A DNA stretch of 64,000 bases. Source: Gammaproteobacteria bacterium. Its GTDB lineage: Bacteria; Pseudomonadota; Gammaproteobacteria; Natronospirales; REEB76. Shown piece after piece: positions 1-64,000 of the stretch (position 1 is its first letter; every line of letters starts with the position of its first letter). The position numbers were made by a program, and so were the translations under genes. The DNA is taken from positions 56,479 through 120,478 of the forward strand of contig DASVOS010000003.1 in the NCBI GenBank assembly GCA_036383255.1, in the 5' to 3' direction. The notes under the pieces are model-generated. The model saw only the letters and a program-made list of their open reading frames with translations. It made no database searches and was not told the origin of the DNA.

Positions 1-9
1 GCGGCCGGT

Positions 10-768
10 CTACCAGCCGATGCTGCGCCCGCCATCCACGGCGAGGATCTGGCCGGTGACATAGTCCGCGTCGCGGACGAGATAGATGATCGCGCCGGCC
101 ACGTCTTCCGGCGAGCCCTTGCGCTTCAGCGCCGTGGCCTCGAGTATGGACTTCTTGGTGGCCGCATCCATGGGCGCCTCGGGCCACAGCACCGGCCCCG
201 GCGCGACCCCGTTCACCCGCACTTCCGGCCCCAGCTCCTTGGCGAGCGACAGCGTGAGCATCACCAGGCCCGCCTTTGCGGCGCAGTACACCGTGTGCTC
301 CCGCAGCGGCCGGTAGGCGTGGATGTCGATCATGTTCACGATGCAGCCGTGGTTCTTCCTGAGATGCGGCGCCGCGGCCTGGGCCAGGAACAGGGGCGCC
401 TTGAGGTTGCTGCCCATGAGGTCGTCCCAGTCATCCTCGCCGATGCTGCCGAGCGGCGTCGGCCGGAAGCTGGAGGCGTTGTTCACCAGCACGTCCAGGC
501 CGTCCCACTGCAGCGCGGCTTTGACCAGGGATTCGAGTCCCTGGGTGTTGCCGAGGTCCGCCTGGGCGATGGCAGCGGAATCGCGGCGGGCGCCGTTCAG
601 CTCCTTGGCGAGTGCCACCGCCTCTGCTTCGGACCTGTTGTAGTGCAGCAAGAGGTTCATGCCCTCCGCATGCAGCGCGCGGGCGGTCACGGCGCCCAGG
701 CGCTTGGCGGCGCCGGTCACGAGCGCGGTGCGGCCGGCGAGCTTTGAGGTATTCTTCATGAGCATCAT
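10..768 (-). CDS. folM: pteridine reductase (SDR family, FolM type)
   Basis: Predicted 252-residue short-chain dehydrogenase that would reduce dihydrobiopterin/dihydrofolate-type pterins with NADPH in the cytosol. The N-terminal nucleotide loop reads TGAAKRLG (18-25), the TGxxxRxG form typical of pteridine reductases rather than the usual TGxxxGxG. NNAS (96-99) and YCAAK (Tyr161/Lys165) complete the SDR signature. The usual catalytic Ser is replaced by Asp148 (NMIDIH), as in FolM/PTR1 enzymes. Starts MMLMK: the ATGs at 768, 765 and 759 are all possible. Divergent from the methyltransferase gene only 14 bases away. Confidence 0.85.
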   Translation of the reverse strand: MMLMKNTSKLAGRTALVTGAAKRLGAVTARALHAEGMNLLLHYNRSEAEAVALAKELNGARRDSAAIAQADLGNTQGLESLVKAALQWDGLDVLVNNASSFRPTPLGSIGEDDWDDLMGSNLKAPLFLAQAAAPHLRKNHGCIVNMIDIHAYRPLREHTVYCAAKAGLVMLTLSLAKELGPEVRVNGVAPGPVLWPEAPMDAATKKSILEATALKRKGSPEDVAGAIIYLVRDADYVTGQILAVDGGRSIGW

Positions 769-782
769 TAGAGCAGAAATCC

Positions 783-1949
783 TTGCTGCCCATCACCCAG
801 AACTATGTTGACCTGCCGCTGCCCACGCCTGACGCGCTGGCCCACAGCGCGCGGCTCTCGGCGCGCATCCACGAGGCCATACACGGCGCGGGCGGACGCA
901 TCCCCTTCAGCCGCTACATGGAACTGGCGCTCTACGCTCCGGGCCTCGGCTACTACAGTGCCGGCGCCCGCAAGTTCGGCGCCGCCGGTGACTTCATCAC
1001 CGCGCCCGAGCTCTCGCCGCTCTTCTCCCGCTGCCTCGCGCGTCAGTGCGCGGAAGTGTTGGACGGGGTGGAGGGAGGCTCCATCCTCGAACTTGGCGCA
1101 GGTTCCGGCATCATGGCGGCGGACATGCTGCTGGAGTTGCAGGCGCTCGATTCGCTCCCGGAGGAATACCTCATCCTGGAGGTCAGCGCCGAACTCAAAG
1201 AGCGCCAGCGCGCGACGCTGGCGGCGAAGGTGCCCGGCTTCGCCGCCAAGATACGCTGGCTCGATGCGCTGCCCGGGCGGTTCACCGGGGTCATCGTCGG
1301 CAACGAAGTGCTGGACGCGCTGCCGGTGGAGCGCTTCCGGCGCGCGGCCGGAGATTACGAAGAATACTGCGTGCGCAGTGAAGGCGAAGGTTTCGCCTGG
1401 ACCACGCGCCCGGCCGGCGAGCAGCTGGCGGCGGCGCTTGCGGCCCTGGAGACCACGCTGCCGGCACCCTTGGCGGCAGGTTATGAGTCTGAGATCTGCC
1501 TCGGCGCCGCTTCGCTGGTCGCGAGCCTCGCTGCTTGCCTCGCACGCGGCGCGCTGTTGCTCCTGGACTACGGCTACCCCCGCGCCGCGTATTACCACCC
1601 CGAGCGCAGCATGGGCACGCTCATGTGCCACTACCGGCAGCGGGCTCATGGCGACCCGTTCCTGTACCCCGGCCTCCAGGACATCACTGCCCACGTGGAC
1701 TTCACCGCCGTGGCGGAGGCGGGCACTGGCGCGGGGCTGGAACTCGCGGGCTACACCACCCAGGCCCATTTCCTCATGGCACTGGGCATCGCCGGTCTTG
1801 CGGACACCGGCATGCGCGCCGCTCAGCAGGTGAAGCTGCTCACGCTGCCCGAGGAGATGGGCGAGCGCTTCAAGGCCATCGGGTTCACGCGGGGAGTGGA
1901 CGCGTCCCTCCAGGGTTTCGCGCTCAGGGACCTGACCCGCACGCTCTGA
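783..1949 (+). CDS. MidA-like SAM-dependent methyltransferase (COG1565)
   Basis: 388 residues, a full-length match to the MidA/NDUFAF7 family, which methylates arginine of a complex I subunit in mitochondria; bacterial roles are poorly defined. Family marks are PFSRYMELALYAPGLGYY near residues 41-58, GDFITAPELSP (69-79) and the SAM-binding glycine loop ILELGAGSG (101-109). The only start that keeps the conserved N-terminus is TTG at 783; no ATG occurs in frame before Met46 and the ribosome site is weak. The gene lies head-to-head with folM, so the two probably share a very compact divergent promoter. Confidence 0.85.
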   Translation: MLPITQNYVDLPLPTPDALAHSARLSARIHEAIHGAGGRIPFSRYMELALYAPGLGYYSAGARKFGAAGDFITAPELSPLFSRCLARQCAEVLDGVEGGSILELGAGSGIMAADMLLELQALDSLPEEYLILEVSAELKERQRATLAAKVPGFAAKIRWLDALPGRFTGVIVGNEVLDALPVERFRRAAGDYEEYCVRSEGEGFAWTTRPAGEQLAAALAALETTLPAPLAAGYESEICLGAASLVASLAACLARGALLLLDYGYPRAAYYHPERSMGTLMCHYRQRAHGDPFLYPGLQDITAHVDFTAVAEAGTGAGLELAGYTTQAHFLMALGIAGLADTGMRAAQQVKLLTLPEEMGERFKAIGFTRGVDASLQGFALRDLTRTL

Positions 1950-1959
1950 GAGGGTCGCA

Positions 1960-3708
1960 TCAGCGCTGCGCGGCAGCGTCTCCCGGAGGAGCCTCGTAGC
2001 GCGACAGCGCCGTCCCATTGGGGAACCTCCTCAGCGCCCGCACCTTTATCTTGTGCCGGTCGGCCCGCTCCGAATAGGTGAGCAGGTTCTGGGGCCATCC
2101 GGGCAAGCCCAGCAAGTACGCGTCCTGCCGGCTTATCAACGCATCGACCAGCTGATGGGGTTGCTCGATGCCGAGCCGGTGCAAGTCATCGTAGAACTTC
2201 GGCGAATAGGTGGTCCAACCCAGCTGGATGAGATTGAAATCCATCGCCGGCGGGTGCCGCGGGTCCAGCGCCTCCAGGAAACCCTGCCTGGCCTGGATCA
2301 CGATGGTGGCGCCGGCGAAATCCCGGTTGAGGCCGTCGATCTCCACCTGTGCGTTGCGCGCTGCCGTCGCGGCTTTCTGGTATCCATGCAGCGTCTGCAA
2401 CGCGGCCTTGGAGCCGCCGCACAACGCCAGCGCCAGGCTGCAAGCCAGGGCAAGCCGCTCGAAGCGCCCGGCCGGGAAGTGGCGCAGCGCTTGCACCGCC
2501 AACACCAGCCCCAGCAATCCGACTCCGAGCTCGAACGTGAATTCCACGCGCGGCAGGAACCCGAAGAACAACGACATCGCCGTGCCGATGCCGAGACACC
2601 ACAGCGGCGCCAGGGCGCCGATGAGGTTCAGCCGGGATCGCCTCAGGAGCACCAGCCAGAGCGGCAGTGACGCGAACACCAGCAGCACGTAGGGGTTGCG
2701 CCAGTCCGCCTTCTGCGCGAAGGTCCCGGCGGCTTCCCTGAGGGAAAGACGCGGCGCGGGGGCTGCATCCAGCAGCACCTGCAGTGCTTGTACCGTATAG
2801 GTCCTCTCGTCCAGGAAGTACCAGTTATAGAGGTAAGCCAGGTCACGCCGTGTCCAATGGATGGATCTCAGCGCGGCCCGGTCCTTCATCAGCGCGGCCT
2901 TGCGCGGCCGGCTCAGGCGATGTATGTGTCCGCGTAGTTTGTTGAAGGACTCGTACTGCGCCTCCAGCGGGGTGCGGTTCACGTGGCGCCAGCCCAGGTC
3001 GGCGACATGGGTGGCGAGGACTGGCACCAGGAAGATGAGCCCCGTGAAGGCCAAGCGCCGGACTGCGGGTCGGGTCTTGCTCTCTCGAAGGGTAAGCGCG
3101 AGCACCCACAGCCCGAAACATGCCGAGTAGGCGAGCACGCCGAGCGGTACCTGCGGGCGGATCAGCAGTCCGCAGGCGAACAGCAGGCCGGCGACGAGCG
3201 CGCGCAAGCGGACGGCCTCCCCTTCTCTCACTTCAACGCCCAGCCAGGTCAGCGCGCTGGCGCACAACAAGGCGGCGGCCGATGTGTAGTCGAGGAATAC
3301 CAGGCACCGCACGTAGTAGGCGAAGACCACCAGTGCCAGGGGTGCCCACAGCCAGGGCGAGCGGCAGGTGCGCCACAGCAACCAGAGCCACAGGAACAGG
3401 CTCGCCGCGTGGGCGGCATACAGGGCCAGCGGATACCATGCTGCGCCGGGCCACGCCGTATACAGCAGGTGGAGCAGGGAAGTGAAGGGCGCCCCGATGT
3501 ATGGCACGGGGTAGCCGAGCTTCGCGAACTCGACGATGCCGAAGTTGTCGTTGGTGATGTAGTGGCTCTGCAGGAACCCCCAACAACAGGCGAGGAACGC
3601 GATGACCAGTAGTGCCAGGGCGCCTGGCCAGAGCCATGGCCGGTGCCCGCCGCTCATTCGCGTCGGCTGCTGGCTCGGCAGGGAGGGATCAGGGGTCGGG
3701 AGGGGCAT
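1960..3708 (-). CDS. polytopic membrane protein, possible GT-C-type glycosyltransferase
   Basis: 582 residues. About ten hydrophobic segments lie between residues 28 and 430, followed by a hydrophilic C-terminal domain of roughly 140 residues. The loop after the first membrane segment carries an acidic motif (TNDNFGI), the location where GT-C glycosyltransferases place catalytic acids. The topology therefore suggests a lipid-linked-sugar transferase, but no family motif is decisive. It converges on the methyltransferase gene (10-base gap) and is divergent from the acyltransferase cluster at 3840. A second possible ATG lies at 3657. Confidence 0.5.
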   Translation of the reverse strand: MPLPTPDPSLPSQQPTRMSGGHRPWLWPGALALLVIAFLACCWGFLQSHYITNDNFGIVEFAKLGYPVPYIGAPFTSLLHLLYTAWPGAAWYPLALYAAHAASLFLWLWLLWRTCRSPWLWAPLALVVFAYYVRCLVFLDYTSAAALLCASALTWLGVEVREGEAVRLRALVAGLLFACGLLIRPQVPLGVLAYSACFGLWVLALTLRESKTRPAVRRLAFTGLIFLVPVLATHVADLGWRHVNRTPLEAQYESFNKLRGHIHRLSRPRKAALMKDRAALRSIHWTRRDLAYLYNWYFLDERTYTVQALQVLLDAAPAPRLSLREAAGTFAQKADWRNPYVLLVFASLPLWLVLLRRSRLNLIGALAPLWCLGIGTAMSLFFGFLPRVEFTFELGVGLLGLVLAVQALRHFPAGRFERLALACSLALALCGGSKAALQTLHGYQKAATAARNAQVEIDGLNRDFAGATIVIQARQGFLEALDPRHPPAMDFNLIQLGWTTYSPKFYDDLHRLGIEQPHQLVDALISRQDAYLLGLPGWPQNLLTYSERADRHKIKVRALRRFPNGTALSRYEAPPGDAAAQR

Positions 3709-3784
3709 CTTTCCCGGCCAGTGGGGCAGAGTGGTGAGATTGTACCAGCAGGGCGCCGCCGTCCGCGGGACTCGGACCGCACGC

Positions 3785-3790
3785 TATAAT
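3785..3790 (+). promoter_or_regulatory. sigma70 -10 element upstream of the acyltransferase cluster
   Basis: A perfect TATAAT lies 50 bases before the ATG at 3840. The expected -35 position (about 3762-3767) reads TCCGCG, a poor match, so the promoter may need an activator. It would drive the 3840-6514 operon. Confidence 0.45.
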
Positions 3791-3839
3791 TTCCATCCGT
3801 TCAGGGGTCCGCCGGACCGCGGGACAGACAAGGCGCGCG

Positions 3840-4766
3840 ATGCAAAGCTTCCTGGACATGCTCCCGGCGGGTTACCGCGAATCGTTCGGTATCGGCGAGA
3901 TCGTGCAGCCGGAGTTCCTGTCTTCCGCGCGCGCCACCGCTTTCACCTGGACCAAGCTCCCCGGCAGGGTCTGTCTCGCGCTCAATCGCGAGTACTTCGA
4001 TGAGGCCGCGGCGAACAGCAACGTCGTCGCCATCGTCGCGCCGCGCCAGGCCATCACCCCGGGCGCGCTCCCCCGCCAGGCGGTGATCGTCGCCGACAAG
4101 GCGACCGACCTCTTCTATGCCCTCCACAACGCCGCGATCCATGCGCCGCGTGCGCCCGCCTCGGCGGTGCGTGAGCTGCATCCCACTGCGCGGGTGGCAC
4201 CGGACGTACGGCTCCTCGGCGGCGACATCCGCATCGGCGCCGGCAGCGTGGTGCACGAAGGCTGCATCCTGATCGGCCCGCTCGAGATCGGCCCTGACTG
4301 CACCGTCATGCCGGGTACCCTGCTCGGCACCGACGGCATGTTCTCCAAGGAGATACTGGGCCGCAAGCACCACATCACGCACTTCGGCGGTGTGAGGCTC
4401 GGCCGCAACTGCATCGTGCACGCCGGCAGCAACATCTCCAAGTCCGTCAACTTCGGCGAGGTCACGGACGTCGCTGACGGCGTCAGCATCGGCATCGGCG
4501 TCAACATCGGCCACGACTGCAGCATCGGCGCCGACACCGACGTCTCGGGACGCGTGATGCTGGCCGGCCGGGTGACGGTCGGCCGGGACTGCTGGCTGGG
4601 CGCCGGCGCCATCCTCTCCAACGCGATCACGGTCGGCGACGGCGCCAAGGTGCGCATCGGCTCGATCGTGATCGGTGACGTCCCGGCCGGCGGCGACGTG
4701 TCCGGCAACTTCGCCCAGGACCACAACCAGCGGTTACGTGAGCTGGCCAAGGCGAGGCGCAGGTGA
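3840..4766 (+). CDS. LpxD-like left-handed beta-helix acyltransferase
   Basis: 308 residues. Residues ~110-290 are hexapeptide repeats ([LIV]GxxxX) such as IRIGAG, LEIGPD, VRLGRN, VSIGIG and VTVGRD, the left-handed beta-helix of LpxD/LpxA acyltransferases. The N-terminal ~100 residues resemble the uridine-binding domain of LpxD only loosely, and the usual LpxD neighbours (skp, fabZ, lpxA) are absent. It is probably a specialised N- or O-acyltransferase that takes an acyl group from the ACP encoded 1.5 kb downstream. The stop overlaps the next GTG start by 4 bases, so translation is coupled. Confidence 0.7.
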   Translation: MQSFLDMLPAGYRESFGIGEIVQPEFLSSARATAFTWTKLPGRVCLALNREYFDEAAANSNVVAIVAPRQAITPGALPRQAVIVADKATDLFYALHNAAIHAPRAPASAVRELHPTARVAPDVRLLGGDIRIGAGSVVHEGCILIGPLEIGPDCTVMPGTLLGTDGMFSKEILGRKHHITHFGGVRLGRNCIVHAGSNISKSVNFGEVTDVADGVSIGIGVNIGHDCSIGADTDVSGRVMLAGRVTVGRDCWLGAGAILSNAITVGDGAKVRIGSIVIGDVPAGGDVSGNFAQDHNQRLRELAKARRR

Positions 4767-5305
4767 GCAAGGGGCGCTTCGTCTTCAAGGCCGCGCGGGA
4801 CTACCTGCACAGCACTACCCTGTTCGACCACATCCTGGAGCAGGGCGGTCCGGCGCCTGCCAGGGTCGACTTCCGCTTCGCCAAGCGCACCGATCGGGTC
4901 TGCAGCCTCGTGGCGGAGAAGCCCGCCGACGACAAGCTGGTGGCGAGCTACGTGGATTCGCAGCGCAAGCTCTACGCCGTCGAGACGCAGGAACCGATCA
5001 GCGAGCGCGTGCCCTACGACGAGGACGCGCTGGCGACGCATTTCACGCTGGAAGGCAGGAGCCTGCGCGTCACCCCCGTGGCGGGCTACTCCTTCATAGA
5101 GTGCGTGGTGGCCGGCTACAAGCGGCTCCTCATGTCGCTCTACGGCAAGCAGCGCTTCGCTTTCGTGCGCCTCACCCTCGAGCGCGTGCCCCAGGGCCCG
5201 TTCACGGTGACCTTCGTGCGCGAGCTGGGCGGCAATTTCTACCAGGGCAAGATCACCGAGGAAGGCGCCGACATCGGCGGCATCTTCTTCGGCAAGTGGC
5301 AATGA
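4763..5305 (+). CDS. uncharacterised protein of the LpxD-like/KAS III cluster
   Basis: 180 residues with no signal peptide or membrane segment. I do not recognise the family. It is mixed alpha/beta, with a basic N-terminus (SKGRFVFKAARDYLHS) and an aromatic, glycine-rich end (GGIFFGKWQ). GTG start within a GTGA overlap with the acyltransferase gene; the stop overlaps the KAS III ATG (ATGA). The double overlap shows it belongs to the same translational unit, so a role in loading, modifying or binding the acyl substrate is plausible but unproven. Confidence 0.6.
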   Translation: MSKGRFVFKAARDYLHSTTLFDHILEQGGPAPARVDFRFAKRTDRVCSLVAEKPADDKLVASYVDSQRKLYAVETQEPISERVPYDEDALATHFTLEGRSLRVTPVAGYSFIECVVAGYKRLLMSLYGKQRFAFVRLTLERVPQGPFTVTFVRELGGNFYQGKITEEGADIGGIFFGKWQ

Positions 5306-6228
5306 TCGGCGTCACCGAGGTCGCTTCGTACGTCCCCGGCACCTCGGTCTCCAACCTCGAGCGCGCGGCACTGTCCGGCAAGACCCCCGACTTCATCACC
5401 GGCAAAATCGGGTTCAGGCGCGTGACGCGCAAGGCACCGGCCGAAGACACCTCCGACCTCTGCGTGCGGGCGTTCGAGGCGCTCCAGGCGAAGCGGCCGC
5501 TGCAGCAGCAGGACATCGACTGCCTCATCGTCTGCACCCAGAACCCGGACGGGCACGGCCTGCCGCACACCTCTGCTGTGGTCCACGCCAAGCTGGGACT
5601 GGGGCAGGGCGTCGCCGCCTTCGACATCTCGCTCGGCTGTTCGGGCTTCGTGTACGGCCTCGCCGTGGCCACGGCGTTCATGCAGGCCCAGGGACTGCGG
5701 CGCGGCCTCCTGTTCACCGCCGATCCCTACTCGAAGGTGATCGACTCCGAGGACTACGATACCGAGCTCCTGTTCGGTGACGCCGCCGCGGTCACTTACC
5801 TCACGGATACGCCCGTGTACCGCATGCTCAAGTCGAGTTTCGCCTCGGACGGCCGGCTGCGCCACTCCATCCAGGTCTCTCCGGAGAGCGGCCGCCTCTC
5901 CATGCTGGGCAGCAACGTCTTCAAGTTCACCATGACCGTGGTCCCCGAGCAGATCACGGCCTGCCTGAAGGATAACGGCCTCTCCCAGGGCGACGTGGAC
6001 CTCTACCTCTTCCACCAGGGCAGCAAGTTCATCGTCGATAACCTCGGCCGGAAGCTGGGCTTGGCCCCCGAGCGGGCGCCCTTCGAGGCCGCGGAGCTGG
6101 GGAACACGGTATCATCCACGCTGCCGCTGATGCTGGAGAGGCGGATGGCGGGCGGCCCCAAGCGCATACTATTGAGCGGTTTCGGCGTCGGCCTGTCCTG
6201 GGCCACCACCGTACTGGAGAGGGCTTAA
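5302..6228 (+). CDS. 3-oxoacyl-ACP synthase III family protein
   Basis: 308 residues, the normal FabH length. The thiolase-fold catalytic triad is intact: Cys113 in SLGCSGFVYGL, His238 in LFHQGSK and Asn268 in ELGNTVSST. It should condense an acyl-CoA or acyl-ACP starter with malonyl-ACP. ATG at 5302 overlaps the previous stop; the open frame extends upstream to 4675, but homology begins at MIGVTEVASYVPG. Its setting beside a dedicated ACP and an LpxD-like enzyme, away from the fab genes, suggests a specialised lipid rather than housekeeping fatty acid synthesis. Confidence 0.85.
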   Translation: MIGVTEVASYVPGTSVSNLERAALSGKTPDFITGKIGFRRVTRKAPAEDTSDLCVRAFEALQAKRPLQQQDIDCLIVCTQNPDGHGLPHTSAVVHAKLGLGQGVAAFDISLGCSGFVYGLAVATAFMQAQGLRRGLLFTADPYSKVIDSEDYDTELLFGDAAAVTYLTDTPVYRMLKSSFASDGRLRHSIQVSPESGRLSMLGSNVFKFTMTVVPEQITACLKDNGLSQGDVDLYLFHQGSKFIVDNLGRKLGLAPERAPFEAAELGNTVSSTLPLMLERRMAGGPKRILLSGFGVGLSWATTVLERA

Positions 6229-6262
6229 GGCCCCGCCGACAGACAACCGGGAGGATACGAAC

Positions 6263-6514
6263 TTGTTCTCGAAAGACCAATTCAGGAATGCCGTGATCGA
6301 GGGGCTGAAGCGCGTCCGCAACGTGGATCAGGTGACGATCCGCGACGACGAGAGCTTCGCGAACATCGGGCTGGACTCGCTGGACGGCATGAACCTGGTG
6401 CTGGAAGTGGAGTCGATCCTGGGCATCAACCTGGGCGAGTTCGACCTGCGCGGCGCCAACACCATCGAGACCTTCTACGCCAAGGCCTCGGAAGTGGTCT
6501 CCCAGCAGAAGTAG
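6263..6514 (+). CDS. acyl carrier protein
   Basis: 83-residue acidic four-helix carrier. The phosphopantetheine site is Ser39 in GLDSLDGM, followed by the recognition helix NLVLEVESILGI. The TTG start is chosen because GGGAGGA stands about eight bases upstream and no ATG fits. It lies 34 bases after the KAS III gene on the same strand and probably carries the chain made by that enzyme. It diverges enough from AcpP (basic N-terminus, GINLGEFD loop) to be a specialised carrier. Confidence 0.85.
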   Translation: MFSKDQFRNAVIEGLKRVRNVDQVTIRDDESFANIGLDSLDGMNLVLEVESILGINLGEFDLRGANTIETFYAKASEVVSQQK

Positions 6515-6523
6515 CCTGCCGCT

Positions 6524-7075
6524 CTAGCCTGTTCCGGCCTTCAGGCAGGCCTTCCACGCATCCAGCGCGTCCTCGCGCTTCGGCACCTTCGGTGGGGCAT
6601 AGGCCGCGTCGATGGCGCCATGCGCCTCCTGGTCGTCGAAGCGCTTCAGGTAGTCATAGGCGTCCTGCCTGGGCCGTCCCAGCAGGCGCAGGCTGATGGC
6701 GCTGTCCGCGATCATCGCATCGCGCATGCAGCGCTCCGCCGCCGCGAAGCGCTCCGCCGGAAGCTTCGCCTTGTTCAGCGCACAGCTCTTGAAGTCAGCC
6801 GCCGCGTACTCCCAGGCGTCCGTCACAGTGTCGGCATAGACCCGCTTCACCAGCCGGTTCTCCTTCTGCCCCGGCGCGTGGCCGAAGTAGCGGTCTGTCT
6901 TCGCCTCGGGCACGCCGCCCACCTTGTACTCGGCGATGCTCTTGATGGAGAGCGCCACCGTGGCGCAGAGCGTGAGGTCCTGCTTCTCCTGCGGCGTGTA
7001 ACCCGCGGCCTGCACGGCGGATGAGGGACAGAACAGCAATAGGGCCGCGATGGCCGCGGTAAGATGCGCGCCCAT
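6524..7075 (-). CDS. exported protein of unknown function
   Basis: 183 residues starting [25 protein letters not shown], a clear Sec signal peptide with likely cleavage after VQA. The mature part is helical and contains four conserved-looking cysteines (LCATV, KSCALN, ERCMRD, KACLKA), suggesting two periplasmic disulfides. The ATG at 7075 shares one base with the cca stop (TGATG), so the gene is translationally coupled to cca. The longer open frame reaching 7447 runs antisense-like through cca and is not credible. Function unknown. Confidence 0.65.
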   Translation of the reverse strand: MGAHLTAAIAALLLFCPSSAVQAAGYTPQEKQDLTLCATVALSIKSIAEYKVGGVPEAKTDRYFGHAPGQKENRLVKRVYADTVTDAWEYAAADFKSCALNKAKLPAERFAAAERCMRDAMIADSAISLRLLGRPRQDAYDYLKRFDDQEAHGAIDAAYAPPKVPKREDALDAWKACLKAGTG

Positions 7076-8298
7076 CAGTCCCGGCCTATCGCGGCGCGTA
7101 CTGCTTCGAGGCGCCGCTTCCTGAGCTGCTCGCCGATCTCGGCGCCCTTGAGGTTCGCCGTGTCCAAGGACTCCGTGGTCACGGCCCGGGCCGCCGCGAA
7201 GGCGCGGCGCAGGTAGTCGGCCTGCGGGAACGGCGCGTCCTCGAGGCCGGTGCGGCCCCGGTGGTCCGCCTCGCAGGCGGTGAGGAAGAGCCCGAAGCGT
7301 TCCGGCCGGCGGAACGCGTCCGCGCCCTCCAGGAGCTTCAGCACCGTGGCGGCGCGCAGCTCCTCCGCCTTGTGCACCAGGCCGTGCTCCCGGGCCACGA
7401 TCACCGCCAGCTCGCGGAACTCCTTGGGCGTGCGCAGGCGCTCGCACATGGCCTCCACCAGCTTCACGCTGCGTTCCTCGTGGCCGTAGTGGTGCGGCAG
7501 GATGTCCTTGGCCGTGGTGCCCTTGCCCAGGTCATGGGTCAGCGCCGCGTAGCGCACCGTGAGCTCGCCCGAGAGCCGCGCCGCCTGGTCCAGCACCATC
7601 ATCACGTGCACGCCGGTGTCGATCTCCGGATGCCACTTGGCGGGCTGCGGCACGCCCCACAGCCGGTCCAGCTCCGGGAACACCCGCGCCAGCGCGCCGC
7701 ACTCGCGCAGCGTCTCGAAGTACACGGAGGGCCGCTCGCAGCCGAGCGCCTTCACGGTCTCCTGCCACACCCGCTCCGGCACCAGCGCATCCACCTCGCC
7801 GTCTTCCACCATGCCGCGCATCAGCGCGAGCGTCTCCGGCGCCACCTTGAAGCCCAGCGGCGCGAAACGCGCGGCGAAGCGTGCCGCGCGCAGCACCCGC
7901 ACCGGGTCCTCCGAGAAGGCAGGGGAGACGTGGCGCAGGAGCCGCGCCTCGATGTCCTTGGCGCCGCCGTAGGGGTCCACCAGCTGCCCCTGCGCGTCCT
8001 CGGCGATCGCGTTCAGCGTGAGGTCGCGGCGCTTCAGGTCCTCCTCCAGCGTCACCTCCGGCGCCGCGAAGAAATCGAAGCCGTGGTAACCCTTGCCGGT
8101 CTTGCGCTCGGTGCGGGCGAGGGCGTACTCCTCCTTCGTCTCCGGGTGCAGGAACACCGGGAAATCCTTGCCCACGGGCCGGTAGCCCTGGTCCAGCAGC
8201 TGTTGCGGCGTCGCGCCCACCACCACCCAGTCCCGCTCCTTGTGGGGCAGGCCCAGGAGCCGGTCGCGCACCGCTCCGCCCACGAGATAGGTCTTCAT
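7075..8298 (-). CDS. cca: CCA tRNA nucleotidyltransferase with HD domain
   Basis: 407 residues, colinear with E. coli CCA. It adds or repairs the 3' CCA of tRNAs in the cytosol. GGAVRD (7-12), the metal site E21-R22-D23, RRDLTLNA (90-97) and [16 protein letters not shown] (130-145) are the class II nucleotidyltransferase motifs. THDLGK (254-259) is the HD phosphohydrolase domain that gives gammaproteobacterial enzymes phosphatase/phosphodiesterase activity. The first metal ligand is Glu where E. coli has Asp21, a conservative change. ATG at 8298 is the only sensible start. Confidence 0.95.
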
Positions 8299-8379
8299 GC
8301 GTCAATCTTATCAGGGGTATGCCCGAGTACCGCGACGCGGCAGCCGGCGCATACTTGGCCGCTCCCGAAGGAGGCCCGC

Positions 8380-8793
8380 ATGAATCCCATCAACCCCTAC
8401 ATCTTCTTCGATGGCGACTGCGCCGACGCGCTGCGCTTCTACGAGCGCGTCCTCAAGGGCAAGATCGGGATGCTGATGCGGGAGGACGAGATGCCCGGCG
8501 CCAAGCCGCTCTCGGGCCGCAAGCCTCGCATCATGCACGCGCGGCTGGAGGCGGCCGGCGGCATCCTCCTGGCCTCGGACTGGATGGCCGAGCGGCCGTT
8601 CGAGCGCAAGCAGGGGTTCTACGTATCCGTGGAGTTCCCGGCGAAGGAGGAGGCCCAACGGGTGTTCGAGGCTCTGGCGGAGGGCGGGCAGGTGAACCTC
8701 CCCTTCGCGGACACGTTCTGGTCCCAGGGCTTCGGCATGCTGGTGGACAAGTACGGCACGCCCTGGATGATCAACGGGCCGCGCAAACCCTGA
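8380..8793 (+). CDS. VOC/PhnB-like glyoxalase-superfamily protein
   Basis: 137 residues. MNPINPYIFFDGDCADALRFYERVL is the typical beginning of PhnB-like (3-demethylubiquinone methyltransferase-fold, vicinal oxygen chelate) proteins, and the C-terminal FGMLVDKYGTPWMIN completes the paired beta-alpha-beta-beta-beta unit. A GAAGGAGG ribosome site precedes the ATG at 8380. Substrate unknown; relatives are often annotated as bleomycin-resistance/dioxygenase-like. It is divergent from cca with about 80 bases between. Confidence 0.75.
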   Translation: MNPINPYIFFDGDCADALRFYERVLKGKIGMLMREDEMPGAKPLSGRKPRIMHARLEAAGGILLASDWMAERPFERKQGFYVSVEFPAKEEAQRVFEALAEGGQVNLPFADTFWSQGFGMLVDKYGTPWMINGPRKP

Positions 8794-8799
8794 TCAGGC

Positions 8800-10803
8800 T
8801 CAGTCGCGCTTGCGGGCGGCCACCGCCGTCTCGGCATCGCCGCTGCGCTTTTCTGCCTGGCTGGTCTTGAGGCCCGCCGCTTCCACCATGCCGATGCGGT
8901 CCGAGAGCCGGCGCGGCTTGCCGTTCAGCCGCCAGTCGAACAGCACGGAGTGCGCCATGACGCGGCGCACGTAGTTGCGGGTCTCGCTGTAGGGGATGGT
9001 GTCGATCCACACGTCCGCCGGCAGCGCACCTGATTCCGGCCGCCAGTCGTCCACGCGGTTCTCGCCGGCGTTGTAGGCGGCGGTGGCGAGCGCCTCGCTG
9101 CCGTCGAAGTGCTGCAAGAGAGTCCCCAGGTACGCGCTGCCCACCCTAAGGTTGGTCTTGGGGTCCAGGAGGTCCTCAGGGTCGTCCAGCGCGAGCCCGA
9201 TGCGCGCGCCCACGCTCAGGCCCGTGGAGGGCATGAGCTGCATGAGCCCGAGCGCGCCCACGTAGGACACCGCGTTCGGCTTGAACACGCTCTCCTGGCG
9301 GATCACGCCGTAGACCCACGAGAGGTCGATGTCCAGGCGCTGTGCCTGGGGCGCCAGCGTGTACTCGAAGGCGATGGGATAGATGAGCGAGAGGTCCTGC
9401 CAGCAGCCGCCGGTGGCCATGGCCGGGATCACCCGCGCGTGCCAGCCCCAGCGCTCGGCGAGCAGCGCCGCCTGGCAGCGGGCCGGACCCGAGAGGCTGC
9501 GGGTCGCCGCCGCCCACTCCGCGTCCGCCAGCGGATAGAGGCCCGCGTACACGAGTTCGCGCGCGCGCACGAAACCGGCGCGTGACTCCAGCTGCGCGAT
9601 CACTTCCTTCGCCGGCTTGCTCGTCTCCTGCACGATGCGGTAGTCGAGGTTCAGGCGGTCCGCGGAGAGGAAGCCGTAGTAGTCCGGCGAGCGCGCCAGC
9701 TCCCGGTAGATCGTCTTCGCCTCGGTCTTGCGGCCGAGCGCCTCCAGCGCGCGGGCGCGCCAGTAGCGCCACTCCGTGTCGCCGGCGTCGCCCAGGCCGT
9801 TGATGTCCTTGAGCGCCTCCTTCCAGTCGCCGGCGCGCAGCGCCAGGCGTGCGCGCCATTCCGGCACGTTCGGGTCGATCGCGTCGTGCACGCCCTTGAT
9901 CTGGTCGCGCGCGTCCGGCGTCAGGTGCCACACGTGCTGCATCGCCAGCAGCGTGCGCATGTCGCGCAGGTCGTCATGGCTGAAGCGGTAGCGCTTGGTG
10001 AGGTCGTTCCACAGGTGCTCGGCGGCCACCGGCGAGGTGCGGGCGAGCAGGCGCACGCCGGACTGCAGCATCTCCTGGTAACGCGGCTCGTCGGGCACCT
10101 GGATGTCCTTGAGCTCGTGCGCCGGATCCGCCGCCATCTGCACCCAGCGCTGCGCCCAGGCGCGGTCGTCCGCCGCCAGCCCCGGCGCCAGCGCCGCGGC
10201 GGTGGTGAAGTCGCGGTTGTTCAGCGCCGCCTGCACGCGCTTGCGGCGCATGTCGCTGGTGATCAGGCCCTTCGTGTCCATGTAGTCGAACAGCGTCTGG
10301 CACACGTCCAGCGGCACGCCCGGCGTCAGCCACAGGCGCTGCGCGTCATCGGTCCACGCGTTGTGGTCCGGCTCGTCTTCCTTCAGCAGGTGCGCGCTCA
10401 CCGAGGCGCAGCGCAGCGGCAGGCTGCTCTCGTCGCGGTAGTAGGCGAGCACCTTGCTCCATTCCTGGCGCTTCGCCAACGCCACCAGCCAATCACGGCG
10501 CAGGTCATCGTCCATGGGCAGGTCCTGGTTCTCAGCCAGGAACTGCTCCACCAGCGCATCAGGCGCGCGGTCGAGCGTCGCTTCGAGATACGCATAGCGC
10601 AGGTACGGATAGAGCGGATAACCCTTAAGGGTCTCGAGGTACGGCGCGAGCTTCGGCATGTCGCCGCGCGTGGCGGCATCCCAGGCGAGCTTGAAGTCGG
10701 CGCGCTGTTGCGGAAGAGGATCGGCGTCCGGTGCGGCGGCGCGCGCGATTCCAGCGAAGCACGTCGCCACGAAGACGCACGTCAGGATACGTAAAGACCA
10801 CAT
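8800..10803 (-). CDS. slt: soluble lytic murein transglycosylase (Slt70 type)
   Basis: 667 residues from ATG 10803 (a TTG at 10809 is also in frame). It cleaves the MurNAc-GlcNAc bond of peptidoglycan in the periplasm with 1,6-anhydro product. The signal peptide ends near GIARAAAPD. A long alpha-helical superhelix (about residues 30-450) precedes the catalytic domain, which shows Glu in VIRQES, GALGLMQLMPST and AYNAGENRV, the three Slt goose-lysozyme motifs. The C-terminal tail after SVLFDWRLNG is charged and variable. Divergent from the aldehyde dehydrogenase gene. Confidence 0.9.
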   Translation of the reverse strand: MWSLRILTCVFVATCFAGIARAAAPDADPLPQQRADFKLAWDAATRGDMPKLAPYLETLKGYPLYPYLRYAYLEATLDRAPDALVEQFLAENQDLPMDDDLRRDWLVALAKRQEWSKVLAYYRDESSLPLRCASVSAHLLKEDEPDHNAWTDDAQRLWLTPGVPLDVCQTLFDYMDTKGLITSDMRRKRVQAALNNRDFTTAAALAPGLAADDRAWAQRWVQMAADPAHELKDIQVPDEPRYQEMLQSGVRLLARTSPVAAEHLWNDLTKRYRFSHDDLRDMRTLLAMQHVWHLTPDARDQIKGVHDAIDPNVPEWRARLALRAGDWKEALKDINGLGDAGDTEWRYWRARALEALGRKTEAKTIYRELARSPDYYGFLSADRLNLDYRIVQETSKPAKEVIAQLESRAGFVRARELVYAGLYPLADAEWAAATRSLSGPARCQAALLAERWGWHARVIPAMATGGCWQDLSLIYPIAFEYTLAPQAQRLDIDLSWVYGVIRQESVFKPNAVSYVGALGLMQLMPSTGLSVGARIGLALDDPEDLLDPKTNLRVGSAYLGTLLQHFDGSEALATAAYNAGENRVDDWRPESGALPADVWIDTIPYSETRNYVRRVMAHSVLFDWRLNGKPRRLSDRIGMVEAAGLKTSQAEKRSGDAETAVAARKRD

Positions 10804-10874
10804 GTTCAATAGGTTACCGCGCGCGCGCCGGCGGGCATATGCTCAAGGCGGGCCCGCCAGTGAATTTTACAAAT

Positions 10875-12248
10875 ATGAACAAAAACGGCTTCACCAGCAT
10901 AGACCCCAGCACCGGCCAGGAGAATCAGGGATACCCTGATTGGGAGCCCGCCCGGCTCGACCGGGCCCTGGACCGGGCCGCCGCTGCGGCCCCCGGCTGG
11001 GCGGCCTTGGGCATCCAGGAACGCTGCGCCTTCCTGCGCCGGGCCGGCGACGTGCTGCTGCGGGAGCGGCACCGCTATGCCGAACTCATGAGCCGGGAGA
11101 TGGGCAAGGTCACGGCGGAAGGCCTCGCCGAGATCGAGAAGTGCGCCGGCGCCTGCAAGTACTACGCGGATGAAGCGCCGCGCATGCTGGCGGACGAACT
11201 CATCGAGACGGACGCGAAGAAGAGCCTGGTGACGTATCAGCCTCTCGGGGTGCTGCTCGCGATCATGCCCTGGAACTTCCCTTTCTGGCAGGCCATCCGC
11301 GCTGCCGCGCCGGCGCTCGCCGCCGGCAACGTGGTGGCGCTCAAGCACGCCGACAACGTGCCGGGCTGCGGCCTCGCGCTGGAGGAAGTGTTCCGGGAGG
11401 CGGGCTTCCCCGAAGGTGTGTTCCAGACGCTCATGGTCACGGTGCCCGGCGTGGACAAGGTGATCCGCGATCCGCGCGTGCAGGCCGTCACCCTCACCGG
11501 CAGCGAGCGCGCCGGCGTCGCCGTCGGCCAAGCCGCCGGCGAGACCCTCAAGAAGTGCGTGCTCGAACTCGGCGGCTCCGACGCCTTCGTGGTGCTGGAG
11601 GACGCGGACCTCGTCAGCGCCGCGAAGCAGGGCTGCCTGTCCCGCTACCAGAACGCGGGGCAAAGCTGCATCGCCGCCAAGCGCTTCATCCTGGTGGAGC
11701 GGGTGGCGGATGCGTTCCTGGAAGCATTCCGCGCCCAGGCGGCGGCGCTCAAGTCCGGCGACCCGCGCGGGGAGGGCGTCACGCTCGGGCCCCTGGCGCG
11801 GCTCGACCTTCGGGACAAACTGCACGAGCAGGTACAGGACGCACTGTCCCAGGGCGCGGTCTCCGTGCTCGGCTGCCAGAAACCCGCCGGTCCCGGCGCG
11901 TTCTATCCCGCCTCCATCCTCGACCGCGTGCGGCCCGGCATGCGCGCCTGGCGCGAAGAAGTGTTCGGCCCGGTGGCGACCATCATCCGGGTCAAGGACA
12001 AAGAGGAAGCCCTGGCGGTCGCGAACGCATCGAGCTATGGCCTGGGCGGCAGCGTGTGGACGGCGGACCGCGAGCGGGGCGAGGCCTTCGCCCGGCGCAT
12101 GGCCTGCGGCAGCGCCTTCGTGAACCGCATGGTGAAGAGCGACCAGCGCCTGCCCTTCGGTGGAGTGAAGAAATCAGGCCACGGACGCGAGCTCTCGCGC
12201 CACGGGATACTCGAGTTCGTGAACGTGAAGACCCTGAGCCTTGATTGA
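10875..12248 (+). CDS. NAD(P)-dependent aldehyde dehydrogenase, succinate-semialdehyde type
   Basis: 457 residues. The ALDH active site is complete: MPWNFP (Asn134), Glu231 in LELGGSDAF and catalytic Cys265 in NAGQSCIAAKR. The short N-terminus (SIDPSTGQ) and WNFPFWQ wording match the bacterial succinate-semialdehyde dehydrogenase group that oxidises the product of GABA transamination to succinate. ATG at 10875 gives the expected family length, although the ribosome site is weak and the open frame runs upstream to 10731. No GABA transaminase is nearby, so the substrate is inferred from sequence only. Confidence 0.8.
   Translation: MNKNGFTSIDPSTGQENQGYPDWEPARLDRALDRAAAAAPGWAALGIQERCAFLRRAGDVLLRERHRYAELMSREMGKVTAEGLAEIEKCAGACKYYADEAPRMLADELIETDAKKSLVTYQPLGVLLAIMPWNFPFWQAIRAAAPALAAGNVVALKHADNVPGCGLALEEVFREAGFPEGVFQTLMVTVPGVDKVIRDPRVQAVTLTGSERAGVAVGQAAGETLKKCVLELGGSDAFVVLEDADLVSAAKQGCLSRYQNAGQSCIAAKRFILVERVADAFLEAFRAQAAALKSGDPRGEGVTLGPLARLDLRDKLHEQVQDALSQGAVSVLGCQKPAGPGAFYPASILDRVRPGMRAWREEVFGPVATIIRVKDKEEALAVANASSYGLGGSVWTADRERGEAFARRMACGSAFVNRMVKSDQRLPFGGVKKSGHGRELSRHGILEFVNVKTLSLD
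10923..10941. repeat. perfect 8-bp inverted repeat in the start of the aldehyde dehydrogenase gene
   Basis: AATCAGGG-ATA-CCCTGATT spans codons 17-23 of the dehydrogenase. It could be a repressor operator inside the gene or an RNA hairpin affecting early translation; it may also be chance. Confidence 0.3.
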
Positions 12249-12290
12249 GGGTATCTTGTTCGACTGAAGGTCCTCCCGGAGTCAGCGGAC

Positions 12291-13772
12291 ATGCCCAGCT
12301 TCCGTCCCAGGCGCCCTGCAGTCGTGGGCGCCTTCATCCTCATGGCTGCTGCCGCGGCCCCGCTCTGGGCCGCCGAGCCTGCTTCCGATGCGGAGCTGCA
12401 TCGGATGCTGGTCACCCGCGTGGATTCCCAGAAGCTCGCCACCGGCATCGTGATAGGCATCGTCGAGCCCTCAGGCCGGCGCATCGTGAGCTACGGCACC
12501 CTGGGCCTGGACGACAAGCGGCCGGTGGACGGCGACACCGAGTTCGGCATCGGCTCCCTCACCAAGGTCTTCACCGCGCTCCTGCTCTCGGACATGGCCC
12601 GGCACGGGCAGCTCAGCCTGGACGACCCTGCCGCCAGGTACCTGCCCGCCGGCCGTGTGAGCTTGCCCCGCTTCGAGGGCAAGCCCATCACGCTCGCGGA
12701 TCTGGCCACCCACACCGCCGGCTTCCCGATCCGGCCCACCAACCTCAAGTCGGACTGGGCCAAGCAGGACGAGATGGGCCAGATGATGGTGACCCAATAC
12801 AAGGAGTACGAGGGCTACACCCTCGATGACCTCTACAGCTTCGTGTCCTCGTTCACGCTCAAGCAGGCGCCGGGCACCCACTACGAGTATTCCAACGTCA
12901 ACTACGGCCTGCTCGGCATCGCGGAATCCACCCGCGCCGGCAAGCCCTATGGCGAGCTGGTGCAAAGCACCATCCTCGACCCCCTCGCCATGCACGACAC
13001 CCACATGCAGTTGCCGCCGCCGCTGCAGCCGCGTCTCGCCATGGGATACACCGCCTTCTATGGCCAGCTCAGCGCTGCGCCGCCGGAGCCCATGGGCCCG
13101 CTGGACGCCGCCGGGGCCTACTATTCCACCGCCGATGACCTGTCCCGCTTCCTCGCCGCCGTGCTCGGCCTGGAGAGATCGGACCTCAAGCCCGCCATGG
13201 ACGCGATGCTCGACGTGCGGCATCCCGGCGGCATGACGCCCTTCGGCCCGCCCGCCGGCACGGACCAGATCGCGCTCGCCTGGAACGTCCATACCGACGG
13301 CGACCACCAGGTGGTGTGGAAGAACGGCAGCGTCAGCGGCTACCGCGCCTTCATGGGTTACGACCCCAAGCGCCGCATCGGCGTGGTGGCCCTGGCCAAC
13401 GCCCAGAGCGGTCCCGGCGTGGACGACATCGGCCTGCACCTCCTGGACCCGCATCTGCCGGTGGACCTCACAGTGCCGAAGTTCTATGCGCAGGTACCGA
13501 TGGACGCCGCCACGCTGGAGCGGTACGCGGGCACTTACCGCTTCTCGCCCACGGACGCCATCACCGTCGTCCGCCGGGGAGACCATCTCTACCTCACGGA
13601 ACCGGGGCAGCCGAAGCTCGAGATGTTCGCCTACGGCCCGCAGGACTTCTTCCTCAAGATCGCCGACGCCCAAGCCAGCTTCAGCGAGGTGAAGGATGGC
13701 CATGCCATGAAAGTCATCTGGCACCAGGGTGGGCAGGATTCGCCGGGTACGCGGGTAGACGATGCTCACTAG
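12291..13772 (+). CDS. serine hydrolase, beta-lactamase/class C penicillin-binding fold
   Basis: 493 residues with a signal peptide (cleavage near LWAAEP), so periplasmic. The active-site set is Ser89-x-x-Lys92 in GSLTKVF, Tyr200-Ser-Asn202 in YEYSNVNY and KNGSVSGY in place of KTG. The catalytic domain ends near residue 385 and a C-terminal beta-barrel-like domain (LERYAGTYRFSPTD) follows, as in many esterase/D-aminopeptidase relatives (Pab87/EstB group). It may hydrolyse peptides or esters rather than beta-lactams. It overlaps the aldo/keto reductase gene by 11 bases, so they are likely cotranscribed. Confidence 0.8.
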   Translation: MPSFRPRRPAVVGAFILMAAAAAPLWAAEPASDAELHRMLVTRVDSQKLATGIVIGIVEPSGRRIVSYGTLGLDDKRPVDGDTEFGIGSLTKVFTALLLSDMARHGQLSLDDPAARYLPAGRVSLPRFEGKPITLADLATHTAGFPIRPTNLKSDWAKQDEMGQMMVTQYKEYEGYTLDDLYSFVSSFTLKQAPGTHYEYSNVNYGLLGIAESTRAGKPYGELVQSTILDPLAMHDTHMQLPPPLQPRLAMGYTAFYGQLSAAPPEPMGPLDAAGAYYSTADDLSRFLAAVLGLERSDLKPAMDAMLDVRHPGGMTPFGPPAGTDQIALAWNVHTDGDHQVVWKNGSVSGYRAFMGYDPKRRIGVVALANAQSGPGVDDIGLHLLDPHLPVDLTVPKFYAQVPMDAATLERYAGTYRFSPTDAITVVRRGDHLYLTEPGQPKLEMFAYGPQDFFLKIADAQASFSEVKDGHAMKVIWHQGGQDSPGTRVDDAH

Positions 13773-14577
13773 AAGGATCCCCCGCACCGGTGAAGCGCTC
13801 CCTGTCATCGGCATCGGCACCTGGGAGAGGTTCGACGTCGCCTCGGGCGCCCCCCGCCGCGCCCAACTGAAAGAAGTCCTCGCTACCCTGTTCGCCGCCG
13901 GTGGGCGTCTCATCGACAGCTCCCCCATGTATGGCCGTGCCGAGGGCGCGGTGGGCGAGCTGCTCGCCGCCCTGCCGGATGCGCCCAAGCCCTTCGTCGC
14001 CACCAAGGTCTGGACCCAGGGCCGCATCGAAGGCGTCGCTGGGATGCAGCGTTCCGAGCGGCTCATGGGCGGGCGGCTCGACCTCATCCAGGTCCACAAC
14101 CTCCTGGACTGGCGCACGCACCTCAAGACTTTGGAAGAGTGGAAGGCCTCAGGCCGCATCCGCTACATCGGCATCACCCATTACACGCCCAGCGCCCACG
14201 CGGAGCTGGAGAGCGTCATGCGCGCCGCGCCTTGGGACTTCGTGCAGCTGGACTACGCGCTGGAGGACCGGGCTGCCGAGCGGCGCCTCCTGCCGCTGGC
14301 GCAGGAGAAAGGCATCGCCGTGATCGTGAACCGGCCCTTCGGCGGCGGCGGCCTCATCCGCCGCCTCGTGAAGCAGCCCCTGCCGGACTGGGCCGCGGCC
14401 GCCGGCTGCTCCAGCTGGGCGGCGCTGCTCCTCAAGTTCATCTTAGGCAACCCCGCCGTCACCTGCGTCATCCCCGGCACCGGCGACCCGGCCCACATGC
14501 GCGAGATATTGGAAGCCGGCACCGGCAGCTTGCCCGATGAAGCGACGCTGAAGCGCATGCGAGCGCTAGCCGACTGA
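13762..14577 (+). CDS. aldo/keto reductase
   Basis: 271-residue TIM-barrel NADPH oxidoreductase. The catalytic tetrad is visible: Asp in LIDSSPMYG, Tyr of the same motif, Lys in VATKVWTQG and His in IQVHNLLDW. The GRIRYIGITHY strand and IPGTGDPAHM phosphate-binding loop are typical. The N-terminus (LTRRIPRTGEALPVIGIGTW) resembles bacterial aldo/keto reductases that carry a Tat-like leader, here apparently lost. It starts inside the 3' end of the serine hydrolase gene. Substrate unknown. Confidence 0.85.
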   Translation: MLTRRIPRTGEALPVIGIGTWERFDVASGAPRRAQLKEVLATLFAAGGRLIDSSPMYGRAEGAVGELLAALPDAPKPFVATKVWTQGRIEGVAGMQRSERLMGGRLDLIQVHNLLDWRTHLKTLEEWKASGRIRYIGITHYTPSAHAELESVMRAAPWDFVQLDYALEDRAAERRLLPLAQEKGIAVIVNRPFGGGGLIRRLVKQPLPDWAAAAGCSSWAALLLKFILGNPAVTCVIPGTGDPAHMREILEAGTGSLPDEATLKRMRALAD

Positions 14578-14640
14578 GAGGGGGCATCCCTGTCCGAATC
14601 CGTTCCACCGCCCGAAGCGCGGGGCACACCAGAAAAGAGA

Positions 14641-14662
14641 AGGGGCTGCCGAAGCAGCCCCT
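14641..14662 (-). terminator. hairpin terminator between convergent genes
   Basis: Nine-bp perfect stem (AGGGGCTGC / GCAGCCCCT) with loop CGAA. Read on the minus strand it is followed by a T-rich run (TTCTCTTTTCT), so it most likely ends the 14693-15193 gene; it may also slow transcription from the plus side. Confidence 0.65.
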
Positions 14663-14692
14663 CCTACAGCCAATAGCTCTCTTCGTTTTTTA

Positions 14693-15193
14693 TTATTTCG
14701 TCGCCGCCGCGGGAGCCGCGGAAGCATCAGCCTTGGTGTACTCGAAGGTCTTGCTGGTCAGCACGTTGCCGGAGGCGTCCATCACCTCCACCTTCCAGGT
14801 GCCGAGCTTGGAGGGGTCCAGCTGCTTGCTGGTGTTGGTGCGGTAGCGCGCCGAGCTCGGGGTCTGCTTCACCTCGGCCTGGGTGATGTCGTTGTAGCTC
14901 CAGCGGAAGGTCACTTCCTGCCCCTGCAGGTTCACCAGCACGCAGTAGAAGAAGATGCGGGTGTTGCTGTTGTCGAGGGTGGTGACCGCGTCGTTCGGCT
15001 CGTGGTTGGTCACGCCGCTGGTGAACTGGGCGCGGCTCACGGAGCCGTTGGCGGCGGGCTTGGCGGGCGCCTCGGAGGCAGCCGGGGCGGCGGCTGCGGC
15101 GCTGCCGGCGGCCGGCATGTCCTCGGCGAACGCCGAGCCGGCGGCGAGCAGCAGGCCGAACGCGAGCGCCATGATCTTTTCGTTCTTCGACAT
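14693..15193 (-). CDS. exported DUF2914-type protein
   Basis: 166 residues from the ATG at 15193, chosen because GGGAGA stands 7-8 bases before it. The signal peptide ends near GSAFAED, followed by an Ala/Pro-rich linker and a compact beta-rich C-terminal domain (IFFYCVLVNLQGQEVTFRWSY through GTWKVEVMD) that I read as DUF2914. In other proteobacteria this domain is periplasmic and of unknown role. It is divergent from the outer-membrane-like gene at 15327. Confidence 0.7.
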   Translation of the reverse strand: MSKNEKIMALAFGLLLAAGSAFAEDMPAAGSAAAAAPAASEAPAKPAANGSVSRAQFTSGVTNHEPNDAVTTLDNSNTRIFFYCVLVNLQGQEVTFRWSYNDITQAEVKQTPSSARYRTNTSKQLDPSKLGTWKVEVMDASGNVLTSKTFEYTKADASAAPAAATK

Positions 15194-15326
15194 GACTGAT
15201 TCTCCCTTCAGGGGCAATGTGTGGATGTGTGAAGAAATCGTGGGATGTCCCCGCGCCGAGTATATATCTATGGGACGTCAGCATCATGGCTCCGATGCCG
15301 ACCCTACATAATGCGGAGAAAACATA

Positions 15327-16106
15327 ATGCGAAGACGCATGGAGGCGTTGGTCCTGTCGGCTGTGTTGATGACAGTCCTGCATCCCGTCCGCGCCGAGCC
15401 CGTGCCTTCCGTTGCGTCCAGCACCGCACCTGCCGCCACCACCGCGCCTGCACCCGCGACGAGCGCGGCACCGCCGGCTTCCACGGCACCTGCCAGGCCT
15501 GCGGCGGGTGCCGCCGCTGCCACCGCACCGGCAGCGGGCGTCGCGCCCACGCCGCCTCCCACCAGCGCGCCCACGCCTGCCACCAGCGCGCCGCCGGTGA
15601 AGCTGCAGTACTCCTACGTGGACGTGGCCACGCTGCACACCCAGCCCTACGGCAACCACGACATCGGCCACGGCCAGCGGGTGGACTTCGCCTACGCGCT
15701 CGGCGATGGCGCCTACCTGGTGCTGCACGGCATCCGCCGCAACCTCAAGGTCTCCACCAGCCGCGCCTATGACGCGGGTTTCGGCTTCCACACCACCGCC
15801 ACGCCGGGCCACAACTTCTTCATGGAACTCCTGTGGAGCAGCTACAGCCTCGACCGCCAGCCCGCGGAGGACATCAGCGGCCACGATTACGCCGCCCGGC
15901 TCGGCATCCGCGCGCTGCCGGTCGCGAACCTCGAGCTCTTCGCCGACCTGCGCTACAACCATGATCCCAGGCTCGCCGGCCGCAGTGCCGGCGAGTGCGG
16001 CTTCCTCTACCACTTCGGCTTCGCGCCCTCCGTGGCGGCGGGCTTCAGCCTGGGGGCGAACGGAAAAGAGAATGATTACCTCATCACTCTCCGGTGGTAC
16101 TACTAA
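15327..16106 (+). CDS. putative outer-membrane beta-barrel protein with Ala/Pro/Thr linker
   Basis: 259 residues. The signal peptide ends near HPVRAEP. Residues ~25-90 are almost only Ala, Pro, Thr and Ser, a disordered periplasmic or surface spacer. Residues ~92-259 alternate hydrophobic and polar positions as in amphipathic beta strands (LQYSYVDV, RVDFAYAL, FFMELLWSSY, ELFADLRYN) and the protein ends with aromatics (LRWYY), the outer-membrane sorting signature. An eight-strand barrel is plausible. No named family recognised. Confidence 0.6.
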   Translation: MRRRMEALVLSAVLMTVLHPVRAEPVPSVASSTAPAATTAPAPATSAAPPASTAPARPAAGAAAATAPAAGVAPTPPPTSAPTPATSAPPVKLQYSYVDVATLHTQPYGNHDIGHGQRVDFAYALGDGAYLVLHGIRRNLKVSTSRAYDAGFGFHTTATPGHNFFMELLWSSYSLDRQPAEDISGHDYAARLGIRALPVANLELFADLRYNHDPRLAGRSAGECGFLYHFGFAPSVAAGFSLGANGKENDYLITLRWYY

Positions 16107-16109
16107 AAG

Positions 16110-16133
16110 AAAAGGCCCCTTTCGGGGCCTTTT
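16110..16133. terminator. bidirectional terminator
   Basis: AAAAGGCCCC-TTTC-GGGGCCTTTT is a perfect 10-bp stem with an A/T-flanked symmetrical layout between the convergent genes ending at 16106 (+) and 16154 (-), so it can serve both strands. Confidence 0.85.
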
Positions 16134-16153
16134 CAATATCAGCGGCTTTTAGC

Positions 16154-17584
16154 TCAACCGCCGAGAGACACATAGAACATTTGATCTTCACGACGAACCG
16201 TCAAGAAGAGTGAACCGTCCTTGTCCTTCAGCGCCAGCTTCCGAAACTCCGCGGCGCTCTTCACCGGCTGGCGGTTCACGGCGATGATCACGTCGCCCTC
16301 CCGCAGGCCCGAGTAGGCGGCGTCGCTGTCCGGCGCGATGCCGGTGATCACCACGCCCTGCACCTGGCCGTAGAGCGGCGAGTTGTTCTTCTCGAGGTTG
16401 GAGACGTTCAAGCCATGCAGGCCGTTGTCGGTGCTGCCGCCCTCGTCGCCGCCTTCCGTGTCGCCTTCCTCGCCCTTGCCGATGGTGGCCTTCACGCTCA
16501 TCGGCTTCCCGCCGCGCACGATGCCTAGCGTCACCTCCGTGCCCACCCGCATCACGCCGAGCGTGCTGGTGAGCCCGGAGTTGCTGAGCACCGGCTGGCC
16601 GTTCACGGTCAGGATCACGTCGCCGGCCTTGATGCCGGCCTTCTCCGCCTCGGAGCCGGACTGCACCTGCGTCACCACCACGCCGGACTGCTGGCTTATC
16701 CCCAGGCCCTTGGCGATGTCCGGCGTCAGGTTCTGGATGGTGATGCCGAGCACGCCGCGCTGCACCTTGCCGTACTGGATGATCTGCTCCATCACGTTGC
16801 GCGCCATGTTGATGGGGATCGCGAAGCCGATGCCGATGTTGCCGCCGGAGCGGGACAGGATCGCGGTGTTGATGCCCACCAGGTTGCCGTTCAGGTCGAT
16901 CAGCGCGCCGCCCGAGTTGCCGGGGTTGATGGAGGCGTCGGTCTGGATGAAGTTCTCGAACTTGCCGTCCTCGATGCCGTCGCGGCCGAGCGCCGAGACG
17001 ATGCCGGAGGTCACCGTGTGGGTGAGGCCGAAGGGGTTGCCGATGGCCACCACGAAGTCACCCACCTGCAGCGCGTCGGAGTTGCCGAGGCTGATGGCGG
17101 TGAGGTTGTCCGGCTCGATCTTGAGCACCGCCACGTCCGTCTCAGGATCCTTGCCCACCACCTTGGCTTTGAAGCTGCGGTTGTCGTACAGCGTCACGGT
17201 GATCTGGTCCGCGTTCTCCACCACGTGGTTGTTGGTGAGCACGTAGCCCTTGGCCGCGTCCACGATCACGCCGCTGCCCAGGCTCTGGAACTTGCGTTCC
17301 ACCGGGGCGCCGCCGCGACCGCTGCCGCCGAAGAACTGCTGGAAGAAGGGGTCGTTCATGAACGGGTTGTTCTGCTGCACCTGCACGTGGCCGCGGGTGG
17401 AGACGTTCACCACCGCCGGGCCCACGCGCTTGATCACGGGCGCGAGCGTCGGTACCGCCTGGCCGGTCACGGCCGCGGGCGGGGGGTTATGGGCCTCGGC
17501 GGGGAGGATCACGGAGAGCGAGGCGGCGGTGAAGACCGTGGCCAGCAGCGAGGCTGCGGCGAGCACTTGGGCGATGCGTTTCAT
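16154..17584 (-). CDS. periplasmic HtrA/Do serine protease with two PDZ domains
   Basis: 476 residues from ATG 17584; a longer frame to 17734 lacks homology and would bury the signal peptide. It degrades or refolds misfolded envelope proteins. The catalytic triad is His120 (TNNHVV), Asp150 (ETDVAVLK) and Ser224 (NPGNSGGAL). PDZ1 spans about residues 270-360 (VLGITIQNLTPDIA) and PDZ2 about 385-470. The disordered acidic insert between them (GKGEEGDTEGGDEGG) is unusual. It could be DegP, DegQ or MucD by name. The LA loop is short, which favours the DegQ/MucD type. Confidence 0.9.
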   Translation of the reverse strand: MKRIAQVLAAASLLATVFTAASLSVILPAEAHNPPPAAVTGQAVPTLAPVIKRVGPAVVNVSTRGHVQVQQNNPFMNDPFFQQFFGGSGRGGAPVERKFQSLGSGVIVDAAKGYVLTNNHVVENADQITVTLYDNRSFKAKVVGKDPETDVAVLKIEPDNLTAISLGNSDALQVGDFVVAIGNPFGLTHTVTSGIVSALGRDGIEDGKFENFIQTDASINPGNSGGALIDLNGNLVGINTAILSRSGGNIGIGFAIPINMARNVMEQIIQYGKVQRGVLGITIQNLTPDIAKGLGISQQSGVVVTQVQSGSEAEKAGIKAGDVILTVNGQPVLSNSGLTSTLGVMRVGTEVTLGIVRGGKPMSVKATIGKGEEGDTEGGDEGGSTDNGLHGLNVSNLEKNNSPLYGQVQGVVITGIAPDSDAAYSGLREGDVIIAVNRQPVKSAAEFRKLALKDKDGSLFLTVRREDQMFYVSLGG

Positions 17585-17857
17585 CGTTGGGCGTCCCTCA
17601 ATGGATGTCAGCGGATGGATGGGTCGTTGCGACTCAGGGTCCTGGGCGATAACGCGTGGGGCCGGCGGGCGTGTACCCGCGGCGCGCTTTGGCGCCCATA
17701 AGGCCCGATGCACGGGCAGGGCAGAAGGTCGCAAAGTCCCGTAAATGATACGACCCCCGGAGGGGTCATTGGGTTCAATCCACTATATAAGAGGCCAGCC
17801 GTACCGGCGCGCCGCAACCATGAAGCGCACCGATACGGCCGGACCTTCAGCTGACTC
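17585..17857. other. gene-free stretch upstream of the HtrA gene
   Basis: About 270 bases without a credible gene. It contains GACCCCCGGAGGGGTC-type inverted symmetry near 17752-17768 and an A/T-rich patch (ACTATATAAG) near 17782. The promoter of the HtrA gene should lie here, but I cannot fix its hexamers. Confidence 0.4.
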
Positions 17858-17896
17858 TTAGTTAACTTTCACCGCGATCTTGCGAGGCGCGGCAGC
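17858..17896 (-). pseudogene. remnant of the 3' end of a second small heat-shock gene
   Basis: Read on the minus strand, the last codons before a TAA give AAPRKIAVKVN, closely matching the end of the adjacent Hsp20 protein (AAARKIAVKTASH). Upstream codons show no alpha-crystallin domain and dissolve into hairpin DNA. This suggests a former tandem copy reduced to about twelve codons. The match is short, so chance cannot be excluded. Confidence 0.4.
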
Positions 17897-17976
17897 GCAG
17901 GATGCGCTGCGACTGCCTGGTCCGGACCTGTGCCGGACCAGGCAGGTCCGCGAAGGCCAGGGATGGCCTTGCGGAC
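17892..17976. repeat. three consecutive hairpins
   Basis: Three stems follow one another: GCAGCGCA/TGCGCTGC (17892-17910), a 13-bp perfect stem with arms 17913-17925 and 17933-17945, and GTCCGC-G-AAGGCC with loop AGGGAT and GGCCTTGCGGAC (17946-17976, one bulged G). They lie just downstream of the Hsp20 gene and share the AGGGAT loop with hairpins on its other side. Confidence 0.7.
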
Positions 17977-17999
17977 ACGCCTGGAAGAAGGCGGCGGTC

Positions 18000-18437
18000 T
18001 TAGTGGCTCGCCGTCTTGACGGCGATCTTACGAGCCGCCGCCTTCGCCAGCTTCGGAATCACGATCTCCAGCACGCCGTGGCTGCCGTGGGCGCTGATGT
18101 TCTCCGCGTCGGTGCCTTCCGGCAGGGTGAAGCGGCGCAGGAAGCGGCCACTCAGGCGTTCCACGCGCTTCCAGCCGTCCTGCTCGGTGCGGGACTCGGC
18201 CTTGCGCTCGCCGGAGAGCGTGAGCACGCCGTCCTCCATGCTCACCTCGATGTCCTTCGGGTCCACGCCCGGCACGTCCGCATGGATCACGAAGCGCTCG
18301 GCCTCTTCCTTGATGTCCACGGAAGGCACCCAGTCGGCCGCCGGGGCGGCGTCGCGGGTGAGCTGGCCGTGCTGGCCGGCCAAGAGCCGGTCCACCAGGT
18401 CGAAAGCGCCCCAGGGCTGGTAACGGATCAGTTGCAT
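18000..18437 (-). CDS. small heat-shock protein (Hsp20/alpha-crystallin)
   Basis: 145 residues from ATG 18437, selected because GAGG lies eight bases before it; in-frame ATG/GTG codons at 18443 and 18446 sit on top of that site. It is an ATP-independent holdase chaperone in the cytosol. The alpha-crystallin domain runs from about residue 38 (DWVPSVDIKEE) through DVPGVDPKDIEVSMEDGVLTLSGER to GVLEIVIPK. The C-terminal I-x-I/V anchor is present as KIAVK. No heat-shock promoter or ROSE thermometer could be identified upstream. Confidence 0.9.
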   Translation of the reverse strand: MQLIRYQPWGAFDLVDRLLAGQHGQLTRDAAPAADWVPSVDIKEEAERFVIHADVPGVDPKDIEVSMEDGVLTLSGERKAESRTEQDGWKRVERLSGRFLRRFTLPEGTDAENISAHGSHGVLEIVIPKLAKAAARKIAVKTASH

Positions 18438-18594
18438 GGTCATCACCTCAAAATGAGTTGTGGGATAAGTCGATGTCTCCTAGGTATGGGTGGGAGGGGA
18501 TTTCTCAAGCCCCCCTGAATGCCTGGAAATGGGGCTTGGAGCCGCCTCCAGCGGCCCCCTTTATCAAGAGGGCGCGTTCCGCCGCGCCCACGGG

Positions 18595-19092
18595 CCCCTT
18601 TTCTTTGCTCGCCCAAAGAAAAGGGGCGAAAAGAAAGGGCGCCCCCGGGATGCCGGCCCGAAGCGGGCTGAAGCTGCGCGCTTCGCTCGCTGCGCAGCTT
18701 CACCCACTGGGCTTCCCTGCCCCGCGTGTGAAGGCGCCGCCGTCCTGGCGGCGCCCTTCGGCTTGGCTTGCTCGCTCCAGTGCTCGCCGGCATCCAAGGG
18801 GGTGGGAAGAATTCGCGTCTCTATCTCTTTCCCCGTAGCGCGAGCCGAGCATCGCAGCGAGCAAGGCCGGCCCGAAGGGGTGCGGCCCAGGGAGGGCCGC
18901 ACCCGCGCGAAGGGACAGGGATGTCCCGTGAGCGCGGCCCCGCAGCGAGCGAGAAGCGCAGGGGTGAGCCGCGAAGCGGCGAACGGCCGGCCAGGGATGG
19001 CCGGGCTGACGGCACGCCAGGGACGGATACCCTGGCGTGCCCCGCGCTCCGGGCGAGCGCTTTTGGTTACTTTTGGCGCGCCAAAAGTAACC
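18595..19092. repeat. array of perfect hairpins without genes
   Basis: At least seven inverted repeats in 500 bases: 13-bp arms 18595-18607/18614-18626; 10-bp 18670-18679/18692-18701; 9-bp 18733-18741/18747-18755; 11-bp 18878-18888/18894-18904; 5-bp with loop AGGGAT at 18912-18927; 6-bp with the same loop at 18987-19004; 11-bp 19012-19022/19030-19040; and a 28-bp palindrome at 19065-19092. Open frames across it exist on both strands but look like GC-driven shadows. Whether it is a structured RNA or a dispersed repeat cannot be told here. Confidence 0.75.
19065..19092. repeat. 28-bp perfect palindrome centred on GGCGCGCC
   Basis: GGTTACTTTTGGCG followed directly by its exact complement. It has no spacer, so it suits a dimeric protein site or cruciform better than an RNA hairpin. 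It closes the hairpin array on the side facing nrdJ. The 330 bases from here to the nrdJ promoter hold no gene I can support. Confidence 0.8.
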
Positions 19093-19420
19093 CGCCGCCA
19101 GGAGGCGGCGGAACGGATTTGGACAGGATGTCGCTTCCAGGAAGCCGCCCCTCCAGATCACTCCTGGTCGGTTGCGCTACTGCAGCCCGGGCCACGCCCA
19201 CCGCTGCGGCTTTTGTGCCCACTTCCGGCCATGACGTCCTGCCAGACGGGGCTTACAAATCCTCAGGTATTTACCCCACTTCCATTGCCCAAGGCTTTGT
19301 GATTTACTCGCGCCAACCCTAGATGTTGTGTTGTCTGCTGTGGCGGGTACAGGGCCTAAAACAGCAAGAAGACGGCTTAATTTTGTCTTCTAACCCTTTG
19401 ATTTATAACATTAAGTTAAT

Positions 19421-19449
19421 TTGACAAGCCGGGGTTCAGGGTCTACGCT
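19421..19449 (+). promoter_or_regulatory. sigma70 promoter for nrdJ
   Basis: TTGACA (19421-19426), a 17-base spacer, then TACGCT (19444-19449). The predicted start near 19456 leaves a leader of almost 200 bases before nrdJa. Confidence 0.6.
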
Positions 19450-19507
19450 TAATCGAGGACAAGTTGGGCCGGGCAGGCACAAGATGTTGTGGTCTCCATT
19501 CCCCAGC

Positions 19508-19527
19508 TTTTCCACATGTTATCCACG
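19508..19527 (+). promoter_or_regulatory. two tandem DnaA-box-like sites in the nrdJ leader
   Basis: TTTTCCACA (19508-19516) and TTATCCACG (19519-19527) each differ by one base from the consensus TTATNCACA and lie in the same orientation two bases apart. DnaA controls nrdAB in E. coli; here a similar link to a class II reductase is inference. Confidence 0.4.
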
Positions 19528-19649
19528 GATTGGACACAGGGTCTGCAACGGAAGCGTCAGTGCAGACCGGGCTGGGGGCCGCTTTGTGAGGGGCGGTTCC
19601 TATTCAAAGTCGAAGAAATGCCCACATATTCATGGAGGCTGAGTCGTTG

Positions 19650-21797
19650 ATGAACACCGTGCTGAAGCCGGCCCCCGCGGCCGTCACCGAGATCCAAGTG
19701 CAAGAAGCCTCCTCCGACATCTGGGACAAGAAGTACCGTCTCAAGGCCAAGGACGGGACCATCATCGACCACGAGGTGGACGACACCTGGAAGCGGGTCG
19801 CCAAGGCCCTCTCCGACGTAGAGGCTCCCGAGAAGCGCGCCGAGTGGAACGAGAAGTTCCTGTGGGCGCTGCGCAACGGCGCCATCCCGGCCGGCCGCGT
19901 CACCTCCAACGCCGGCGCCCTCGAGCACAAGCCCGCCACCAGCACCATCAACTGCACCGTGTCCGGCACCATCCGCGACTCGATGGACGACATCCTGAAC
20001 AAGGTCCACGAGGCGGGCCTCACCCTCAAGGCCGGCTGCGGCATCGGCTATGAGTTCTCCACCCTGCGCCCCCGCGGCGCGTACGTGGCCGGCGCCGGCG
20101 CCTACACCTCCGGCCCCATGTCGTTCATGGATATCTACGACAAGATGTGCTTCACCGTGTCCTCGGCGGGCGGCCGCCGCGGCGCCCAGATGGGCACCTT
20201 CGAGGTAGGGCACCCGGACGTCACCGACTTCGTGCGCGCCAAGCGCGAAGACGGCCGCCTGCGCCAGTTCAACCTCTCGCTCCTGGTCACCAGGGACTTC
20301 ATGGAAGCGGTGAAGGCGGACGGCGAGTGGCAGCTCGTGTTCCCGCTGGACAAGAAGGAAGCCGAGAGCGGCGACATCGACCTCAAGGATCCCACCAAGG
20401 TGGTGTGGCGCGAGTGGCCGACCACCGTCAACTACCTGGTGGACGAGCAGGGCCTCGTCGCCTGCCGCATCTACAAGACCATCCACGCCCGCAGGCTGTG
20501 GGACCTCATCATGGCCTCCACCTATGACTTCGCGGAGCCCGGCTTCGTGCTCATAGACAAGGTCAACGAGATGAACAACAACTGGTGGTGCGAGAACATC
20601 CGCGCCACCAACCCCTGCGGCGAGCAGCCGCTGCCGCCCTACGGCTCCTGCCTGTTGGGCAGCGTGAACCTCACCAAGTTCGTGCTGGAGCCCTTCACGC
20701 CGAATGCCCGCTTCGACTGGGACCAGTACCGCGAGGTGGTCAAGGTCTTCACCCGCATGCTGGACAACGTGGTGGAGATCAACGGCCTGCCCCTCGAGCA
20801 GCAGCGCAACGAGATCAACCGCAAGCGCCGCCACGGCATGGGCTACCTGGGGCTGGGTTCCACCATCACCATGCTGGGCTGGAAGTACGGCTCGCTGGAA
20901 TCCGTGAAGTTCACGGAAGACGTCTCCCGCGAGATGGCCATCGCCGGCTGGGAAGAGGCCCTCGAGCTCTCCAAGGAGAAGGGCCCCGCCCCCATCATGG
21001 TGGAGGAGTTCACCGTCACCGCCGACATGCTGAGGAAGCGCCCCGAGATGGCGCAGGACGGCTGGAAGGTGGGCGACAAGATCAAGGGCCGCGAGCTGCA
21101 CGCCAACTACAGCCGCTACATGCAGCGGGTGGCGGAAGTGGCGCCGGACCTGGTGGATGCGCTCGCCGCCCATGGCGCGCGCTTCACGCACCACAGCTCC
21201 ATCGCGCCCACGGGCACCATCTCCCTGTCGCTGGCCAACAACGCCAGCAACGGCATCGAGCCCAGCTTCGCGCACCACTACTTCCGCAACGTGATCCGCC
21301 CCGGCAAGAAGTCCAAGGAGAAAGTGGACGTCTACTCCTTCGAGCTGCTGGCCTACCGCGAGCTGATCAACCCGAAGGCCATGCCTAACTCCGAGAAGGC
21401 GGACGAGAAGCTGCCGGAGTACTTCATCACCGCGGAGAACATCACCCCCAAGGAGCACGTGGACATCCAGGCCGCGGCCCAGAAGTGGATCGACTCCTCC
21501 ATCTCCAAGACCGCGAACGTGCCCACGGACTACCCGTACGAGCAGTTCAAGGACATCTATCTCTACGCCTACGAGCAGGGCCTCAAGGGCTGCACCACCT
21601 TCCGCTTCAACCCGGAGGCGTTCCAGGGCGTGCTGGTGAAGGAGCAGGACCTCAAGAACACCGTGTACAAGTTCACCCTCGAGGACGGCACCGTCGTCGA
21701 GGCGCGGGGCGACCAGGAGATCGAGTATGACGGCGAGAAGCATACCGCCGCCAACCTGTACGACGCTCTCAAAGAGGGCTACTACGGTAAGTTCTGA
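19650..21797 (+). CDS. nrdJ: adenosylcobalamin-dependent ribonucleotide reductase, catalytic part
   Basis: 715 residues from ATG 19650, preferred because GGAGG lies eleven bases before it (an ATG at 19632 is also in frame). It reduces ribonucleotides to deoxyribonucleotides using a cobalamin radical. The ten-stranded barrel motifs are visible: STINCTVSGT (first redox Cys), NPCGEQPLPPYGSCLLGSVNL (radical loop, NPCGEQ), IAPTGTISL and GCTTFRFNP. The usual C-terminal cysteine tail is missing and is supplied by a separate gene at 22404, the NrdJa/NrdJb split known from Pseudomonas aeruginosa. Confidence 0.93.
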   Translation: MNTVLKPAPAAVTEIQVQEASSDIWDKKYRLKAKDGTIIDHEVDDTWKRVAKALSDVEAPEKRAEWNEKFLWALRNGAIPAGRVTSNAGALEHKPATSTINCTVSGTIRDSMDDILNKVHEAGLTLKAGCGIGYEFSTLRPRGAYVAGAGAYTSGPMSFMDIYDKMCFTVSSAGGRRGAQMGTFEVGHPDVTDFVRAKREDGRLRQFNLSLLVTRDFMEAVKADGEWQLVFPLDKKEAESGDIDLKDPTKVVWREWPTTVNYLVDEQGLVACRIYKTIHARRLWDLIMASTYDFAEPGFVLIDKVNEMNNNWWCENIRATNPCGEQPLPPYGSCLLGSVNLTKFVLEPFTPNARFDWDQYREVVKVFTRMLDNVVEINGLPLEQQRNEINRKRRHGMGYLGLGSTITMLGWKYGSLESVKFTEDVSREMAIAGWEEALELSKEKGPAPIMVEEFTVTADMLRKRPEMAQDGWKVGDKIKGRELHANYSRYMQRVAEVAPDLVDALAAHGARFTHHSSIAPTGTISLSLANNASNGIEPSFAHHYFRNVIRPGKKSKEKVDVYSFELLAYRELINPKAMPNSEKADEKLPEYFITAENITPKEHVDIQAAAQKWIDSSISKTANVPTDYPYEQFKDIYLYAYEQGLKGCTTFRFNPEAFQGVLVKEQDLKNTVYKFTLEDGTVVEARGDQEIEYDGEKHTAANLYDALKEGYYGKF

Positions 21798-22005
21798 GGA
21801 ATAAGAAGGTTTTGTTGGAGGTGAAGCAAGGAACGCTGTGAGCGTGTATTGGTTGCCAGGGATGCAGGCAGTACGGAGACGCAAACAGCTTTTAAGGTTC
21901 CGGCGTCCCGCGAGGGACGTTACCGGGAGACCGGGAGGGGTCGGGCGGCCGGTAAAGCCGCTCGATCTATTTAAGACCGGAGACGCATTTTTAGAGGTGG
22001 AGAGC
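21798..22005. other. spacer between nrdJa and the monooxygenase-like gene
   Basis: 208 bases with no convincing gene. An open frame from GTG 21838 joins the next gene in frame but shows basic, low-quality sequence without family similarity. A small hairpin CGTCCC-GCGA-GGGACG lies at 21904-21919. Confidence 0.4.
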
Positions 22006-22347
22006 GTGAGCGAGCAAAGTGCCGGCAAGATGCCACTGCCGCCGTACTACGTGGCCATCTTCACCTCGCGGCTCAACTCCAACCCGGCGGGCTACGCCGA
22101 GATGGCGGAGCGCATGGCCGAGCTCGCCGCCCAGCAGCCGGGCTACCTGGGCGCCGAGAGCGTGAGGGACGCGGATGGCCTGGGCATCACCGTCTCCTAC
22201 TGGAAGGACGAGCAGTCCATCCGGAACTGGAAGCGCGAGTCGGAGCACCGGGAGGCCCAGGAGACGGGCCGCAAGCAGTGGTACCAGTCCTACCAGCTGC
22301 GCATCGCCAGGGTGGAACGGGCTTACGGGTACGAAGCCCCCAAGTGA
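22006..22347 (+). CDS. antibiotic biosynthesis monooxygenase-domain protein
   Basis: 113 residues from GTG 22006. YYVAIFTSRLNSNPAGYAEMAERM, QQPGYLGAESVRD and the GITVSYWKDEQSIRNWKRESEHREAQ strand-helix pair are characteristic of ABM-fold proteins, dimeric ferredoxin-like barrels that include quinone monooxygenases and haem-degrading enzymes. Substrate unknown. It is inserted between the two ribonucleotide reductase genes, all three on the same strand, so it may be cotranscribed with them. Residues upstream to 21838 are in frame but not family-like. Confidence 0.7.
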   Translation: MSEQSAGKMPLPPYYVAIFTSRLNSNPAGYAEMAERMAELAAQQPGYLGAESVRDADGLGITVSYWKDEQSIRNWKRESEHREAQETGRKQWYQSYQLRIARVERAYGYEAPK

Positions 22348-22403
22348 CATGTCGGCAGGCGCATAGAGCGGTTGCCTATACTTAAGAGACAGAGGTCAGG
22401 AAC

Positions 22404-23180
22404 ATGAGCAGCATAAAAATAGAGAAGAAGATTACCCGCTACGCGGTGCAAAAGCCCGAGGAAGTGGCGGTGAAGCAGGACGCCGAAGCCAAGCAGGCCG
22501 AGAACAAGGCCGCGGCCCTCGCGCTGTCCTCCAAGCCCGTGGAGAAGATCGTCACCGAGCGGGCCGAGAAGAAGCACAAGGCGGAAGTCATCCGCATGCA
22601 CGAGGCCCTGGAGCGCCCCGAGCTCCTCATCGGCAGCACCTACAAGGTGAAGACGCCGGTCTCGGACCATGCCATGTACATCACCATCAACGACATCATC
22701 CTGAACGAGGGCACGCCCTACGAGCAGCGCCGCCCGTTCGAGATCTTCATCAACTCCAAGAACCTGGACCACTTCCAGTGGATCGTGGCCCTGACGCGCA
22801 TCATCAGCGCCGTGTTCCGCAAGGGCGGCGACGTGGCGTTCCTGGTGGAGGAGATGAAGGCGGTGTTCGACCCGCGCGGCGGCTACTGGAAGCCGGGCGG
22901 CAAGTTCATGCCCTCGCTCATCGCCGAGATCGGCGACGTCATCGAGAAGCACCTGGTCTCCATCGGCCTCATGCACAAGGAAGGCCTGGACGACCACCAG
23001 AAGAAGCTCATCGCCCAGAAGCGCGCCGAGTTCGAGGCGGCGGCGAAGCAGACCGATGCCTTCGCGGACTCCAAGTTCCCCGCCGGCGCGCAGCTGTGCC
23101 AGAAGTGCAGCACCGCGGCGGTGGTGATGATGGATGGGTGTATGACGTGTCTTAACTGCGGCGACTCAAAGTGCGGCTAA
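22404..23180 (+). CDS. nrdJb: ribonucleotide reductase NrdJb, TSCPD-type C-terminal subunit
   Basis: 258 residues with AGGTCAGGAAC upstream of the ATG. A charged, Lys/Glu-rich N-terminus (~1-75) is followed by a TSCPD-like domain (MYITINDIILNEGTPYE, IFINSKN, WIVALTRIISAVFRKGGD). The C-terminus has six cysteines, including LCQKCST and CMTCLNCGDSKCG, matching the redox tail or zinc-binding end of class II reductases. It would re-reduce the NrdJa active site and bind substrate together with it. Confidence 0.88.
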   Translation: MSSIKIEKKITRYAVQKPEEVAVKQDAEAKQAENKAAALALSSKPVEKIVTERAEKKHKAEVIRMHEALERPELLIGSTYKVKTPVSDHAMYITINDIILNEGTPYEQRRPFEIFINSKNLDHFQWIVALTRIISAVFRKGGDVAFLVEEMKAVFDPRGGYWKPGGKFMPSLIAEIGDVIEKHLVSIGLMHKEGLDDHQKKLIAQKRAEFEAAAKQTDAFADSKFPAGAQLCQKCSTAAVVMMDGCMTCLNCGDSKCG

Positions 23181-23218
23181 TAGCGTCGCCAGCGACCCGG
23201 ATACTTCGTTGAAGCGGC

Positions 23219-23265
23219 GGGCAAGGATGCTCACATACACTAAGAGTATGCTCCGCCCCTTGCCC
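23219..23265. repeat. inverted repeat downstream of nrdJb
   Basis: GGGCAAGG (23219-23226) and CCTTGCCC (23258-23265) flank a 31-base loop. It lies in the 200-base gap between nrdJb and the AT-rich island and might be a weak terminator or part of the island edge. Confidence 0.3.
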
Positions 23266-23330
23266 TGGCTTCGCCTCGTCTGCGGGCCGCGGGCTCGCTC
23301 TTAGTTATGAGAATAAAATCCGTGACGAAA

Positions 23331-23359
23331 GCAAAGAGGCGGCAAACCCGCCTCTTTGC
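23331..23359. terminator. strong hairpin at the left edge of the island
   Basis: GCAAAGAGGCGG-CAAAC-CCGCCTCTTTGC is a perfect 12-bp stem followed by TTATTTAATT. It can terminate nrdJ transcription and insulate the island operon that starts 24 bases later. Confidence 0.65.
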
Positions 23360-23383
23360 TTATTTAATTACGGAAATGCATTT

Positions 23384-24730
23384 ATGACGGGAAATGGCAA
23401 GCTGTGGAAAAGCATTTCTGTCCGCAAACTTTCTAGCGGCAAAGATCCCATAGCGGTTATTGAACAAAAGGCGAGAGCCTTGGCTCTGAGCGCCATGGAC
23501 AAAGGCTGGCGAGGACCGCCTTTTGATCCGTTTCAACTCGCTGATTACCTGGGCTTCTCGGTCATACCTACCGATTCTGTAAAAGATGCTCGCCTATTGA
23601 TGAAGGATTCCACCGTAAGGATTGAATACAACCCCAATAGAAACGCCGCAAGAATTCGCTATAGCATCGCCCACGAAATTGCACATACGCTTTTCCCTGA
23701 CTTTCAGGAGGCTGTGCGCAATAGATCAGACTCTGACGATGAAACAGTTGAGACGAAAGAACCTCCAACCGACTTGGAATTGGAGTTGCTGTGCAATCTA
23801 GCGGCGGCCGAACTTCTGATGCCGATAGGAGATATGCAGGATTTCTTGGACAAAGAAATTTCCATCAGAACAATATTGGATCTGAGGGAAAAATATAAAG
23901 TTTCAACAGAGGCGGTATTACTTCGTTACGTGAAGGCTACGAACAGCTCTTGCGCCGCATTTTCTGCCGCGCGCTCAACCTCTGACCCTGAGCTCTATAA
24001 GATTGATTATTTCATACCGTCAGTCTCATGGAATCACAAAGGGCTTTCTAAGAACACTGTGATTAGAAATAGCTCGGTTCTAGCCGAGTGCAAGGCAATC
24101 GGCTACACGGCGCACGGTGATGAATCATGGGCAGGCAGCGGCAGAAAGCAGCATATTGAAAGCGTCGCGATACCTCCGTATCCCGGCGATCAGTACCCAC
24201 GAATAGTGGGATTAATACAATCCATCAAAGCCGATACAAACATCGAGCAAATTGACTACGTCATAGGAAATGCATTGGACCCCCGAGGAAAGGGCAAGAA
24301 GGTAATTACCCATATCGTTAATGACGGAGCCTTGGCATGGGGGGGCCGAGGGTTTGCCATGCAACTAAAAAAGAAATTCCCTGTTGCTTATGCTGAATAC
24401 AGAGCCTTCACATCTTCAAACAGACAACTGCTCAAACTTGGAAATATTCACACCGGGCACGCATCCGCAGACGTCTTAATTGTGAGCATGATTGCGCAGA
24501 AAGGTTTCGGTGAAGGCGGCAGCAGGAGAGTCGTCTACGCTGCTTTGGCAGACTGTCTTCAAAAATTGGTCGATGTAGCGGGTATGAACTCGGCATCCGT
24601 CCACATGCCCAGAATAGGCACCGGACAGGCCGGCGGCGAATGGAATGTAATAGAACAGCTCATACATTCATCGTTAATCGCTTCTCATATTAGAACTCAC
24701 GTCTATGATTTGACGGTTCAGGGGGTTTAA
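23384..24730 (+). CDS. ImmA/IrrE metallopeptidase fused to a macro domain
   Basis: 448 residues. The N-terminal half carries the zinc motif HEIAH (97-101) with the later Glu134 and the NLAAAELLMP helix of ImmA/IrrE proteases, which cleave phage or SOS-type repressors. The C-terminal half (~275-440) is a macro domain: DYVIGNALDP, THIVNDGALAWGGRGFA, LIVSMIAQ and HMPRIGTGQAGGEW, the Poa1/Appr-1''-processing type that binds or hydrolyses ADP-ribose. No helix-turn-helix is present. First gene of an AT-rich five-gene operon; 33 bases precede the next start. The combination suggests a sensor, antitoxin or ADP-ribose eraser. Confidence 0.85.
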   Translation: MTGNGKLWKSISVRKLSSGKDPIAVIEQKARALALSAMDKGWRGPPFDPFQLADYLGFSVIPTDSVKDARLLMKDSTVRIEYNPNRNAARIRYSIAHEIAHTLFPDFQEAVRNRSDSDDETVETKEPPTDLELELLCNLAAAELLMPIGDMQDFLDKEISIRTILDLREKYKVSTEAVLLRYVKATNSSCAAFSAARSTSDPELYKIDYFIPSVSWNHKGLSKNTVIRNSSVLAECKAIGYTAHGDESWAGSGRKQHIESVAIPPYPGDQYPRIVGLIQSIKADTNIEQIDYVIGNALDPRGKGKKVITHIVNDGALAWGGRGFAMQLKKKFPVAYAEYRAFTSSNRQLLKLGNIHTGHASADVLIVSMIAQKGFGEGGSRRVVYAALADCLQKLVDVAGMNSASVHMPRIGTGQAGGEWNVIEQLIHSSLIASHIRTHVYDLTVQGV

Positions 24731-24763
24731 TCAACTAAACCAGGGGTTTAATAGGGCAGGGAT

Positions 24764-26368
24764 ATGCTTAAGCAAATCATCCTTCTTTCAGGGCCTGTGT
24801 CGTCGGGGAAAAGTAATCTCGCAAAACGACTGCGTGATCGACATGGCCTCACTGTCGTCAGTACGCGTGAGCTCATAAGGCAGCTAGAGCCCAACGTAGA
24901 ACCTGAGCGTAAAGCCATGCAGCGCGCAGGAGAGCGGCTTGATAGAAAGACTGAGGGTGGGTGGGTCGCCGAGGCAGTGGGGCGGCTGACAACGAATAAC
25001 TCAGATATTGAATATTTGGTTGTTGATGCTGTTCGAATTAGAAATCAAATTGCGGGGCTTCGTAGAGCTTATGGATCTAAAGTCATTCACATTCATCTAA
25101 CAGCCTCAGATGAAGTGCTCCGCGATAGATATTTAAAGAAACAAAGTCCAATACAAGAATTGCCAACATACGCTGATGTGCAAAAAAACGCGACAGAGCG
25201 AAATGTTAAGAAATTGGCAGAATTCGCTGACGTTGTTATAAACACTGACCGTTGTCTCCCCGAAGATATCTCCGTTCGCGCCGCAAGCCATATAGGAATA
25301 TATGGCCGTACGTTCTACCAAAACGTTGATGTACTAGTCGGCGGCCAATATGGAAGTGAAGGTAAGGGTCAAGTCGTCGCGTTTCTATCAAAGGAATATG
25401 ACTATCTAGTCAGAGTAGGTGGCCCTAATGCGGGGCACAAAGTCTGGGCATCAACAGGCTCTTACACATTCCACCATCTTCCTTCGGGGACTAGATCTTC
25501 TGACGCAAAGCTAATTATCGGAGCTGGAGCAGTACTGCGGCTTCCGGATTTACTCAAGGAAATAGCTGAGCATACCGTCAGACGAGACCGCTTGGTAATA
25601 GACCCAAATGCAATTCTAATAGAAGACGAAGACATAGTTATTGAAAAGGAGCTTGAGAAGTCAATTGGCTCGACTGCTCGTGGGGTGGGTGCAGCCACAG
25701 CGCGAAAAATCTTACGCACCATAGCAAAGCCAAAAGTGAGACTTGTTCGAAATGAGCCTGAGCTCGCCGCGTTTATGGGCGAGACTCGCGAAATATTGGA
25801 AAAAGCTCACTCCGAGGGAAAGAAGATATTGCTGGAAGGCACTCAAGGTACTGCCCTTAGCATTCATCATGGCATGTATCCTTATGTCACCTCTCGAGAT
25901 ACGACTGTAGCGGGGTGCTTAGCAGAGGCGGGAATTTCACCAGCCCGCGTACGAAAGATTGTGATGGTGTGTAGAACCTATCCAATAAGGGTGCAGAGCC
26001 CAGAGGATGGAACATCAGGGTATATGAGTCAGGAGATATCTTTGGAGGAGATTCATAAAAGATCTGGCATACCGCTCGAAGAGCTGCAAAGGATCGAAAA
26101 AACCTCTACCACTAACAAGAAACGGCGTATCGCGGAATTCGATTGGACGCTTATACGAATGGCGTCGTGTCTAAACTCTCCTACAGACATTGCTCTGACC
26201 TTTTCCGATTATTTCACCATTGAAAATCAGAAGGCTCGACGGTTTGAGCAGCTAAGCATAGAGACAATAAATTTTATTGAAGAATTAGAAAAGGTTGCAT
26301 CAGCTCCCGTTTCTCTAATATCCACGCGGTTCCACTCGCGCTCAATCATTGATAGAAGGATGTGGTAA
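24764..26368 (+). CDS. P-loop nucleotide kinase fused to PurZ-like adenylosuccinate synthetase
   Basis: 534 residues. Residues 1-175 form a nucleoside-monophosphate-kinase-like P-loop domain (Walker A GPVSSGKS, 10-17; LVVDAVRI, 85-92). Residues ~185-534 align with adenylosuccinate synthetase: GQYGSEGKGQ (194-203), RVGGPNAGHK (217-226, His225), GSTARGVG (302-309), EGTQGTALSIHHGMYPYVTS and TSTTNKKRR (447-455). Ser198 occupies the place of the catalytic Asp of PurA (GDEGKG). As I recall, that change marks phage PurZ, which acts on dGMP to give 2-amino-dAMP. At ~350 residues the domain is shorter than PurA (~430), again like PurZ. Product inferred only. Confidence 0.8.
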   Translation: MLKQIILLSGPVSSGKSNLAKRLRDRHGLTVVSTRELIRQLEPNVEPERKAMQRAGERLDRKTEGGWVAEAVGRLTTNNSDIEYLVVDAVRIRNQIAGLRRAYGSKVIHIHLTASDEVLRDRYLKKQSPIQELPTYADVQKNATERNVKKLAEFADVVINTDRCLPEDISVRAASHIGIYGRTFYQNVDVLVGGQYGSEGKGQVVAFLSKEYDYLVRVGGPNAGHKVWASTGSYTFHHLPSGTRSSDAKLIIGAGAVLRLPDLLKEIAEHTVRRDRLVIDPNAILIEDEDIVIEKELEKSIGSTARGVGAATARKILRTIAKPKVRLVRNEPELAAFMGETREILEKAHSEGKKILLEGTQGTALSIHHGMYPYVTSRDTTVAGCLAEAGISPARVRKIVMVCRTYPIRVQSPEDGTSGYMSQEISLEEIHKRSGIPLEELQRIEKTSTTNKKRRIAEFDWTLIRMASCLNSPTDIALTFSDYFTIENQKARRFEQLSIETINFIEELEKVASAPVSLISTRFHSRSIIDRRMW

Positions 26369-27031
26369 GTGCCGATATCGCAAGAAGAGTTTGTTGCAGC
26401 TTTTCCAAAGCTCTATCACATGGCTCACAAGGACAGTTGGCCATCGATACGCAAGCACGGCTTGCTCAGTACAACTGCTTTGCTTGATTTGTTTGGAATC
26501 GAGGGGGGGCCTAGAAAAGACATCGAGTCTAAACATCGCGCTGAATATATAAAAATCGAGAGCCCAAAATACGGCGTCGCGATGATACGAGACCAAAAAC
26601 CCATGAGCGATTCTGGCCTGGCGCGGTGCCTTGAGGACGGTCTTACGCCAACGAAGTGGTACCACATCCTGAATGGCAGGGTATTTATGTGGACATCTAT
26701 GGAACGACTAGAAACCTTGATGTCGGCAAGGTCCTACAAGAAAGACAAGCACCTTGTACTAGTGTTCGATTCAAAAAGGTTGATGGAGAAGCATTGGAAG
26801 TCGGTGACATTTTGCGCTATGAACAGCGGATGTACGACACCATTTGCTCACCCTCGCGGCAAGACCACGTTTATGCCTCCAGAAAAGTACCCTTACGCCG
26901 AGAATAGAAGGCGAAAGGGAAGAAGAGACGCAATCGTCGAAGTGGCGGTAGTGGGAGGCATGTCGGATATCGAGAACTGCCTAGTTGATCGACAAGTAAT
27001 TTCATATGGTCAAATCAAGTCACTAAAGTGA
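26369..27031 (+). CDS. ADP-ribosyltransferase-like protein, possible DarT-type toxin
   Basis: 220 residues; GTG start directly after the preceding TAA. LYHMAHKDSWPSIRKHGLLST (15-35) resembles the NAD-binding start of DarT/KptA-type ADP-ribosyltransferases (YH..., SIxxxGL). RVFMW (about 104) and the late acidic strand DAIVEVAVV could supply the catalytic Glu region. It belongs to an uncharacterised family I cannot name with certainty. The macro domain two genes upstream makes a DarT/DarG-like toxin and antitoxin relation attractive. The stop overlaps the next GTG (GTGA). Confidence 0.6.
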   Translation: MPISQEEFVAAFPKLYHMAHKDSWPSIRKHGLLSTTALLDLFGIEGGPRKDIESKHRAEYIKIESPKYGVAMIRDQKPMSDSGLARCLEDGLTPTKWYHILNGRVFMWTSMERLETLMSARSYKKDKHLVLVFDSKRLMEKHWKSVTFCAMNSGCTTPFAHPRGKTTFMPPEKYPYAENRRRKGRRDAIVEVAVVGGMSDIENCLVDRQVISYGQIKSLK

Positions 27032-28020
27032 GCGTGACCGTAACCAGTAAGGAACTTGTTGAAAAATCAGTGAGGGCTGCCGTTTCATCGATTGAGCTCT
27101 ATAACAAGCCTGATTTCAACTATAGAGAGGAATCATTTGCCATCTTGATGTGCACAGCATGGGAACTGCTTCTTAAGGCGAAGAAACTAGCTGATAACAA
27201 AGAAGACTTTGAGTCAATTAGTGAAATTCGCAAGAGGCTCGACCCTGAATCTGGTCAGGAACTAGTACTTCGAAAGATGAATCGTAGCGGCAATCCTATG
27301 ACGCTAGGTCTAGGATTTCTTGCCACAAAGGCACTTGAAGAAAAGTGGGATGGCTACACAAAGGAGTGTCTCGCTAATACCGAGTTGCTTATGGAATTAA
27401 GAGATAATTCTGTTCATCTTGTTAATAACGATTTGGCTTTGTCACAACAGGTTTTAGGGCTCGGATTGGCATCGCTCAAAAACTACATGTCCCTTGCCAC
27501 GCGCTGGTTTGGCGTGGATTTCTCCAAATACAATTTCTATCTGATGCCAATGAGTTTCTATCACGGTTTTGAGGCGCTAGCAGCTGGGTCAATAACTCCA
27601 ATTACGGAACAGTCAAAGAGATTTCTGGACTATTTGGCGTCAGTAAGCAAAGAGCCCACCGAAGGCTCAGATCATTACGTTTCACTTGCCATAGAGACAA
27701 AGATTATAAAAGGCAAGGGAGCTGATGGAGTTTCGGTGCGTTGGACGTCCGATCTCGCGGCACCCGCTATGAGCGTTAAAGAGGAGTCACTACTCGAGCG
27801 ATACCCCTACGATACAGCGGATCTAGTTAAAAAGCTCAAAGAACGTTACTCAGACTTTAAGCAGGACAAAAATTTCCAGAAGTACAAGACCCCGTTGTTG
27901 GACGACGAGAAGTATTGCCGGAAAAGGCTATATAACCCTAAACGCCCAAAAAGTGGTTCTAAGAGTTTCTTCAGTTCAGAGGTCTTCAAGGTTTTCGATC
28001 AGTACTACACAAAAAAATGA
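27028..28020 (+). CDS. DUF3644 protein with HEPN-like motif
   Basis: 330 residues. VEKSVRAAVSSIELYNKPDFNYREESFAILMCTAWELLLKAK is a textbook DUF3644 N-terminus. ELRDNSVHLVNN places Arg125 and His130 in the R-x4-H arrangement of HEPN ribonucleases, and I believe DUF3644 has been grouped with HEPN. The C-terminal part (~255-330) is basic and could bind nucleic acid. DUF3644 genes are repeatedly seen in defence islands. GTG start overlaps the previous stop, so it is translationally coupled to the ADP-ribosyltransferase-like gene. Confidence 0.75.
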   Translation: MSVTVTSKELVEKSVRAAVSSIELYNKPDFNYREESFAILMCTAWELLLKAKKLADNKEDFESISEIRKRLDPESGQELVLRKMNRSGNPMTLGLGFLATKALEEKWDGYTKECLANTELLMELRDNSVHLVNNDLALSQQVLGLGLASLKNYMSLATRWFGVDFSKYNFYLMPMSFYHGFEALAAGSITPITEQSKRFLDYLASVSKEPTEGSDHYVSLAIETKIIKGKGADGVSVRWTSDLAAPAMSVKEESLLERYPYDTADLVKKLKERYSDFKQDKNFQKYKTPLLDDEKYCRKRLYNPKRPKSGSKSFFSSEVFKVFDQYYTKK

Positions 28021-28041
28021 TATTCGTTAAAAGGAGTCTGG

Positions 28042-28566
28042 TTGGACGAGAAAGAGCAGAATCACGTATATCAGCGAATTGGCGAATTCGTAGTATCTTT
28101 TCAATGGATTGAAAACAAGCTGCGCGAAATCGGTTGGTTTATTCTAGATCCGGCTAGAAAAAATTGGCCACCCCAGTCTCTACGTAACCTTACTTCTGCG
28201 GATCTATACGAGCAGGTAGAGGGGTTATTTCTCGAAGCTTTGCCTAAATGCAAATTGTCCGCTGAGCTTGAGAAAGACTTCAGATCTAGGTTCCTTCAGT
28301 CCAGACATCAATTTGCTTCGCTTCGAAGAGCGAGAAATAAGATTCTCCACTCCGCTTTTATTGAGCTAAAAGCTGGCAGAGAAGTTCAAGGAATATTACG
28401 AATAGATCCGAAAGGCGAAAGGGATGCGGAAACGGGAGAAATTCTCTTCAGTGATGAAATGCTTTCGGACAAGTCCTTTGAACAAGAACTTAACGATATG
28501 GCTCATCTCGGGGTCTTCTATGGCCGTTGCTATATGCAGCTTATTGCACGATTGCCAGCTGAGTAA
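28042..28566 (+). CDS. small helical protein with RNxxxH motif (HEPN-like)
   Basis: 174 residues, predicted all-helical. The TTG start is set by AAGGAG six to eight bases upstream. LRRARNKILHSAF contains Arg98-Asn-x3-His103, the HEPN catalytic signature, in a helix as expected; a preceding long amphipathic helix (FQWIENKLREIGWFIL) fits the fold. Family otherwise unrecognised. Last gene of the AT-rich operon, 21 bases after DUF3644. It may be the partner of the DUF3644 HEPN protein or a second RNase effector. Confidence 0.6.
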   Translation: MDEKEQNHVYQRIGEFVVSFQWIENKLREIGWFILDPARKNWPPQSLRNLTSADLYEQVEGLFLEALPKCKLSAELEKDFRSRFLQSRHQFASLRRARNKILHSAFIELKAGREVQGILRIDPKGERDAETGEILFSDEMLSDKSFEQELNDMAHLGVFYGRCYMQLIARLPAE

Positions 28567-28609
28567 CAGCTGTGTTGCGTAAAGCTAGTGTCTATTGCTC
28601 AATGAAGAT

Positions 28610-28648
28610 AAAGGGGTCAGAGCCCTTTACTTTGAATTCACGGAATTC
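28610..28648. repeat. possible mobile-element scar at the right edge of the island
   Basis: AAAGGG-GTCAGAG-CCCTTT (28610-28628) is followed by GAATTC-ACG-GAATTC (28634-28648). The GGGGTCAGAGCCC wording resembles sequences I associate with ends of REP-associated IS200-like transposase genes, but no transposase is present. About 200 bases between the island and the next gene hold nothing else. Confidence 0.4.
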
Positions 28649-28776
28649 TGCTTGGGAGGAAGGCCCCAAAGGGTCATCCGTCGAATACCTGTCATCAGCA
28701 AACAATGACGTTTATCACTACCGCCGCTGGATCGCCGCCCGGATAATCGTCCCCGCCGATTGGATAGGGGATAGCG

Positions 28777-29340
28777 ATGACATCTCTGCAACTGCGTGAC
28801 GCCGCCTGCTTGGCGCTGTGGACCTGGCTCCTGGTGGACCTGCTTTGGATATTCACCAAGTACAGCCGCCGCGCCAAGAGCGCGGACCGCGGCTCGCTTT
28901 GGGGGCTGTTCGCGGTGCTTTGGATCGGCATCGCTGCCGCCATGATTCAGTCTTATAGAGCCGTCGGCGCGCTGGGGGTGCCCATGCAGCTCTTCGGCTT
29001 CGCGGTCATGGCTTTCGGCATCGGGTTCCGCTTCCTGGCGATCCATCAGCTGGGACGCCTGCACATGCCGGTGGTGGCGATCCAGGTAGACCACCCACTC
29101 ATGGACCGGGGGCTCTATTCCCGGGTGCGCCATCCGAGCTATCTCGGCGCCATCCTGGCCCTGACGGGCTTCGGCTTCGCCCTCGGCAACGGGATCTCGG
29201 CCCTGATGGTGGTCGCGGCCGCGCTCATCTCTTATGGCTATCGCATGCACGTGGAGGAGATAGCCCTGGTGGAAGGCCTGGGCGAGCGCTACGCGGACTA
29301 CCAGCGCCGCACCAAGCGCCTCATCCCCTGGATCTACTGA
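28777..29340 (+). CDS. isoprenylcysteine carboxylmethyltransferase-family membrane protein
   Basis: 187 residues with about five membrane segments. The SAM-binding C-terminal signature of the ICMT/PEMT group is clear: LMDRGLYSRVRHPSYLGAIL and GYRMHVEEIALVEGLGERYADYQRRTKRLIPWIY. Bacterial members methylate small lipids or are of unknown substrate. GC content returns to the chromosomal level here, so this gene lies outside the island. GATAGGGGATAGCG precedes the ATG. Confidence 0.8.
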   Translation: MTSLQLRDAACLALWTWLLVDLLWIFTKYSRRAKSADRGSLWGLFAVLWIGIAAAMIQSYRAVGALGVPMQLFGFAVMAFGIGFRFLAIHQLGRLHMPVVAIQVDHPLMDRGLYSRVRHPSYLGAILALTGFGFALGNGISALMVVAAALISYGYRMHVEEIALVEGLGERYADYQRRTKRLIPWIY

Positions 29341-29659
29341 TTGGGCTTCCCACCTTCTAAGCGCTGGCTTCAGGATAATAGGAGACAGACCACGGCGTCA
29401 TGACTCATGTTGAGTACGAGTGCTTTTAGGTTAAACGGGCGCGCTTCATCCTTAAGGCGTACACTCCATCCCACGCAATGCAATCAGTCTCGTCCACCAG
29501 GACTCGGCTGAGCCCACGACTACCGTCCCTCCCGCCTTAAACCCGCGTCGGTGACGATCCCTCGCCCTGCAGTATCGCGAAGCAGCCGTCTGCCGATAGC
29601 ACGCTATCGCCCCCGCCTGTGCCTCTCAAATCCATACCTTCCCTCAAGGATCATCGCCA
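29341..29659. other. 319-base intergenic region with a GGCGTACACT element
   Basis: No gene is visible. TTAAGGCGTACACTC at 29452-29466 matches the promoter element found before the two RRM cassettes (32912 and 48733). TACACT would act as -10 without a recognisable -35, as in RpoS-type promoters, giving a leader of nearly 190 bases for the gene at 29660. Confidence 0.4.
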
Positions 29660-29983
29660 ATGAACAGCTCAAACTTCGATTCGAAGAACGCCCCCAAGCA
29701 GGATGCCGGCAACGCCCCGGCGACGGCGCAGTCGACCCAGCAACCGGTCAAGGCCAACGGTGCCGGCCCCGAAGGGCAGAACACCGGCGCCACGGGCAAT
29801 GACAAGGGTGTCGAGAAGCAGGGCGCCCAGCCTCTGAAGACTGATGGCGCTGCCTCTGACAAGAGCGGCAAAGAAGCGGCCGGCAGTGACGATAACCAGG
29901 CCTCTGCTGGCACGTCGTCGGCGCCCACCGCTGGGAAAAAGGATGGCGTTGCACCGGGCCTTGCGGCTAAGTCCAACGACTGA
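29660..29983 (+). CDS. small disordered hydrophilic protein
   Basis: 107 residues made almost entirely of Ala, Gly, Ser, Asn, Asp, Gln and Lys, without hydrophobic stretches, signal peptide or Cys. Such composition is typical of hydrophilin or stress-related intrinsically disordered proteins. A good terminator directly follows and a GGCGTACACT promoter-like element lies upstream, which argues that the frame is a real gene despite its low complexity. Function unknown. Confidence 0.5.
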   Translation: MNSSNFDSKNAPKQDAGNAPATAQSTQQPVKANGAGPEGQNTGATGNDKGVEKQGAQPLKTDGAASDKSGKEAAGSDDNQASAGTSSAPTAGKKDGVAPGLAAKSND

Positions 29984-30019
29984 TTTTCCCTTGCATGGAT
30001 GCATGTGCAAGGAAGCACC

Positions 30020-30048
30020 AGCCGGCGACCCTGTCGCCGGCTTTTTTT
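30020..30048 (+). terminator. rho-independent terminator
   Basis: AGCCGGCGAC-CCT-GTCGCCGGCT, a 10-bp perfect stem, followed by a run of T residues to 30048. Ends the 29660 gene. Confidence 0.9.
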
Positions 30049-30097
30049 ATAACAAGAAATGGGAAATAGCAGGGGGACAGCCGCCCCGGTGCCCGGC

Positions 30098-30691
30098 TCA
30101 ATTGGCCTTGCAGTCGATCTTGCTGAAATCGGCGGTCCAGTTCGTCTCCCAGGTCTTGCCGCCATCGCTGGAGAAGGCCTGCTCCCAGTGCGCGGCGGTT
30201 GCGGTGATGCCGGACCAGATGAAGCGCGCCTTGATGGGCTTGTCGCGCAAGCTGGCATCGGAATAGAAGGTCCCCACGCTGCCCTTGAAGCGGCCCTTCA
30301 GCGGCGGGTCTACATTGTCGGAGGGAGAGCGGCCGTCATACCACCAGATGGACCAGATGCCGGTCTTGGGGTCATAAGTGCGTACCGATGCGCCGTAGTG
30401 GGTGCCTTTGGGCGTGCGCAGCTCGTTGTCGTCCATGTTCCCGTAGCCGCCCATGACGATCCACACCCGCTGCGTGCCCTCGTAGTCGAACCAGTCGTGG
30501 CTGTTCGCGAGCCGCTCTTTCAGCACGTGGTTGTGGATGTTCCAGCATCCGGCCCGCAGGTCGAAGGCGTGGAGGCCCGAGAGGTCATCACCCTGTTGGG
30601 CCGGCGGAAGATCCTGGGCAGCAGCACCGGGGGCTGACAGGCCCATGAAGGCGGTTGCCAGGCCGAACGTGAGCAGAGTGCGTAGAGACAT
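30098..30691 (-). CDS. exported protein, DUF1579-like lipocalin fold
   Basis: 197 residues; the signal peptide ends near PGAAAQD. The mature domain shows the pattern RAGCWNIHNHVLKERLANSHDWFDYEGTQR, GNMDDNELRTPKG, VRTYDPKTGIWSIWWYD and FIWSGITATAAHWEQAFSSDGGKTWE, found in a widespread calycin-like group annotated as DUF1579 or hypothetical. A paralogue of similar design without a signal peptide is at 50663. It lies 67 bases downstream of the HxlR regulator gene on the same strand and might be cotranscribed. Confidence 0.6.
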   Translation of the reverse strand: MSLRTLLTFGLATAFMGLSAPGAAAQDLPPAQQGDDLSGLHAFDLRAGCWNIHNHVLKERLANSHDWFDYEGTQRVWIVMGGYGNMDDNELRTPKGTHYGASVRTYDPKTGIWSIWWYDGRSPSDNVDPPLKGRFKGSVGTFYSDASLRDKPIKARFIWSGITATAAHWEQAFSSDGGKTWETNWTADFSKIDCKAN

Positions 30692-30758
30692 GGGGTTCTC
30701 CTAAAAGGGGACACCAAACACCTCATCCACTGGATCTACTGACCGGGTTTACCGGCTT

Positions 30759-31118
30759 CTAAGCCGCCGTCTTCACGTCGCGCTTCGCCAGCACGGCCGT
30801 GCGCTTGGCCTTGCCCCAGTCGCGCATGGCGATGAGCACCGGGATGAGCGAGCGCCCGAACTCCGTCAGGCTGTATTCGACCTTGGGCGGCACTTCGGCG
30901 TAGACCGTGCGCTTCACCACGCCGTCCCGTTCCAGCTCCCGCAACTGCAGCGTCAGCATGCGCTGGGTCACGCGCGGCACCTTGCGGCGCAGCTCGCCGA
31001 AGCGCTGGGTGCCGTGCATGAGGTGGAAGAGCAGCACCGCCTTCCAGCGCCCGCCGATCACCTCGAGCGTGGTCGCCACTTCGCAGTAATACCAGTCGGG
31101 CCGCGGAGCACGCGCCAT
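30759..31118 (-). CDS. HxlR-family transcriptional regulator
   Basis: 119 residues from ATG 31118, set by AGGAG seven bases upstream. [60 protein letters not shown] is the complete HxlR winged helix, including the N-terminal Cys that senses electrophiles or oxidants in QorR, HypR and YodB. It is divergent from a quinone-reductase-like gene, the arrangement of QorR, so it probably represses that gene and itself under quinone or disulfide stress. Confidence 0.88.
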
Positions 31119-31137
31119 AGTATTCTCCTTGATACTA
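31118..31137. promoter_or_regulatory. inverted repeat over the hxlR start, candidate operator
   Basis: TAGTAT (31118-31123) and ATACTA (31132-31137) flank eight bases that include the ribosome site of the HxlR gene. Binding here would block its own expression. Confidence 0.45.
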
Positions 31138-31151
31138 CCCCACAAAAATGT

Positions 31152-31170
31152 GCGTACTTGTCCGGTACGC
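31152..31170. promoter_or_regulatory. second inverted repeat in the divergent promoter region
   Basis: GCGTAC-TTGTCCG-GTACGC, 6-bp arms, 40 bases before the quinone-reductase start. Position and symmetry fit a winged-helix dimer operator controlling 31210. Confidence 0.45.
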
Positions 31171-31209
31171 GTGCTAGGTATAGCCTGCGCGCCCTGTCCC
31201 TGACAAGAG

Positions 31210-32187
31210 ATGCCTATGCGCGCCGCGTTCTACGAGACCCATGGCCCCGCGCGGGAAGTCCTCAAGGTCGGTGAAGCGCCGCTCCCCGAGCCCGCTCCCG
31301 GCGAGGTGCGCGTGCGCATCAAGGCCTCCGGCGTGAACCCCTCGGATGTGAAGTCGCGGCGGCGCGGCGTGAGCTATCCGCTCACCATCCCCCACAGCGA
31401 CGGCGCGGGCGTCATCGACGCGGTGGGTCCCGGCGTGGGTCCGCATCGCGTCGGCGAACGCGTGTGGCTGTGGAACGGCCAGTGGCGCCGGCCCTTCGGC
31501 ACCGCCGCGGAGTACATCGCCCTGCCCGCGAACCAGGCGGTGCCGCTGCCCGATGCGGTCTCCTTCGAGGCCGGGGCCTGTCTCGGCATCCCTTTCCTCA
31601 CCGCCTGGCGCGCCGTGCATTGGCGGCCGCTGCCTGCGGGCGCGACGCTCTTGGTGGCCGGCGGCGCCGGCGCAGTGGGGCATTACGCCGTGCAGCTGGC
31701 GCAGCGGGCGGGCTACCGCGTCATCGCCAGCGTGAGTTCGGACGAGAAGGCGGCGGTGGCCAAGGCTGCCGGCGCCGAGGCTACCGTGAACTACCGGGAG
31801 CAGGATCTGGCGGAAGCGGCGCGCCGCTTCTCCGGCGGGGCGGGCGTGGACCGCATCATCGAGGTCAACCTCGCCGCCAACGCGGGACTCTACGGCAAGT
31901 ACCTGCGCCGCGACGGCTCGGTGGTCGTGTACGGCTCGGACGACTGGGCCGATCCCCTGCCGCTCCATGCCTGGCTGCTCCACGGCGTCGAGCTCGCCAT
32001 CTTCATCGTCTATGAGCTGTCGCCGGCGGTGCGCGCCCAGGCCATCGCGGGCGCGCAGGCCGCCCTCGCGGACCCGAAGTTCCAGCACCGCATCGCGGCG
32101 CGCTTCCCCCTGGAGCGCATCGCCGAGGCGCACGAGGCGGTCGAATCCGGCAAGCTCATCGGCAACGTGGTCGTGACCTTGGATTAG
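31210..32187 (+). CDS. quinone reductase-like medium-chain dehydrogenase
   Basis: 325 residues, zinc-free MDR family. [31 protein letters not shown] is the usual NADPH:quinone oxidoreductase start, and the nucleotide-binding loop is [16 protein letters not shown]. The NPSD motif precedes the missing zinc ligands. It should reduce quinones or enals with NADPH in the cytosol. It is divergently paired with the HxlR regulator, with two candidate operators between, so induction by electrophiles is likely. An alternative ATG lies at 31216. Confidence 0.85.
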
Positions 32188-32244
32188 GGGAGCCCGGAGC
32201 TTAATATCGGTGCTCCGGCAGAAGGGAAACGGGCGGAGCACTCT

Positions 32245-32871
32245 ATGCACGGCGATAAGCTCTTGTTGTTCTGCACCACGGTGATCCCACTCGCGTTCAC
32301 GCCGGGTCCGGATGTCATCTACATACTCACCCGGGGCATCGCCCAGGGGCGCCGCGCGGCCTTGATATCCGTGCTGGGCGTCTGCTCCGGGTACCTAGTG
32401 CACACGGTCCTGTCGGTCTTCGGCCTGAGCGCGCTGATCTACGCCTCGGCCGGGCTCTTCGAGGTGGTGAAGTACGCGGGTTCCATCTATCTCATCTATC
32501 TCGGGATCGCGATGCTGCGGTCCAAGACCCCGACCGCGAGCCTGGGCGACCGGCGCCAGTTCAGCGTCCGCCGCATGTTCCTGACCGGCATGACCACCAG
32601 CCTGCTCAACCCGAAGGGTCTGCTGCTCTTCTTCGCGTTCTTCCCGTTGTTCGTGGACACCCAAGCCGGGGACGTGCCGCGGCAGCTGCTCGTGATCGGC
32701 ATCCTGTTCACGCTCATCGTGGCGGCCGCCTGTTCCACGTACGGACTGCTCTCCGGATCCATCGGCAACAGCCTCTCGAGGAACCCGCTGGCCGGGAGGA
32801 TCATGAAATGGCTCACCGGCACCGTCTTCGTCGGCCTGGGCCTGCGGATGGCCTTGGCTCGCAATAACTAG
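32245..32871 (+). CDS. LysE/RhtB-family exporter
   Basis: 208 residues with six hydrophobic segments and the family motif FTPGPDVIYILTRGIAQGRRAAL near the N-terminus. Members export amino acids such as lysine, threonine or homoserine across the inner membrane. GGAG stands eight bases before the ATG. It follows the quinone reductase by 57 bases on the same strand and might be cotranscribed. Substrate cannot be predicted. Confidence 0.85.
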   Translation: MHGDKLLLFCTTVIPLAFTPGPDVIYILTRGIAQGRRAALISVLGVCSGYLVHTVLSVFGLSALIYASAGLFEVVKYAGSIYLIYLGIAMLRSKTPTASLGDRRQFSVRRMFLTGMTTSLLNPKGLLLFFAFFPLFVDTQAGDVPRQLLVIGILFTLIVAAACSTYGLLSGSIGNSLSRNPLAGRIMKWLTGTVFVGLGLRMALARNN

Positions 32872-32911
32872 GCGCGCCTTTTCCCGTCAAACCGGCACGT
32901 CCCTCTATATA

Positions 32912-32987
32912 GGCGTACACTGCCTTCGCCCTTCGTCTTGCCACGCCGGTCTGCTGCAGCGTGTGCCTCACCCAGAGGACCGCCGCC
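32912..32987 (+). promoter_or_regulatory. promoter and leader of the decayed RRM cassette
   Basis: GGCGTACACTG (32912) to the ATG at 32988 is near-identical in content and exactly equal in length (76 bases) to 48733-48808, with a 26-base identical block at 32938-32963 against 48761-48786. TACACT may be an RpoS-like -10. Confidence 0.6.
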
Positions 32988-33056
32988 ATGGCCCCCATCC
33001 CTTTCGCGTCCAGGCTTTCAGCTCATGACGTCGGCGCCATCCGGAAGCCGCGGTGA
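32988..33056 (+). pseudogene. truncated copy of the small basic ORF of the RRM cassette
   Basis: 22 codons, MAPIPFASRL to AIRKPR, ending TGA overlapping the next start. The intact copy at 48809 encodes 70 residues ending FGKPQVSR. Shared leader, shared stop/start overlap and similar last codons indicate an internal deletion of roughly 48 codons. It may still be translated to couple the next gene. Confidence 0.6.
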
Positions 33057-33382
33057 TGCAGTTCAGCTCCCGCAAATCCGCCGGAACGGTGACCCCCAGC
33101 CTGGAGCGCAGCCTCCACGTGGACCTGCAGTTCACGCAGACGGGGCGCTATCTCATCGCCGCTGGCAGTGACCGGCAGCCGGGCCATGATTCCTACAGTC
33201 CGGTGCTCTACATCAGCCTGGTCGGCGACAAGGACTGGGCCACGCACTACCCGCTGGATGGCAGGTTCGCCAAGAGCGAAGACGCCGCGGCAGCCGCTCT
33301 CCATTACGGCATCCAGCTCATCACCCGCAAGGTGAGGAACGTGCCGCTGCCCGGCGACCCGGTTCCCGTTGCTTCCGCTTGA
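33053..33382 (+). CDS. small conserved protein, cassette copy B
   Basis: 109 residues, start GTG 33053 (or ATG 33056) overlapping the preceding TGA. Closely related to the protein at 49018: FTQTGRYLIAAGSDRQPG, YSPVLYISLVGDKDWATHYPL and AAAALHYGIQLITRKVRNVP match position by position. Compact, probably beta-rich, cytosolic, of unknown family. It is the only full-length gene left in this decayed cassette. Confidence 0.65.
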   Translation: MMQFSSRKSAGTVTPSLERSLHVDLQFTQTGRYLIAAGSDRQPGHDSYSPVLYISLVGDKDWATHYPLDGRFAKSEDAAAAALHYGIQLITRKVRNVPLPGDPVPVASA

Positions 33383-33410
33383 ACATGCGCGGCCGCGCCG
33401 GCCGCCGATG

Positions 33411-33431
33411 AGTGCTCGTCCGCGCTGGTAA
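33411..33431 (+). pseudogene. 3' remnant of an RRM RNA-binding gene
   Basis: These 21 bases are identical to 49796-49816, the last seven codons (SARPRW-stop) of the intact RRM gene, and are followed by an equivalent terminator. The remainder of the gene is deleted. Confidence 0.7.
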
Positions 33432-33457
33432 GACGGCTGCGGACTGATGCCGGGAAG

Positions 33458-33484
33458 GCCCCACCGCAAGGTGGGGCTTTTTTA
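33458..33484 (+). terminator. rho-independent terminator of the decayed cassette
   Basis: GCCCCACC-GCAA-GGTGGGGC followed by seven T residues; equivalent in place to the terminator at 49840. Confidence 0.9.
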
Positions 33485-33533
33485 TGCGCGGTCCGGACCG
33501 GCTGGCCCGGAGGAGGGGCTTCGCGGCGCCGGC

Positions 33534-33848
33534 TCAGTCCTTGGCCGGGGGCTTCGGCGCCATCTGCTCGCGCACGATGCGCTTGGCGTACTCGTGGCCC
33601 CCGGTGCGCGCCTGGGCCAGGGTGTCGAAGCCGCGCGTGAACTTGGGGTTCTTCCTCGCGCCATCATCGCCGATGCCCTTGGTGATCTCGGTGATGCGGA
33701 TGTTGGTCACGATGAATTGCGGCTTGGGCGCGCGGCGGCTCTTGGCCGGTTCCTGTTTCTGGAACGCCGGCGGCGGCGGCGCCATGATGTCGAACTGGAT
33801 GCGGTAGGTCCGGACTCCGTTCACGAACTCGAACGTTTCTGTGGACAT
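33534..33848 (-). CDS. uncharacterised small basic protein
   Basis: 104 residues from ATG 33848, selected by GGAGCC upstream. STETFEFVNGVRTYRIQFDIMAPPPPAFQKQ suggests a short beta hairpin with a proline linker, followed by PQFIVTNIRITEITKGIGDDGARKNPKFTRGFDTLAQARTGGHEYAKRIV. No signal peptide or membrane segment. I do not recognise the family; the conserved-looking ITKGIGDDGA and FDTLAQARTGGHEYA segments could bind nucleic acid. Confidence 0.55.
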   Translation of the reverse strand: MSTETFEFVNGVRTYRIQFDIMAPPPPAFQKQEPAKSRRAPKPQFIVTNIRITEITKGIGDDGARKNPKFTRGFDTLAQARTGGHEYAKRIVREQMAPKPPAKD

Positions 33849-34145
33849 CGCTTGGCTCCGGTGCGCCATCGACTACCGTACTTTTGCCCTGCCTTAAGGC
33901 AGGGGAAAGGCAGGGGCTTGGATCGACAGGATATTGCGGGGAGGGGGTAGTTGGCCAGCATACGCTTTATATAGGTCCCAGCCCGTCAGCGGCGGTGTAT
34001 ATCCCCGGGCCTGCGCTGCCAAGGGGCATGAGACCCAAGATAGGGAGCAGAGATGCTTCGCTTTCCGGCGTTCACCGCCGGCTGCGCCGCTTGCAAGCAG
34101 GCTGCGCTTTGCCCCTGCACGGCCGGTTGAGAGGCTGGACAAACT
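33849..34145. other. gene-poor stretch before the TetR operator
   Basis: An 18-bp perfect palindrome CCCTGCCTTAAGGCAGGG lies at 33887-33904. A 25-codon Cys-rich frame at 34053-34130 (MLRFPAFTAGCAAC...) follows a good GGGAG site and might be a leader peptide, but nothing else supports it. Confidence 0.3.
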
Positions 34146-34163
34146 ACATACCGAATGGTATGT
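34146..34163. promoter_or_regulatory. TetR-type operator
   Basis: ACATACC-GAAT-GGTATGT, perfect 7-bp arms with a four-base centre, ten bases before the TetR ATG. The form ATACC(N4)GGTAT is common for TetR autorepressors. Confidence 0.7.
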
Positions 34164-34173
34164 TGAAGATCAC

Positions 34174-34806
34174 ATGCCCGGACAGGCCAGACGCCCCCCC
34201 AAGACCCGCGACCTGGAGCGCACCCGGGCCGAGATCCTCGCGGCCGCGTTCCCGCTGGTGCTCCGCCATGGCTTCCAGGGCGTGAGCATCGACGACATCG
34301 TCGAGGAGACCCGCCACACCAAGGGCGCGCTCTTCCACCAGTTCCCCACCAAGCTGGAGCTCGGCTATGCGCTGGTGGACGAGGTGGTCCGGCCGCTGAT
34401 CATCGAGCGCTGGATCAGGCCGCTGGAGGCTTTCGAGAACCCCCTGGAAGGCATCCTGAGCCAGATGGAAGAGCTGATCGGCAGGTCGCCGCCGGAGCTC
34501 CTGAAGCTCGGCTGCCCTCTCAACAACCTGGTGCAGGAGATGGCGCCCCTGGACGCCGGTTTCAGGAAGCGGCTGCAGTCCGCGCTGGAGCTGTGGGTGA
34601 CCGAGACGGAGCGGCACCTGGCGCGGGCCAGGGCCGCGGGCTTCCTGAAGAAGTCCGTGGATACCCGGGAGGCGGCGCACTTCATCGTCATGGCCCATGA
34701 GGGCTTCTACGGGATGATCAAGGGCCTGGGGCATCCGCACGCTTTCGAAGCGCTGGTCAATTCCCTGGGCATCTACTTCCAGGCCATCTCGACCCAGGAG
34801 CTCTAG
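34174..34806 (+). CDS. TetR-family transcriptional regulator
   Basis: 210 residues from ATG 34174. TRAEILAAAFPLVLRHGFQGVSIDDIVEETRHTKGALFHQFPTKLELGYALVDE is a complete TetR helix-turn-helix domain; the C-terminal ligand domain (~75-200) is helical with a conserved LGCPLNNLVQEMA segment of the AcuR/TetR_C group. It should repress itself and the GST gene that starts at the very next base after its stop, through the palindrome immediately upstream. Confidence 0.88.
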   Translation: MPGQARRPPKTRDLERTRAEILAAAFPLVLRHGFQGVSIDDIVEETRHTKGALFHQFPTKLELGYALVDEVVRPLIIERWIRPLEAFENPLEGILSQMEELIGRSPPELLKLGCPLNNLVQEMAPLDAGFRKRLQSALELWVTETERHLARARAAGFLKKSVDTREAAHFIVMAHEGFYGMIKGLGHPHAFEALVNSLGIYFQAISTQEL

Positions 34807-35424
34807 ATGCGGCTCTATTACTCCCACAATCTCAATCCCCGCGTGGCGGTGGCTGTGGCCCGCCACCTGGGGTCGCCGCTCGAGTTCCGGCGCGCGCGGC
34901 CGTTCCATCCCGCCGAGATCGATTCCTTCCGCAAGCTAAACCCCAACGCCCGCGTGCCGGTGCTGGTGGAAGAGGGGCATGCGCTGTGGGAGACGGATGC
35001 GATCGCCTGCCGGCTCTCGCAGCTCGCGGGTTCGGAATTCTGGCGCAGCGGTGCCGAGCTGCCGGAGATGATCAAGTGGATCAGCTGGGGCACTCATCAC
35101 CTCACCCGCGCCGCCGATCCCATGTATTTCGAGCGCGTGGTGCGCCCCCGGATCACCAAGGACTACCGGCCCAAGGACCCGGCCGAGTTCGAGGAGCCGC
35201 TCGGGGATTTCCGGCAGCATGCCGCGATCCTGGATGCCGGACTCAAGGGCCGGGAATGGCTGCTGGACAGCGGCCTCTCCTACGCGGATTTTCGCGTAGC
35301 CACCTCGCTGCCCTTCGCGGATGCCGCCGGCTTGCCGCTACGGGAATTCCCGGAAGTCATGCGCTGGCACGATCAGTTGCTGGAGCTTCCGGCCTGGCGG
35401 GCGCCGTTCGAGGGATTAGAGTGA
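34807..35424 (+). CDS. glutathione S-transferase family protein
   Basis: 205 residues. The N-terminal thioredoxin-like domain has MRLYYSHNLNPRVAVAVARHLG, the cis-Pro segment NARVPVLVEEG and the glutathione-binding WETDAIACRLSQL. An all-helical domain follows from ~85. Catalytic residue is probably Ser or Asn near the N-terminus (YSHNLNP). The ATG directly abuts the TetR stop, so both are cotranscribed and likely induced by an electrophile or xenobiotic. Confidence 0.82.
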   Translation: MRLYYSHNLNPRVAVAVARHLGSPLEFRRARPFHPAEIDSFRKLNPNARVPVLVEEGHALWETDAIACRLSQLAGSEFWRSGAELPEMIKWISWGTHHLTRAADPMYFERVVRPRITKDYRPKDPAEFEEPLGDFRQHAAILDAGLKGREWLLDSGLSYADFRVATSLPFADAAGLPLREFPEVMRWHDQLLELPAWRAPFEGLE

Positions 35425-35450
35425 CCTGATATGACAAGGAGATCACGCAC

Positions 35451-35807
35451 ATGAAGCAGTACATGGCTGTCTATACCGGTACACCCGGCGCGTTCGAGAA
35501 GTGGCAGCAGAAGTTCCCGGATCCGGAGGCGCGCAAGGCGCAGGAGAAGAAGGGCATGGAAGCCTGGACCCAGTGGGCCAAGACCCATGAGAAAGACATC
35601 GTCGAGGGCGGCGGCCCGCTCGGCAAGACCAAGTCGGTCTCCGAAACGGGCATCCAGGACATCCGCAACAACCTCGCCGCTTACACGGTCGTGCAGGCGG
35701 AATCCCACGAGGCCGCGGCCAAGATGTTCCTGGACCACCCGCACTTCACCGTGTTCCCCGGGGAATCGGTGGAGATCATGGAGATCCTGCCCATACCGGC
35801 CCGCTGA
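35451..35807 (+). CDS. YCII-related small protein
   Basis: 118 residues with AAGGAG nine bases before the ATG. MKQYMAVYTGTP, WTQWAKTHEKDIVEGGGPLGKTKSVSETG and AAKMFLDHPHFTVFPGESVEIMEILPIP follow the ferredoxin-like YCII/DGPF pattern, with the conserved GPLG loop and a late His-Pro. Possible peroxidase or binding function; unproven. 26 bases after the GST gene and perhaps in the same TetR-controlled unit. Confidence 0.65.
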   Translation: MKQYMAVYTGTPGAFEKWQQKFPDPEARKAQEKKGMEAWTQWAKTHEKDIVEGGGPLGKTKSVSETGIQDIRNNLAAYTVVQAESHEAAAKMFLDHPHFTVFPGESVEIMEILPIPAR

Positions 35808-35824
35808 ACGGGGGGCCGGAGCCC

Positions 35825-36463
35825 CTATTTAGCGTTCACCGCCAGCTGCGCCGCGAACGCTCGCTTGTAGGCAGGCCGCGCTTCGCCGCGTGCCACGTAG
35901 GCGGCGAGCGTCGGGAACTCATCCAGGATGCCCGATGACCGGTACCGCAGCAGCACCGAAGCCATCAGCAGGTCCCCCGCGCTGAACGCGCCGTCCAGCC
36001 ACTCCGCATCCCCGAGGCGGGCGGCGAGGAGCTTCAGCCGGGCGCGGGCGCGGTCCATGACGAGCGGCATGCGCTCCTTGGCCCAGGGCTTGTCGGCTTC
36101 CAGGAGCCTCGCGTTCGCGAGTTCCAGCACGGGCGGCTCGATGGAGCTCAACGCGGCGAACATCCAGGTGATCGCGCGGGCCCGGGCATCTGCATCTTCC
36201 GGCAGCAGTCCCTTGAAGCGCTCGGCGATGTGCAGCACGATGGAGCCGGTCTCGAACAGCGTGAGGCCGTCTTCCTCATAGGTGGGGATCTGGCCGAAGG
36301 GATTGCGCTCGAGGTGCTCGCCCTCCTTCAGCGCCTTGAACGAGACCAGCCGCACTTCGTAAGGCTGGCCCACTTCCTCCAGCGCCCAGCGCACCCGCGT
36401 ATCCCGCGCCAGCCCCTTGCCGCCGTCCGGCGACTTCTCGAAGGCGGTGATGGTGATGGTCAT
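35825..36463 (-). CDS. glutathione S-transferase family protein
   Basis: 212 residues from ATG 36463, set by AGGAAGG upstream; the longer frame to 36772 has no family similarity. TRVRWALEEVGQPYEVRLVSF, NPFGQIPTYEEDGLTLFETGSIVLHIAERF are the thioredoxin-like domain with cis-Pro and the glutathione-binding ETGSI; the C-terminal helical domain contains WLDGAFSAGDLLMASVLLR. It is distinct from the GST at 34807 and convergent with the YCII gene. Confidence 0.85.
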   Translation of the reverse strand: MTITITAFEKSPDGGKGLARDTRVRWALEEVGQPYEVRLVSFKALKEGEHLERNPFGQIPTYEEDGLTLFETGSIVLHIAERFKGLLPEDADARARAITWMFAALSSIEPPVLELANARLLEADKPWAKERMPLVMDRARARLKLLAARLGDAEWLDGAFSAGDLLMASVLLRYRSSGILDEFPTLAAYVARGEARPAYKRAFAAQLAVNAK

Positions 36464-36631
36464 CCTGGGATTTCCTTCCTGGAGAAGTGCACGATCATCT
36501 CCATAAGAAGATAACGGAAAATGACAGGAGTTGGTTGCTTTTATGTTTCCAGCTTCATCGCCGTACGGAACGATTTCTGCGGCCAGCCTGTCACAACTAT
36601 CATCGGGATCAATCGGACAAAGGACGACGGC

Positions 36632-37708
36632 ATGAAGAACCGGTTCCATATCTATGGCCTGTCCGCGCTCCTGGGCTGGTCTGCCACCGCCTTGGCGGGG
36701 CAAAGCCTTCCGGTGCTGGATCAGCACCTGGCCGGACCGCGCACCCAGGTCTTGGTGCTCGGCACCATGCACCTGTCCCAGCTCCCCAAGGGCTTCAAGC
36801 CCGAGTCACTGGCCCCCGTGCTGGCGAAGCTCGCGGCCTACAAGCCGGACATCATCACCATCGAAGCTCTCTCGGGTGTGAGCTGCGACCTCATGGCGCG
36901 CCAGCCGGCCGTCTATGATCCCCAGGGCGTCGCCTACTACTGCCACAGCACCGCGGCCGCCAAGGCTGCAACCGGTCTCGACGTGTATGCCGCCACGGGC
37001 GAAGCGGTGAAGAGCCTGGCCAGCTGGCCGGCCCAACCGGCCCCGGCACAGCGCCGCCACCTCGCCGCGCTCTTCCTGGCCTCCGGCGACGGGACTTCCG
37101 CGCTGGTCCAATGGCTGCAGCTGCCGCAGACGGAGCGCCACGCCGGCGATGGACTCGACGACACCCTGGCCGCGGCGCTGGACGGCCTTGAGACCAAGCA
37201 GAACGAGGACTATCTGATTGCAGCGCGCCTGGCCGCGCAGCTTGGCCTTCAGCGCGTGTATCCGGTGGACGATCACACCGGCGACAACATCACCATCGAC
37301 GACGAAGCCGCCTATGACAAGGCCATCCAGGCCGCCTGGGACAAGGGCCATGCCGCCGCCAAGCCCATGCGCGACCAGGAAGCCGCGCTGGAGAAGTCCG
37401 GCGATCTGCTCGCCGCCTACCGCTTCATCGACCGGCCCGACAACATGCAGCTCGCGATCCAGAGCGACTTCGGCCAGGCCCTCAAGGACCCGTCGCCGGG
37501 GCGCTACGGCCGGCTATACGTGGGAGGCTGGGAGACCCGCAACCTGCGCATGGCGGCCAATGTGCACGAGGCCTTCCGCGAGCATCCTGGCGTCCGGGTG
37601 CTGTGCATCGTAGGTGCTTCCCATAAGCCCTGGTTCGACGGGCTGCTGGGACAGATGCAGGGCGTGGATGTCGTAGACGTGGAGAAGGTGCTGGGTCCGG
37701 CGGACTGA
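36632..37708 (+). CDS. exported DUF5694-like protein
   Basis: 358 residues from ATG 36632 with AAAGGA upstream. Signal peptide MKNRFHIYGLSALLGWSATALAGQ. The mature part begins TQVLVLGTMHLSQLPKGFKPESLAPVLAKLAAYKPDIITIEALSG and ends RVLCIVGASHKPWFDGLLGQM, resembling the TraB/PrgY-like and DUF5694 group that shares a GTxH and GxxH motif pair suggestive of a metal site. Probably periplasmic; enzymatic activity not established. Confidence 0.65.
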   Translation: MKNRFHIYGLSALLGWSATALAGQSLPVLDQHLAGPRTQVLVLGTMHLSQLPKGFKPESLAPVLAKLAAYKPDIITIEALSGVSCDLMARQPAVYDPQGVAYYCHSTAAAKAATGLDVYAATGEAVKSLASWPAQPAPAQRRHLAALFLASGDGTSALVQWLQLPQTERHAGDGLDDTLAAALDGLETKQNEDYLIAARLAAQLGLQRVYPVDDHTGDNITIDDEAAYDKAIQAAWDKGHAAAKPMRDQEAALEKSGDLLAAYRFIDRPDNMQLAIQSDFGQALKDPSPGRYGRLYVGGWETRNLRMAANVHEAFREHPGVRVLCIVGASHKPWFDGLLGQMQGVDVVDVEKVLGPAD

Positions 37709-37754
37709 CCTCCTGTCGAGGTCACGCGGCTCATCTGAGGGGCGATGGTGATGG

Positions 37755-38183
37755 TCATGGCGGTCCGAGCCATCCGCGCCTGACGGCCAGGATGCGTCCG
37801 GGGCCGTGCGCGGCTGCGAAGAGCAGGCCCGCGATGAACGTGAAGTGGTCCACGAAGAAGCCGAACTCGTCCTGGTTGCCCGCCCAATGCGAGGGCCCGT
37901 GGAACGCGAACGCCAGGAACAGCACGTAGACCGCCGCCACGAGCGCGGCCTCCGAGAAATACGCGCCGGTCAGGAAACACGCGATGAGCGCGAGCTCGAG
38001 CAAAGCGGCGAGCCAGGCGAGAAGGGTAGGCAGCGGAAAGCCTGCTGATGCGATGTAGCCCGCCGTCGCACCGATGTTCGTGAGCTTGAAACTCACCCCG
38101 ATGAGGAATACCACGGCGAAGATCAGCCGCCCCGCGAGTACTGCCCCGGTCTTCCATCCCGGCTGGTTCGGTTCCATCGCCAT
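37755..38183 (-). CDS. DoxX-family membrane protein
   Basis: 142 residues with four membrane segments. GRLIFAVVFLIGVSFKLTNIGATAGYIASAGFPLPTLLAWLAALLELALIACFLTG is the DoxX signature (conserved small residues, LE in TM2). DoxX-like proteins sit in the inner membrane and are linked with redox or thiosulfate metabolism in some organisms. Starts at ATG 38183; a second Met follows two codons later. Convergent with the DUF5694-like gene. Confidence 0.8.
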   Translation of the reverse strand: MAMEPNQPGWKTGAVLAGRLIFAVVFLIGVSFKLTNIGATAGYIASAGFPLPTLLAWLAALLELALIACFLTGAYFSEAALVAAVYVLFLAFAFHGPSHWAGNQDEFGFFVDHFTFIAGLLFAAAHGPGRILAVRRGWLGPP

Positions 38184-38355
38184 CGTTAGCTCCTGCTGTT
38201 TGTTCCTGCCGCCTATCGTAAGCCTTGCCGGAACGGGGATGGGGAGGGGCTATCCATACTCTCAGCGCCATGCTGAGATTCGGCCTTGCGGGTCAGGACG
38301 TCTCTGTCACAAAACTGTCATAGAAGGGGGGGGGTAAAAGGTTAAATCCGAAGAC

Positions 38356-38715
38356 TCAGTCAAGATACTTCCAGGTATCCGCGCCATCGAAGTGGCGCAC
38401 CTTCGCTTTCGCCAGCACTTCCGGCGGCAGCATGCGTGCATTCACGCCCACGCGGTCGATCTCGCCCTCCGGCACCGCGGTCCAGTGGGTCACGCAGCCG
38501 CACGCCGGGCAGCGGTGGTGCGCCATGGACTTGTCGCCCCACATGTAAGTGTCGGTCTTGCCGTCCTTCACCATCACCCGCACCTGGGCCGGCCGGTAGT
38601 AGGCGCAGAGCGTCCCGTAGCGGCGGCAGATGGAGCAGTTGCAGCTCGTGACCTGCACCGGCGCCGTCTCCAGCTCCAGCGAGACGTTCCCGCAGTGGCA
38701 TGTGGCTGTGACCAT
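38356..38715 (-). CDS. GFA-family zinc protein
   Basis: 119 residues from ATG 38715, set by AGGAAG upstream. Zinc-ligand pairs CHCGNV, CNCSICRRYG and CPACGCVTHW are the glutathione-dependent formaldehyde-activating (GFA/CENP-V) fold. Members bind zinc and sometimes add formaldehyde or related compounds to glutathione, but most have no proven activity. A second, more divergent GFA gene lies at 57515. Confidence 0.82.
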   Translation of the reverse strand: MVTATCHCGNVSLELETAPVQVTSCNCSICRRYGTLCAYYRPAQVRVMVKDGKTDTYMWGDKSMAHHRCPACGCVTHWTAVPEGEIDRVGVNARMLPPEVLAKAKVRHFDGADTWKYLD

Positions 38716-38806
38716 GGGTCTTCCTGTAGCTATTCCGTGCGATGAAGACACTAGGCTTCATGGCAAGATAGGGTCAATAGGCAAGACAAATAGACGGGGG
38801 TCAGGG

Positions 38807-39205
38807 ATGAGAGAGACCGAGAATTCACTGCAGCTCTGGTTCGGCGCGGTAGGCATGCTCACGCTCGTGGATCTGTTCCTCAAGGTCGAGAAGGCGTACA
38901 TCGCGTCGACCAACCCGATGGCGATCCTCAGCCGGCCCCCCGTGGCCATCAGCCTGCTGATCTCGCTGGCCATCGTCATTGCCTACCTCTTCGTGGCCAT
39001 CAAGTTCAGGGACCTGATCGTCACCAGCCCCAACGCGATACGGGCCGTGCTGATAGTCAGCATGGTCTATCTGGCTATCGTCGTGACACTGTTGGCCGTA
39101 TTTACCCATTCAAGCCGTACCCTATTCTGGCCGGGCATCGAGCTAGCTGCGACCGTGTATCTGCTTCTGAACGTCAACCGCATCGTCAAGGAACTGAGGG
39201 AATGA
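38807..39205 (+). CDS. small membrane protein of unknown function
   Basis: 132 residues from ATG 38807, immediately after GGGGGTCAGGG. Four hydrophobic segments (WFGAVGMLTLVDLFL, PPVAISLLISLAIVIAYLFVAI, AVLIVSMVYLAIVVTLLAVF, IELAATVYLLLNV) make it an integral inner-membrane protein; the N-terminus is likely cytosolic. No family recognised. Its stop overlaps the region of the peptidase start, so the two form an operon. Confidence 0.6.
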   Translation: MRETENSLQLWFGAVGMLTLVDLFLKVEKAYIASTNPMAILSRPPVAISLLISLAIVIAYLFVAIKFRDLIVTSPNAIRAVLIVSMVYLAIVVTLLAVFTHSSRTLFWPGIELAATVYLLLNVNRIVKELRE

Positions 39206-39207
39206 AG

Positions 39208-40731
39208 ATGAACGTGAGAAGCACGCTCTTCGGTCTTGGCCTGTCATGCATGGCCACCGCCGCTGCATCAGCCCCCGCCGGTTCGCTCCACGACCAAGTC
39301 GAATCCTGGCGCAAGGCCCACGAGAAGCAGATCGTCACCGAGTTCTCGGACTTCCTGGCGCTGCCGGACGTGGCGACGAACGTGCCTGACATCGAAGCCA
39401 ACGCCCGGGCGCTAGTGAAGATGGTAGAAGCGCGGGGCCTGAAGGCGAAGATCCTCTCTGCCGGTCCCGGCACGCCGCCGGCAGTCTATGGCGAGCTGAA
39501 AGTCCCGGGCGCCAAGCGCACCGTGGTCTACTACGCCCATTACGACGGCCAGCCCGTCACGCCGTCCCAATGGCGCTCGCCGCCGTTCACGCCGGTGATG
39601 CGCGATGGCGCCGATGGCAAGGACGTGGACTGGCGCGCGGCGTCCGCCCTCGATCCCGAGTGGCGGCTCTACGCACGGGGCGCCGGCGACGACAAGGATT
39701 CGGAAGAGGCGATCCTCTCGGCCCTCGATGCGCTGAAGGCTGCCGGCCGCTCGCCATCGGTGAACGTGAAGCTCTTCTTCGACGGCGAGGAGGAGCAGGG
39801 CTCGCCCCACATCGAGGCGATCCTGCGTGCGAACAAGGAGCTGCTCAAGTCCGACCTCTGGATCATCGGCGATGGTCCGGTACACCCGAGCCGCCGGCCG
39901 CAGCTCTACTTCGGCGCGCGCGGCGACACGGGGCTCGAGATGACCGTCTACGGCCCCATCAAGGCCGTGCACAGCGGCCACTACGGCAACTGGGTGCCCA
40001 ACCCGGCGGTGATGGTCGCCGAGATCGTGGCCGCGTTGCGGGACGGCGAAGGCAAGATCCTCGTCCCCGGCTATTCGGACAAGGTGCGCCCACTGACACC
40101 GGCGGAGAAAGCGGCGCTGGCGGCGCTCCCGGACGCGGAGACCGGCCTCAAGAAGGAACTGGAGATCGGCCGCAGCGAAGGGAAGGAGCGGCTCGCCGAC
40201 AGCCTCATGCGCCCGGCCATCAACGTGCGTGGCATCAGCTCGGGTCATGTGGACGCGGAAGCCACCAACGCCGTCCCGGTGGAGGCGCGGGTCTCGTTCG
40301 ACCTCAGGCTCGTGCCGGACCAGACCCCGGAAGACGCGCGCGCCAAGATCGAGGCGTTCCTGAAATCCAAGGGCTACACGCTGATAGACCATGAACCGAG
40401 CGCGGAGGAGCGCATGGCCGCGCCCCGGCTGGTGCGCATGCAGTGGGAGAGCGGCTATCCCGCCTGGCGCACCGACATGGCCCTGCCCGCCTCGAAGGCC
40501 ATCATCGCCGCCGCCGGCCGCGCGGCCGGCCAGCCGGTGATCGTCCAGCCCATGCTCGGCGGCAGCGTGCCCATGTACCTCTTCGCCGACGTCTTCAAGA
40601 CTCCGGTGGTCGGCGTGCCCATCGCGAACCACGACGACAACCAGCACGCCCACGACGAGAACCTGCGCCTGCAGAACCTCTGGGACGGCATCCAGACCTA
40701 TGCCGGTCTCATGGGCGATCTGGACTGGTGA
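39208..40731 (+). CDS. exported M20-family metallopeptidase
   Basis: 507 residues from ATG 39208, preferred because GAGG is eight bases upstream (an ATG at 39202 overlaps the previous stop). The signal peptide ends near ATAAASAPAG. M20 motifs with metal ligands: VVYYAHYDGQPV, ARGAGDDKDSEEA and FFDGEEEQGSPH, then a lid domain and NHDDNQHAHDENLRL at the end. It is a periplasmic dizinc carboxy- or dipeptidase of the ArgE/DapE/CPG2 group. Confidence 0.88.
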   Translation: MNVRSTLFGLGLSCMATAAASAPAGSLHDQVESWRKAHEKQIVTEFSDFLALPDVATNVPDIEANARALVKMVEARGLKAKILSAGPGTPPAVYGELKVPGAKRTVVYYAHYDGQPVTPSQWRSPPFTPVMRDGADGKDVDWRAASALDPEWRLYARGAGDDKDSEEAILSALDALKAAGRSPSVNVKLFFDGEEEQGSPHIEAILRANKELLKSDLWIIGDGPVHPSRRPQLYFGARGDTGLEMTVYGPIKAVHSGHYGNWVPNPAVMVAEIVAALRDGEGKILVPGYSDKVRPLTPAEKAALAALPDAETGLKKELEIGRSEGKERLADSLMRPAINVRGISSGHVDAEATNAVPVEARVSFDLRLVPDQTPEDARAKIEAFLKSKGYTLIDHEPSAEERMAAPRLVRMQWESGYPAWRTDMALPASKAIIAAAGRAAGQPVIVQPMLGGSVPMYLFADVFKTPVVGVPIANHDDNQHAHDENLRLQNLWDGIQTYAGLMGDLDW

Positions 40732-40769
40732 CGGGGAGGGCATGTCGGACCAGGTGGAGAGATTTTCAG

Positions 40770-40808
40770 GTAGCCTTAAGATAGGGAACAGTGACTAAGG
40801 GGTAGAAG
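40770..40808 (+). promoter_or_regulatory. duplicated leader, copy 1
   Basis: 39 bases directly before the first paralogue. They match 41651-41689 at 33 of 39 positions by my count and share the blocks GTAGCCTT, TAGGGAACAGTGAC and AAGGGG. It includes the ribosome site and probably the promoter -10. Confidence 0.6.
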
Positions 40809-41600
40809 ATGACCTCGCTTTCAAGAGTGACCGTATTCCTCACGGCTGCGCTTTCGCTTTGCGTCTGCGGCGCCGCGCAGGCCAAGAGCCATCTCAGCCG
40901 CGATGAGCTCAAGGTGCTTTCCAACGCCACGGTGGCGGTGGTGTACATGGATAGCGACCGGGCGGTCTGGCCTTATATCGATCGGCATTCCGGTACCACG
41001 CCGATGAGCATGGCGCTGGCGGATGACCTGAACGAGCGTCAGTACCAGAACTTTCTGGCCCGAGTCACGCCCTACCAGGGGACCCTGGACAGGCTGTCCT
41101 TGCCGGACTCCAACCGCAAAGCGGTGCAGGATGCACTGGCCTCGGTGTCTTTCCTGCACGAGGCGCCGTGGGTCACGGTCGTGCCTGACCCGAAAGACCA
41201 CCTGTTCATGCGCGAGCAGGGACTGAAGACCAAGGCCAACGTGGTGATCTTCATACGGCCGCGCCTGGAGTTGAACGACGATGCCGATGGCCTCTACATG
41301 GTCACTTTGATCGACATCGAGACCCTGGACGCCACCGGCACGACCCTCCAGCATTACGAGAGTGCCGAGGTGTCGACGGATGTGGATGTGGACGACGACA
41401 AGCTGCCTCCCGTGGCCGGCTCGCCTGCGCCGGGCACCGGCGAGGAGGACATCCGTGCCGCCAGGCTTTTTGCCGATGATGGCGCCGGCTTCAAGCCGTT
41501 CTATTTTCAACTGTTGAAGCAAGCCCAGCAGAAGCTCTACTACTTCTTCACCGGCGAAGACACTCCGCCGCCGCCTGCGGCCGCCGCCGCCGCGAAGTGA
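40809..41600 (+). CDS. exported protein, tandem paralogue 1
   Basis: 263 residues; AAGGGG seven bases upstream. Signal peptide ends CGAAQAKS. Shared features with the next gene: HLxRDExKxLS start of the mature chain, TPYQGTLDRLSLP, VxxFIRPRLELN, a long acidic linker (DVDVDDDKLPP) and the ending KLYYFFTGEDTPPPP followed by alanines. No known domain recognised. Acidic linker and Pro/Ala tail suggest a periplasmic or surface-attached protein. Confidence 0.6.
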   Translation: MTSLSRVTVFLTAALSLCVCGAAQAKSHLSRDELKVLSNATVAVVYMDSDRAVWPYIDRHSGTTPMSMALADDLNERQYQNFLARVTPYQGTLDRLSLPDSNRKAVQDALASVSFLHEAPWVTVVPDPKDHLFMREQGLKTKANVVIFIRPRLELNDDADGLYMVTLIDIETLDATGTTLQHYESAEVSTDVDVDDDKLPPVAGSPAPGTGEEDIRAARLFADDGAGFKPFYFQLLKQAQQKLYYFFTGEDTPPPPAAAAAAK

Positions 41601-41650
41601 GACCAGTTCCAGGTAAGTGTTTACACCGACGTCCACTCGGGCATGTTCAA

Positions 41651-41689
41651 GTAGCCTTGCTGTAGGGAACAGTGACAAAGGGGCAGAAG
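41651..41689 (+). promoter_or_regulatory. duplicated leader, copy 2
   Basis: Counterpart of 40770-40808, directly before the second paralogue. The presence of its own leader suggests each copy is expressed independently. Confidence 0.6.
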
Positions 41690-42493
41690 ATGACCACGTT
41701 TCCAAGAGCGATCGTATTCCTCGCGGCCGTATTCTCGCTTTGCGTGAGCGGTGCCGCCCAGGCCAAGACACACCTGCGCCGTGACGAGATCAAGATCCTG
41801 TCCAGCTCCTCGGTGCAGGTGATCTTCGTCGGCACAGACGTGCCTCTAGGCACCTACCTGGATGCCAACCATCACGCCATCAGCCTGGGAGGTGCCGAGG
41901 GCGGCCTCGCGGATGCCTTGAACCAGCACCGTTTGGACGTGTTCACGAGCCGCCTGCTGCCCTACCAGCCCATGCTCGACAAGCTCGCGCTGCCGGCCAT
42001 GGACCGCAAGCTCACCCAGGACTCGCTGTCCTCGGTGCCGTGGCTGAACGAGCTGCCGTGGCTGGAGGCCAAGCGCGAGCCGCTGCAAGATTTCTTCGTG
42101 CGCGACAACGTCAAGCAGAGCCAGGCGCAGGTCGTGGTCTTCATCGAGCCGCAGATGCTGATGGCGGTGACCACCGGGCAGCTGCTCATGACCTGCATCA
42201 TCGACGTAGAGGTCGTGAACCAGCCGGGCCACATCACCCATTACGATCAGTCCGAGTTCACCGCGGAGCTCGACATCGAACCCGATGATCTGCCGCCCCG
42301 CACCTCGACACCCAAGGATGACGAGGATGACGAAGACGTGAACCTCGAGCGCATGTTCACCAACGATGCGGCCGGTTTCCGCCAGCTGCTGGGGAAACTG
42401 ACTCCCCAGTTCCAGCAGAAGCTGTACTACTTCTTCACCGGGCAGGACACCCTGCCGCCGCCACCCGCAGCCACCGCCGCCGCGGCGAAATAA
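41690..42493 (+). CDS. exported protein, tandem paralogue 2
   Basis: 267 residues from ATG 41690, set by GGGGCAG upstream. Signal peptide ends SGAAQAKT. Same layout as the protein at 40809: HLRRDEIKILSSSSV, LLPYQPMLDKLALPAMDRKLTQDSLSSVPWLNELPW, VVFIEPQMLM, acidic linker (TPKDDEDDEDVN) and C-terminal KLYYFFTGQDTLPPPP. Divergence of the core against conserved ends implies an old duplication with specialisation. Function unknown. Confidence 0.6.
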   Translation: MTTFPRAIVFLAAVFSLCVSGAAQAKTHLRRDEIKILSSSSVQVIFVGTDVPLGTYLDANHHAISLGGAEGGLADALNQHRLDVFTSRLLPYQPMLDKLALPAMDRKLTQDSLSSVPWLNELPWLEAKREPLQDFFVRDNVKQSQAQVVVFIEPQMLMAVTTGQLLMTCIIDVEVVNQPGHITHYDQSEFTAELDIEPDDLPPRTSTPKDDEDDEDVNLERMFTNDAAGFRQLLGKLTPQFQQKLYYFFTGQDTLPPPPAATAAAAK

Positions 42494-42644
42494 GCATATA
42501 TGAAGGAGAGCGACTGTCTGCACGGCCATCCGCCGGCAGTCAGATTCCCAAGGAATGTTACTAAGCCCGGCAGCCTGGATTCCGGAGCCGCGGCGATGGT
42601 GCACACCGTATCCTTTCCATGTCCGAATCCCCGAGGTGCCTTCG

Positions 42645-43151
42645 ATGATGATCCTGCTGAACTTGGTGCATATCATGGCGGGGGCCTTCTGGGCCGGCGC
42701 CGTCCTGCTGCTCACGTTCTTCCTGTTCCCTGCCATGGAATCCGCCGGACCTCAGGGCGGCGCGGTCATGCAGAAGCTGGTGAAGGGCACGCGCTTCCCG
42801 CTGGCCATGATGGGTAGTGGCGTGCTGACGATCCTGTCCGGACTCGCTCTGTATTGGTTCGTGTCCGGCGGCCTGAGCGCAGCCTGGATATCCTCGAGCC
42901 ACGGCGTGGCGATCACGGTAGGCGGCATCGGCGGCATCCTCGCCGCCATCGTGGGCGGCGCGATGTCCGGCCGGGCCTCCAAGCGCCTGGGCGCGCTCAT
43001 GCAGGAGATCCAGGCTGCGGGCGCACAACCCACGGCGGACCAGCAGATGGAGATCGCGTCCCTGAAACGCACCGTGCGCCGGGGTTCCCTGGCGGGAGCG
43101 GCCTTCATCCTGGTCGCGTTGGTCGGCATGTCGGTGGCGCGCGCCTTGTGA
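42645..43151 (+). CDS. four-helix inner-membrane protein, CopD/DUF2269-like
   Basis: 168 residues from ATG 42645, set by GAGGTG upstream; the frame further upstream is not family-like. ILLNLVHIMAGAFWAGAVLLLTFFLFPAME is the typical first helix with conserved His and Trp seen in CopD, DUF2269 and related haem or copper membrane proteins. Three further hydrophobic segments follow, separated by a helical polar loop (RLGALMQEIQAAGAQPTADQQME). Role unknown. Confidence 0.65.
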   Translation: MMILLNLVHIMAGAFWAGAVLLLTFFLFPAMESAGPQGGAVMQKLVKGTRFPLAMMGSGVLTILSGLALYWFVSGGLSAAWISSSHGVAITVGGIGGILAAIVGGAMSGRASKRLGALMQEIQAAGAQPTADQQMEIASLKRTVRRGSLAGAAFILVALVGMSVARAL

Positions 43152-43191
43152 GAGGCACGACGGAGCCGCTGGACTGCCGCGGGACTCGCCT

Positions 43192-44334
43192 TTAGGCGGA
43201 AGCCGGTTCCGGCGGCCGGCCCATGCTCCTGAGCCAGCGGAAGTGTGAGGCCACGGCGCCGCCGAAGCTGCGGTTCACGTTGTACGGCACGCCGTATTCC
43301 CGGCAGGTCTGCTCCACCACGCCCGCGATGGCGGGGTAGTTCACATGGCTCAGGGTAGGGAACAGGTGGTGCTCTATCTGGAAGTTGAGCCCGCCCACGA
43401 GCCATGACACCACGCGGCTGTCCTGCGCGAAATCCACCGTCGCTTCCGCCTGGTGAACCGCCCAGGCGCCGGCCATGCGCGCGGTGCCCGGCTCCGGCGT
43501 AGTGAAGTGCGCTTCCTCCACCGTGTGTGCCAGCTGGAACACCGTGCTCAGCACCACGCCGGTGACGGCCACCGTCACCACGTAGAACACCGCCACCGCC
43601 CAGAACGGGTGGAACAGCAGCGGGATGCCGAAGGCGAGCGTCATGAACGCGAGTTTGCCGCCGATGAACAGCGCCAGCTCCCAGCCGCGCGGCCGCGGGA
43701 AGGGGTTCACGCCCATGCGCCCGGTAATCACGTCCCGGTAGTCATCGTAGAAGTGCCACTTGATCACCATCACGCCGTACAGCGGCCACAGGTACCACTG
43801 TTGCCAGCGGTAGATGCGCCGGTAGGGTTGCTCGGGGCTCAGGCGCCCGAAGATGCCGAGCTCGATGTCCGTGTCGTGGCCGTGGATGTTGGCGTACATG
43901 TGGTGGAACACCGCGTGCTTCCAGCGCCACACGTAGGAGCTGCCGCCCACCATGTCCAGCGTCATGGCCATGAGCTTGTTGACCCAGGCCCGATCCGAGT
44001 AGGCACGGTGCCCGCCGTCGTGCTGGATGTTGAAGCCGATCTCGGCGGTGGCGAAGCCGAGCAGCACTGCCAGCGGCAGGGCCTGCCACCAGGCCTGCGC
44101 GGCGAACACCAGCAGGCCGTAGCACAGCGCGAAGCCCGCCAGCACCACCGCGGTCTTGAGATACATGCGCGGGCAGTCCCGTTCGCGGATGTGCCGCTCG
44201 CGGATCAGGGCCTCCACACGGCGGCGCAGCTCCTTCTGGAAGCCCGCGTCCGGCGCGAACTTCAGCCGGCCTCCCTGCGCTTCGGCCGCGGCGGCCTGGC
44301 TCGAACCGGAGATCTTCGGGGCGATGCCGATCAT
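43192..44334 (-). CDS. membrane fatty acid desaturase (acyl-CoA/acyl-lipid type)
   Basis: 380 residues from ATG 44334. The three di-iron histidine boxes are present: QHDGGH, HAVFHHMYANIHGHD and QIEHHLF. The Q in the third box marks front-end or linoleoyl-CoA-type desaturases. About four membrane helices separate the boxes. It introduces a double bond into acyl chains using O2 and an electron carrier, adapting membrane fluidity. Note that no fused cytochrome b5 domain is present. A perfect palindrome lies 24 bases upstream of the start. Confidence 0.88.
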   Translation of the reverse strand: MIGIAPKISGSSQAAAAEAQGGRLKFAPDAGFQKELRRRVEALIRERHIRERDCPRMYLKTAVVLAGFALCYGLLVFAAQAWWQALPLAVLLGFATAEIGFNIQHDGGHRAYSDRAWVNKLMAMTLDMVGGSSYVWRWKHAVFHHMYANIHGHDTDIELGIFGRLSPEQPYRRIYRWQQWYLWPLYGVMVIKWHFYDDYRDVITGRMGVNPFPRPRGWELALFIGGKLAFMTLAFGIPLLFHPFWAVAVFYVVTVAVTGVVLSTVFQLAHTVEEAHFTTPEPGTARMAGAWAVHQAEATVDFAQDSRVVSWLVGGLNFQIEHHLFPTLSHVNYPAIAGVVEQTCREYGVPYNVNRSFGGAVASHFRWLRSMGRPPEPASA

Positions 44335-44357
44335 CGTTGGATACCACGCCGTTGCGT

Positions 44358-44375
44358 GGACCTCGGGTGAGGTCC
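44358..44375. promoter_or_regulatory. palindrome upstream of the desaturase, candidate operator
   Basis: GGACCTC-GGGT-GAGGTCC, perfect 7-bp arms, 24 bases before the desaturase ATG. Position suits a dimeric repressor or an RNA hairpin over the leader. Confidence 0.45.
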
Positions 44376-44773
44376 GTATTAAGGGGTCTGGGAAGCACTC
44401 TAGTGGGGGCGGACGCGCCGAGCCCTGACCCAAGTCAACTCCCTGTGACTTCGGCACGCCCCGCAAGGAGCTTATGCCCAAGCCGGCATGCAGGAACGGC
44501 TCGGCGCCGGTATTTTTTGGCCTGCGGCGGGCGGTAGTGAGAATCGTTTTCGGCAAGGCGGAGCCGCGTCTCTCCGCACTGTGAGCTTTAGTCACTCTCC
44601 AGCCCCGCAAAAAATAGGGCCGGAATCACCCTGAATATCCCGTACCATGTCGCGGCCGCAAAATGGGGTAGCCGCCATCGACGCGATGCCACGCATGTGC
44701 TGCTGGCGGGAATTTCGGTCCTGATCTCCGGTCTTTCATCTGGGTCGGTGACCAGCCAAACCAGGAGTAGCCG
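44376..44773. other. intergenic region between divergent genes
   Basis: About 400 bases. No supported gene or RNA. A partial Fur-like run (GAGAATCGTTTTC) near 44540 is too incomplete to call. Confidence 0.4.
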
Positions 44774-45112
44774 ATGAACCTCGACGGCCTGACCATGTAT
44801 GTGAGCCATACCGCCGACCAGGGCGTTGTGGGCGCCGACACCGTCCTGCGCTTCATCCAGAAGGGAACTCGCGTGGTGGCCCGCTACAGCGGCGGCTCCA
44901 TAAAGAACGGCTGCTTGGTGGGCGAGATCGACGGTGAGGCGCTGACCTTCCGGTATGCCCAGGTCGAAGCCTCGGGCGAGGTGCATGGAGGCAGTTCGGT
45001 CTGCGACATCGTGACGCTCGACGATGGCCGCACGCGCATCATCGAACACTTCACTTGGCGCACCCGGACAGGCTTCGGCGACAACATCTTCGACGAAGCG
45101 GAGGCCGGCTAG
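44774..45112 (+). CDS. small conserved protein, lipocalin-like
   Basis: 112 residues; AGGAG precedes the ATG. MNLDGLTMYVSHTADQGVVGADTVLRFIQKGTRVVARYSGGSIKNGCLVGEIDGEALTFRYAQVEASGEVHGG matches a widespread family of about 110 residues sometimes annotated, without proof, as N-acetylglutamate synthase. The repeated beta-hairpin pattern suggests a small barrel. Cytosolic; function unknown. Confidence 0.6.
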   Translation: MNLDGLTMYVSHTADQGVVGADTVLRFIQKGTRVVARYSGGSIKNGCLVGEIDGEALTFRYAQVEASGEVHGGSSVCDIVTLDDGRTRIIEHFTWRTRTGFGDNIFDEAEAG

Positions 45113-45120
45113 CCCGCTCC

Positions 45121-45561
45121 ATGGTGCATATCTCGAGTGAATCCCCGGCGGAGACCGACGCGCGCCTGCGCAGAGTGATCTCCAGCACGCAGATACGGTT
45201 CTATGACGAGCCTTATGCGTTCATGGAGTTCCCCGCATCCGGCTTTCCGGCGGCGGTGGACCCAAGGGCGCTGGCGCTCGTCCGGGACGAGGCGCTCTGG
45301 AGCCAGCTCGTACCGAGCCTCGATCCTGACGCCGAGCGGTTCATGGTGTTCCGCTGCCACTTTCCCGCCGGCATGGACAACAGCGGATTCGTGGGCTGGC
45401 TCGCCAGCCGTCTCAAGGCGCGCCTGGGCACGGGTGTCTTCGTCGTCTGCGGCCAGAACCAGGCGCAGGGCGGCATCTTCGACTACTGGGGCGTGCCGCT
45501 GTCGCTCGCCGACGCCGCGAGACGGGAGCTTGAGTCCCTGTCGCGCGGTGATGCATCTTAA
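45121..45561 (+). CDS. uncharacterised cytosolic protein
   Basis: 146 residues from ATG 45121, nine bases after the previous stop; the in-frame extension to 45055 lies inside that gene. ETDARLRRVISSTQIRFYDEPYAFMEFPAS, DEALWSQLVPSLDPDAERFMVFRCHFPAGMDNSGFVGWLASRLKARLGTGVFVVCGQNQAQGGIFDYWGVPL shows a mixed alpha/beta fold with conserved-looking FDYWGVP. No family identified. Probably cotranscribed with the gene at 44774. Confidence 0.6.
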   Translation: MVHISSESPAETDARLRRVISSTQIRFYDEPYAFMEFPASGFPAAVDPRALALVRDEALWSQLVPSLDPDAERFMVFRCHFPAGMDNSGFVGWLASRLKARLGTGVFVVCGQNQAQGGIFDYWGVPLSLADAARRELESLSRGDAS

Positions 45562-45580
45562 TTTCCATCATGGTGCTTGC

Positions 45581-46519
45581 ATGAATGCCATAACCGCCGA
45601 TACCCCGCACATGACGTGGAAGGTCCTGCTGGCCTACGCGATCATCTATTTCGTGTGGGGTTCCACCTACCTCGCGATCCGCGTGGGCGTGCTGGAGATG
45701 CCGCCGCTGCTGATGGCGGGCGTCCGCTTCCTCATCGCCGGCCTGCTGCTCTACGGCTGGACCGCGTGGCGCGGCGAGCGCGTGCCGACCGCGCGCCAGT
45801 GGGCGTCCATCTCGCTGCTGGCGTTCCTGATCTTCGCCGTGGACTATGGCCTGGTGTTCTGGGCGGAGCAGCGCGTGCCCTCCGGCGTCACCGCCATCAT
45901 GATGGCGACCATCTCGGCCTTCATGGCCCTGGCGGAGATCGTCTTCTTGCGCACGCAGAAGCTGACGTGGCGCCTCTCCGTGGCGCTGCTGATCGGCTTA
46001 GGGGGCGTCGCGGTGCTGGTGAGCGATTCCCTGGACCTGGGCGGCGCGCCCGTTGATGCCTGGGGCGCCGTGGCGCTGATCGTCGGCGCCGTCGCCTGGG
46101 CGGTCGCGGCGGTGTTCGCCCGCACCCAGCCTCTGCCGGATTCGAGGTTCCTGAGCTCCGGCGCGCAGATGCTGGTGGGAGGCGTGATGCTGCTCCTCAC
46201 CTCGGCGGCGCTGGGCGAGTTCGGCCACTTCCACCCGGCGGCGGTCTCCTTCGGCGCCTGGTTCTCGCTGGCCTACCTGATCGTCCCCGGCTCCATCGTC
46301 GCCTTCACGGCCTACGTGTGGCTTCTGCATCACGATTCCCCGACCCGGGTCGGCACCTATGCCTACGTGAACCCGGTGGTGGCGGTGCTGGTGGGTTACT
46401 TCATGGGCGGCGAGGCACTGGATGCCCGCACGCTCCTGGGCGCGCTGTTCGTCCTCGTCAGCGTGGTGATGATCACGACCAAGAAGACGCCGTCTGCGGC
46501 GATCAAGGCCTCAGACTAG
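45581..46519 (+). CDS. EamA-family (DMT superfamily) transporter
   Basis: 312 residues from ATG 45581 (an upstream ATG at 45551 overlaps the previous gene). Two EamA repeats give ten membrane helices; AIIYFVWGSTYLAIRVGVLEMPPLLMAGVRFLIAG is the usual first repeat of YedA/RhaT-type exporters, and YVNPVVAVLVGYFMGGEAL ends the second. It is an inner-membrane exporter of an unknown metabolite or amino acid. Confidence 0.88.
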   Translation: MNAITADTPHMTWKVLLAYAIIYFVWGSTYLAIRVGVLEMPPLLMAGVRFLIAGLLLYGWTAWRGERVPTARQWASISLLAFLIFAVDYGLVFWAEQRVPSGVTAIMMATISAFMALAEIVFLRTQKLTWRLSVALLIGLGGVAVLVSDSLDLGGAPVDAWGAVALIVGAVAWAVAAVFARTQPLPDSRFLSSGAQMLVGGVMLLLTSAALGEFGHFHPAAVSFGAWFSLAYLIVPGSIVAFTAYVWLLHHDSPTRVGTYAYVNPVVAVLVGYFMGGEALDARTLLGALFVLVSVVMITTKKTPSAAIKASD

Positions 46520-46614
46520 GCGTGCGGTGCATCCTCTTGCCCAACGAGGGAGAGCGAGTATCCTTGGGGTGGAAGGCAGTCCAAGACGCTGCTCCAGCTC
46601 ATCAAGGGGCCCAC

Positions 46615-47127
46615 ATGGATATCTTGGCGGTTCGTTCCCTTAGGCTCGCTGCACTGTTTGCCGTCGCGGCCATCGGCGGCTGCGCTTCGGCGCCCCCGCT
46701 GCCGCCGCCTCCGACCCAGCTTCCTCCGGACGACTATCTCATCGTGCCGGGTACGCGCGTCGGTCCGGTCGCCATCGGCATGAGCAGCAAGCAGGTGCTG
46801 CAGGTGAAGGGCAGCCCCGACAAGAGCTCGACCCGGTCCATGTACAACTATCACGACGATTACCGGGTGATCGTAGACGATAAGACGCAGCAGGTCTTGC
46901 GCGTGGACACCCGCAGCGTGTGGTACAGCACCGCCGAGGGCGTGAAGCCCGGGCAGTCGGAGCTCGATATGCGCGCCAAGATGGGCAATCCCGGCAGCTC
47001 GTCGAACGTCGGCACCGATGAGTTGCCCACCTATCTGTACTGCTACGACAGGGGCCTGGCCGTGTACATCTTCCAGGGCAAGATCTACAACCTGTCGGTG
47101 TTCCTCCCCGGCGGGGTCTGCAAGTAG
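46615..47127 (+). CDS. putative lipoprotein
   Basis: 170 residues from ATG 46615. The signal ends with lipobox AIGGC (cleavage before Cys23), followed by a Pro-rich tether PPLPPPPTQLPPDD. The globular part (GTRVGPVAIGMSSKQVLQVKGSPDKSS...) contains a BamE/SmpA-like repeat pattern, IGMSxxxVLQVKGxP, and a second related unit VKPGQSELDMRAKMGNPG. The C-terminal half of the protein at 55987 has the same design. Anchored to the inner leaflet of the outer membrane is likely. Confidence 0.65.
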   Translation: MDILAVRSLRLAALFAVAAIGGCASAPPLPPPPTQLPPDDYLIVPGTRVGPVAIGMSSKQVLQVKGSPDKSSTRSMYNYHDDYRVIVDDKTQQVLRVDTRSVWYSTAEGVKPGQSELDMRAKMGNPGSSSNVGTDELPTYLYCYDRGLAVYIFQGKIYNLSVFLPGGVCK

Positions 47128-47182
47128 CGGGCGACGCGTCCGGCCACATCGGCAGAAGCCTGTCCATCTGGCAAATACCTGA

Positions 47183-47211
47183 TTGACATAAGGGCCAGCC
47201 GTCCCTATTTT
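47183..47211 (+). promoter_or_regulatory. sigma70 promoter of the Crp/Fnr-type regulator
   Basis: TTGACA (47183-47188), 17-base spacer, TATTTT (47206-47211). A T/A-rich run follows before the gene at 47280. Confidence 0.65.
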
Positions 47212-47263
47212 CACCCTCGCTTTTTTCAAAATTGCGCCTGGATCGGCGTGAGCAAAAACCCTG

Positions 47264-47281
47264 ATATCGAGGTATCGATAT
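47264..47281. promoter_or_regulatory. inverted repeat covering the Crp-type start codon
   Basis: ATATCGA-GGTA-TCGATAT encloses the ribosome site GAGG and runs into the ATG at 47280. It could be an autoregulatory operator or an RNA hairpin hiding the start. Confidence 0.45.
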
Positions 47282-48083
47282 GTCGCAACCAAATGACAAC
47301 TGGCTGCTTCTTTCCTTGCCGGAGACGGACTCCGCGCGGCTCAAGGCAGAGCTGCAGCGGGTCAGGCTCGAGAAAGGCCGGCCACTTTACCGGCCGGGGG
47401 AGAAGACGGACTACGCGTACTTCCCGCTGGACTGCCTCGTCTCCACCGTCTACATAACCCCGCATACCGCTGCCGCCGAGATCGCGGTGACGGGCCGCGA
47501 GGGCGTGGTCGGCCTCGAAGTCCTGCTGGACGACGTCGCCATCCCGCGTTTCGCGGTGGTGCAGGGTTCGGGTTCGGCCATGCGGATCCGCGCCGAGGTG
47601 TTGACGCAGGAGTGCGCCCGCAGCCGGCCCTTGCGCGAGGCATTCATGCGCTACATGCAGGCCCTGATAAGCCAGATGATGCAACTCTCCATCTGCAACC
47701 GGCACCATGGCGTGCAGGAACGGTTCTGCCGCCTGCTGCTGTCGCGGCTGGACCGGATGACGGGCGACACCGTGGACATATCCCACGAGCTCCTGGCCAG
47801 TGCACTCGGCACCCCCATGCATGACATCACCCGCATCGCCATGGACTTCTGGTCTGCCGGCTACATCGACCAGGGAGCGGGCTCCATCCGGGTGCGGGAC
47901 CGTGCCGCACTGGAGGCGCGCGCCTGTGACTGTTACCAGACGGTCCGGGACCACTATGACCGGCTGCTGTCCAATTGGCGCGTCCCGGCTGGATCCACGC
48001 GATCAGGCAAGGTCGGGACGATGCCCTCGCTCTCCGCGGTGGACCGGTCTGAATTCGAGATGCAGGCGACCGGAGGTGAGTGA
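47280..48083 (+). CDS. Crp/Fnr-family transcriptional regulator
   Basis: 267 residues. An N-terminal cyclic-nucleotide-binding-fold domain (RLEKGRPLYRPGEKTDYAYFPLDCLVSTVYITPHTAAAEIAVTGREGVVGLEVLL) joins through a long helix (QALISQMMQLSICNRHH) to a winged helix (ISHELLASALGTPMHDITRIAMDFWSAGYIDQG). No FNR cysteine cluster is present and the cAMP pocket is not conserved. A 40-residue tail follows. It overlaps the MEDS-domain gene by 8 bases, a likely functional partner. Confidence 0.82.
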   Translation: MSQPNDNWLLLSLPETDSARLKAELQRVRLEKGRPLYRPGEKTDYAYFPLDCLVSTVYITPHTAAAEIAVTGREGVVGLEVLLDDVAIPRFAVVQGSGSAMRIRAEVLTQECARSRPLREAFMRYMQALISQMMQLSICNRHHGVQERFCRLLLSRLDRMTGDTVDISHELLASALGTPMHDITRIAMDFWSAGYIDQGAGSIRVRDRAALEARACDCYQTVRDHYDRLLSNWRVPAGSTRSGKVGTMPSLSAVDRSEFEMQATGGE

Positions 48084-48654
48084 TCATCGCGTCATCTTCT
48101 ATGAGCGGGAACAGGATTTCGTGGATCAGGTCGCTGGGTTCCTGGCGGAAGGCCTCACGGCGGGAGACGCCTGCGTGGCTATCGCCACCGGTGCGCACCG
48201 GGCCGCTATCGCCGCGGAGCTGACTGCGCGAGGGTTGCTAGGGAACGAGGGCGGCGCGGACAGCGTCATTTACCGGGCGCTGGATGCCGGCGAGATACTC
48301 AGGAAGTACATGGTCGCGGGCTGGCCGGACGCGCAGCAGTTCGCGGAGGCCATCGAACCGGTCCTGGTGGAAGCGTCCGGAGGTGGCCGCAAGCCGCTGC
48401 AGCTCTTCGGCGAGATGGTGGCCCTCGAGTTCGAGGCCGGCAACAAGGAAGCGGCGATCCGCATCGAGGAGCTCTGGAACGGGCTCGCCGGGCGGCATGA
48501 GTTCTCGCTGCTCTGTGCCTATCCCATCGGCCAGGCCAGCAAGATGAAGGACTACACTTCGCTCTTGCGCGTCTGCGCCGAGCACACCCAGACCGCTCTG
48601 CCCATGGGCCTGTGGACCGGCAAGCACCTCGCCGGCATGGAAAGCGAAGCCTAG
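48076..48654 (+). CDS. MEDS-domain (DcmR-type) sensory protein
   Basis: 192 residues from GTG 48076; the start is uncertain because GGAGG overlaps it. DHRVIFYEREQDFVDQVAGFLAEGLTAGDACVAIATGAHRAAIAAEL is the beginning of the MEDS domain, first described in methanogen and methylotroph regulators such as DcmR. The domain is a RecA-like relative found with histidine kinases and anti-sigma systems. No HTH or kinase part is attached, so it may sense a hydrocarbon or stress signal for the overlapping Crp-type regulator. Confidence 0.75.
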   Translation: MSDHRVIFYEREQDFVDQVAGFLAEGLTAGDACVAIATGAHRAAIAAELTARGLLGNEGGADSVIYRALDAGEILRKYMVAGWPDAQQFAEAIEPVLVEASGGGRKPLQLFGEMVALEFEAGNKEAAIRIEELWNGLAGRHEFSLLCAYPIGQASKMKDYTSLLRVCAEHTQTALPMGLWTGKHLAGMESEA

Positions 48655-48732
48655 TCTTACCCGCACACGCGCGCCGGACAGCGTCCCTCCGACACACTAT
48701 TTCCCCCGCCTTCCCGGCACGCACCTTCTTAA

Positions 48733-48808
48733 AGGCGTACACTGGTATTGCCCTTTCTCCTTGCCACGCCGGTCTGCTGCAGCGTGACCTCAACCAGAGG
48801 ACCGCGCC
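48733..48808 (+). promoter_or_regulatory. promoter and leader of the intact RRM cassette
   Basis: TTAAAGGCGTACACTGG begins at 48728; TACACT (48738-48743) may be an RpoS-like -10. The 76 bases from GGCGTACACTG to the ATG parallel 32912-32987, including a 26-base identical block at 48761-48786. Confidence 0.6.
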
Positions 48809-49021
48809 ATGACCGACATATCCCGCCGACCCCCTTCCCAACATCGCCAGGCATTGGAACGCGACGACCTCGAGAAGGTGCGCGCCGCCGCCCGGGCCGC
48901 TTACCAGGGTGCCGAGATATGCCTGTCCGATGCCGTGAGGAAGCGCGACCAGCGTCGCGCCGAGCGGGAGCGTGAGGCTGCCAAGCTGCACTACTTCGGC
49001 AAGCCGCAGGTGTCGCGGTGA
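48809..49021 (+). CDS. small charged helical protein of the RRM cassette
   Basis: 70 residues, rich in Arg, Glu and Ala: LERDDLEKVRAAARAAYQGAEICLSDAVRKRDQRRAEREREAAKLHYFGKPQ. One long helix or coiled coil is likely. ATG preceded by AGAGGACCGCGCC. It overlaps the next gene by GTGA. A deletion derivative of it remains at 32988. Possibly nucleic-acid or ribosome associated, given the RRM gene downstream, but unproven. Confidence 0.6.
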   Translation: MTDISRRPPSQHRQALERDDLEKVRAAARAAYQGAEICLSDAVRKRDQRRAEREREAAKLHYFGKPQVSR

Positions 49022-49359
49022 TCACGTTCACATCCCGCAGCCCGGAGCCGGCGCCCGGCGCACAGCCATGCGGGGGCGCGAAGGTGGCCCTCAAGTTCAC
49101 GCAGACGGGCAAGTACCTCATCGCTGCCGGCAGCGAGCGCCAGGAGGGAAAGGAATCCTTCAGCCCCGTGCTCTACATCAGCGTGGTCGGCGAGAAGGGC
49201 TGGGCGACCCATTACCCGCTACGGGGCAAGTTCGCCAGGGACGAGGAGGCTGCCGCGGCGGCGCTCCACTATGGCATCCAGATCATCACGCGCCAGGTGC
49301 GGGACGTGCCGCGGCCCGGCGATCCGCAGCTGCTCACCGTCGAGCCCCAGGCGCCCTGA
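49018..49359 (+). CDS. small conserved protein, cassette copy A
   Basis: 113 residues, GTG start inside the previous stop. KVALKFTQTGKYLIAAGSERQEGKESFSPVLYISVVGEKGWATHYPLRGKFARDEEAAAAALHYGIQIITRQVRDVP is highly similar to 33053. Probably a beta-sheet protein with one helix. Family unknown to me; retention of two copies while the neighbours decayed points to a selected function. Confidence 0.65.
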   Translation: MITFTSRSPEPAPGAQPCGGAKVALKFTQTGKYLIAAGSERQEGKESFSPVLYISVVGEKGWATHYPLRGKFARDEEAAAAALHYGIQIITRQVRDVPRPGDPQLLTVEPQAP

Positions 49360-49528
49360 TTCGGCATCCGGATGTTTATTTTCGGCTGAACGACGCTTTT
49401 CGTATCTTTACCGGTCCGGAAGTGTTACAAGGGTGCGCTGTCCGCAGCCTCAGATGACCGAAGCCTTCCGTCTTCCTTCCTCTCCGACCGTAGCAGCACA
49501 TCCCTTCCTTCACTATCGAGTAATTCGC

Positions 49529-49816
49529 ATGTCACAGCAGAACAAGTTGTATGTCGGTAATTTCCCCTTTTCGGTCGATGAGTCGCAGCTGCGCGAGATC
49601 TTCTCCCAGTACGGCGAGATCTCGGAACTCAACCTGATCATGGACCGCGACAGCGGGCGTCCCAAGGGCTTCGGTTTCATCACCTTCGCCTCCCAGCAGT
49701 CCGCCGAGAAGGCGCTGGAGCAGAACGGCAAGGACATGGGCGGCCGCGCCCTCCGGGTGAACATGGCCATGGACAAGCCGCGCACCACGGGCGGCAGTGC
49801 TCGTCCGCGCTGGTAA
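49529..49816 (+). CDS. RRM-domain RNA-binding protein
   Basis: 95 residues with a single RNA recognition motif: RNP2 LYVGNF (7-12) and RNP1 KGFGFITF (46-53), then a short basic tail (TTGGSARPRW). Such bacterial proteins bind single-stranded RNA and are often cold- or stress-induced. There is no Shine-Dalgarno sequence before the ATG, and the 170-base leader is pyrimidine-rich, so translation may be controlled by RNA structure. Last gene of the cassette, followed by a terminator. Confidence 0.92.
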   Translation: MSQQNKLYVGNFPFSVDESQLREIFSQYGEISELNLIMDRDSGRPKGFGFITFASQQSAEKALEQNGKDMGGRALRVNMAMDKPRTTGGSARPRW

Positions 49817-49839
49817 CACAGCCGCATATTGATGCAGAG

Positions 49840-49866
49840 AGCCCCGCCGCGAGGCGGGGCTTTTTT
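49840..49866 (+). terminator. rho-independent terminator of the intact cassette
   Basis: AGCCCCGCC-GCGA-GGCGGGGCT followed by T residues (49861-49866). Same design as 33458-33484. Confidence 0.9.
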
Positions 49867-49883
49867 ATGCCCGCGCGACAGGC

Positions 49884-50264
49884 TCAGTGCAGCGGCGCGG
49901 TGCCCGACAGCTTGTCGACCTTGAGCAGGTGCTTCTTCGCCAGGGCCAGCAATTGGCCTTCGGAGGGGTGGTCCACCGTCTCCCAGGCCTTGATCTGCTT
50001 CGCCAGGGCAGGGCGGTGCTTCTCCACGTAGTGCCGGAAGTCCGCTTGGGCGCTGTGCGGCCCCGCCACCAGCACTTCAGCCACGCCCTTCAGCGCATCG
50101 CAGACTTCGCCGAAGAACTCGTGTTCCGTGCGCACCTCGCTGCCGTGCTGGCGGGTGTAGTGCTTGTGGGCGTCGATCTTCCGGGACTGCAGGTCCTTCG
50201 CATCGAACTGCAGCACCTGGGCATGCTGATGGTCTATCAGGAGCGCGGCATGATGGAGTGGCAT
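49884..50264 (-). CDS. eRF1-like translational-machinery/host-attachment-type protein
   Basis: 126 residues. HHAALLIDHQHAQVLQFDAKD, HEFFGEVCDALKGVAEVLVAGPHSAQADFRHYVEKHRPALAKQIKAWETVDHPSEGQLLALAKKHL follows the RNase-H-like/eRF1-domain-2 pattern of small proteins annotated as translational machinery protein or protein required for attachment to host cells. No GGQ motif, so not a release factor. Convergent with the RRM cassette. Confidence 0.65.
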   Translation of the reverse strand: MPLHHAALLIDHQHAQVLQFDAKDLQSRKIDAHKHYTRQHGSEVRTEHEFFGEVCDALKGVAEVLVAGPHSAQADFRHYVEKHRPALAKQIKAWETVDHPSEGQLLALAKKHLLKVDKLSGTAPLH

Positions 50265-50377
50265 GGAAATCCCTCGGCTATCTCTATTTGGGTATATGCA
50301 GGATAGTCCTGCGGCCAGGGTCCATACCTGATCTACATCAAGTCAGCGACGCTCCTTGCCGGGCGGCAGGCGCCAGG

Positions 50378-50536
50378 TCAATGGCTTCCCAGCAGCAGCC
50401 ACAGGATGAGGATGACCACGATGAGGCCGGCGCCGCCGCTCGGGTAGTAGCCCCAGGAACGCGAATACGGCCAAGTGGGCAGGGCGCCGATCACGATCAG
50501 GATGAGGATGATCAGAAGTATCAGTCCGATGCTCAT
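50378..50536 (-). CDS. DUF3309 small membrane protein
   Basis: 52 residues from ATG 50536. MSIGLILLIILILIVIGALPTWPYSRSWGYYPSGGAGL is the invariant DUF3309 sequence: two membrane helices separated by the LPTWPxSRxWGYxPSGG loop. Widespread in proteobacteria, function unknown, often in stress-related neighbourhoods. Confidence 0.85.
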   Translation of the reverse strand: MSIGLILLIILILIVIGALPTWPYSRSWGYYPSGGAGLIVVILILWLLLGSH

Positions 50537-50662
50537 GTCTTGATTCCTTCTTGTACTTGGTATGACAAGCATGAGCCGGCGTAGGAGCCAGGTCTGTGCT
50601 CCAGCACACGCGGATGAGTCATCGTGGCCCGGTAAGTGACATATGCCCCGGACCGACGGCTT

Positions 50663-51130
50663 CTATTCCTCCTCCACCCGCTTATAGGTCAATTGCAGGT
50701 CCGGTTCCCAAGGGCCGCCGTCCTTCGACATCTCGCCCTTCGACACGAGGGTACGGCCGCCGTCGGTGAAGGTGCCGGTGAAGCGCTGGGAGAATTTCGG
50801 GTTGTAACGCCACCAGGTCCAGACGCCGTCCCGCATCGCGGTCTGGATGTTGCGCGAGACCCCGCGCTCGTCGAAGTACAGCATCCAGCACTCACCGGCG
50901 ACGTTGTCGCTGCCGAAGATGGCGAGGCCGCTGGGCACCTCCGGCTCGTCGGTCTCGGAGCGCATCATCAGGAACGCGCCGCCCTCGATCCACTGGAACG
51001 AGGCGCGGCCGTGGAACACCTTGCCCGGCACGTGAGGATGCGTGCCTTCGGTGGTCCACTCGCCCACCAGCACGCGGAACGGCTCGAGCGCGGGATTGGG
51101 GATGACGGCTTCCTGGGCGAGGGGGCTCAT
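50663..51130 (-). CDS. DUF1579-like cytosolic protein
   Basis: 155 residues without a signal peptide. LEPFRVLVGEWTTEGTHPHVPGKVFHGRASFQWIEGGAFLMMRSE and VSRNIQTAMRDGVWTWWRYNPKFSQRFTGTFTDGGRTLVSKGEMSKDGGPWEPDLQLTYKR show the repeated strand pattern of calycin-like DUF1579 proteins. Function unknown. Related in fold, not closely in sequence, to the exported protein at 30098. Confidence 0.65.
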   Translation of the reverse strand: MSPLAQEAVIPNPALEPFRVLVGEWTTEGTHPHVPGKVFHGRASFQWIEGGAFLMMRSETDEPEVPSGLAIFGSDNVAGECWMLYFDERGVSRNIQTAMRDGVWTWWRYNPKFSQRFTGTFTDGGRTLVSKGEMSKDGGPWEPDLQLTYKRVEEE

Positions 51131-51299
51131 GTCGGTATCTTGAGCCTTTGCGGGGCCAGACGCCGGGACGCGGGCCGCAGTTTTGCCGGCGGGTGGAGGG
51201 GCTGGTCACGAAAAGCGGGGTATGTTGCAATCCTTCCGCCGTGAGCCCCACGTAATGGCGAAGGCGATCGGCAGGCGCTATTCCGGAGGAAGTTCACTC

Positions 51300-52430
51300 A
51301 TGATGTCCTTGGCCCGCGTGGCGCTCACTGTCCTGGTGTTACTCGTCCCGTTCGCCACCTGCGCTGACGAAGCACCCAAGCCCTTCACCCAGGACGACGC
51401 CCGCGCCATCGTCGGCAACCTGCAGAAGGTGGTATCGCCACGGGGCATAGACGAGCGGCTGCTGATCTTGGTGGGCGGCGTCCACCAGTGGATCACCGTC
51501 AAGGGGCGGGACGACCGCAACCCCATCCTGCTCTTCATCCACGGCGGGCCGGCGGCGCCGGAGATGCCCACCAGCTGGACCTTCCAGGACGGTTGGGAGG
51601 ACTTCTTCACGGTGGTGCAGTGGGACCAGCGCGGCTCGGGCAAGAGCTACAACGCCAACGATCCGGCGGACATCAAGTTCACCCTGAGCGTGCAGCAGAT
51701 AACCGATGATGCGGCGGAAGTGGTGCAGTACCTGCGCCAGCGCTACCACCAGGACAAGGTGTTCGTGATCGCCCATTCCTGGGGCACCGTGCCGGGCTTG
51801 AGGCTCGCCCAGGAGCACCCGGAGTGGCTCTATGCCTACATCGGCATGGGCCAGATCATCGACATGCGGGAGAACGAGCGCCTGGACTACGAGTCCGTGC
51901 TGGCCTCCGCCAAGGCGGACCACAACGACAAGGCGGTGAAGGAGCTGGAAGCCATCGCACCCTATCCCGATCCCAAGCGCCCCGTGACCTTCGACGAGAT
52001 CGGGGTGGAGCGCGGCTGGTCGGTGTACTACGGCGGCCTCACCTGGAATCGCAAGAGCTACGACTACTACTACGACGCCGGCAAGCTCTCGCCGGATTAC
52101 ACGGACCAGGACCTGGCCGCCATCGACAAGGGCTCGCTCATGTCCCTGACCCGGCTCCTGCCGGAACTCATGGCCGTGGACTTCACCCGAACCACGGACT
52201 TCAAGTGCCCCATCGTGATCTTCAACGGCCGGCACGACATCACCACCTCCGCCGCCCTGGCGGCGGCCTGGTTCAAGACCGTGCGCGCTCCCGTGAAGAA
52301 GCTGGTCTGGTTCGAGGACTCAGCCCACATGATGCAGATCGAGCAGCCGGGCCAGGTGCTATTGCACCTGGTACAGGACGTTAGGCCGCTCTCGGACAGG
52401 GATAGCTACGATACGAGCACGGAACGGTAG
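51300..52430 (+). CDS. exported alpha/beta hydrolase, proline iminopeptidase-like
   Basis: 376 residues from ATG 51300 with GGAGGA upstream. Signal peptide MMSLARVALTVLVLLVPFATCADE. Oxyanion motif FIHGGPAAPEM, DQRGSGKS, nucleophile Ser in IAHSWGTVPG, Asp in GRHDITTS and His in DSAHMMQIE form the complete hydrolase set, and the HGGP/DQRGxGxS pair is typical of S33 proline iminopeptidases. Periplasmic; substrate unknown. Confidence 0.85.
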   Translation: MMSLARVALTVLVLLVPFATCADEAPKPFTQDDARAIVGNLQKVVSPRGIDERLLILVGGVHQWITVKGRDDRNPILLFIHGGPAAPEMPTSWTFQDGWEDFFTVVQWDQRGSGKSYNANDPADIKFTLSVQQITDDAAEVVQYLRQRYHQDKVFVIAHSWGTVPGLRLAQEHPEWLYAYIGMGQIIDMRENERLDYESVLASAKADHNDKAVKELEAIAPYPDPKRPVTFDEIGVERGWSVYYGGLTWNRKSYDYYYDAGKLSPDYTDQDLAAIDKGSLMSLTRLLPELMAVDFTRTTDFKCPIVIFNGRHDITTSAALAAAWFKTVRAPVKKLVWFEDSAHMMQIEQPGQVLLHLVQDVRPLSDRDSYDTSTER

Positions 52431-52439
52431 CGAGGCGGG

Positions 52440-53435
52440 TCAGCGGAGCTGGACGCTCTGCCGTCCGCGCTCGATCAGGCCCTTCTCGATCCCCGGCCAC
52501 TGGCCATAGGCCTTGCCGCCTTTCTTGAGGTCCGCCGCGGTGAGACCTGCCGGCGCGGGCTCGCTGTAGATGACCATCAGCTCCTTGCGGCCGCCATCCA
52601 TGAGGTGCACGAAGCGCACCAAGATCATGGACTGGGGCAGTGCGTAGCCCTGTTTGACCAGCAGTGCCTTGAGATGCGCGGTGTCGGAATCAGGCCCGTC
52701 CTTGGAATCCAAGGTTTCTGCCCAGGTGTCTACCAGGAAATCCAGACCGCCCAGCATCACGTGGCGCGCGGAGTCATAGGTGTGGTGGTACTCGGGGTGC
52801 GAGGGGAGATAGGCCTCGAACTGCACCCAGTAGAGGCGCTGTACCTGCTTGTCCTTGTCCGCGCCCACGAATGCATGCAACTCGATGTCGTCGAAATAGG
52901 TCTGCAGTATCCAGCGGTCCGCGCCGGCATAGGCCGCGGAAGCGGGCAGGGTGATCGCCACCGCGGGGTCGCGCTTGGACGAGACGACGTTTCCCTGCAC
53001 CGTACGCTCGGGTTTGAGCGCCGCAGCGTCCGCCATCAGCGGTTCCGCCGCATGGAACGTGGGCGACCAGCTGTGGACCTCGCCCGTGAACATCTCGCGG
53101 GTGATGGAAGGATCCGCGGCCATGATGGTCTTGGCGTCGGCCAGATCCTTGGCCTTTAGGACCACCACGCCGCCGGGTTCATCGAGCGTGGGCCCGGCAT
53201 CCAGGATCGTGCCTTCCTGGAACAGCTTCTTCATATATAGGTAGTGGGCGCCGATGGCATCCTGCTGTTTCATGGGCACGCCTTCCTTCCACGCCGGCCC
53301 TTGCTTGTAGAGGATCACGAAGAGCGCGCTGTCTTTGGGTGCATCCTCCGCTGCTGCCGAGGCCGCAAGCAGCAGCGCGGCCGCTACGGCATTTCGGCAA
53401 ACCCCCTTCCAATCCCAGCATCCAGGCTTCGCCAT
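52440..53435 (-). CDS. exported protein with N-terminal YCII domain
   Basis: 331 residues. Signal peptide ends near LAASAAAED. Residues ~35-125 (SALFVILYKQGPAWKEGVPMKQQDAIGAHYLYMKKLFQEGTILDAGPTLDEPGGVVVLKAKDLADAKTIMAADPS) are a YCII-like ferredoxin fold with the GPTLD loop. The C-terminal half is a separate domain of unknown family. YCII fused to an export signal is uncommon. Starts at ATG 53435. Confidence 0.65.
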   Translation of the reverse strand: MAKPGCWDWKGVCRNAVAAALLLAASAAAEDAPKDSALFVILYKQGPAWKEGVPMKQQDAIGAHYLYMKKLFQEGTILDAGPTLDEPGGVVVLKAKDLADAKTIMAADPSITREMFTGEVHSWSPTFHAAEPLMADAAALKPERTVQGNVVSSKRDPAVAITLPASAAYAGADRWILQTYFDDIELHAFVGADKDKQVQRLYWVQFEAYLPSHPEYHHTYDSARHVMLGGLDFLVDTWAETLDSKDGPDSDTAHLKALLVKQGYALPQSMILVRFVHLMDGGRKELMVIYSEPAPAGLTAADLKKGGKAYGQWPGIEKGLIERGRQSVQLR

Positions 53436-53555
53436 CGTTTCGCTTCCTATCCATTCAAGGCCGAAGGACTAGTCTATCTATTGCGCAGACGATGAACATT
53501 ATGTCTAATTACGGGGCCGCAGGATGCTGGCACCGGAAGGCTTTTGGAGAGAGAC

Positions 53556-54005
53556 ATGTCTGAGCTGGAATTGCTCCATGAAAGGATGCGTGGGATCTAC
53601 ATCGGGCGCCGCTTCGTAGGTGAGATCCCGGAGAGCGAGTGGCACGCCATCGCCGACTACGTGCGTGGCAACCCCGTCATCTGGCAGGCCCAGGCCCGCA
53701 ACCTCCTGCGGGTGGTCGGCCGGGTGTTCGGCTTCGGCTTCATCAGCGTACCGCTCGGCGTGTTCTGGACCGCGGCCATGCTGGGCTGGGTCGGCAAACC
53801 CATCGCCATCGGCGGCATCGACGGCCACGTGGGCGGGCTGCTCAGCCAGCCGGGGCTCATCATCGCCGCCGTCGCGCTGGGTGTCGGCGCCATGCGCGCG
53901 CTCGGCCTCAAGCTCGGCTACGTGAACTTCTTCTCGAAGGCCCACAGCGCGCTGCTCAAGGAGCGCCTGGGACTCGACGAGCCCGGTGAATGTTCCGTCC
54001 GTTGA
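53556..54005 (+). CDS. small membrane protein of unknown function
   Basis: 149 residues from ATG 53556, set by GGAGAG six bases upstream. A soluble N-terminal part (ELLHERMRGIYIGRRFVGEIPESEWHAIADYVRGNPVIWQAQARNLLRVV) precedes two hydrophobic segments (FGFGFISVPLGVFWTAAMLGW, GLIIAAVALGVGAMRALGL) and a short basic-acidic tail. No family identified. 57 bases upstream of the acyltransferase 3 gene on the same strand. Confidence 0.55.
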   Translation: MSELELLHERMRGIYIGRRFVGEIPESEWHAIADYVRGNPVIWQAQARNLLRVVGRVFGFGFISVPLGVFWTAAMLGWVGKPIAIGGIDGHVGGLLSQPGLIIAAVALGVGAMRALGLKLGYVNFFSKAHSALLKERLGLDEPGECSVR

Positions 54006-54062
54006 CGCTGACTCCGGTATCCTGACACTCGCCGAAACCTGCGCCTCGCGCCAGGGTCATCC

Positions 54063-55217
54063 ATGCAGAGATCGACTGGCTCACGCGACCCGGGCATAGA
54101 TCTCCTGCGGGGACTCTCCATCCTGCTCGTGGTGCTGCACCACATCGGGCTGCGCATCCCGCTCCGGCATACGGCACTCGGCGCGTTCCTGCCGCCGCGC
54201 CTCAGCAGCGCCCTCAACTACAACGGCTACGAGGCGGTGTTCGTGTTCTTCGTCATCTCGGGCTTCCTCATCGCCCGCAACAGCCTGCGGCGCTGGGGCA
54301 GCCTGGGCCGGCTGGATTATCGTGCCTTCTATGCGATGCGCTTCGCCCGCATCGTCCCCTGCCTGTTGGCGCTGGTGGCTGTCCTCAGCCTGCTCCATCT
54401 GCTGGGTGCAGGGGATTACGCGATACACCGCCCAGGCCAGTCGCTCACCGGCGCTGCCGCGGCGGCACTCGGCTTCTACCTAAACTGGTACGAAGGGCTC
54501 TTGGGCTACCTGCCCGGCAACTGGGACGTGCTGTGGTCCCTCTCCATCGAGGAAGTCTTCTACTTGGGCTTTCCGGTGGTCTGCCTGCTCACGCGGCGCA
54601 CGGCGATACTGCTGCCGCTGCTCGTGCTGCTGGCTCTGTCGCTGCCTTACACCCACGCCGCGGCAGCGGGGAACGAGATCTGGCAGGAGAAGGCTTATCT
54701 CCCGGGTATGGCGGCGATCGCCATGGGTATCCTGGCGGCGCTCACCGTCGAGCATGCCAAGACGCCCCGGCGCGGCGTGGCCCTCGCGCTCGGTCTTGCC
54801 GGCGCGTTCGGTCTCGCCGCGGTGTTCACGGTGGAGGACCTGCTGTGGTCCGCGTGGCACGACGCCACGCTGCTGCTGCTCACCTTCTCCAGCGCTGCGC
54901 TCCTGCTCGGCATGCACTGGCGGGGGACGCGGCTGCCCCCGGGACTGAGCTGGTTCGCCGGTTTCGGGCGGCTGAGCTACGAGATCTACCTTAGCCACAT
55001 GTTCGTGGTGTTCACCGTGGTGAGTCTCTACAAAGCCTCCGGAGAAGTGGCACTCGGCTGGTTCTGGTATCCGCCGGCGGTGCTCGCCTGCTGGGCTTTG
55101 GGCTGGCTCATCGCCCGCGGGCTCTCGATGCCGGCCGATGCAGCCTTGCGCCGCCGCCTGCTGAGGCGGCCAGTGGCCGGTTCCCCGTCGCCGCTGCCGG
55201 CCGAAGCGACGGAGTGA
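54063..55217 (+). CDS. acyltransferase 3 family membrane protein
   Basis: 384 residues with about ten membrane segments. GIDLLRGLSILLVVLHHIGLRIP carries the Arg and His characteristic of acyltransferase 3 (OafA/YrhL) enzymes, and FVFFVISGFLIARNSLRRWG is the second signature; SLSIEEVFYLGFPV contains the conserved SIEEQFY-like motif. It acetylates or otherwise acylates surface polysaccharide, lipid or a small exported molecule. Confidence 0.88.
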   Translation: MQRSTGSRDPGIDLLRGLSILLVVLHHIGLRIPLRHTALGAFLPPRLSSALNYNGYEAVFVFFVISGFLIARNSLRRWGSLGRLDYRAFYAMRFARIVPCLLALVAVLSLLHLLGAGDYAIHRPGQSLTGAAAAALGFYLNWYEGLLGYLPGNWDVLWSLSIEEVFYLGFPVVCLLTRRTAILLPLLVLLALSLPYTHAAAAGNEIWQEKAYLPGMAAIAMGILAALTVEHAKTPRRGVALALGLAGAFGLAAVFTVEDLLWSAWHDATLLLLTFSSAALLLGMHWRGTRLPPGLSWFAGFGRLSYEIYLSHMFVVFTVVSLYKASGEVALGWFWYPPAVLACWALGWLIARGLSMPADAALRRRLLRRPVAGSPSPLPAEATE

Positions 55218-55257
55218 GCGTCTGCCACTGGTACATGAGCACGGCCCGTTCTGGTAC

Positions 55258-55286
55258 CTAACAGTCGTCACGCTGGCCGCTATAGT
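55258..55286 (+). promoter_or_regulatory. promoter placing transcription start at the GNAT start codon
   Basis: CTAACA (55258-55263), 17-base spacer, TATAGT (55281-55286). The -10 ends seven bases before the ATG at 55293, so the transcript would be leaderless or nearly so. Confidence 0.45.
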
Positions 55287-55292
55287 CAGCCC

Positions 55293-55922
55293 ATGAAGAT
55301 CCAGACACCCGCCTTGAATGGCCGCCACGTGCGGCTCGAGCCCTTGAGCCTCGACCACCTGGAAGCGCTCATGGCCGCGGCCAGGAGCGATGACGCCGAA
55401 CTCTACCGCTGGACCATCGTGCCCCAGGGCCGCGAGGCCATGCGCGCTTATATAGAGGAAGCCCTGGCCTGGCAGGAAGCGGGCACCGCGGCGCCTTATG
55501 CCACCGTGCGCCAGGCGGACGGCGCCGTGATCGGCTGCACCCGCCTCTTCGACCTCACCCGCTGGGACTGGCCGAAGGGCCACGCACGACACGATTCCAA
55601 TGCGCCGGACGTGGGGGAGATCGGCTTCACCTGGCTTAGTCCCCGGGCCATACGCACCGCAGCCAACACCGAGGCCAAGCTGATTATGCTGACCCAGGCC
55701 TTCGAGGGCTGGGGCATGTTGCGCATCTGCCTGCAGACCCACCACCGCAACGAGCGCTCCCGTGCCGCCATCCAGCGCATCGGCGGCCGGTTCGAGGGCA
55801 TCATCCGCGCCAGCCGGCTGGCGCCGGACAATACCCCGCGGGACACGGCCCGCTTCTCCATCGTCGCGGCAGAATGGCTGGAGGTGCGGGCGAAGCTCAT
55901 GGACATGCTCGGGAAGGATTAG
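55293..55922 (+). CDS. GNAT-family N-acetyltransferase (RimJ/RimL type)
   Basis: 209 residues. LNGRHVRLEPLSLDHLEALMAAA begins the RimJ/RimL/YjcK group. VGEIGFTWLSPRAIRTAANTEAKLIMLTQAFEGWGMLRICLQTHHRNERSRAAIQRIGGRFEGIIR contains the acetyl-CoA loop and the conserved N-x-x-S-x-x-A-I-x-x-x-G end. It transfers acetyl from acetyl-CoA to a protein N-terminus or small amine. No Shine-Dalgarno before the ATG, in line with the leaderless promoter. Confidence 0.85.
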   Translation: MKIQTPALNGRHVRLEPLSLDHLEALMAAARSDDAELYRWTIVPQGREAMRAYIEEALAWQEAGTAAPYATVRQADGAVIGCTRLFDLTRWDWPKGHARHDSNAPDVGEIGFTWLSPRAIRTAANTEAKLIMLTQAFEGWGMLRICLQTHHRNERSRAAIQRIGGRFEGIIRASRLAPDNTPRDTARFSIVAAEWLEVRAKLMDMLGKD

Positions 55923-55986
55923 AATCTACCCAGCCGGCGACACCGCCCGGCATGGGGTGAGGGAAGGGATCTTGCGTCATCAGGCC

Positions 55987-57531
55987 ATGTCCGCGCGTCC
56001 GCTCGCGCTCTTCGCACTCCTGTCCCTTCCGCTATTCCACGTGCCGGCCGCGCGGGCCGACGAGGTCAGCGCCGGCACGCAGCGCCAGCTCGGCAACTGC
56101 GCGACGTTGGGCGAGGCGGTGCGCCGCTTCGCCGGCGCCCGCGACCACGGTCTCGCCAAGATGGATGCATTCCAGAAAGTGACGCAAGGCCAGTCCGCCT
56201 ACGTGCCGGGCTCGCTCCTGGATCAGACGCTGCAGTGGCCCTACGATCACCCGGGCGAGCAGCAGATCACCACAGCCTCGCACTTCTACCACCGCTGCGT
56301 GCTGGACGGCCTCGATGTGCTGACGCTGGCCACGGATCAGGAACTCACCGGCGTTTCCTTGAGTTGCCAGCAGCAGCACGCGGGTGATGCGAACGCCATC
56401 GACACCTGCATCGCCGCCGCCACGGACGCCATCGTGGCCCGTACCCAGACCACCGCGCCCGCGGCGGTCTCGGCCACGCCATCCAGCGCCACCAGCCCCA
56501 GTTTGTCACCGGACAGCGCGACACTGGCCGCTGCCGAGGCGGTGGCGGCGAACGCGCCGCCGCTCCCCGCGCCCGTCGCCGAGCCTCCGCCCGCGCTCAA
56601 GCTCGAGCCCACCTCGCCGGATGCCTCGGCGCCGATGTGGGTGGAGGTTCCGCAGGCGCCCGCGCCGACATCCGTGAGACCTTCCACGCAAGTTGCGGTC
56701 ACCGCGCCCGCCGCGCCGCTGCCCGCCGCGCCGCTTGAACCCACGGCTCCGGCGCCCGTCACCGCGCCGGCGCAGACAGATCTCTCCGCCGCCGCACCGG
56801 TGGCAGTGAAGTCTGCCGCGCCGCAAGTTGCCGTCGCTTCGCCGAATGCGCCGGTGGCCATGCCCGCACCGGCGCCCATCGCGCCGAAGCCTGCCCCGCA
56901 GTTCGTCGCAGTCGCGCCGGTCCCCGCCGTACCGCCAGCACCAGCAGCCCCGGCGCCCACGCCGCAGGTGGCGGCGGTGGCATCGGCTCCCCCCGTCGTC
57001 GCCACACCGGCTGCATCCAAGCCGGCCCATGCCGAGCCCACCGTGGCCGCCGGCCAACCCGCCAGCGTGGAGGAGTACGGCCAGCTCAAGCTCGGCATGC
57101 CGCTGAGGGACGCCATCAAGACCTTCCACAGCTACGGTGAGCGCGGCACGGATGAGCAGGGCTCCGAGACCTATACCTTCCTGGTGGGCGGCGGCCATGC
57201 ATTCATCACGCTGCGCACCTCGCCCACGCACCCCGGCGAACTCTACGGCATCCAGGTGACGGGCAGCCCCGAAGCCGAGCTCGCGCCGCTGGCGGGCGTG
57301 GCGCTGGGCGACACCGCCACCGCGCTGTTCACGAAGGTGGGTGAGCCCACCGCGCGCACGCCGGTCAAGGACTACCACACCATGTGGAGCTACCTCGGCC
57401 ACAACTACTCGTTCGAGGTGAGCGACGGCGGTGACGTGATCAGCCTCGTGATCTACGGCTACGCTGGCACGCCTCACGACGAGTCCATGGACGACGGCGA
57501 GGACGAGGACGGCGATGGGGCAGGCTTCTAG
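55987..57531 (+). CDS. exported protein with long Ala/Pro linker and C-terminal repeat domain
   Basis: 514 residues from ATG 55987. The signal peptide ends near PAARADE. Residues ~30-155 are a helical domain with four cysteines (GNCATL, HRCVLD, LSCQQQ, DTCIAA); 155-360 is almost pure Ala/Pro/Val/Thr, a disordered envelope-spanning linker; 365-490 is a compact domain (YGQLKLGMPLRDAIKTFHSYGERG, VALGDTATALFTKVGEPTA) resembling BamE-like modules; the tail is acidic. Similar linker design to 15327. Function unknown; could bridge inner and outer membrane. Confidence 0.6.
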   Translation: MSARPLALFALLSLPLFHVPAARADEVSAGTQRQLGNCATLGEAVRRFAGARDHGLAKMDAFQKVTQGQSAYVPGSLLDQTLQWPYDHPGEQQITTASHFYHRCVLDGLDVLTLATDQELTGVSLSCQQQHAGDANAIDTCIAAATDAIVARTQTTAPAAVSATPSSATSPSLSPDSATLAAAEAVAANAPPLPAPVAEPPPALKLEPTSPDASAPMWVEVPQAPAPTSVRPSTQVAVTAPAAPLPAAPLEPTAPAPVTAPAQTDLSAAAPVAVKSAAPQVAVASPNAPVAMPAPAPIAPKPAPQFVAVAPVPAVPPAPAAPAPTPQVAAVASAPPVVATPAASKPAHAEPTVAAGQPASVEEYGQLKLGMPLRDAIKTFHSYGERGTDEQGSETYTFLVGGGHAFITLRTSPTHPGELYGIQVTGSPEAELAPLAGVALGDTATALFTKVGEPTARTPVKDYHTMWSYLGHNYSFEVSDGGDVISLVIYGYAGTPHDESMDDGEDEDGDGAGF

Positions 57532-57955
57532 CCTCAGCGGCGGCTGCCACTGCAGCAACCTGAGGCTCGAGATCTCACTGAGCCGTGCGCCGGAGTCGTA
57601 TCAGCCGCGCGCCTGCGACTGCGAGTTCTGCGCCCGTCACGCCGCGGCGTATATCTCCGATGCCCAGGGTTCCCTCGCCATCCACGTCAAGGATGCGGGC
57701 CGGCTCGCGCGCTATCGCCAGGGCAGCGGACAGGCGGAGTTCCTGCTCTGTTCCGATTGCGGCGTGCTGGCGGCGGTGATCCATGAGAGTGAGGGCCGTC
57801 GCTATGGCGCCGTGAACGCCCACGCCTTCGGTGGCGGCGAGTCTTTCGGCACGCCGCAACCCGCGTCCCCCAAGACCCTCTCGTCCGCGCAGAAGATCGC
57901 CCGCTGGCAGGAAGTCTGGTTCCCCGATGTGGAGCTGCGTTTAAGCGTCCCCTGA
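57515..57955 (+). CDS. GFA-like zinc protein
   Basis: 146 residues overlapping the preceding gene by 17 bases. SGGCHCSNLRLEI, CDCEFCARHAAAYISDAQG and CSDCGVLAA are the three ligand groups of the GFA fold. The second group is CxCxxC followed by ARH, differing from the CNCSIC of the gene at 38356. Likely a cytosolic zinc protein acting on glutathione adducts or aldehydes; unproven. Confidence 0.78.
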   Translation: MGQASSLSGGCHCSNLRLEISLSRAPESYQPRACDCEFCARHAAAYISDAQGSLAIHVKDAGRLARYRQGSGQAEFLLCSDCGVLAAVIHESEGRRYGAVNAHAFGGGESFGTPQPASPKTLSSAQKIARWQEVWFPDVELRLSVP

Positions 57956-57958
57956 GGG

Positions 57959-58294
57959 TCAGTCCCGGTTCAGCATCATGATCGGCCGGATCTCGATGGC
58001 GCCATGGGCGCGGGCGCAGGGCGTGTCCGCCACCAGCCGCACCACCTCTTCCACATCGTCCGCCTCGATGATGCTGAAACCCGCGAGCGGCACCTCGAGC
58101 CGTCCCTGCGGCCCGTCAGCCACCCGGGGCACGCCTTCCCAAGCGCGTACGGTGGTGACATCGCTCTCCACGGCGCCCATGAGCGCGCCGCGCTCGCGGA
58201 TCTTCGTGTCTTGGGCCAGGAGCTCATCCTGTTCCCGTTTCGGAAGCTTCTTCCAGTCCTTCTCGTCACCATAGGCCAGGCATAGGTATTTCAC
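57959..58294 (-). CDS. YCII-related protein
   Basis: 111 residues from GTG 58294, with TGGAGG just upstream. MKYLCLAYGDEKDWKKLPKREQDELLAQ, TVRAWEGVPRVADGPQGRLEVPLAGFSIIEADDVEEVVRLVADTPCARAHGAIEIRPI is the DGPF/YCII pattern (DGP followed by G-F strand). Such proteins are often encoded with ECF sigma factors; none is here. Function unknown. Confidence 0.8.
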   Translation of the reverse strand: MKYLCLAYGDEKDWKKLPKREQDELLAQDTKIRERGALMGAVESDVTTVRAWEGVPRVADGPQGRLEVPLAGFSIIEADDVEEVVRLVADTPCARAHGAIEIRPIMMLNRD

Positions 58295-58553
58295 GTCCGT
58301 CCTCCATCTTGCAAATCAAATAACTATTAGGACGGTACGCCGCGACGCGGATATCAGCGATCCATGCGTCCGCGATCCTGTATTTTTTTACGCACGGTTC
58401 AAGTCGCGCAGGTGTATTCCATATTCACGGGAATGTCGCGCCATTTCACCCTGTTATGTGCGACACAGCACAGACGACGCGATGCGCGCGACGCAAACTG
58501 GCATCTCCAACGATCAACGGCTGTGCAAGACGCGCCGTCGCAGGAGATACGAC
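58295..58553. other. upstream region of the BON/CsbD stress genes
   Basis: 259 bases without a gene. It includes a T-run (TATTTTTTTA near 58380) that may mark termination of readthrough and A/T-richer patches where a stress promoter is likely, but no hexamers stand out. Confidence 0.35.
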
Positions 58554-59177
58554 ATGAAAACATCCAAAACCCCTTCCCTCCGCACCCTATTCATGATGGC
58601 CGGCATGGGCGCCGCGCTCGCCGCCGGGATGCCGGCCCTGGCATCCGACGACCCGGCACCCAAGGCCCACAGCGACAGCGTGGGCGACGCCATCAGTGAC
58701 ACCGCCGTCACCGCTAAGGTGAAGGCCAAGTTCGTGGGTGTGGACAGCCTCAAGGGCTCCGACATCAGCGTGACCACCACCAACGGCATGGTCACCCTCA
58801 CCGGCACCGCCGGCAGCTCCAGCGCCAAGTCCGAGGCGGAACGCCTGGCCAAGCAGGTGAAGGGCGTGAAGGACGTGGACAACGAGCTCAAGACCCCTTC
58901 CAGCAGCAAGACCAGCGCCGAGCTGAAGGGTGCCGCGAACAGCACCAAGCAGGGCGTCTCCGACACCTGGATCACCACCAAGGCGAAGGCGGCGATCACC
59001 GCTGACAGCGTGGCCAAGGGCTTCGACGTGCACGTGGAGACCACCAACGGCGTGGTGGTACTGAGCGGTCAGCTCGCCAACAAGGATGCCATCGCGCACG
59101 TGAAGGATATCGTCGAGAAGATCGACGGCGTGAAGAGCGTGGACACCAGCGGCCTCGAGGTCGCCCCGGGCAAGTGA
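58554..59177 (+). CDS. periplasmic protein with two BON domains (OsmY-like)
   Basis: 207 residues from ATG 58554, AGGAGA upstream. Signal peptide ends near MPALASDD. BON1 (about 42-112: ISDTAVTAKVKAKFVGVDSLKGSDISVTTTNGMVTLTGTAGS) and BON2 (about 133-205: VSDTWITTKAKAAITADSVAKGFDVHVETTNGVVVLSGQL) each keep the central Gly and the VxxVDNxL helix. OsmY-type proteins bind the membrane and are induced by osmotic or stationary stress. First of three stress genes. Confidence 0.88.
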   Translation: MKTSKTPSLRTLFMMAGMGAALAAGMPALASDDPAPKAHSDSVGDAISDTAVTAKVKAKFVGVDSLKGSDISVTTTNGMVTLTGTAGSSSAKSEAERLAKQVKGVKDVDNELKTPSSSKTSAELKGAANSTKQGVSDTWITTKAKAAITADSVAKGFDVHVETTNGVVVLSGQLANKDAIAHVKDIVEKIDGVKSVDTSGLEVAPGK

Positions 59178-59253
59178 CGCTTGCCCTTCGTGGGGTCCCG
59201 GCGGCGGCAGCCGCCGCCGGGACCGCGCCAGGATACGAGACAGGAGACATGAC

Positions 59254-59628
59254 ATGCAGAAGATGAACGCTTTCTACGCCCTGCTGGCCGCCGCCGGCCT
59301 CACCGGCGCCCTGTGCAGCACCTCGGTGCTGGCAGCCTCCAGCCCCGCGCCTGCCGCGAGCACCGCGGTGGGCGCCGCCACCTCCGACACGGACATCACC
59401 GCACAGGTGAAGGACAAGCTCGCGAGCGCGGGCTATCGCGACGTGGCGGTGACCGTCAACGGCGGTACGGTGACGCTGGTGGGCAGCGCCCAGGACGCGC
59501 AGGTGAAGGCCAATGTGGAGGCGGTGGCGAAGTCCGTGGACGGTGTGACCAGCGTGGACAACCGTCTCAAGACCCCGGCCGAGCGGCCGCAGATACCGCC
59601 TCCGCCCGCGGCGTCAAGGCCGGGCTGA
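59254..59628 (+). CDS. single-BON-domain periplasmic protein
   Basis: 124 residues; AGGAG upstream of ATG 59254. Signal peptide ends near SVLAASS. One BON domain (about 43-108: TSDTDITAQVKDKLASAGYRDVAVTVNGGTVTLVGSAQDAQVKANVEAVAKSVDGVTSVDNRL) and a Pro-rich tail. Likely acts with the two-BON protein 76 bases upstream as an envelope stress factor. Confidence 0.85.
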   Translation: MQKMNAFYALLAAAGLTGALCSTSVLAASSPAPAASTAVGAATSDTDITAQVKDKLASAGYRDVAVTVNGGTVTLVGSAQDAQVKANVEAVAKSVDGVTSVDNRLKTPAERPQIPPPPAASRPG

Positions 59629-59653
59629 TCCATAACTATTAAGAGGTGACGAG

Positions 59654-59929
59654 ATGAGCAACGACATTGCGAAAGGCGACTGGAAACAGCTCTCGGGTGC
59701 GATCAAGCACACCTGGGGCAAGCTGACCGACGACGACTTGCTGCGCGCCAAGGGCGACGGCGAATACCTGGTGGGCAGGCTGCAGGAATACTACGGTCTC
59801 ACCAAGGCGAAGGCGGAGCAGAGCCTGCACGAGCTGGGCTACAAGCTGCGCGGTGAGCAGCGCCGGGTCGCCACCTCCGATCGCCGCGGCAGCGGCGATG
59901 ACGTGACCACCGAACGCCTGGATCGCTGA
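59654..59929 (+). CDS. CsbD-family stress protein
   Basis: 91 residues. GDWKQLSGAIKHTWGKLTDDDLLRAKGDGEYLVGRLQEYYGLTKAKAEQSLHEL is the CsbD signature (W..L.G..K..WGKLTDDDL). Cytosolic hydrophilic helical protein induced by general stress in other bacteria. 25 bases after the BON gene and followed by a strong terminator, closing the unit 58554-59929. The tail (GDDVTTERLDR) is not part of the domain. Confidence 0.9.
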   Translation: MSNDIAKGDWKQLSGAIKHTWGKLTDDDLLRAKGDGEYLVGRLQEYYGLTKAKAEQSLHELGYKLRGEQRRVATSDRRGSGDDVTTERLDR

Positions 59930-59946
59930 TCCGGGCGAGGTGCGAC

Positions 59947-59986
59947 GCCGCCGGTGGCTGACTGAAGCCACCGGCGGCTTTTTTTT
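59947..59986 (+). terminator. rho-independent terminator of the BON/CsbD unit
   Basis: Perfect 13-bp stem (arms 59947-59959 and 59966-59978) with loop GACTGA and eight T residues. Confidence 0.95.
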
Positions 59987-59995
59987 GGCCGCGGG

Positions 59996-60451
59996 TCAGG
60001 AAGCGTGGGGCACGTGCGCGCCGGCCTGGCCGAAGGAGTAGAACCAGCCCTTCGCCGTGCAGGTGTACACGTCGCTGAACCACAGGTCGAAGTCCAGGGC
60101 GTCTCCCTTGTACTGCGCCTTGATGTAGAGCAGCGCGGTGATCACCGCGGTGCCCTCGTCATAGAAGCGCACGCTCTGCCGGGTGTCGCTCTGGTGCTCG
60201 TACGCGAGGGCCGTGTCGTGGGCCTGGTCCAAGAGATCCTTCTTTCCGTACACCTGCCCCTTGCCGGTCACCAGCGTGAAGTCGTCCGCCAGCAGGCGCG
60301 CCATGGCGGCGGCATCGCTCTTCTCCACCGCGGCCTGGTACTCGGTATCCAGCTGCTTGATGAGCGCCGGATCCTGCGGGCAGGCCGGCAGCGGGGCGGC
60401 CAAGGCCGCGATGGGGGCGAAGAGGGCGAGGGTCAGCAATGCCTTGGACAT
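59996..60451 (-). CDS. exported DUF4440/NTF2-like protein
   Basis: 151 residues; signal peptide ends near IAALAAPLP. PALIKQLDTEYQAAVEKSDAAAMARLLADDFTLVTGKGQVYGKKDLLDQ is the DUF4440/SnoaL cone fold start, and VRFYDEGTAVITALLYIKAQYKG to the end supplies the curved sheet. Usually a small-ligand binding or isomerase-type scaffold; exported versions have unknown roles. Confidence 0.78.
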   Translation of the reverse strand: MSKALLTLALFAPIAALAAPLPACPQDPALIKQLDTEYQAAVEKSDAAAMARLLADDFTLVTGKGQVYGKKDLLDQAHDTALAYEHQSDTRQSVRFYDEGTAVITALLYIKAQYKGDALDFDLWFSDVYTCTAKGWFYSFGQAGAHVPHAS

Positions 60452-60572
60452 GGGAGTCTCCCTGGGTTTCGGTGCGTGCAGGCTACCGGCGCCGATGTAT
60501 CGCAGCTATCACGAACTTGCAGCGCTCCCGGGTCCAGCGGCATAGTGGACAGGAGGGGATGGGAGCGAAGCC

Positions 60573-61607
60573 ATGCGACTGCAGCGACGTGACCTGGATA
60601 AGGCCGCCTTGGCGGGCGTGATCAGCGCCGCCCAGGCCGAGAGCCTGTGGAGCTACCTCAGCGGGCAGGCCGCCGAGGAGCCGGGCTTTAGGCCCGCGCA
60701 CATCCTCTATTACCTGGGCGGCCTCGTGGCCATGGCCGCGCTCTCGCTGTTCGTGACGCTCGCCTGGGAACCCTGGGCCGGTATCCCGATGCTGGTGGTG
60801 GCGCTCGCCTACGCCGCGCTCGGCATCGCACTCACCCACTGGTTCCTGCAGCGCGGCCTCGCCATCCCCGCCGGGCTCACCATCACCTTCGCCGTCTCCA
60901 CCGTGCCGCTGGCGGTGTATTCGCTCCAGCACATGCTGGGGTTCTGGGAGGGCGAGCGCACCCTGCAGGACTTCCACCTCTATATAGACTGGCGCTGGTT
61001 CTTCATGGAAGTGGCGACGCTCGCCGCCGCGGCGGTGGCCCTGTGGCGCTACCGCATGCCGTTCACGCTGTTCATAGTGGGCGTGATCTTCTGGTATCTC
61101 AGCATGGATCTGGTGCCTCTGCTGTTCAACGACCAGGACCCGGACTGGCAGCTCAGGGAGAAGGTGACCCTGTGCATGGGCATCCTCACCACGTTCCTGG
61201 CGTTTTGGGTGGACGTGCGTTCGGGCCGCAAGCGGGACTACGCCTTCTGGCTGTATCTCTTCGGCGTGGCCATGTTCTGGGGTGGGCTGTCGTTGCAGCG
61301 CTCCGACAGCGAACTCAACAAGTTCCTGTACCTGCTCATCAATCTGGGCCTGCTGGTGGTGGGCGCGGTCCTGATGCGGCGCGTGTTCGCGGTGTTCGCC
61401 GCCTTCGGCATCATTGGCTACCTGGGCCACCTCGCCATGCTGTTCCGCTTCGGCCTGCTGTTCCCGGTGCTGCTCGCGGCCATCGGTCTCGGCATCATGT
61501 TCCTGGGGGTGAAGTGGCAGCGCAACGAGCGGCGCATCCATGACGCGCTGCTGCGCTTCCTGCCCGGCAAGCTGCGCGACCTGGTGCTGCAGGCACACGG
61601 GGGCTGA
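60573..61607 (+). CDS. DUF2157-like membrane protein
   Basis: 344 residues. A cytosolic N-terminus (MRLQRRDLDKAALAGVISAAQAESLWSYLSG) of the DUF2157 type is followed by about nine hydrophobic segments. GFRPAHILYYLGGLVAMAALSLFVTLAWEPWAG is typical of this group. Function unknown. Three bases separate it from the DUF2269 gene, so both form an operon. Confidence 0.75.
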   Translation: MRLQRRDLDKAALAGVISAAQAESLWSYLSGQAAEEPGFRPAHILYYLGGLVAMAALSLFVTLAWEPWAGIPMLVVALAYAALGIALTHWFLQRGLAIPAGLTITFAVSTVPLAVYSLQHMLGFWEGERTLQDFHLYIDWRWFFMEVATLAAAAVALWRYRMPFTLFIVGVIFWYLSMDLVPLLFNDQDPDWQLREKVTLCMGILTTFLAFWVDVRSGRKRDYAFWLYLFGVAMFWGGLSLQRSDSELNKFLYLLINLGLLVVGAVLMRRVFAVFAAFGIIGYLGHLAMLFRFGLLFPVLLAAIGLGIMFLGVKWQRNERRIHDALLRFLPGKLRDLVLQAHGG

Positions 61608-61609
61608 GG

Positions 61610-62074
61610 GTGTACCTCGCGTTCAAGCTGCTGCACGTCATCGCCGTTATCCTGTTCTTCGGCAACGTGGTGACGGGCGTGTTCTGGAAGCATCTGGCGG
61701 ACGGCAGCCACGACCCCACGCTGATCGCCCACACGCTGCGCGCCATCATCCGCCTGGACCGCTGGCTCACCGTGCCGAGCGTCGCCGGCATCGCCGTGTT
61801 CGGCGTCGCCACCGCGCTCGCCGGCCACCTGCCGATGCTTCGCACCGGCTGGATCGCCGCCTCCATCCTGCTGTTCACCGCCTCCGGCATCCTGTTCCAC
61901 ACGCTGGCGCGGCTGCAGCGCGAGCTCCTGGCCCTGGCGGAGACGGGCGCCACCAGCGACTTCATGGACTGGGACGCCTACCGCCGCCTCTCGCGCCGGT
62001 GGTTCAACTGGGGCCTCGCCGCCACGCTGCTGCCGGCCGCGGCCCTGGTGCTGATGGTGCTGAAGCCCTTCTGA
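61610..62074 (+). CDS. DUF2269-family membrane protein
   Basis: 154 residues from GTG 61610. YLAFKLLHVIAVILFFGNVVTGVFWKHLAD is the DUF2269 first helix with conserved His and aromatic residues; TLRAIIRLDRWLTVPSVAGIAVFGVA and WIAASILLFTASGILFH follow, then a fourth helix at the end. Possibly binds haem through the conserved histidines; not shown. Coupled to the preceding DUF2157 gene. Confidence 0.78.
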   Translation: MYLAFKLLHVIAVILFFGNVVTGVFWKHLADGSHDPTLIAHTLRAIIRLDRWLTVPSVAGIAVFGVATALAGHLPMLRTGWIAASILLFTASGILFHTLARLQRELLALAETGATSDFMDWDAYRRLSRRWFNWGLAATLLPAAALVLMVLKPF

Positions 62075-62080
62075 GCGGCC

Positions 62081-62476
62081 TCACTTCATGTTGCGGTAGA
62101 GGTTCACCGCGAACACCAGCAGCGTGACCAGCAGCAGGATCAGCATCACGCCTGTCAGGGGCGCGACCGCCTCGTTGCCCAGGAGCGTGCAGGCCAGCAA
62201 CGCCATCGATACCGGCAGCACGGTGTTGTGCATCCAGAAGTGCACCACGCCGAGGGTGCTTCCGCCGGCCGCCGGGAAACGGTCGTAGATGAGGCCGGCC
62301 AGCGCCATGCTGGCCCAGCCCAAGAGGTTGATATGCGCATGCACCGGCGCCAGCGTGAACGAATGGCTGGCGCCCATGTACACGCCCAGCGAGGCGCCGA
62401 CCAATAGGTACGTGACCGCGATCAGTATCCAGAGACGCGCCAGCCGCTTGCCGCGGGATTCGATGTCCTGAGCCAT
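62081..62476 (-). CDS. small membrane protein related to cytochrome oxidase subunit I
   Basis: 131 residues from ATG 62476, with GGAGGGGA upstream. Four hydrophobic segments. SFTLAPVHAHINLLGWASMALAGLIYDRF and STLGVVHFWMHNTVLPVSMALL resemble the HAHxNLLGW and VHFWxxxxG helices of haem-copper (cbb3/NorB-type) oxidases, though only a fragment of that fold is present. Probably a haem-binding or oxidase-accessory protein. Confidence 0.65.
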   Translation of the reverse strand: MAQDIESRGKRLARLWILIAVTYLLVGASLGVYMGASHSFTLAPVHAHINLLGWASMALAGLIYDRFPAAGGSTLGVVHFWMHNTVLPVSMALLACTLLGNEAVAPLTGVMLILLLVTLLVFAVNLYRNMK

Positions 62477-62622
62477 GTGATTCCCCTCCACCCTATGAGA
62501 CGAATGGGTCAACCTTAAACAGCACGGCGCCGCCGGGCAAGGGCGTGTCGCGCGAACGAGGGAATTATCCCGGCGCGGCTTCGGTATGATTCGTACGGCG
62601 ACGTATCCGGGAAGGGATAGAA

Positions 62623-63003
62623 ATGAAGCAGCAGGTGTTGGATAAGCTCGGCCGCGCGGAGGGCTTCGCGCGCGAGTGGCTCGCGGCCTGGAACGCCCAC
62701 GACATCGACCGCATCATCGGTCACTACGCGCCGGACGCCACGGTGCAGTCGCCGTTCCTGGCCCAGGCCACGGGCGATGCGCGCGGCTGCGTCACCGGCG
62801 CGGAGCAGTTGCGCGCGATCTACGGCAAGGCGCTGCTGAAGTATCCGGACCTTGAGTTCCGCGTGATCCGCGTGCTCGCGGGCATGGAGAGCGTGGTGAT
62901 CCATTACCACACGGTGGAGGGGCTGCTGGCGGCCGAGACCTTCCTCCTGGACGGGCAGGGCCGCGCCCACACGGTGCTCTGCCATTACTGCCCGGAAAGC
63001 TGA
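62623..63003 (+). CDS. SnoaL-like NTF2-fold protein
   Basis: 126 residues. AEGFAREWLAAWNAHDIDRIIGHYAPDATVQSPFLAQATGDARGCVTGAEQLRAIYGKALLKYPDLEFRVIRVLAGMESVVIHYHTVEGLLAAETFLLDGQGRA matches the SnoaL/NTF2-like family closely, with the conserved W-N-A-H-D and Y-A-P-D-A-T segments. Ligand or reaction unknown. GGGATAG precedes the ATG. Confidence 0.85.
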   Translation: MKQQVLDKLGRAEGFAREWLAAWNAHDIDRIIGHYAPDATVQSPFLAQATGDARGCVTGAEQLRAIYGKALLKYPDLEFRVIRVLAGMESVVIHYHTVEGLLAAETFLLDGQGRAHTVLCHYCPES

Positions 63004-63132
63004 GATAAATGTCGTCTGAATTCCATATCGATACGCTCTAGGCCACGCCTGACGGGGGGTATAGCCTCCGTTCTCGATTAGACATATTCAAGGTAAACTA
63101 GCTCCAAGAGGGCCATACCCGGAGGGAATGAC

Positions 63133-63154
63133 GCCACGGTCCATGAGCCGTGGC
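63133..63154. promoter_or_regulatory. hairpin in the leader of the exoprotein gene
   Basis: GCCACGG-TCCATGAG-CCGTGGC, 7-bp perfect arms, 37 bases before the ATG at 63191. The leader carries no recognisable c-di-GMP riboswitch core. Confidence 0.4.
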
Positions 63155-63190
63155 GCACCGGGGGCATGTTCTGAAGAGTGGGGAACCGCC

Positions 63191-64000
63191 ATGTCGTATC
63201 GCCGTCCGTCCATCCGTCACCTGGATGCCTGCCTGCACGCCTTGTTGAAGCGTGGCGGCAGCCTGGGCCTAGGCCTCGGAGCCTTCACGCCGATCCTGGC
63301 CTTGGCCAACCCCAGCGGAGGCCAAGTGGTGGCCGGCCAGGCCACGATAGGCACCCCAAGCGCGAACGGCATGGTGATCAACCAGGCAAGCCAGAGCGCG
63401 ATCATCAACTGGCAACAGTTCAACATCGGCAAGGGCCAGTACGTCCAGTTCCTGCAGCCCTCCAGCTCCGCGGTAGTCCTGAACAGGGTAGTGGGCGGTA
63501 GCCCCAGCAGCATCCTCGGCACCCTCTCCGCCAACGGCCAGGTGTTCCTGGTCAACACCAACGGCGTGTTCTTCGGCAAGGGCGCCTCCATCGACGTCCA
63601 GGGCTTCCTGGCCTCCACCATCGACATCACCGATTCCAACTTCCTGTCCGGCAACTACGTGTTCGACCACGGCGGCGCCCCGGATGCCAAGCTCGTCAAC
63701 CAGGGCAGGATCCGCGCCCACAACGGCGGCTACGTCGTGCTCGCCGGCGACTACGCCGAGAACACCGGCATCATCTCCGCCCAGTCCGGCCACGTCATCC
63801 TGGCGGCCGGCTCCAAGGCCACCCTGGACCTCAACGGCAACAAGCTCGTCCACTTCGCCATCGACCAGGCGACCCTCTCCAACTACGCCGGGGTCAAGAA
63901 CGCAGGCTCCCTCATCGCCGACGGCGGCACCGTCATCATGACCGCCGACGTCGCCAATGCCCTGAAAGCCACGGTGGTCAACAACACCGGCCTCATCGAA
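63191..64000 (+). CDS. filamentous haemagglutinin-type exoprotein (TpsA), 5' part
   Basis: 270 codons to the end of the window with no stop, so only the N-terminus is seen. An extended signal peptide (MSYRRPSIRHLDACLHALLKRGGSLGLGLGAFTPILALANP) is followed by the TPS secretion domain: GQATIGTPSANGMVINQASQSAIINWQQFNIGKGQYVQFLQPSSSAVVLNRVVGGSPSSILGTLSANGQVFLVNTNGVFFGKGA. NTNGVFFG corresponds to the NPNG(I/L) motif. It is secreted through a TpsB/FhaC pore and acts in adhesion, contact-dependent inhibition or biofilm. Partner not in the window. Confidence 0.92.
   Translation, partial: MSYRRPSIRHLDACLHALLKRGGSLGLGLGAFTPILALANPSGGQVVAGQATIGTPSANGMVINQASQSAIINWQQFNIGKGQYVQFLQPSSSAVVLNRVVGGSPSSILGTLSANGQVFLVNTNGVFFGKGASIDVQGFLASTIDITDSNFLSGNYVFDHGGAPDAKLVNQGRIRAHNGGYVVLAGDYAENTGIISAQSGHVILAAGSKATLDLNGNKLVHFAIDQATLSNYAGVKNAGSLIADGGTVIMTADVANALKATVVNNTGLIE

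Follow-up and report, generated by a model that had tools for sequence, protein, structure and literature searches.

Does the AT-rich block of five genes at positions 23384..28566 of the window (the whole stretch that was analyzed, 64,000 nt of contig DASVOS010000003.1, assembly GCA_036383255.1) encode one system, and of what kind? A sequence-only reading had described the block as a single foreign, defense-like operon. Its features are listed below.

23329..23361, + strand: hairpin resembling a terminator, with perfect 14-base arms and a 5-nt loop, between the upstream gene and the block, at the edge of the foreign block
23384..28566, + strand: block of five open reading frames (ORFs), with intergenic gaps of 33, 0, -4, and 21 bases
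23384..24730, + strand: gene 1, ImmA/IrrE (M78) zinc-protease domain (M78 match, 3.9e-10) with a C-terminal macro domain
24239-24715, + strand: macro domain of gene 1 (residues ~286-444), by Pfam, the PADLOC DarG model, and solved structures
24764..25309, + strand: N-terminal part of gene 2 (residues 1-182), P-loop kinase of adenylate-kinase fold, as predicted from models
25319..26368, + strand: C-terminal part of gene 2 (residues 186-534), PurZ-type succino-2-aminodeoxyadenylate synthetase domain, by active-site residues and tree
26369..27031, + strand: gene 3, DUF7002 (1.3e-66), predicted from its fold to be a DarT-like ADP-ribosyltransferase; GTG start
27028..28020, + strand: gene 4, DUF3644 (1e-43; PADLOC candidate PDC-S19) with HEPN-type motif RDNSVH; likely passenger
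28042..28566, + strand: gene 5, matching no family and starting with TTG; HEPN-type motif RNKILH; likely passenger

The block is distinct from its surroundings in composition. Its GC content is 0.465, versus 0.669 in the left flank and 0.655 in the right flank, and in 485 overlapping segments of block length from the rest of the 64 kb it is never under 0.637. The block genes have a GC3 of 0.41-0.53, versus 0.86-0.95 in three neighboring genes. The coordinates, strand, gaps, and AT-richness agree with the description in the sequence-only reading, and its view of the block as foreign and defense-like is borne out. Because the kinase-PurZ protein was detected (E value of 1e-60) in only 1 of the 95 genomes searched, namely the window's own, horizontal transfer is the most likely origin of the block. 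DUF7002 is similarly sparse: of 235 genomes in a set covering one phylum, the only carrier is the genome on which the set is centered. The upstream gene is retained at 84-86% identity in three relatives, although no empty site was seen in the compared stretch, which did not include the downstream gene, and the string at the right edge occurs once in the genome when up to one mismatch is allowed.

To delimit the conserved part of the block, we compared 85 related loci: the best 79 kept of 335 genome stretches encoding a relative, and 6 of 8 full-length plasmid matches. Genes 1 to 3 occur together in the window order in 57 of the 85 loci (with genome loci being the best 79 of 335), mostly on bacterial and archaeal contigs from 12 phyla. 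Gene 4, in contrast, is found in 3 of 85 loci and gene 5 in one (L033); among plasmid records, gene 4 is in three and gene 5 in none. The expectation that homologs of the five genes would be found together therefore holds for the first three and fails for the last two, and we reject a five-gene system. Genes 1 to 3 form a conserved three-gene unit, likely a toxin-antitoxin or anti-phage system not described before. Genes 4 and 5 are likely passengers, each a separate HEPN-motif gene within the same island. Since neither HEPN-motif gene is a conserved partner of the core, the RNase effectors proposed earlier fall outside it. No nucleotidyltransferase family was found among the five genes, and hence there is no HEPN/MNT pairing. 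Within the core, a profile search detects DUF7002 in 83 of 85 loci. Gene 1 is less constant: it lies directly upstream of gene 2 in 60 loci and does not in 25 (the L070 stretch starts 180 bases ahead of its gene, and no upstream gene is visible there). The profile finds an M78-macro gene nowhere in 20 loci, 12 of which have an unrelated protein instead. These counts weaken the earlier suggestion that the protease-macro protein is the sensor of the system.

Gene 2 matches kinase and adenylosuccinate synthetase families (6.6e-59). PurZ is a phage enzyme that helps to replace adenine with 2-aminoadenine (Z) in DNA, and gene 2 carries PurZ-type residues: Ser198 replaces Asp13 of PurA, His225 is kept, and a PIRV motif and Arg404 are present. 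Serine at the Asp13 site and the kept histidine (His41 site) are shared by 85 of 85 alignable fusions, with one row gapped, and all 10 virus-like fusions have GSEGKG. The aspartate-loop threonine typical of PurZ is found in 56 of 86 fusions and the PurA-type glycine in 29 (L043, which fell out of ORF clustering, is absent from residue counts). In trees built by a quick method, without bootstrap and without archaeal short-type PurA, fusions join phage PurZ apart from PurA in a branch of 66 rows (first tree, SH-aLRT 97) or 69 rows (second tree, SH-aLRT 100). The first tree has 45 fusion rows, with the window counted twice, and one PurA-like row (L108) joins via a long branch. Fusions are nested within phage PurZ only on unstarred branches (87 and 87 in the first tree, 91 in the second). 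The NCBIfam PurZ model matches gene 2 at 2.2e-62 (210.9 bits, where 300 is required); a different adenylosuccinate synthetase model outscores it (274.2, likewise under its own cut-off). The nearest solved sequence is the archaeal-type PurA 5k7x (1.8e-47), followed by the PurZ structures 6fm1 (8e-31) and 7odx (7e-26); aligned with gene 2, 5k7x keeps the aspartate at the Asp13 site and is PurA-like at 4 of 5 diagnostic positions. The active-site residues and the trees (from which archaeal short-type PurA is absent) lead us to reject a housekeeping PurA identity for the fusion, and the enzyme, earlier called PurZ-like, is by its active site of PurZ rather than PurA type. We predict that the kinase-PurZ protein makes Z nucleotides from dGMP.

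The fusion also occurs outside cellular genomes. In virus-like contigs, it adjoins replication and deoxynucleotide genes, and this placement in replication modules supports the Z-nucleotide step. Seven virus-like loci have the full-length fusion but no DUF7002, and the neighborhoods of six of them contain 85 ORFs of at least 100 amino acids, of which 10 were scanned with Pfam and 10 (overlapping) with PHROGs. The ORFs were picked by size and position; the seventh locus, L126, was not included because it shares an identical PurZ part with L123. The single ORF scanned in L120 had no match. Seven of 10 virus-like loci with a full-length fusion have no DUF7002 in the stretch examined, which rules out a universal pairing and makes the pairing a trait of cellular loci rather than of the fusion itself. 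Two of the three virus-like loci that carry both genes are near-identical or identical to cellular loci. The pair also occurs on plasmids, and 2 of 10 plasmids carry DUF7002 but no fusion.

The third gene had been read as ADP-ribosyltransferase-like, and its predicted fold is indeed that of DarT, with conserved histidine and catalytic glutamate positions (the DUF7002 alignment comprises 66 of 71 clustered genome loci and the window). Among the Foldseek matches listed for the gene 3 model, cholera-toxin A1 chains precede DarT1 by E value, and DarT1 has the highest TM-score. DUF7002 is the only Pfam family matched up to an E value of 0.1, with no match to DarT (PF14487); the DarT model has no match in the window's genome, and gene 3 matches no PADLOC model. 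On the predicted fold, DUF7002 may attach ADP-ribose to nucleic acid or nucleotides. The asparagine at the DarT base-contact position is also present in 5 of 9 ordinary DarT sequences aligned and thus does not fix the target base.

In gene 1, the HExxH-type motif is found in 52 of 55 sequences (window included), with His97 and His101 in all 55 and Glu98 in 54. The domain resembles CapP by the PADLOC capP model (1.6e-22) and by the structure 7t5t (4e-4). In line with the likeness to DarTG proposed in the sequence-only reading, the macro domain is DarG-like (PADLOC DarG model, 3.1e-11), although its Pfam match (0.0016) is under the Pfam cut-off; it also resembles 2fg1, 2afc, and 5e3b (1.5e-24 to 3.6e-21). 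The likeness is limited to this domain; the whole protein scores 33.2 bits against the curated DarG model, which has a cut-off of 250.

The wider neighborhoods are no more than suggestive of defense islands. At 1e-15, 121 of 522 neighbor proteins (77 loci) match 168 PADLOC families, versus 121 of 158 control proteins (20 stretches from eight of the same genomes) matching 60 families; the families overlap, and the control matches listed include many generic kinases. The Pfam matches of the neighbors, on which alone Pfam was run, are mostly to ordinary genes. Clustering places an HD-class gene in 10 of the 85 related loci (11 if L007 is counted); a MazG-class gene occurs in 5. Among phage proteins, the two are closest to general deoxynucleotidases and MazG proteins, and the YfbR-like Pfam score of the HD gene is under the cut-off. 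Among the five window genes, there is no DatZ-type dATPase, MazZ-type dGTPase, or Z-type polymerase.

We propose, as the best explanation though at somewhat below an even chance, that the unit combines a Z-making kinase-PurZ, a DarT-like DUF7002 transferase, and a protease-macro protein that restrains the transferase or removes its mark. Of its components, sequence shows the recurring order of the genes, an active site of PurZ type, the foreign base composition, and the fusion's presence in phage-like replication modules; the AMP-kinase and DarT folds are predicted from models. PurZ would turn dGMP into succino-2-amino-dAMP, housekeeping PurB (encoded in the window's genome) would release dZMP, an adenine analogue, and the fused AMP-type kinase would phosphorylate it toward dZTP. 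Z would then enter fast-replicating DNA, such as that of phages, because most polymerases do not tell Z from A (PMC8342488). The DarT-like enzyme would modify the 2-amino group common to guanine and Z, blocking Z-marked DNA, while the macro domain would clean host DNA and the ImmA/IrrE protease would set the threshold. The making of Z is the best supported of these steps; the later ones, including action of the transferase on Z, are the least supported. In its boldest form, which we regard as unlikely, a captured PurZ fused to an AMP-type kinase would serve bacteria and archaea as a weapon that turns the DNA disguise of phages against them: Z would flood the infected cell and be incorporated by the rapidly copied DNA of the invader, the DarT-like enzyme would ADP-ribosylate the 2-amino mark, and the protease-macro protein would guard the host. 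No mark-then-modify immunity and no use of base Z by cells would have come before it.

A tentative alternative, less probable than the Z-making model, is a DarTG-like module in which DUF7002 modifies nucleic acid alone, kinase-PurZ is a sensor that makes a signal nucleotide of the dGMP from phage-degraded host DNA, to which the ImmA/IrrE protease reacts by releasing the transferase. As in DarTG (DarT1-NADAR, DarT2-DarG), a DarT-fold transferase with histidine and glutamate positions adjoins a DarG-like macro domain, and the three genes are co-directional. CapP, which the protease domain resembles, is a regulator of CBASS operons. Unlike in CapP/CapH pairs, a macro domain is fused in gene 1, and no repressor gene is recognized among the five. 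The absence of an M78-macro gene from 20 loci, with its replacement in 12, speaks against such a module. The unit also differs from DarTG in that DUF7002 has no DarT Pfam match, the macro domain is fused to a protease, and the macro gene is dispensable while PurZ-kinase is nearly constant; DarTG is not known to include a PurZ-kinase-like enzyme. The combination lies outside both DarTG and HEPN/MNT, as had been claimed.

Two further explanations appear quite improbable. If PurZ-kinase drained dGMP/dGTP and the HD gene other deoxynucleotides, phage DNA synthesis would starve, and DUF7002 would act separately as a second effector. The kinase domain is weakly similar to the PADLOC dCTPase (9.5e-6) and VakA (1.7e-5) models, which fits this scheme, as does the partner protein of the alphaproteobacterial variant (alignment A3, ~456 amino acids, with no Pfam match and no convincing solved relative), which also adjoins anti-phage dGTPases. 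Sporadic, horizontal spread is likewise shared with nucleotide-targeting defenses (dCTP deaminase, dGTPase, prokaryotic viperins). Unlike those defenses, the unit has a base-building ligase with transferase and macro partners, not a deaminase, hydrolase, or radical enzyme. Against depletion, a PurZ that only drains would need no attached kinase, and cellular loci contain DUF7002 as consistently as the fusion. Equally improbable, mobile elements could make Z to shield their own DNA from restriction, and DUF7002 would be an accessory transferase. The fusion without DUF7002 in virus-like replication modules, and the pair on plasmids and in 3 of 10 virus-like loci, agree with this view; the three-gene form, however, lies mostly on bacterial and archaeal contigs, apparently without the replication genes. 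The phage Z-genome cluster (purZ with datZ, mazZ, or dutZ/dmtZ) shares with our loci the PurZ active site and tree position, the replication and deoxynucleotide neighbors in virus-like contigs, and the HD- and MazG-class helpers of some cellular loci, which are at most candidates for DatZ and MazZ. In contrast to that cluster, the unit is chromosomal or plasmid-borne in bacteria and archaea, with PurZ fused to a kinase and paired with an ADP-ribosyltransferase-like protein.

In the literature searched, whose scope did not extend to preprints and most subscription papers, we found no prior account of DUF7002 and no paper linking adenylosuccinate synthetase with the combination of macro domains, ADP-ribosyltransferases, and defense, with anti-phage defense systems, or with DarTG; matches for PurZ with ADP-ribosyl appear unrelated. 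An earlier description elsewhere is possible. Even if mark-then-modify fails, a three-gene order in 12 phyla whose third protein matches no PADLOC model is a concrete target for phage challenge. If the Z-making model is true, it draws attention to phages whose replication modules include a kinase-PurZ fusion, and to an enzyme that might yield 2-aminoadenine nucleotides in vivo. DUF7002, a Pfam family without an assigned function, would gain a testable activity, and a single operon would connect base-modified nucleotides with ADP-ribosylation. Bacteria and archaea would then have a broad cellular branch of the 2-aminoadenine nucleotide pathway, which is known from phages, and this branch would be tied to a DarT-like transferase family that is new.

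The block at 23384-28566 holds five co-directional genes with intergenic gaps of 33, 0, -4 and 21 bases. Its GC content is 0.465, far under the 0.637-0.699 spanned by 485 overlapping windows of equal size from the rest of the 64 kb, and GC3 is 0.41-0.53 in its genes versus 0.86-0.95 in three neighbouring genes; the AT-rich, same-strand block described in the sequence-only reading holds. A strong terminator-like hairpin precedes the block, and its second gene was found in 1 of 95 genomes (search at E 1e-60), the window's own. The block is most likely foreign. Close to its right edge lies a palindrome (28609-28629); the genome has a single copy of a 21-base string that covers the greater part of it. 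Upstream, a ribonucleotide reductase (19632-23180) looks split: behind its 721-aa ORF come first a short ABM-type ORF (21838-22347) and then a TSCPD gene of its own (22404-23180), with a match to the C-terminal part of the model for the B12-dependent enzyme.

The second gene encodes a fusion of a predicted kinase with a relative of PurZ, a phage enzyme on the path to nucleotides of 2-aminoadenine (Z). Using a profile scan with an alignment of this protein, we kept the best 79 of 335 stretches encoding a relative and joined six plasmid loci to them, for 85 compared loci (L numbers). Gene 3 (DUF7002, a predicted DarT-like ADP-ribosyltransferase) lies directly downstream of the fusion on the same strand in 80/85 loci, gene 1 (M78-macro) directly upstream in 60/85, and both in 57/85. 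Anywhere in the locus, profiles detect M78-macro in 65/85 and DUF7002 in 83/85, with no DUF7002 match in L077 or in L058, which stops 47 bases past the fusion. The fusion gene spans 15 phyla, three of them archaeal and represented by metagenome bins; all three genes in order occur in 12 phyla, of which two are archaeal. On plasmids, DUF7002 adjoins a full-length fusion in 8 of 8 records and occurs without it in two more. DUF3644 (gene 4) and the fifth gene have matches in only 3/85 and 1/85 loci. Their proteins carry R[ND]x3H motifs (RDNSVH and RNKILH, respectively) of the HEPN type (PMC3710099); both genes are likely passengers. Of the proposed five-gene system, genes 1-3 are thus conserved together and genes 4 and 5 are not. 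The earlier interpretation was half right overall, and with the two passengers set aside the system is more coherent than it had appeared.

Gene 1 encodes an ImmA/IrrE domain fused to a macro domain. The HExxH-type motif of the former is present in 52 of 55 sequences; the latter is most similar to 2fg1, 2afc and 5e3b, and also to DarG. Twelve of the 20 loci without M78-macro carry a different protein of ~456 aa instead; in alphaproteobacterial loci this replacement mostly comes with an HD deoxynucleotidase-like gene, and on other rhizobial plasmids it adjoins anti-phage dGTPases, PfkB kinases and QueC-like genes. Two such plasmid clusters (L171, 4160-10033; L172, 6929-13087), each combining the ~456-aa protein with all three of these neighbours, may represent a further defence system centred on nucleotides. 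In five actinobacterial loci a MazG-like gene is added to the core. The dATPase of phage S-2L is of the HD class. This dATPase and a MazG-type dGTPase serve PurZ in S-2L, and together the three are toxic to E. coli (PMC8342488). The HD- and MazG-like genes found here belong to the enzyme classes of the S-2L helpers and are only candidate counterparts of them.

Further copies and additional genes accompany the core in some loci. An archaeal contig (L032, 7001-12345) has two convergent kinase-PurZ copies, one with DUF7002 and the other with M78-macro. Pseudomonas sp. TH43 (genome G102, L107) has a second, diverged fusion copy with its own DUF7002 and an additional kinase-like stretch upstream. 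In 11 loci the operon also holds a free-standing relative (~190 aa) of the kinase domain found in the fusion. A protein family of ~240-350 aa lies behind the core in nine loci from Chloroflexota and archaea, and the single member scanned, from L044, had no Pfam match.

Additional genes in or behind the operon
Stand-alone kinase relative after DUF7002: L053, L064, L069, L070, L072, L074, L080, L081, L083
Stand-alone kinase relative before the fusion: L048, L077
Family of ~240-350 aa: L029, L033, L040, L041, L044, L051, L061, L062, L065

Among 38 loci from virus-like contigs, 10 encode a full-length fusion. DUF7002 is present in three of these, and two of the three have identical or near-identical counterparts among the cellular loci. 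Its absence from the other seven shows that the pairing either is a cellular addition or was lost in phages. We looked at gene context in six of these seven; L120, where one ORF was scanned, gave no recognised gene.

Genes beside the fusion in virus-like loci without DUF7002
L122, L125: family-A DNA polymerase, close to the fusion
L123: polymerase, DnaB helicase and primase, close to the fusion
L135: helicase and primase, close to the fusion
L129: protein with nucleoside-deoxyribosyltransferase and MazG-like parts, directly behind the fusion

With their fusions inside replication or deoxynucleotide gene clusters, these five IMG/VR loci point to candidate phages that have a Z genome and a fused PurZ. 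Published Z-phages pair PurZ with Pol I, MazG-type and deoxyribosyltransferase-like enzymes (PMC12884076, PMC8342488). Among the context evidence, such neighbours in the virus-like loci speak most strongly for the fusion as a producer of Z nucleotides.

Production of a Z nucleotide by the fusion, a predicted activity, is the best-supported step of the mechanism. This step would be coupled to the DarT-like transferase, as suggested by their near-constant pairing in cellular loci. In a bold reading, Z would mark incoming DNA and the transferase would attack its 2-amino group; beside it stand two rivals, one based on sensing and one on depletion. By the tested models, the system is no member of DarTG, although it borrows features from it; it is probably no phage Z-cluster either, though it borrows from that too. 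Neighbours of the core loci include restriction-modification and integrase genes, a sign of defence that is only suggestive against control stretches from some of the same genomes. Together with a DarT-like toxin candidate and a horizontal spread that is sparse (1 of 95 genomes in one search and 1 of 235 in another, each time the centre genome itself), these neighbours support a defence role for the system.
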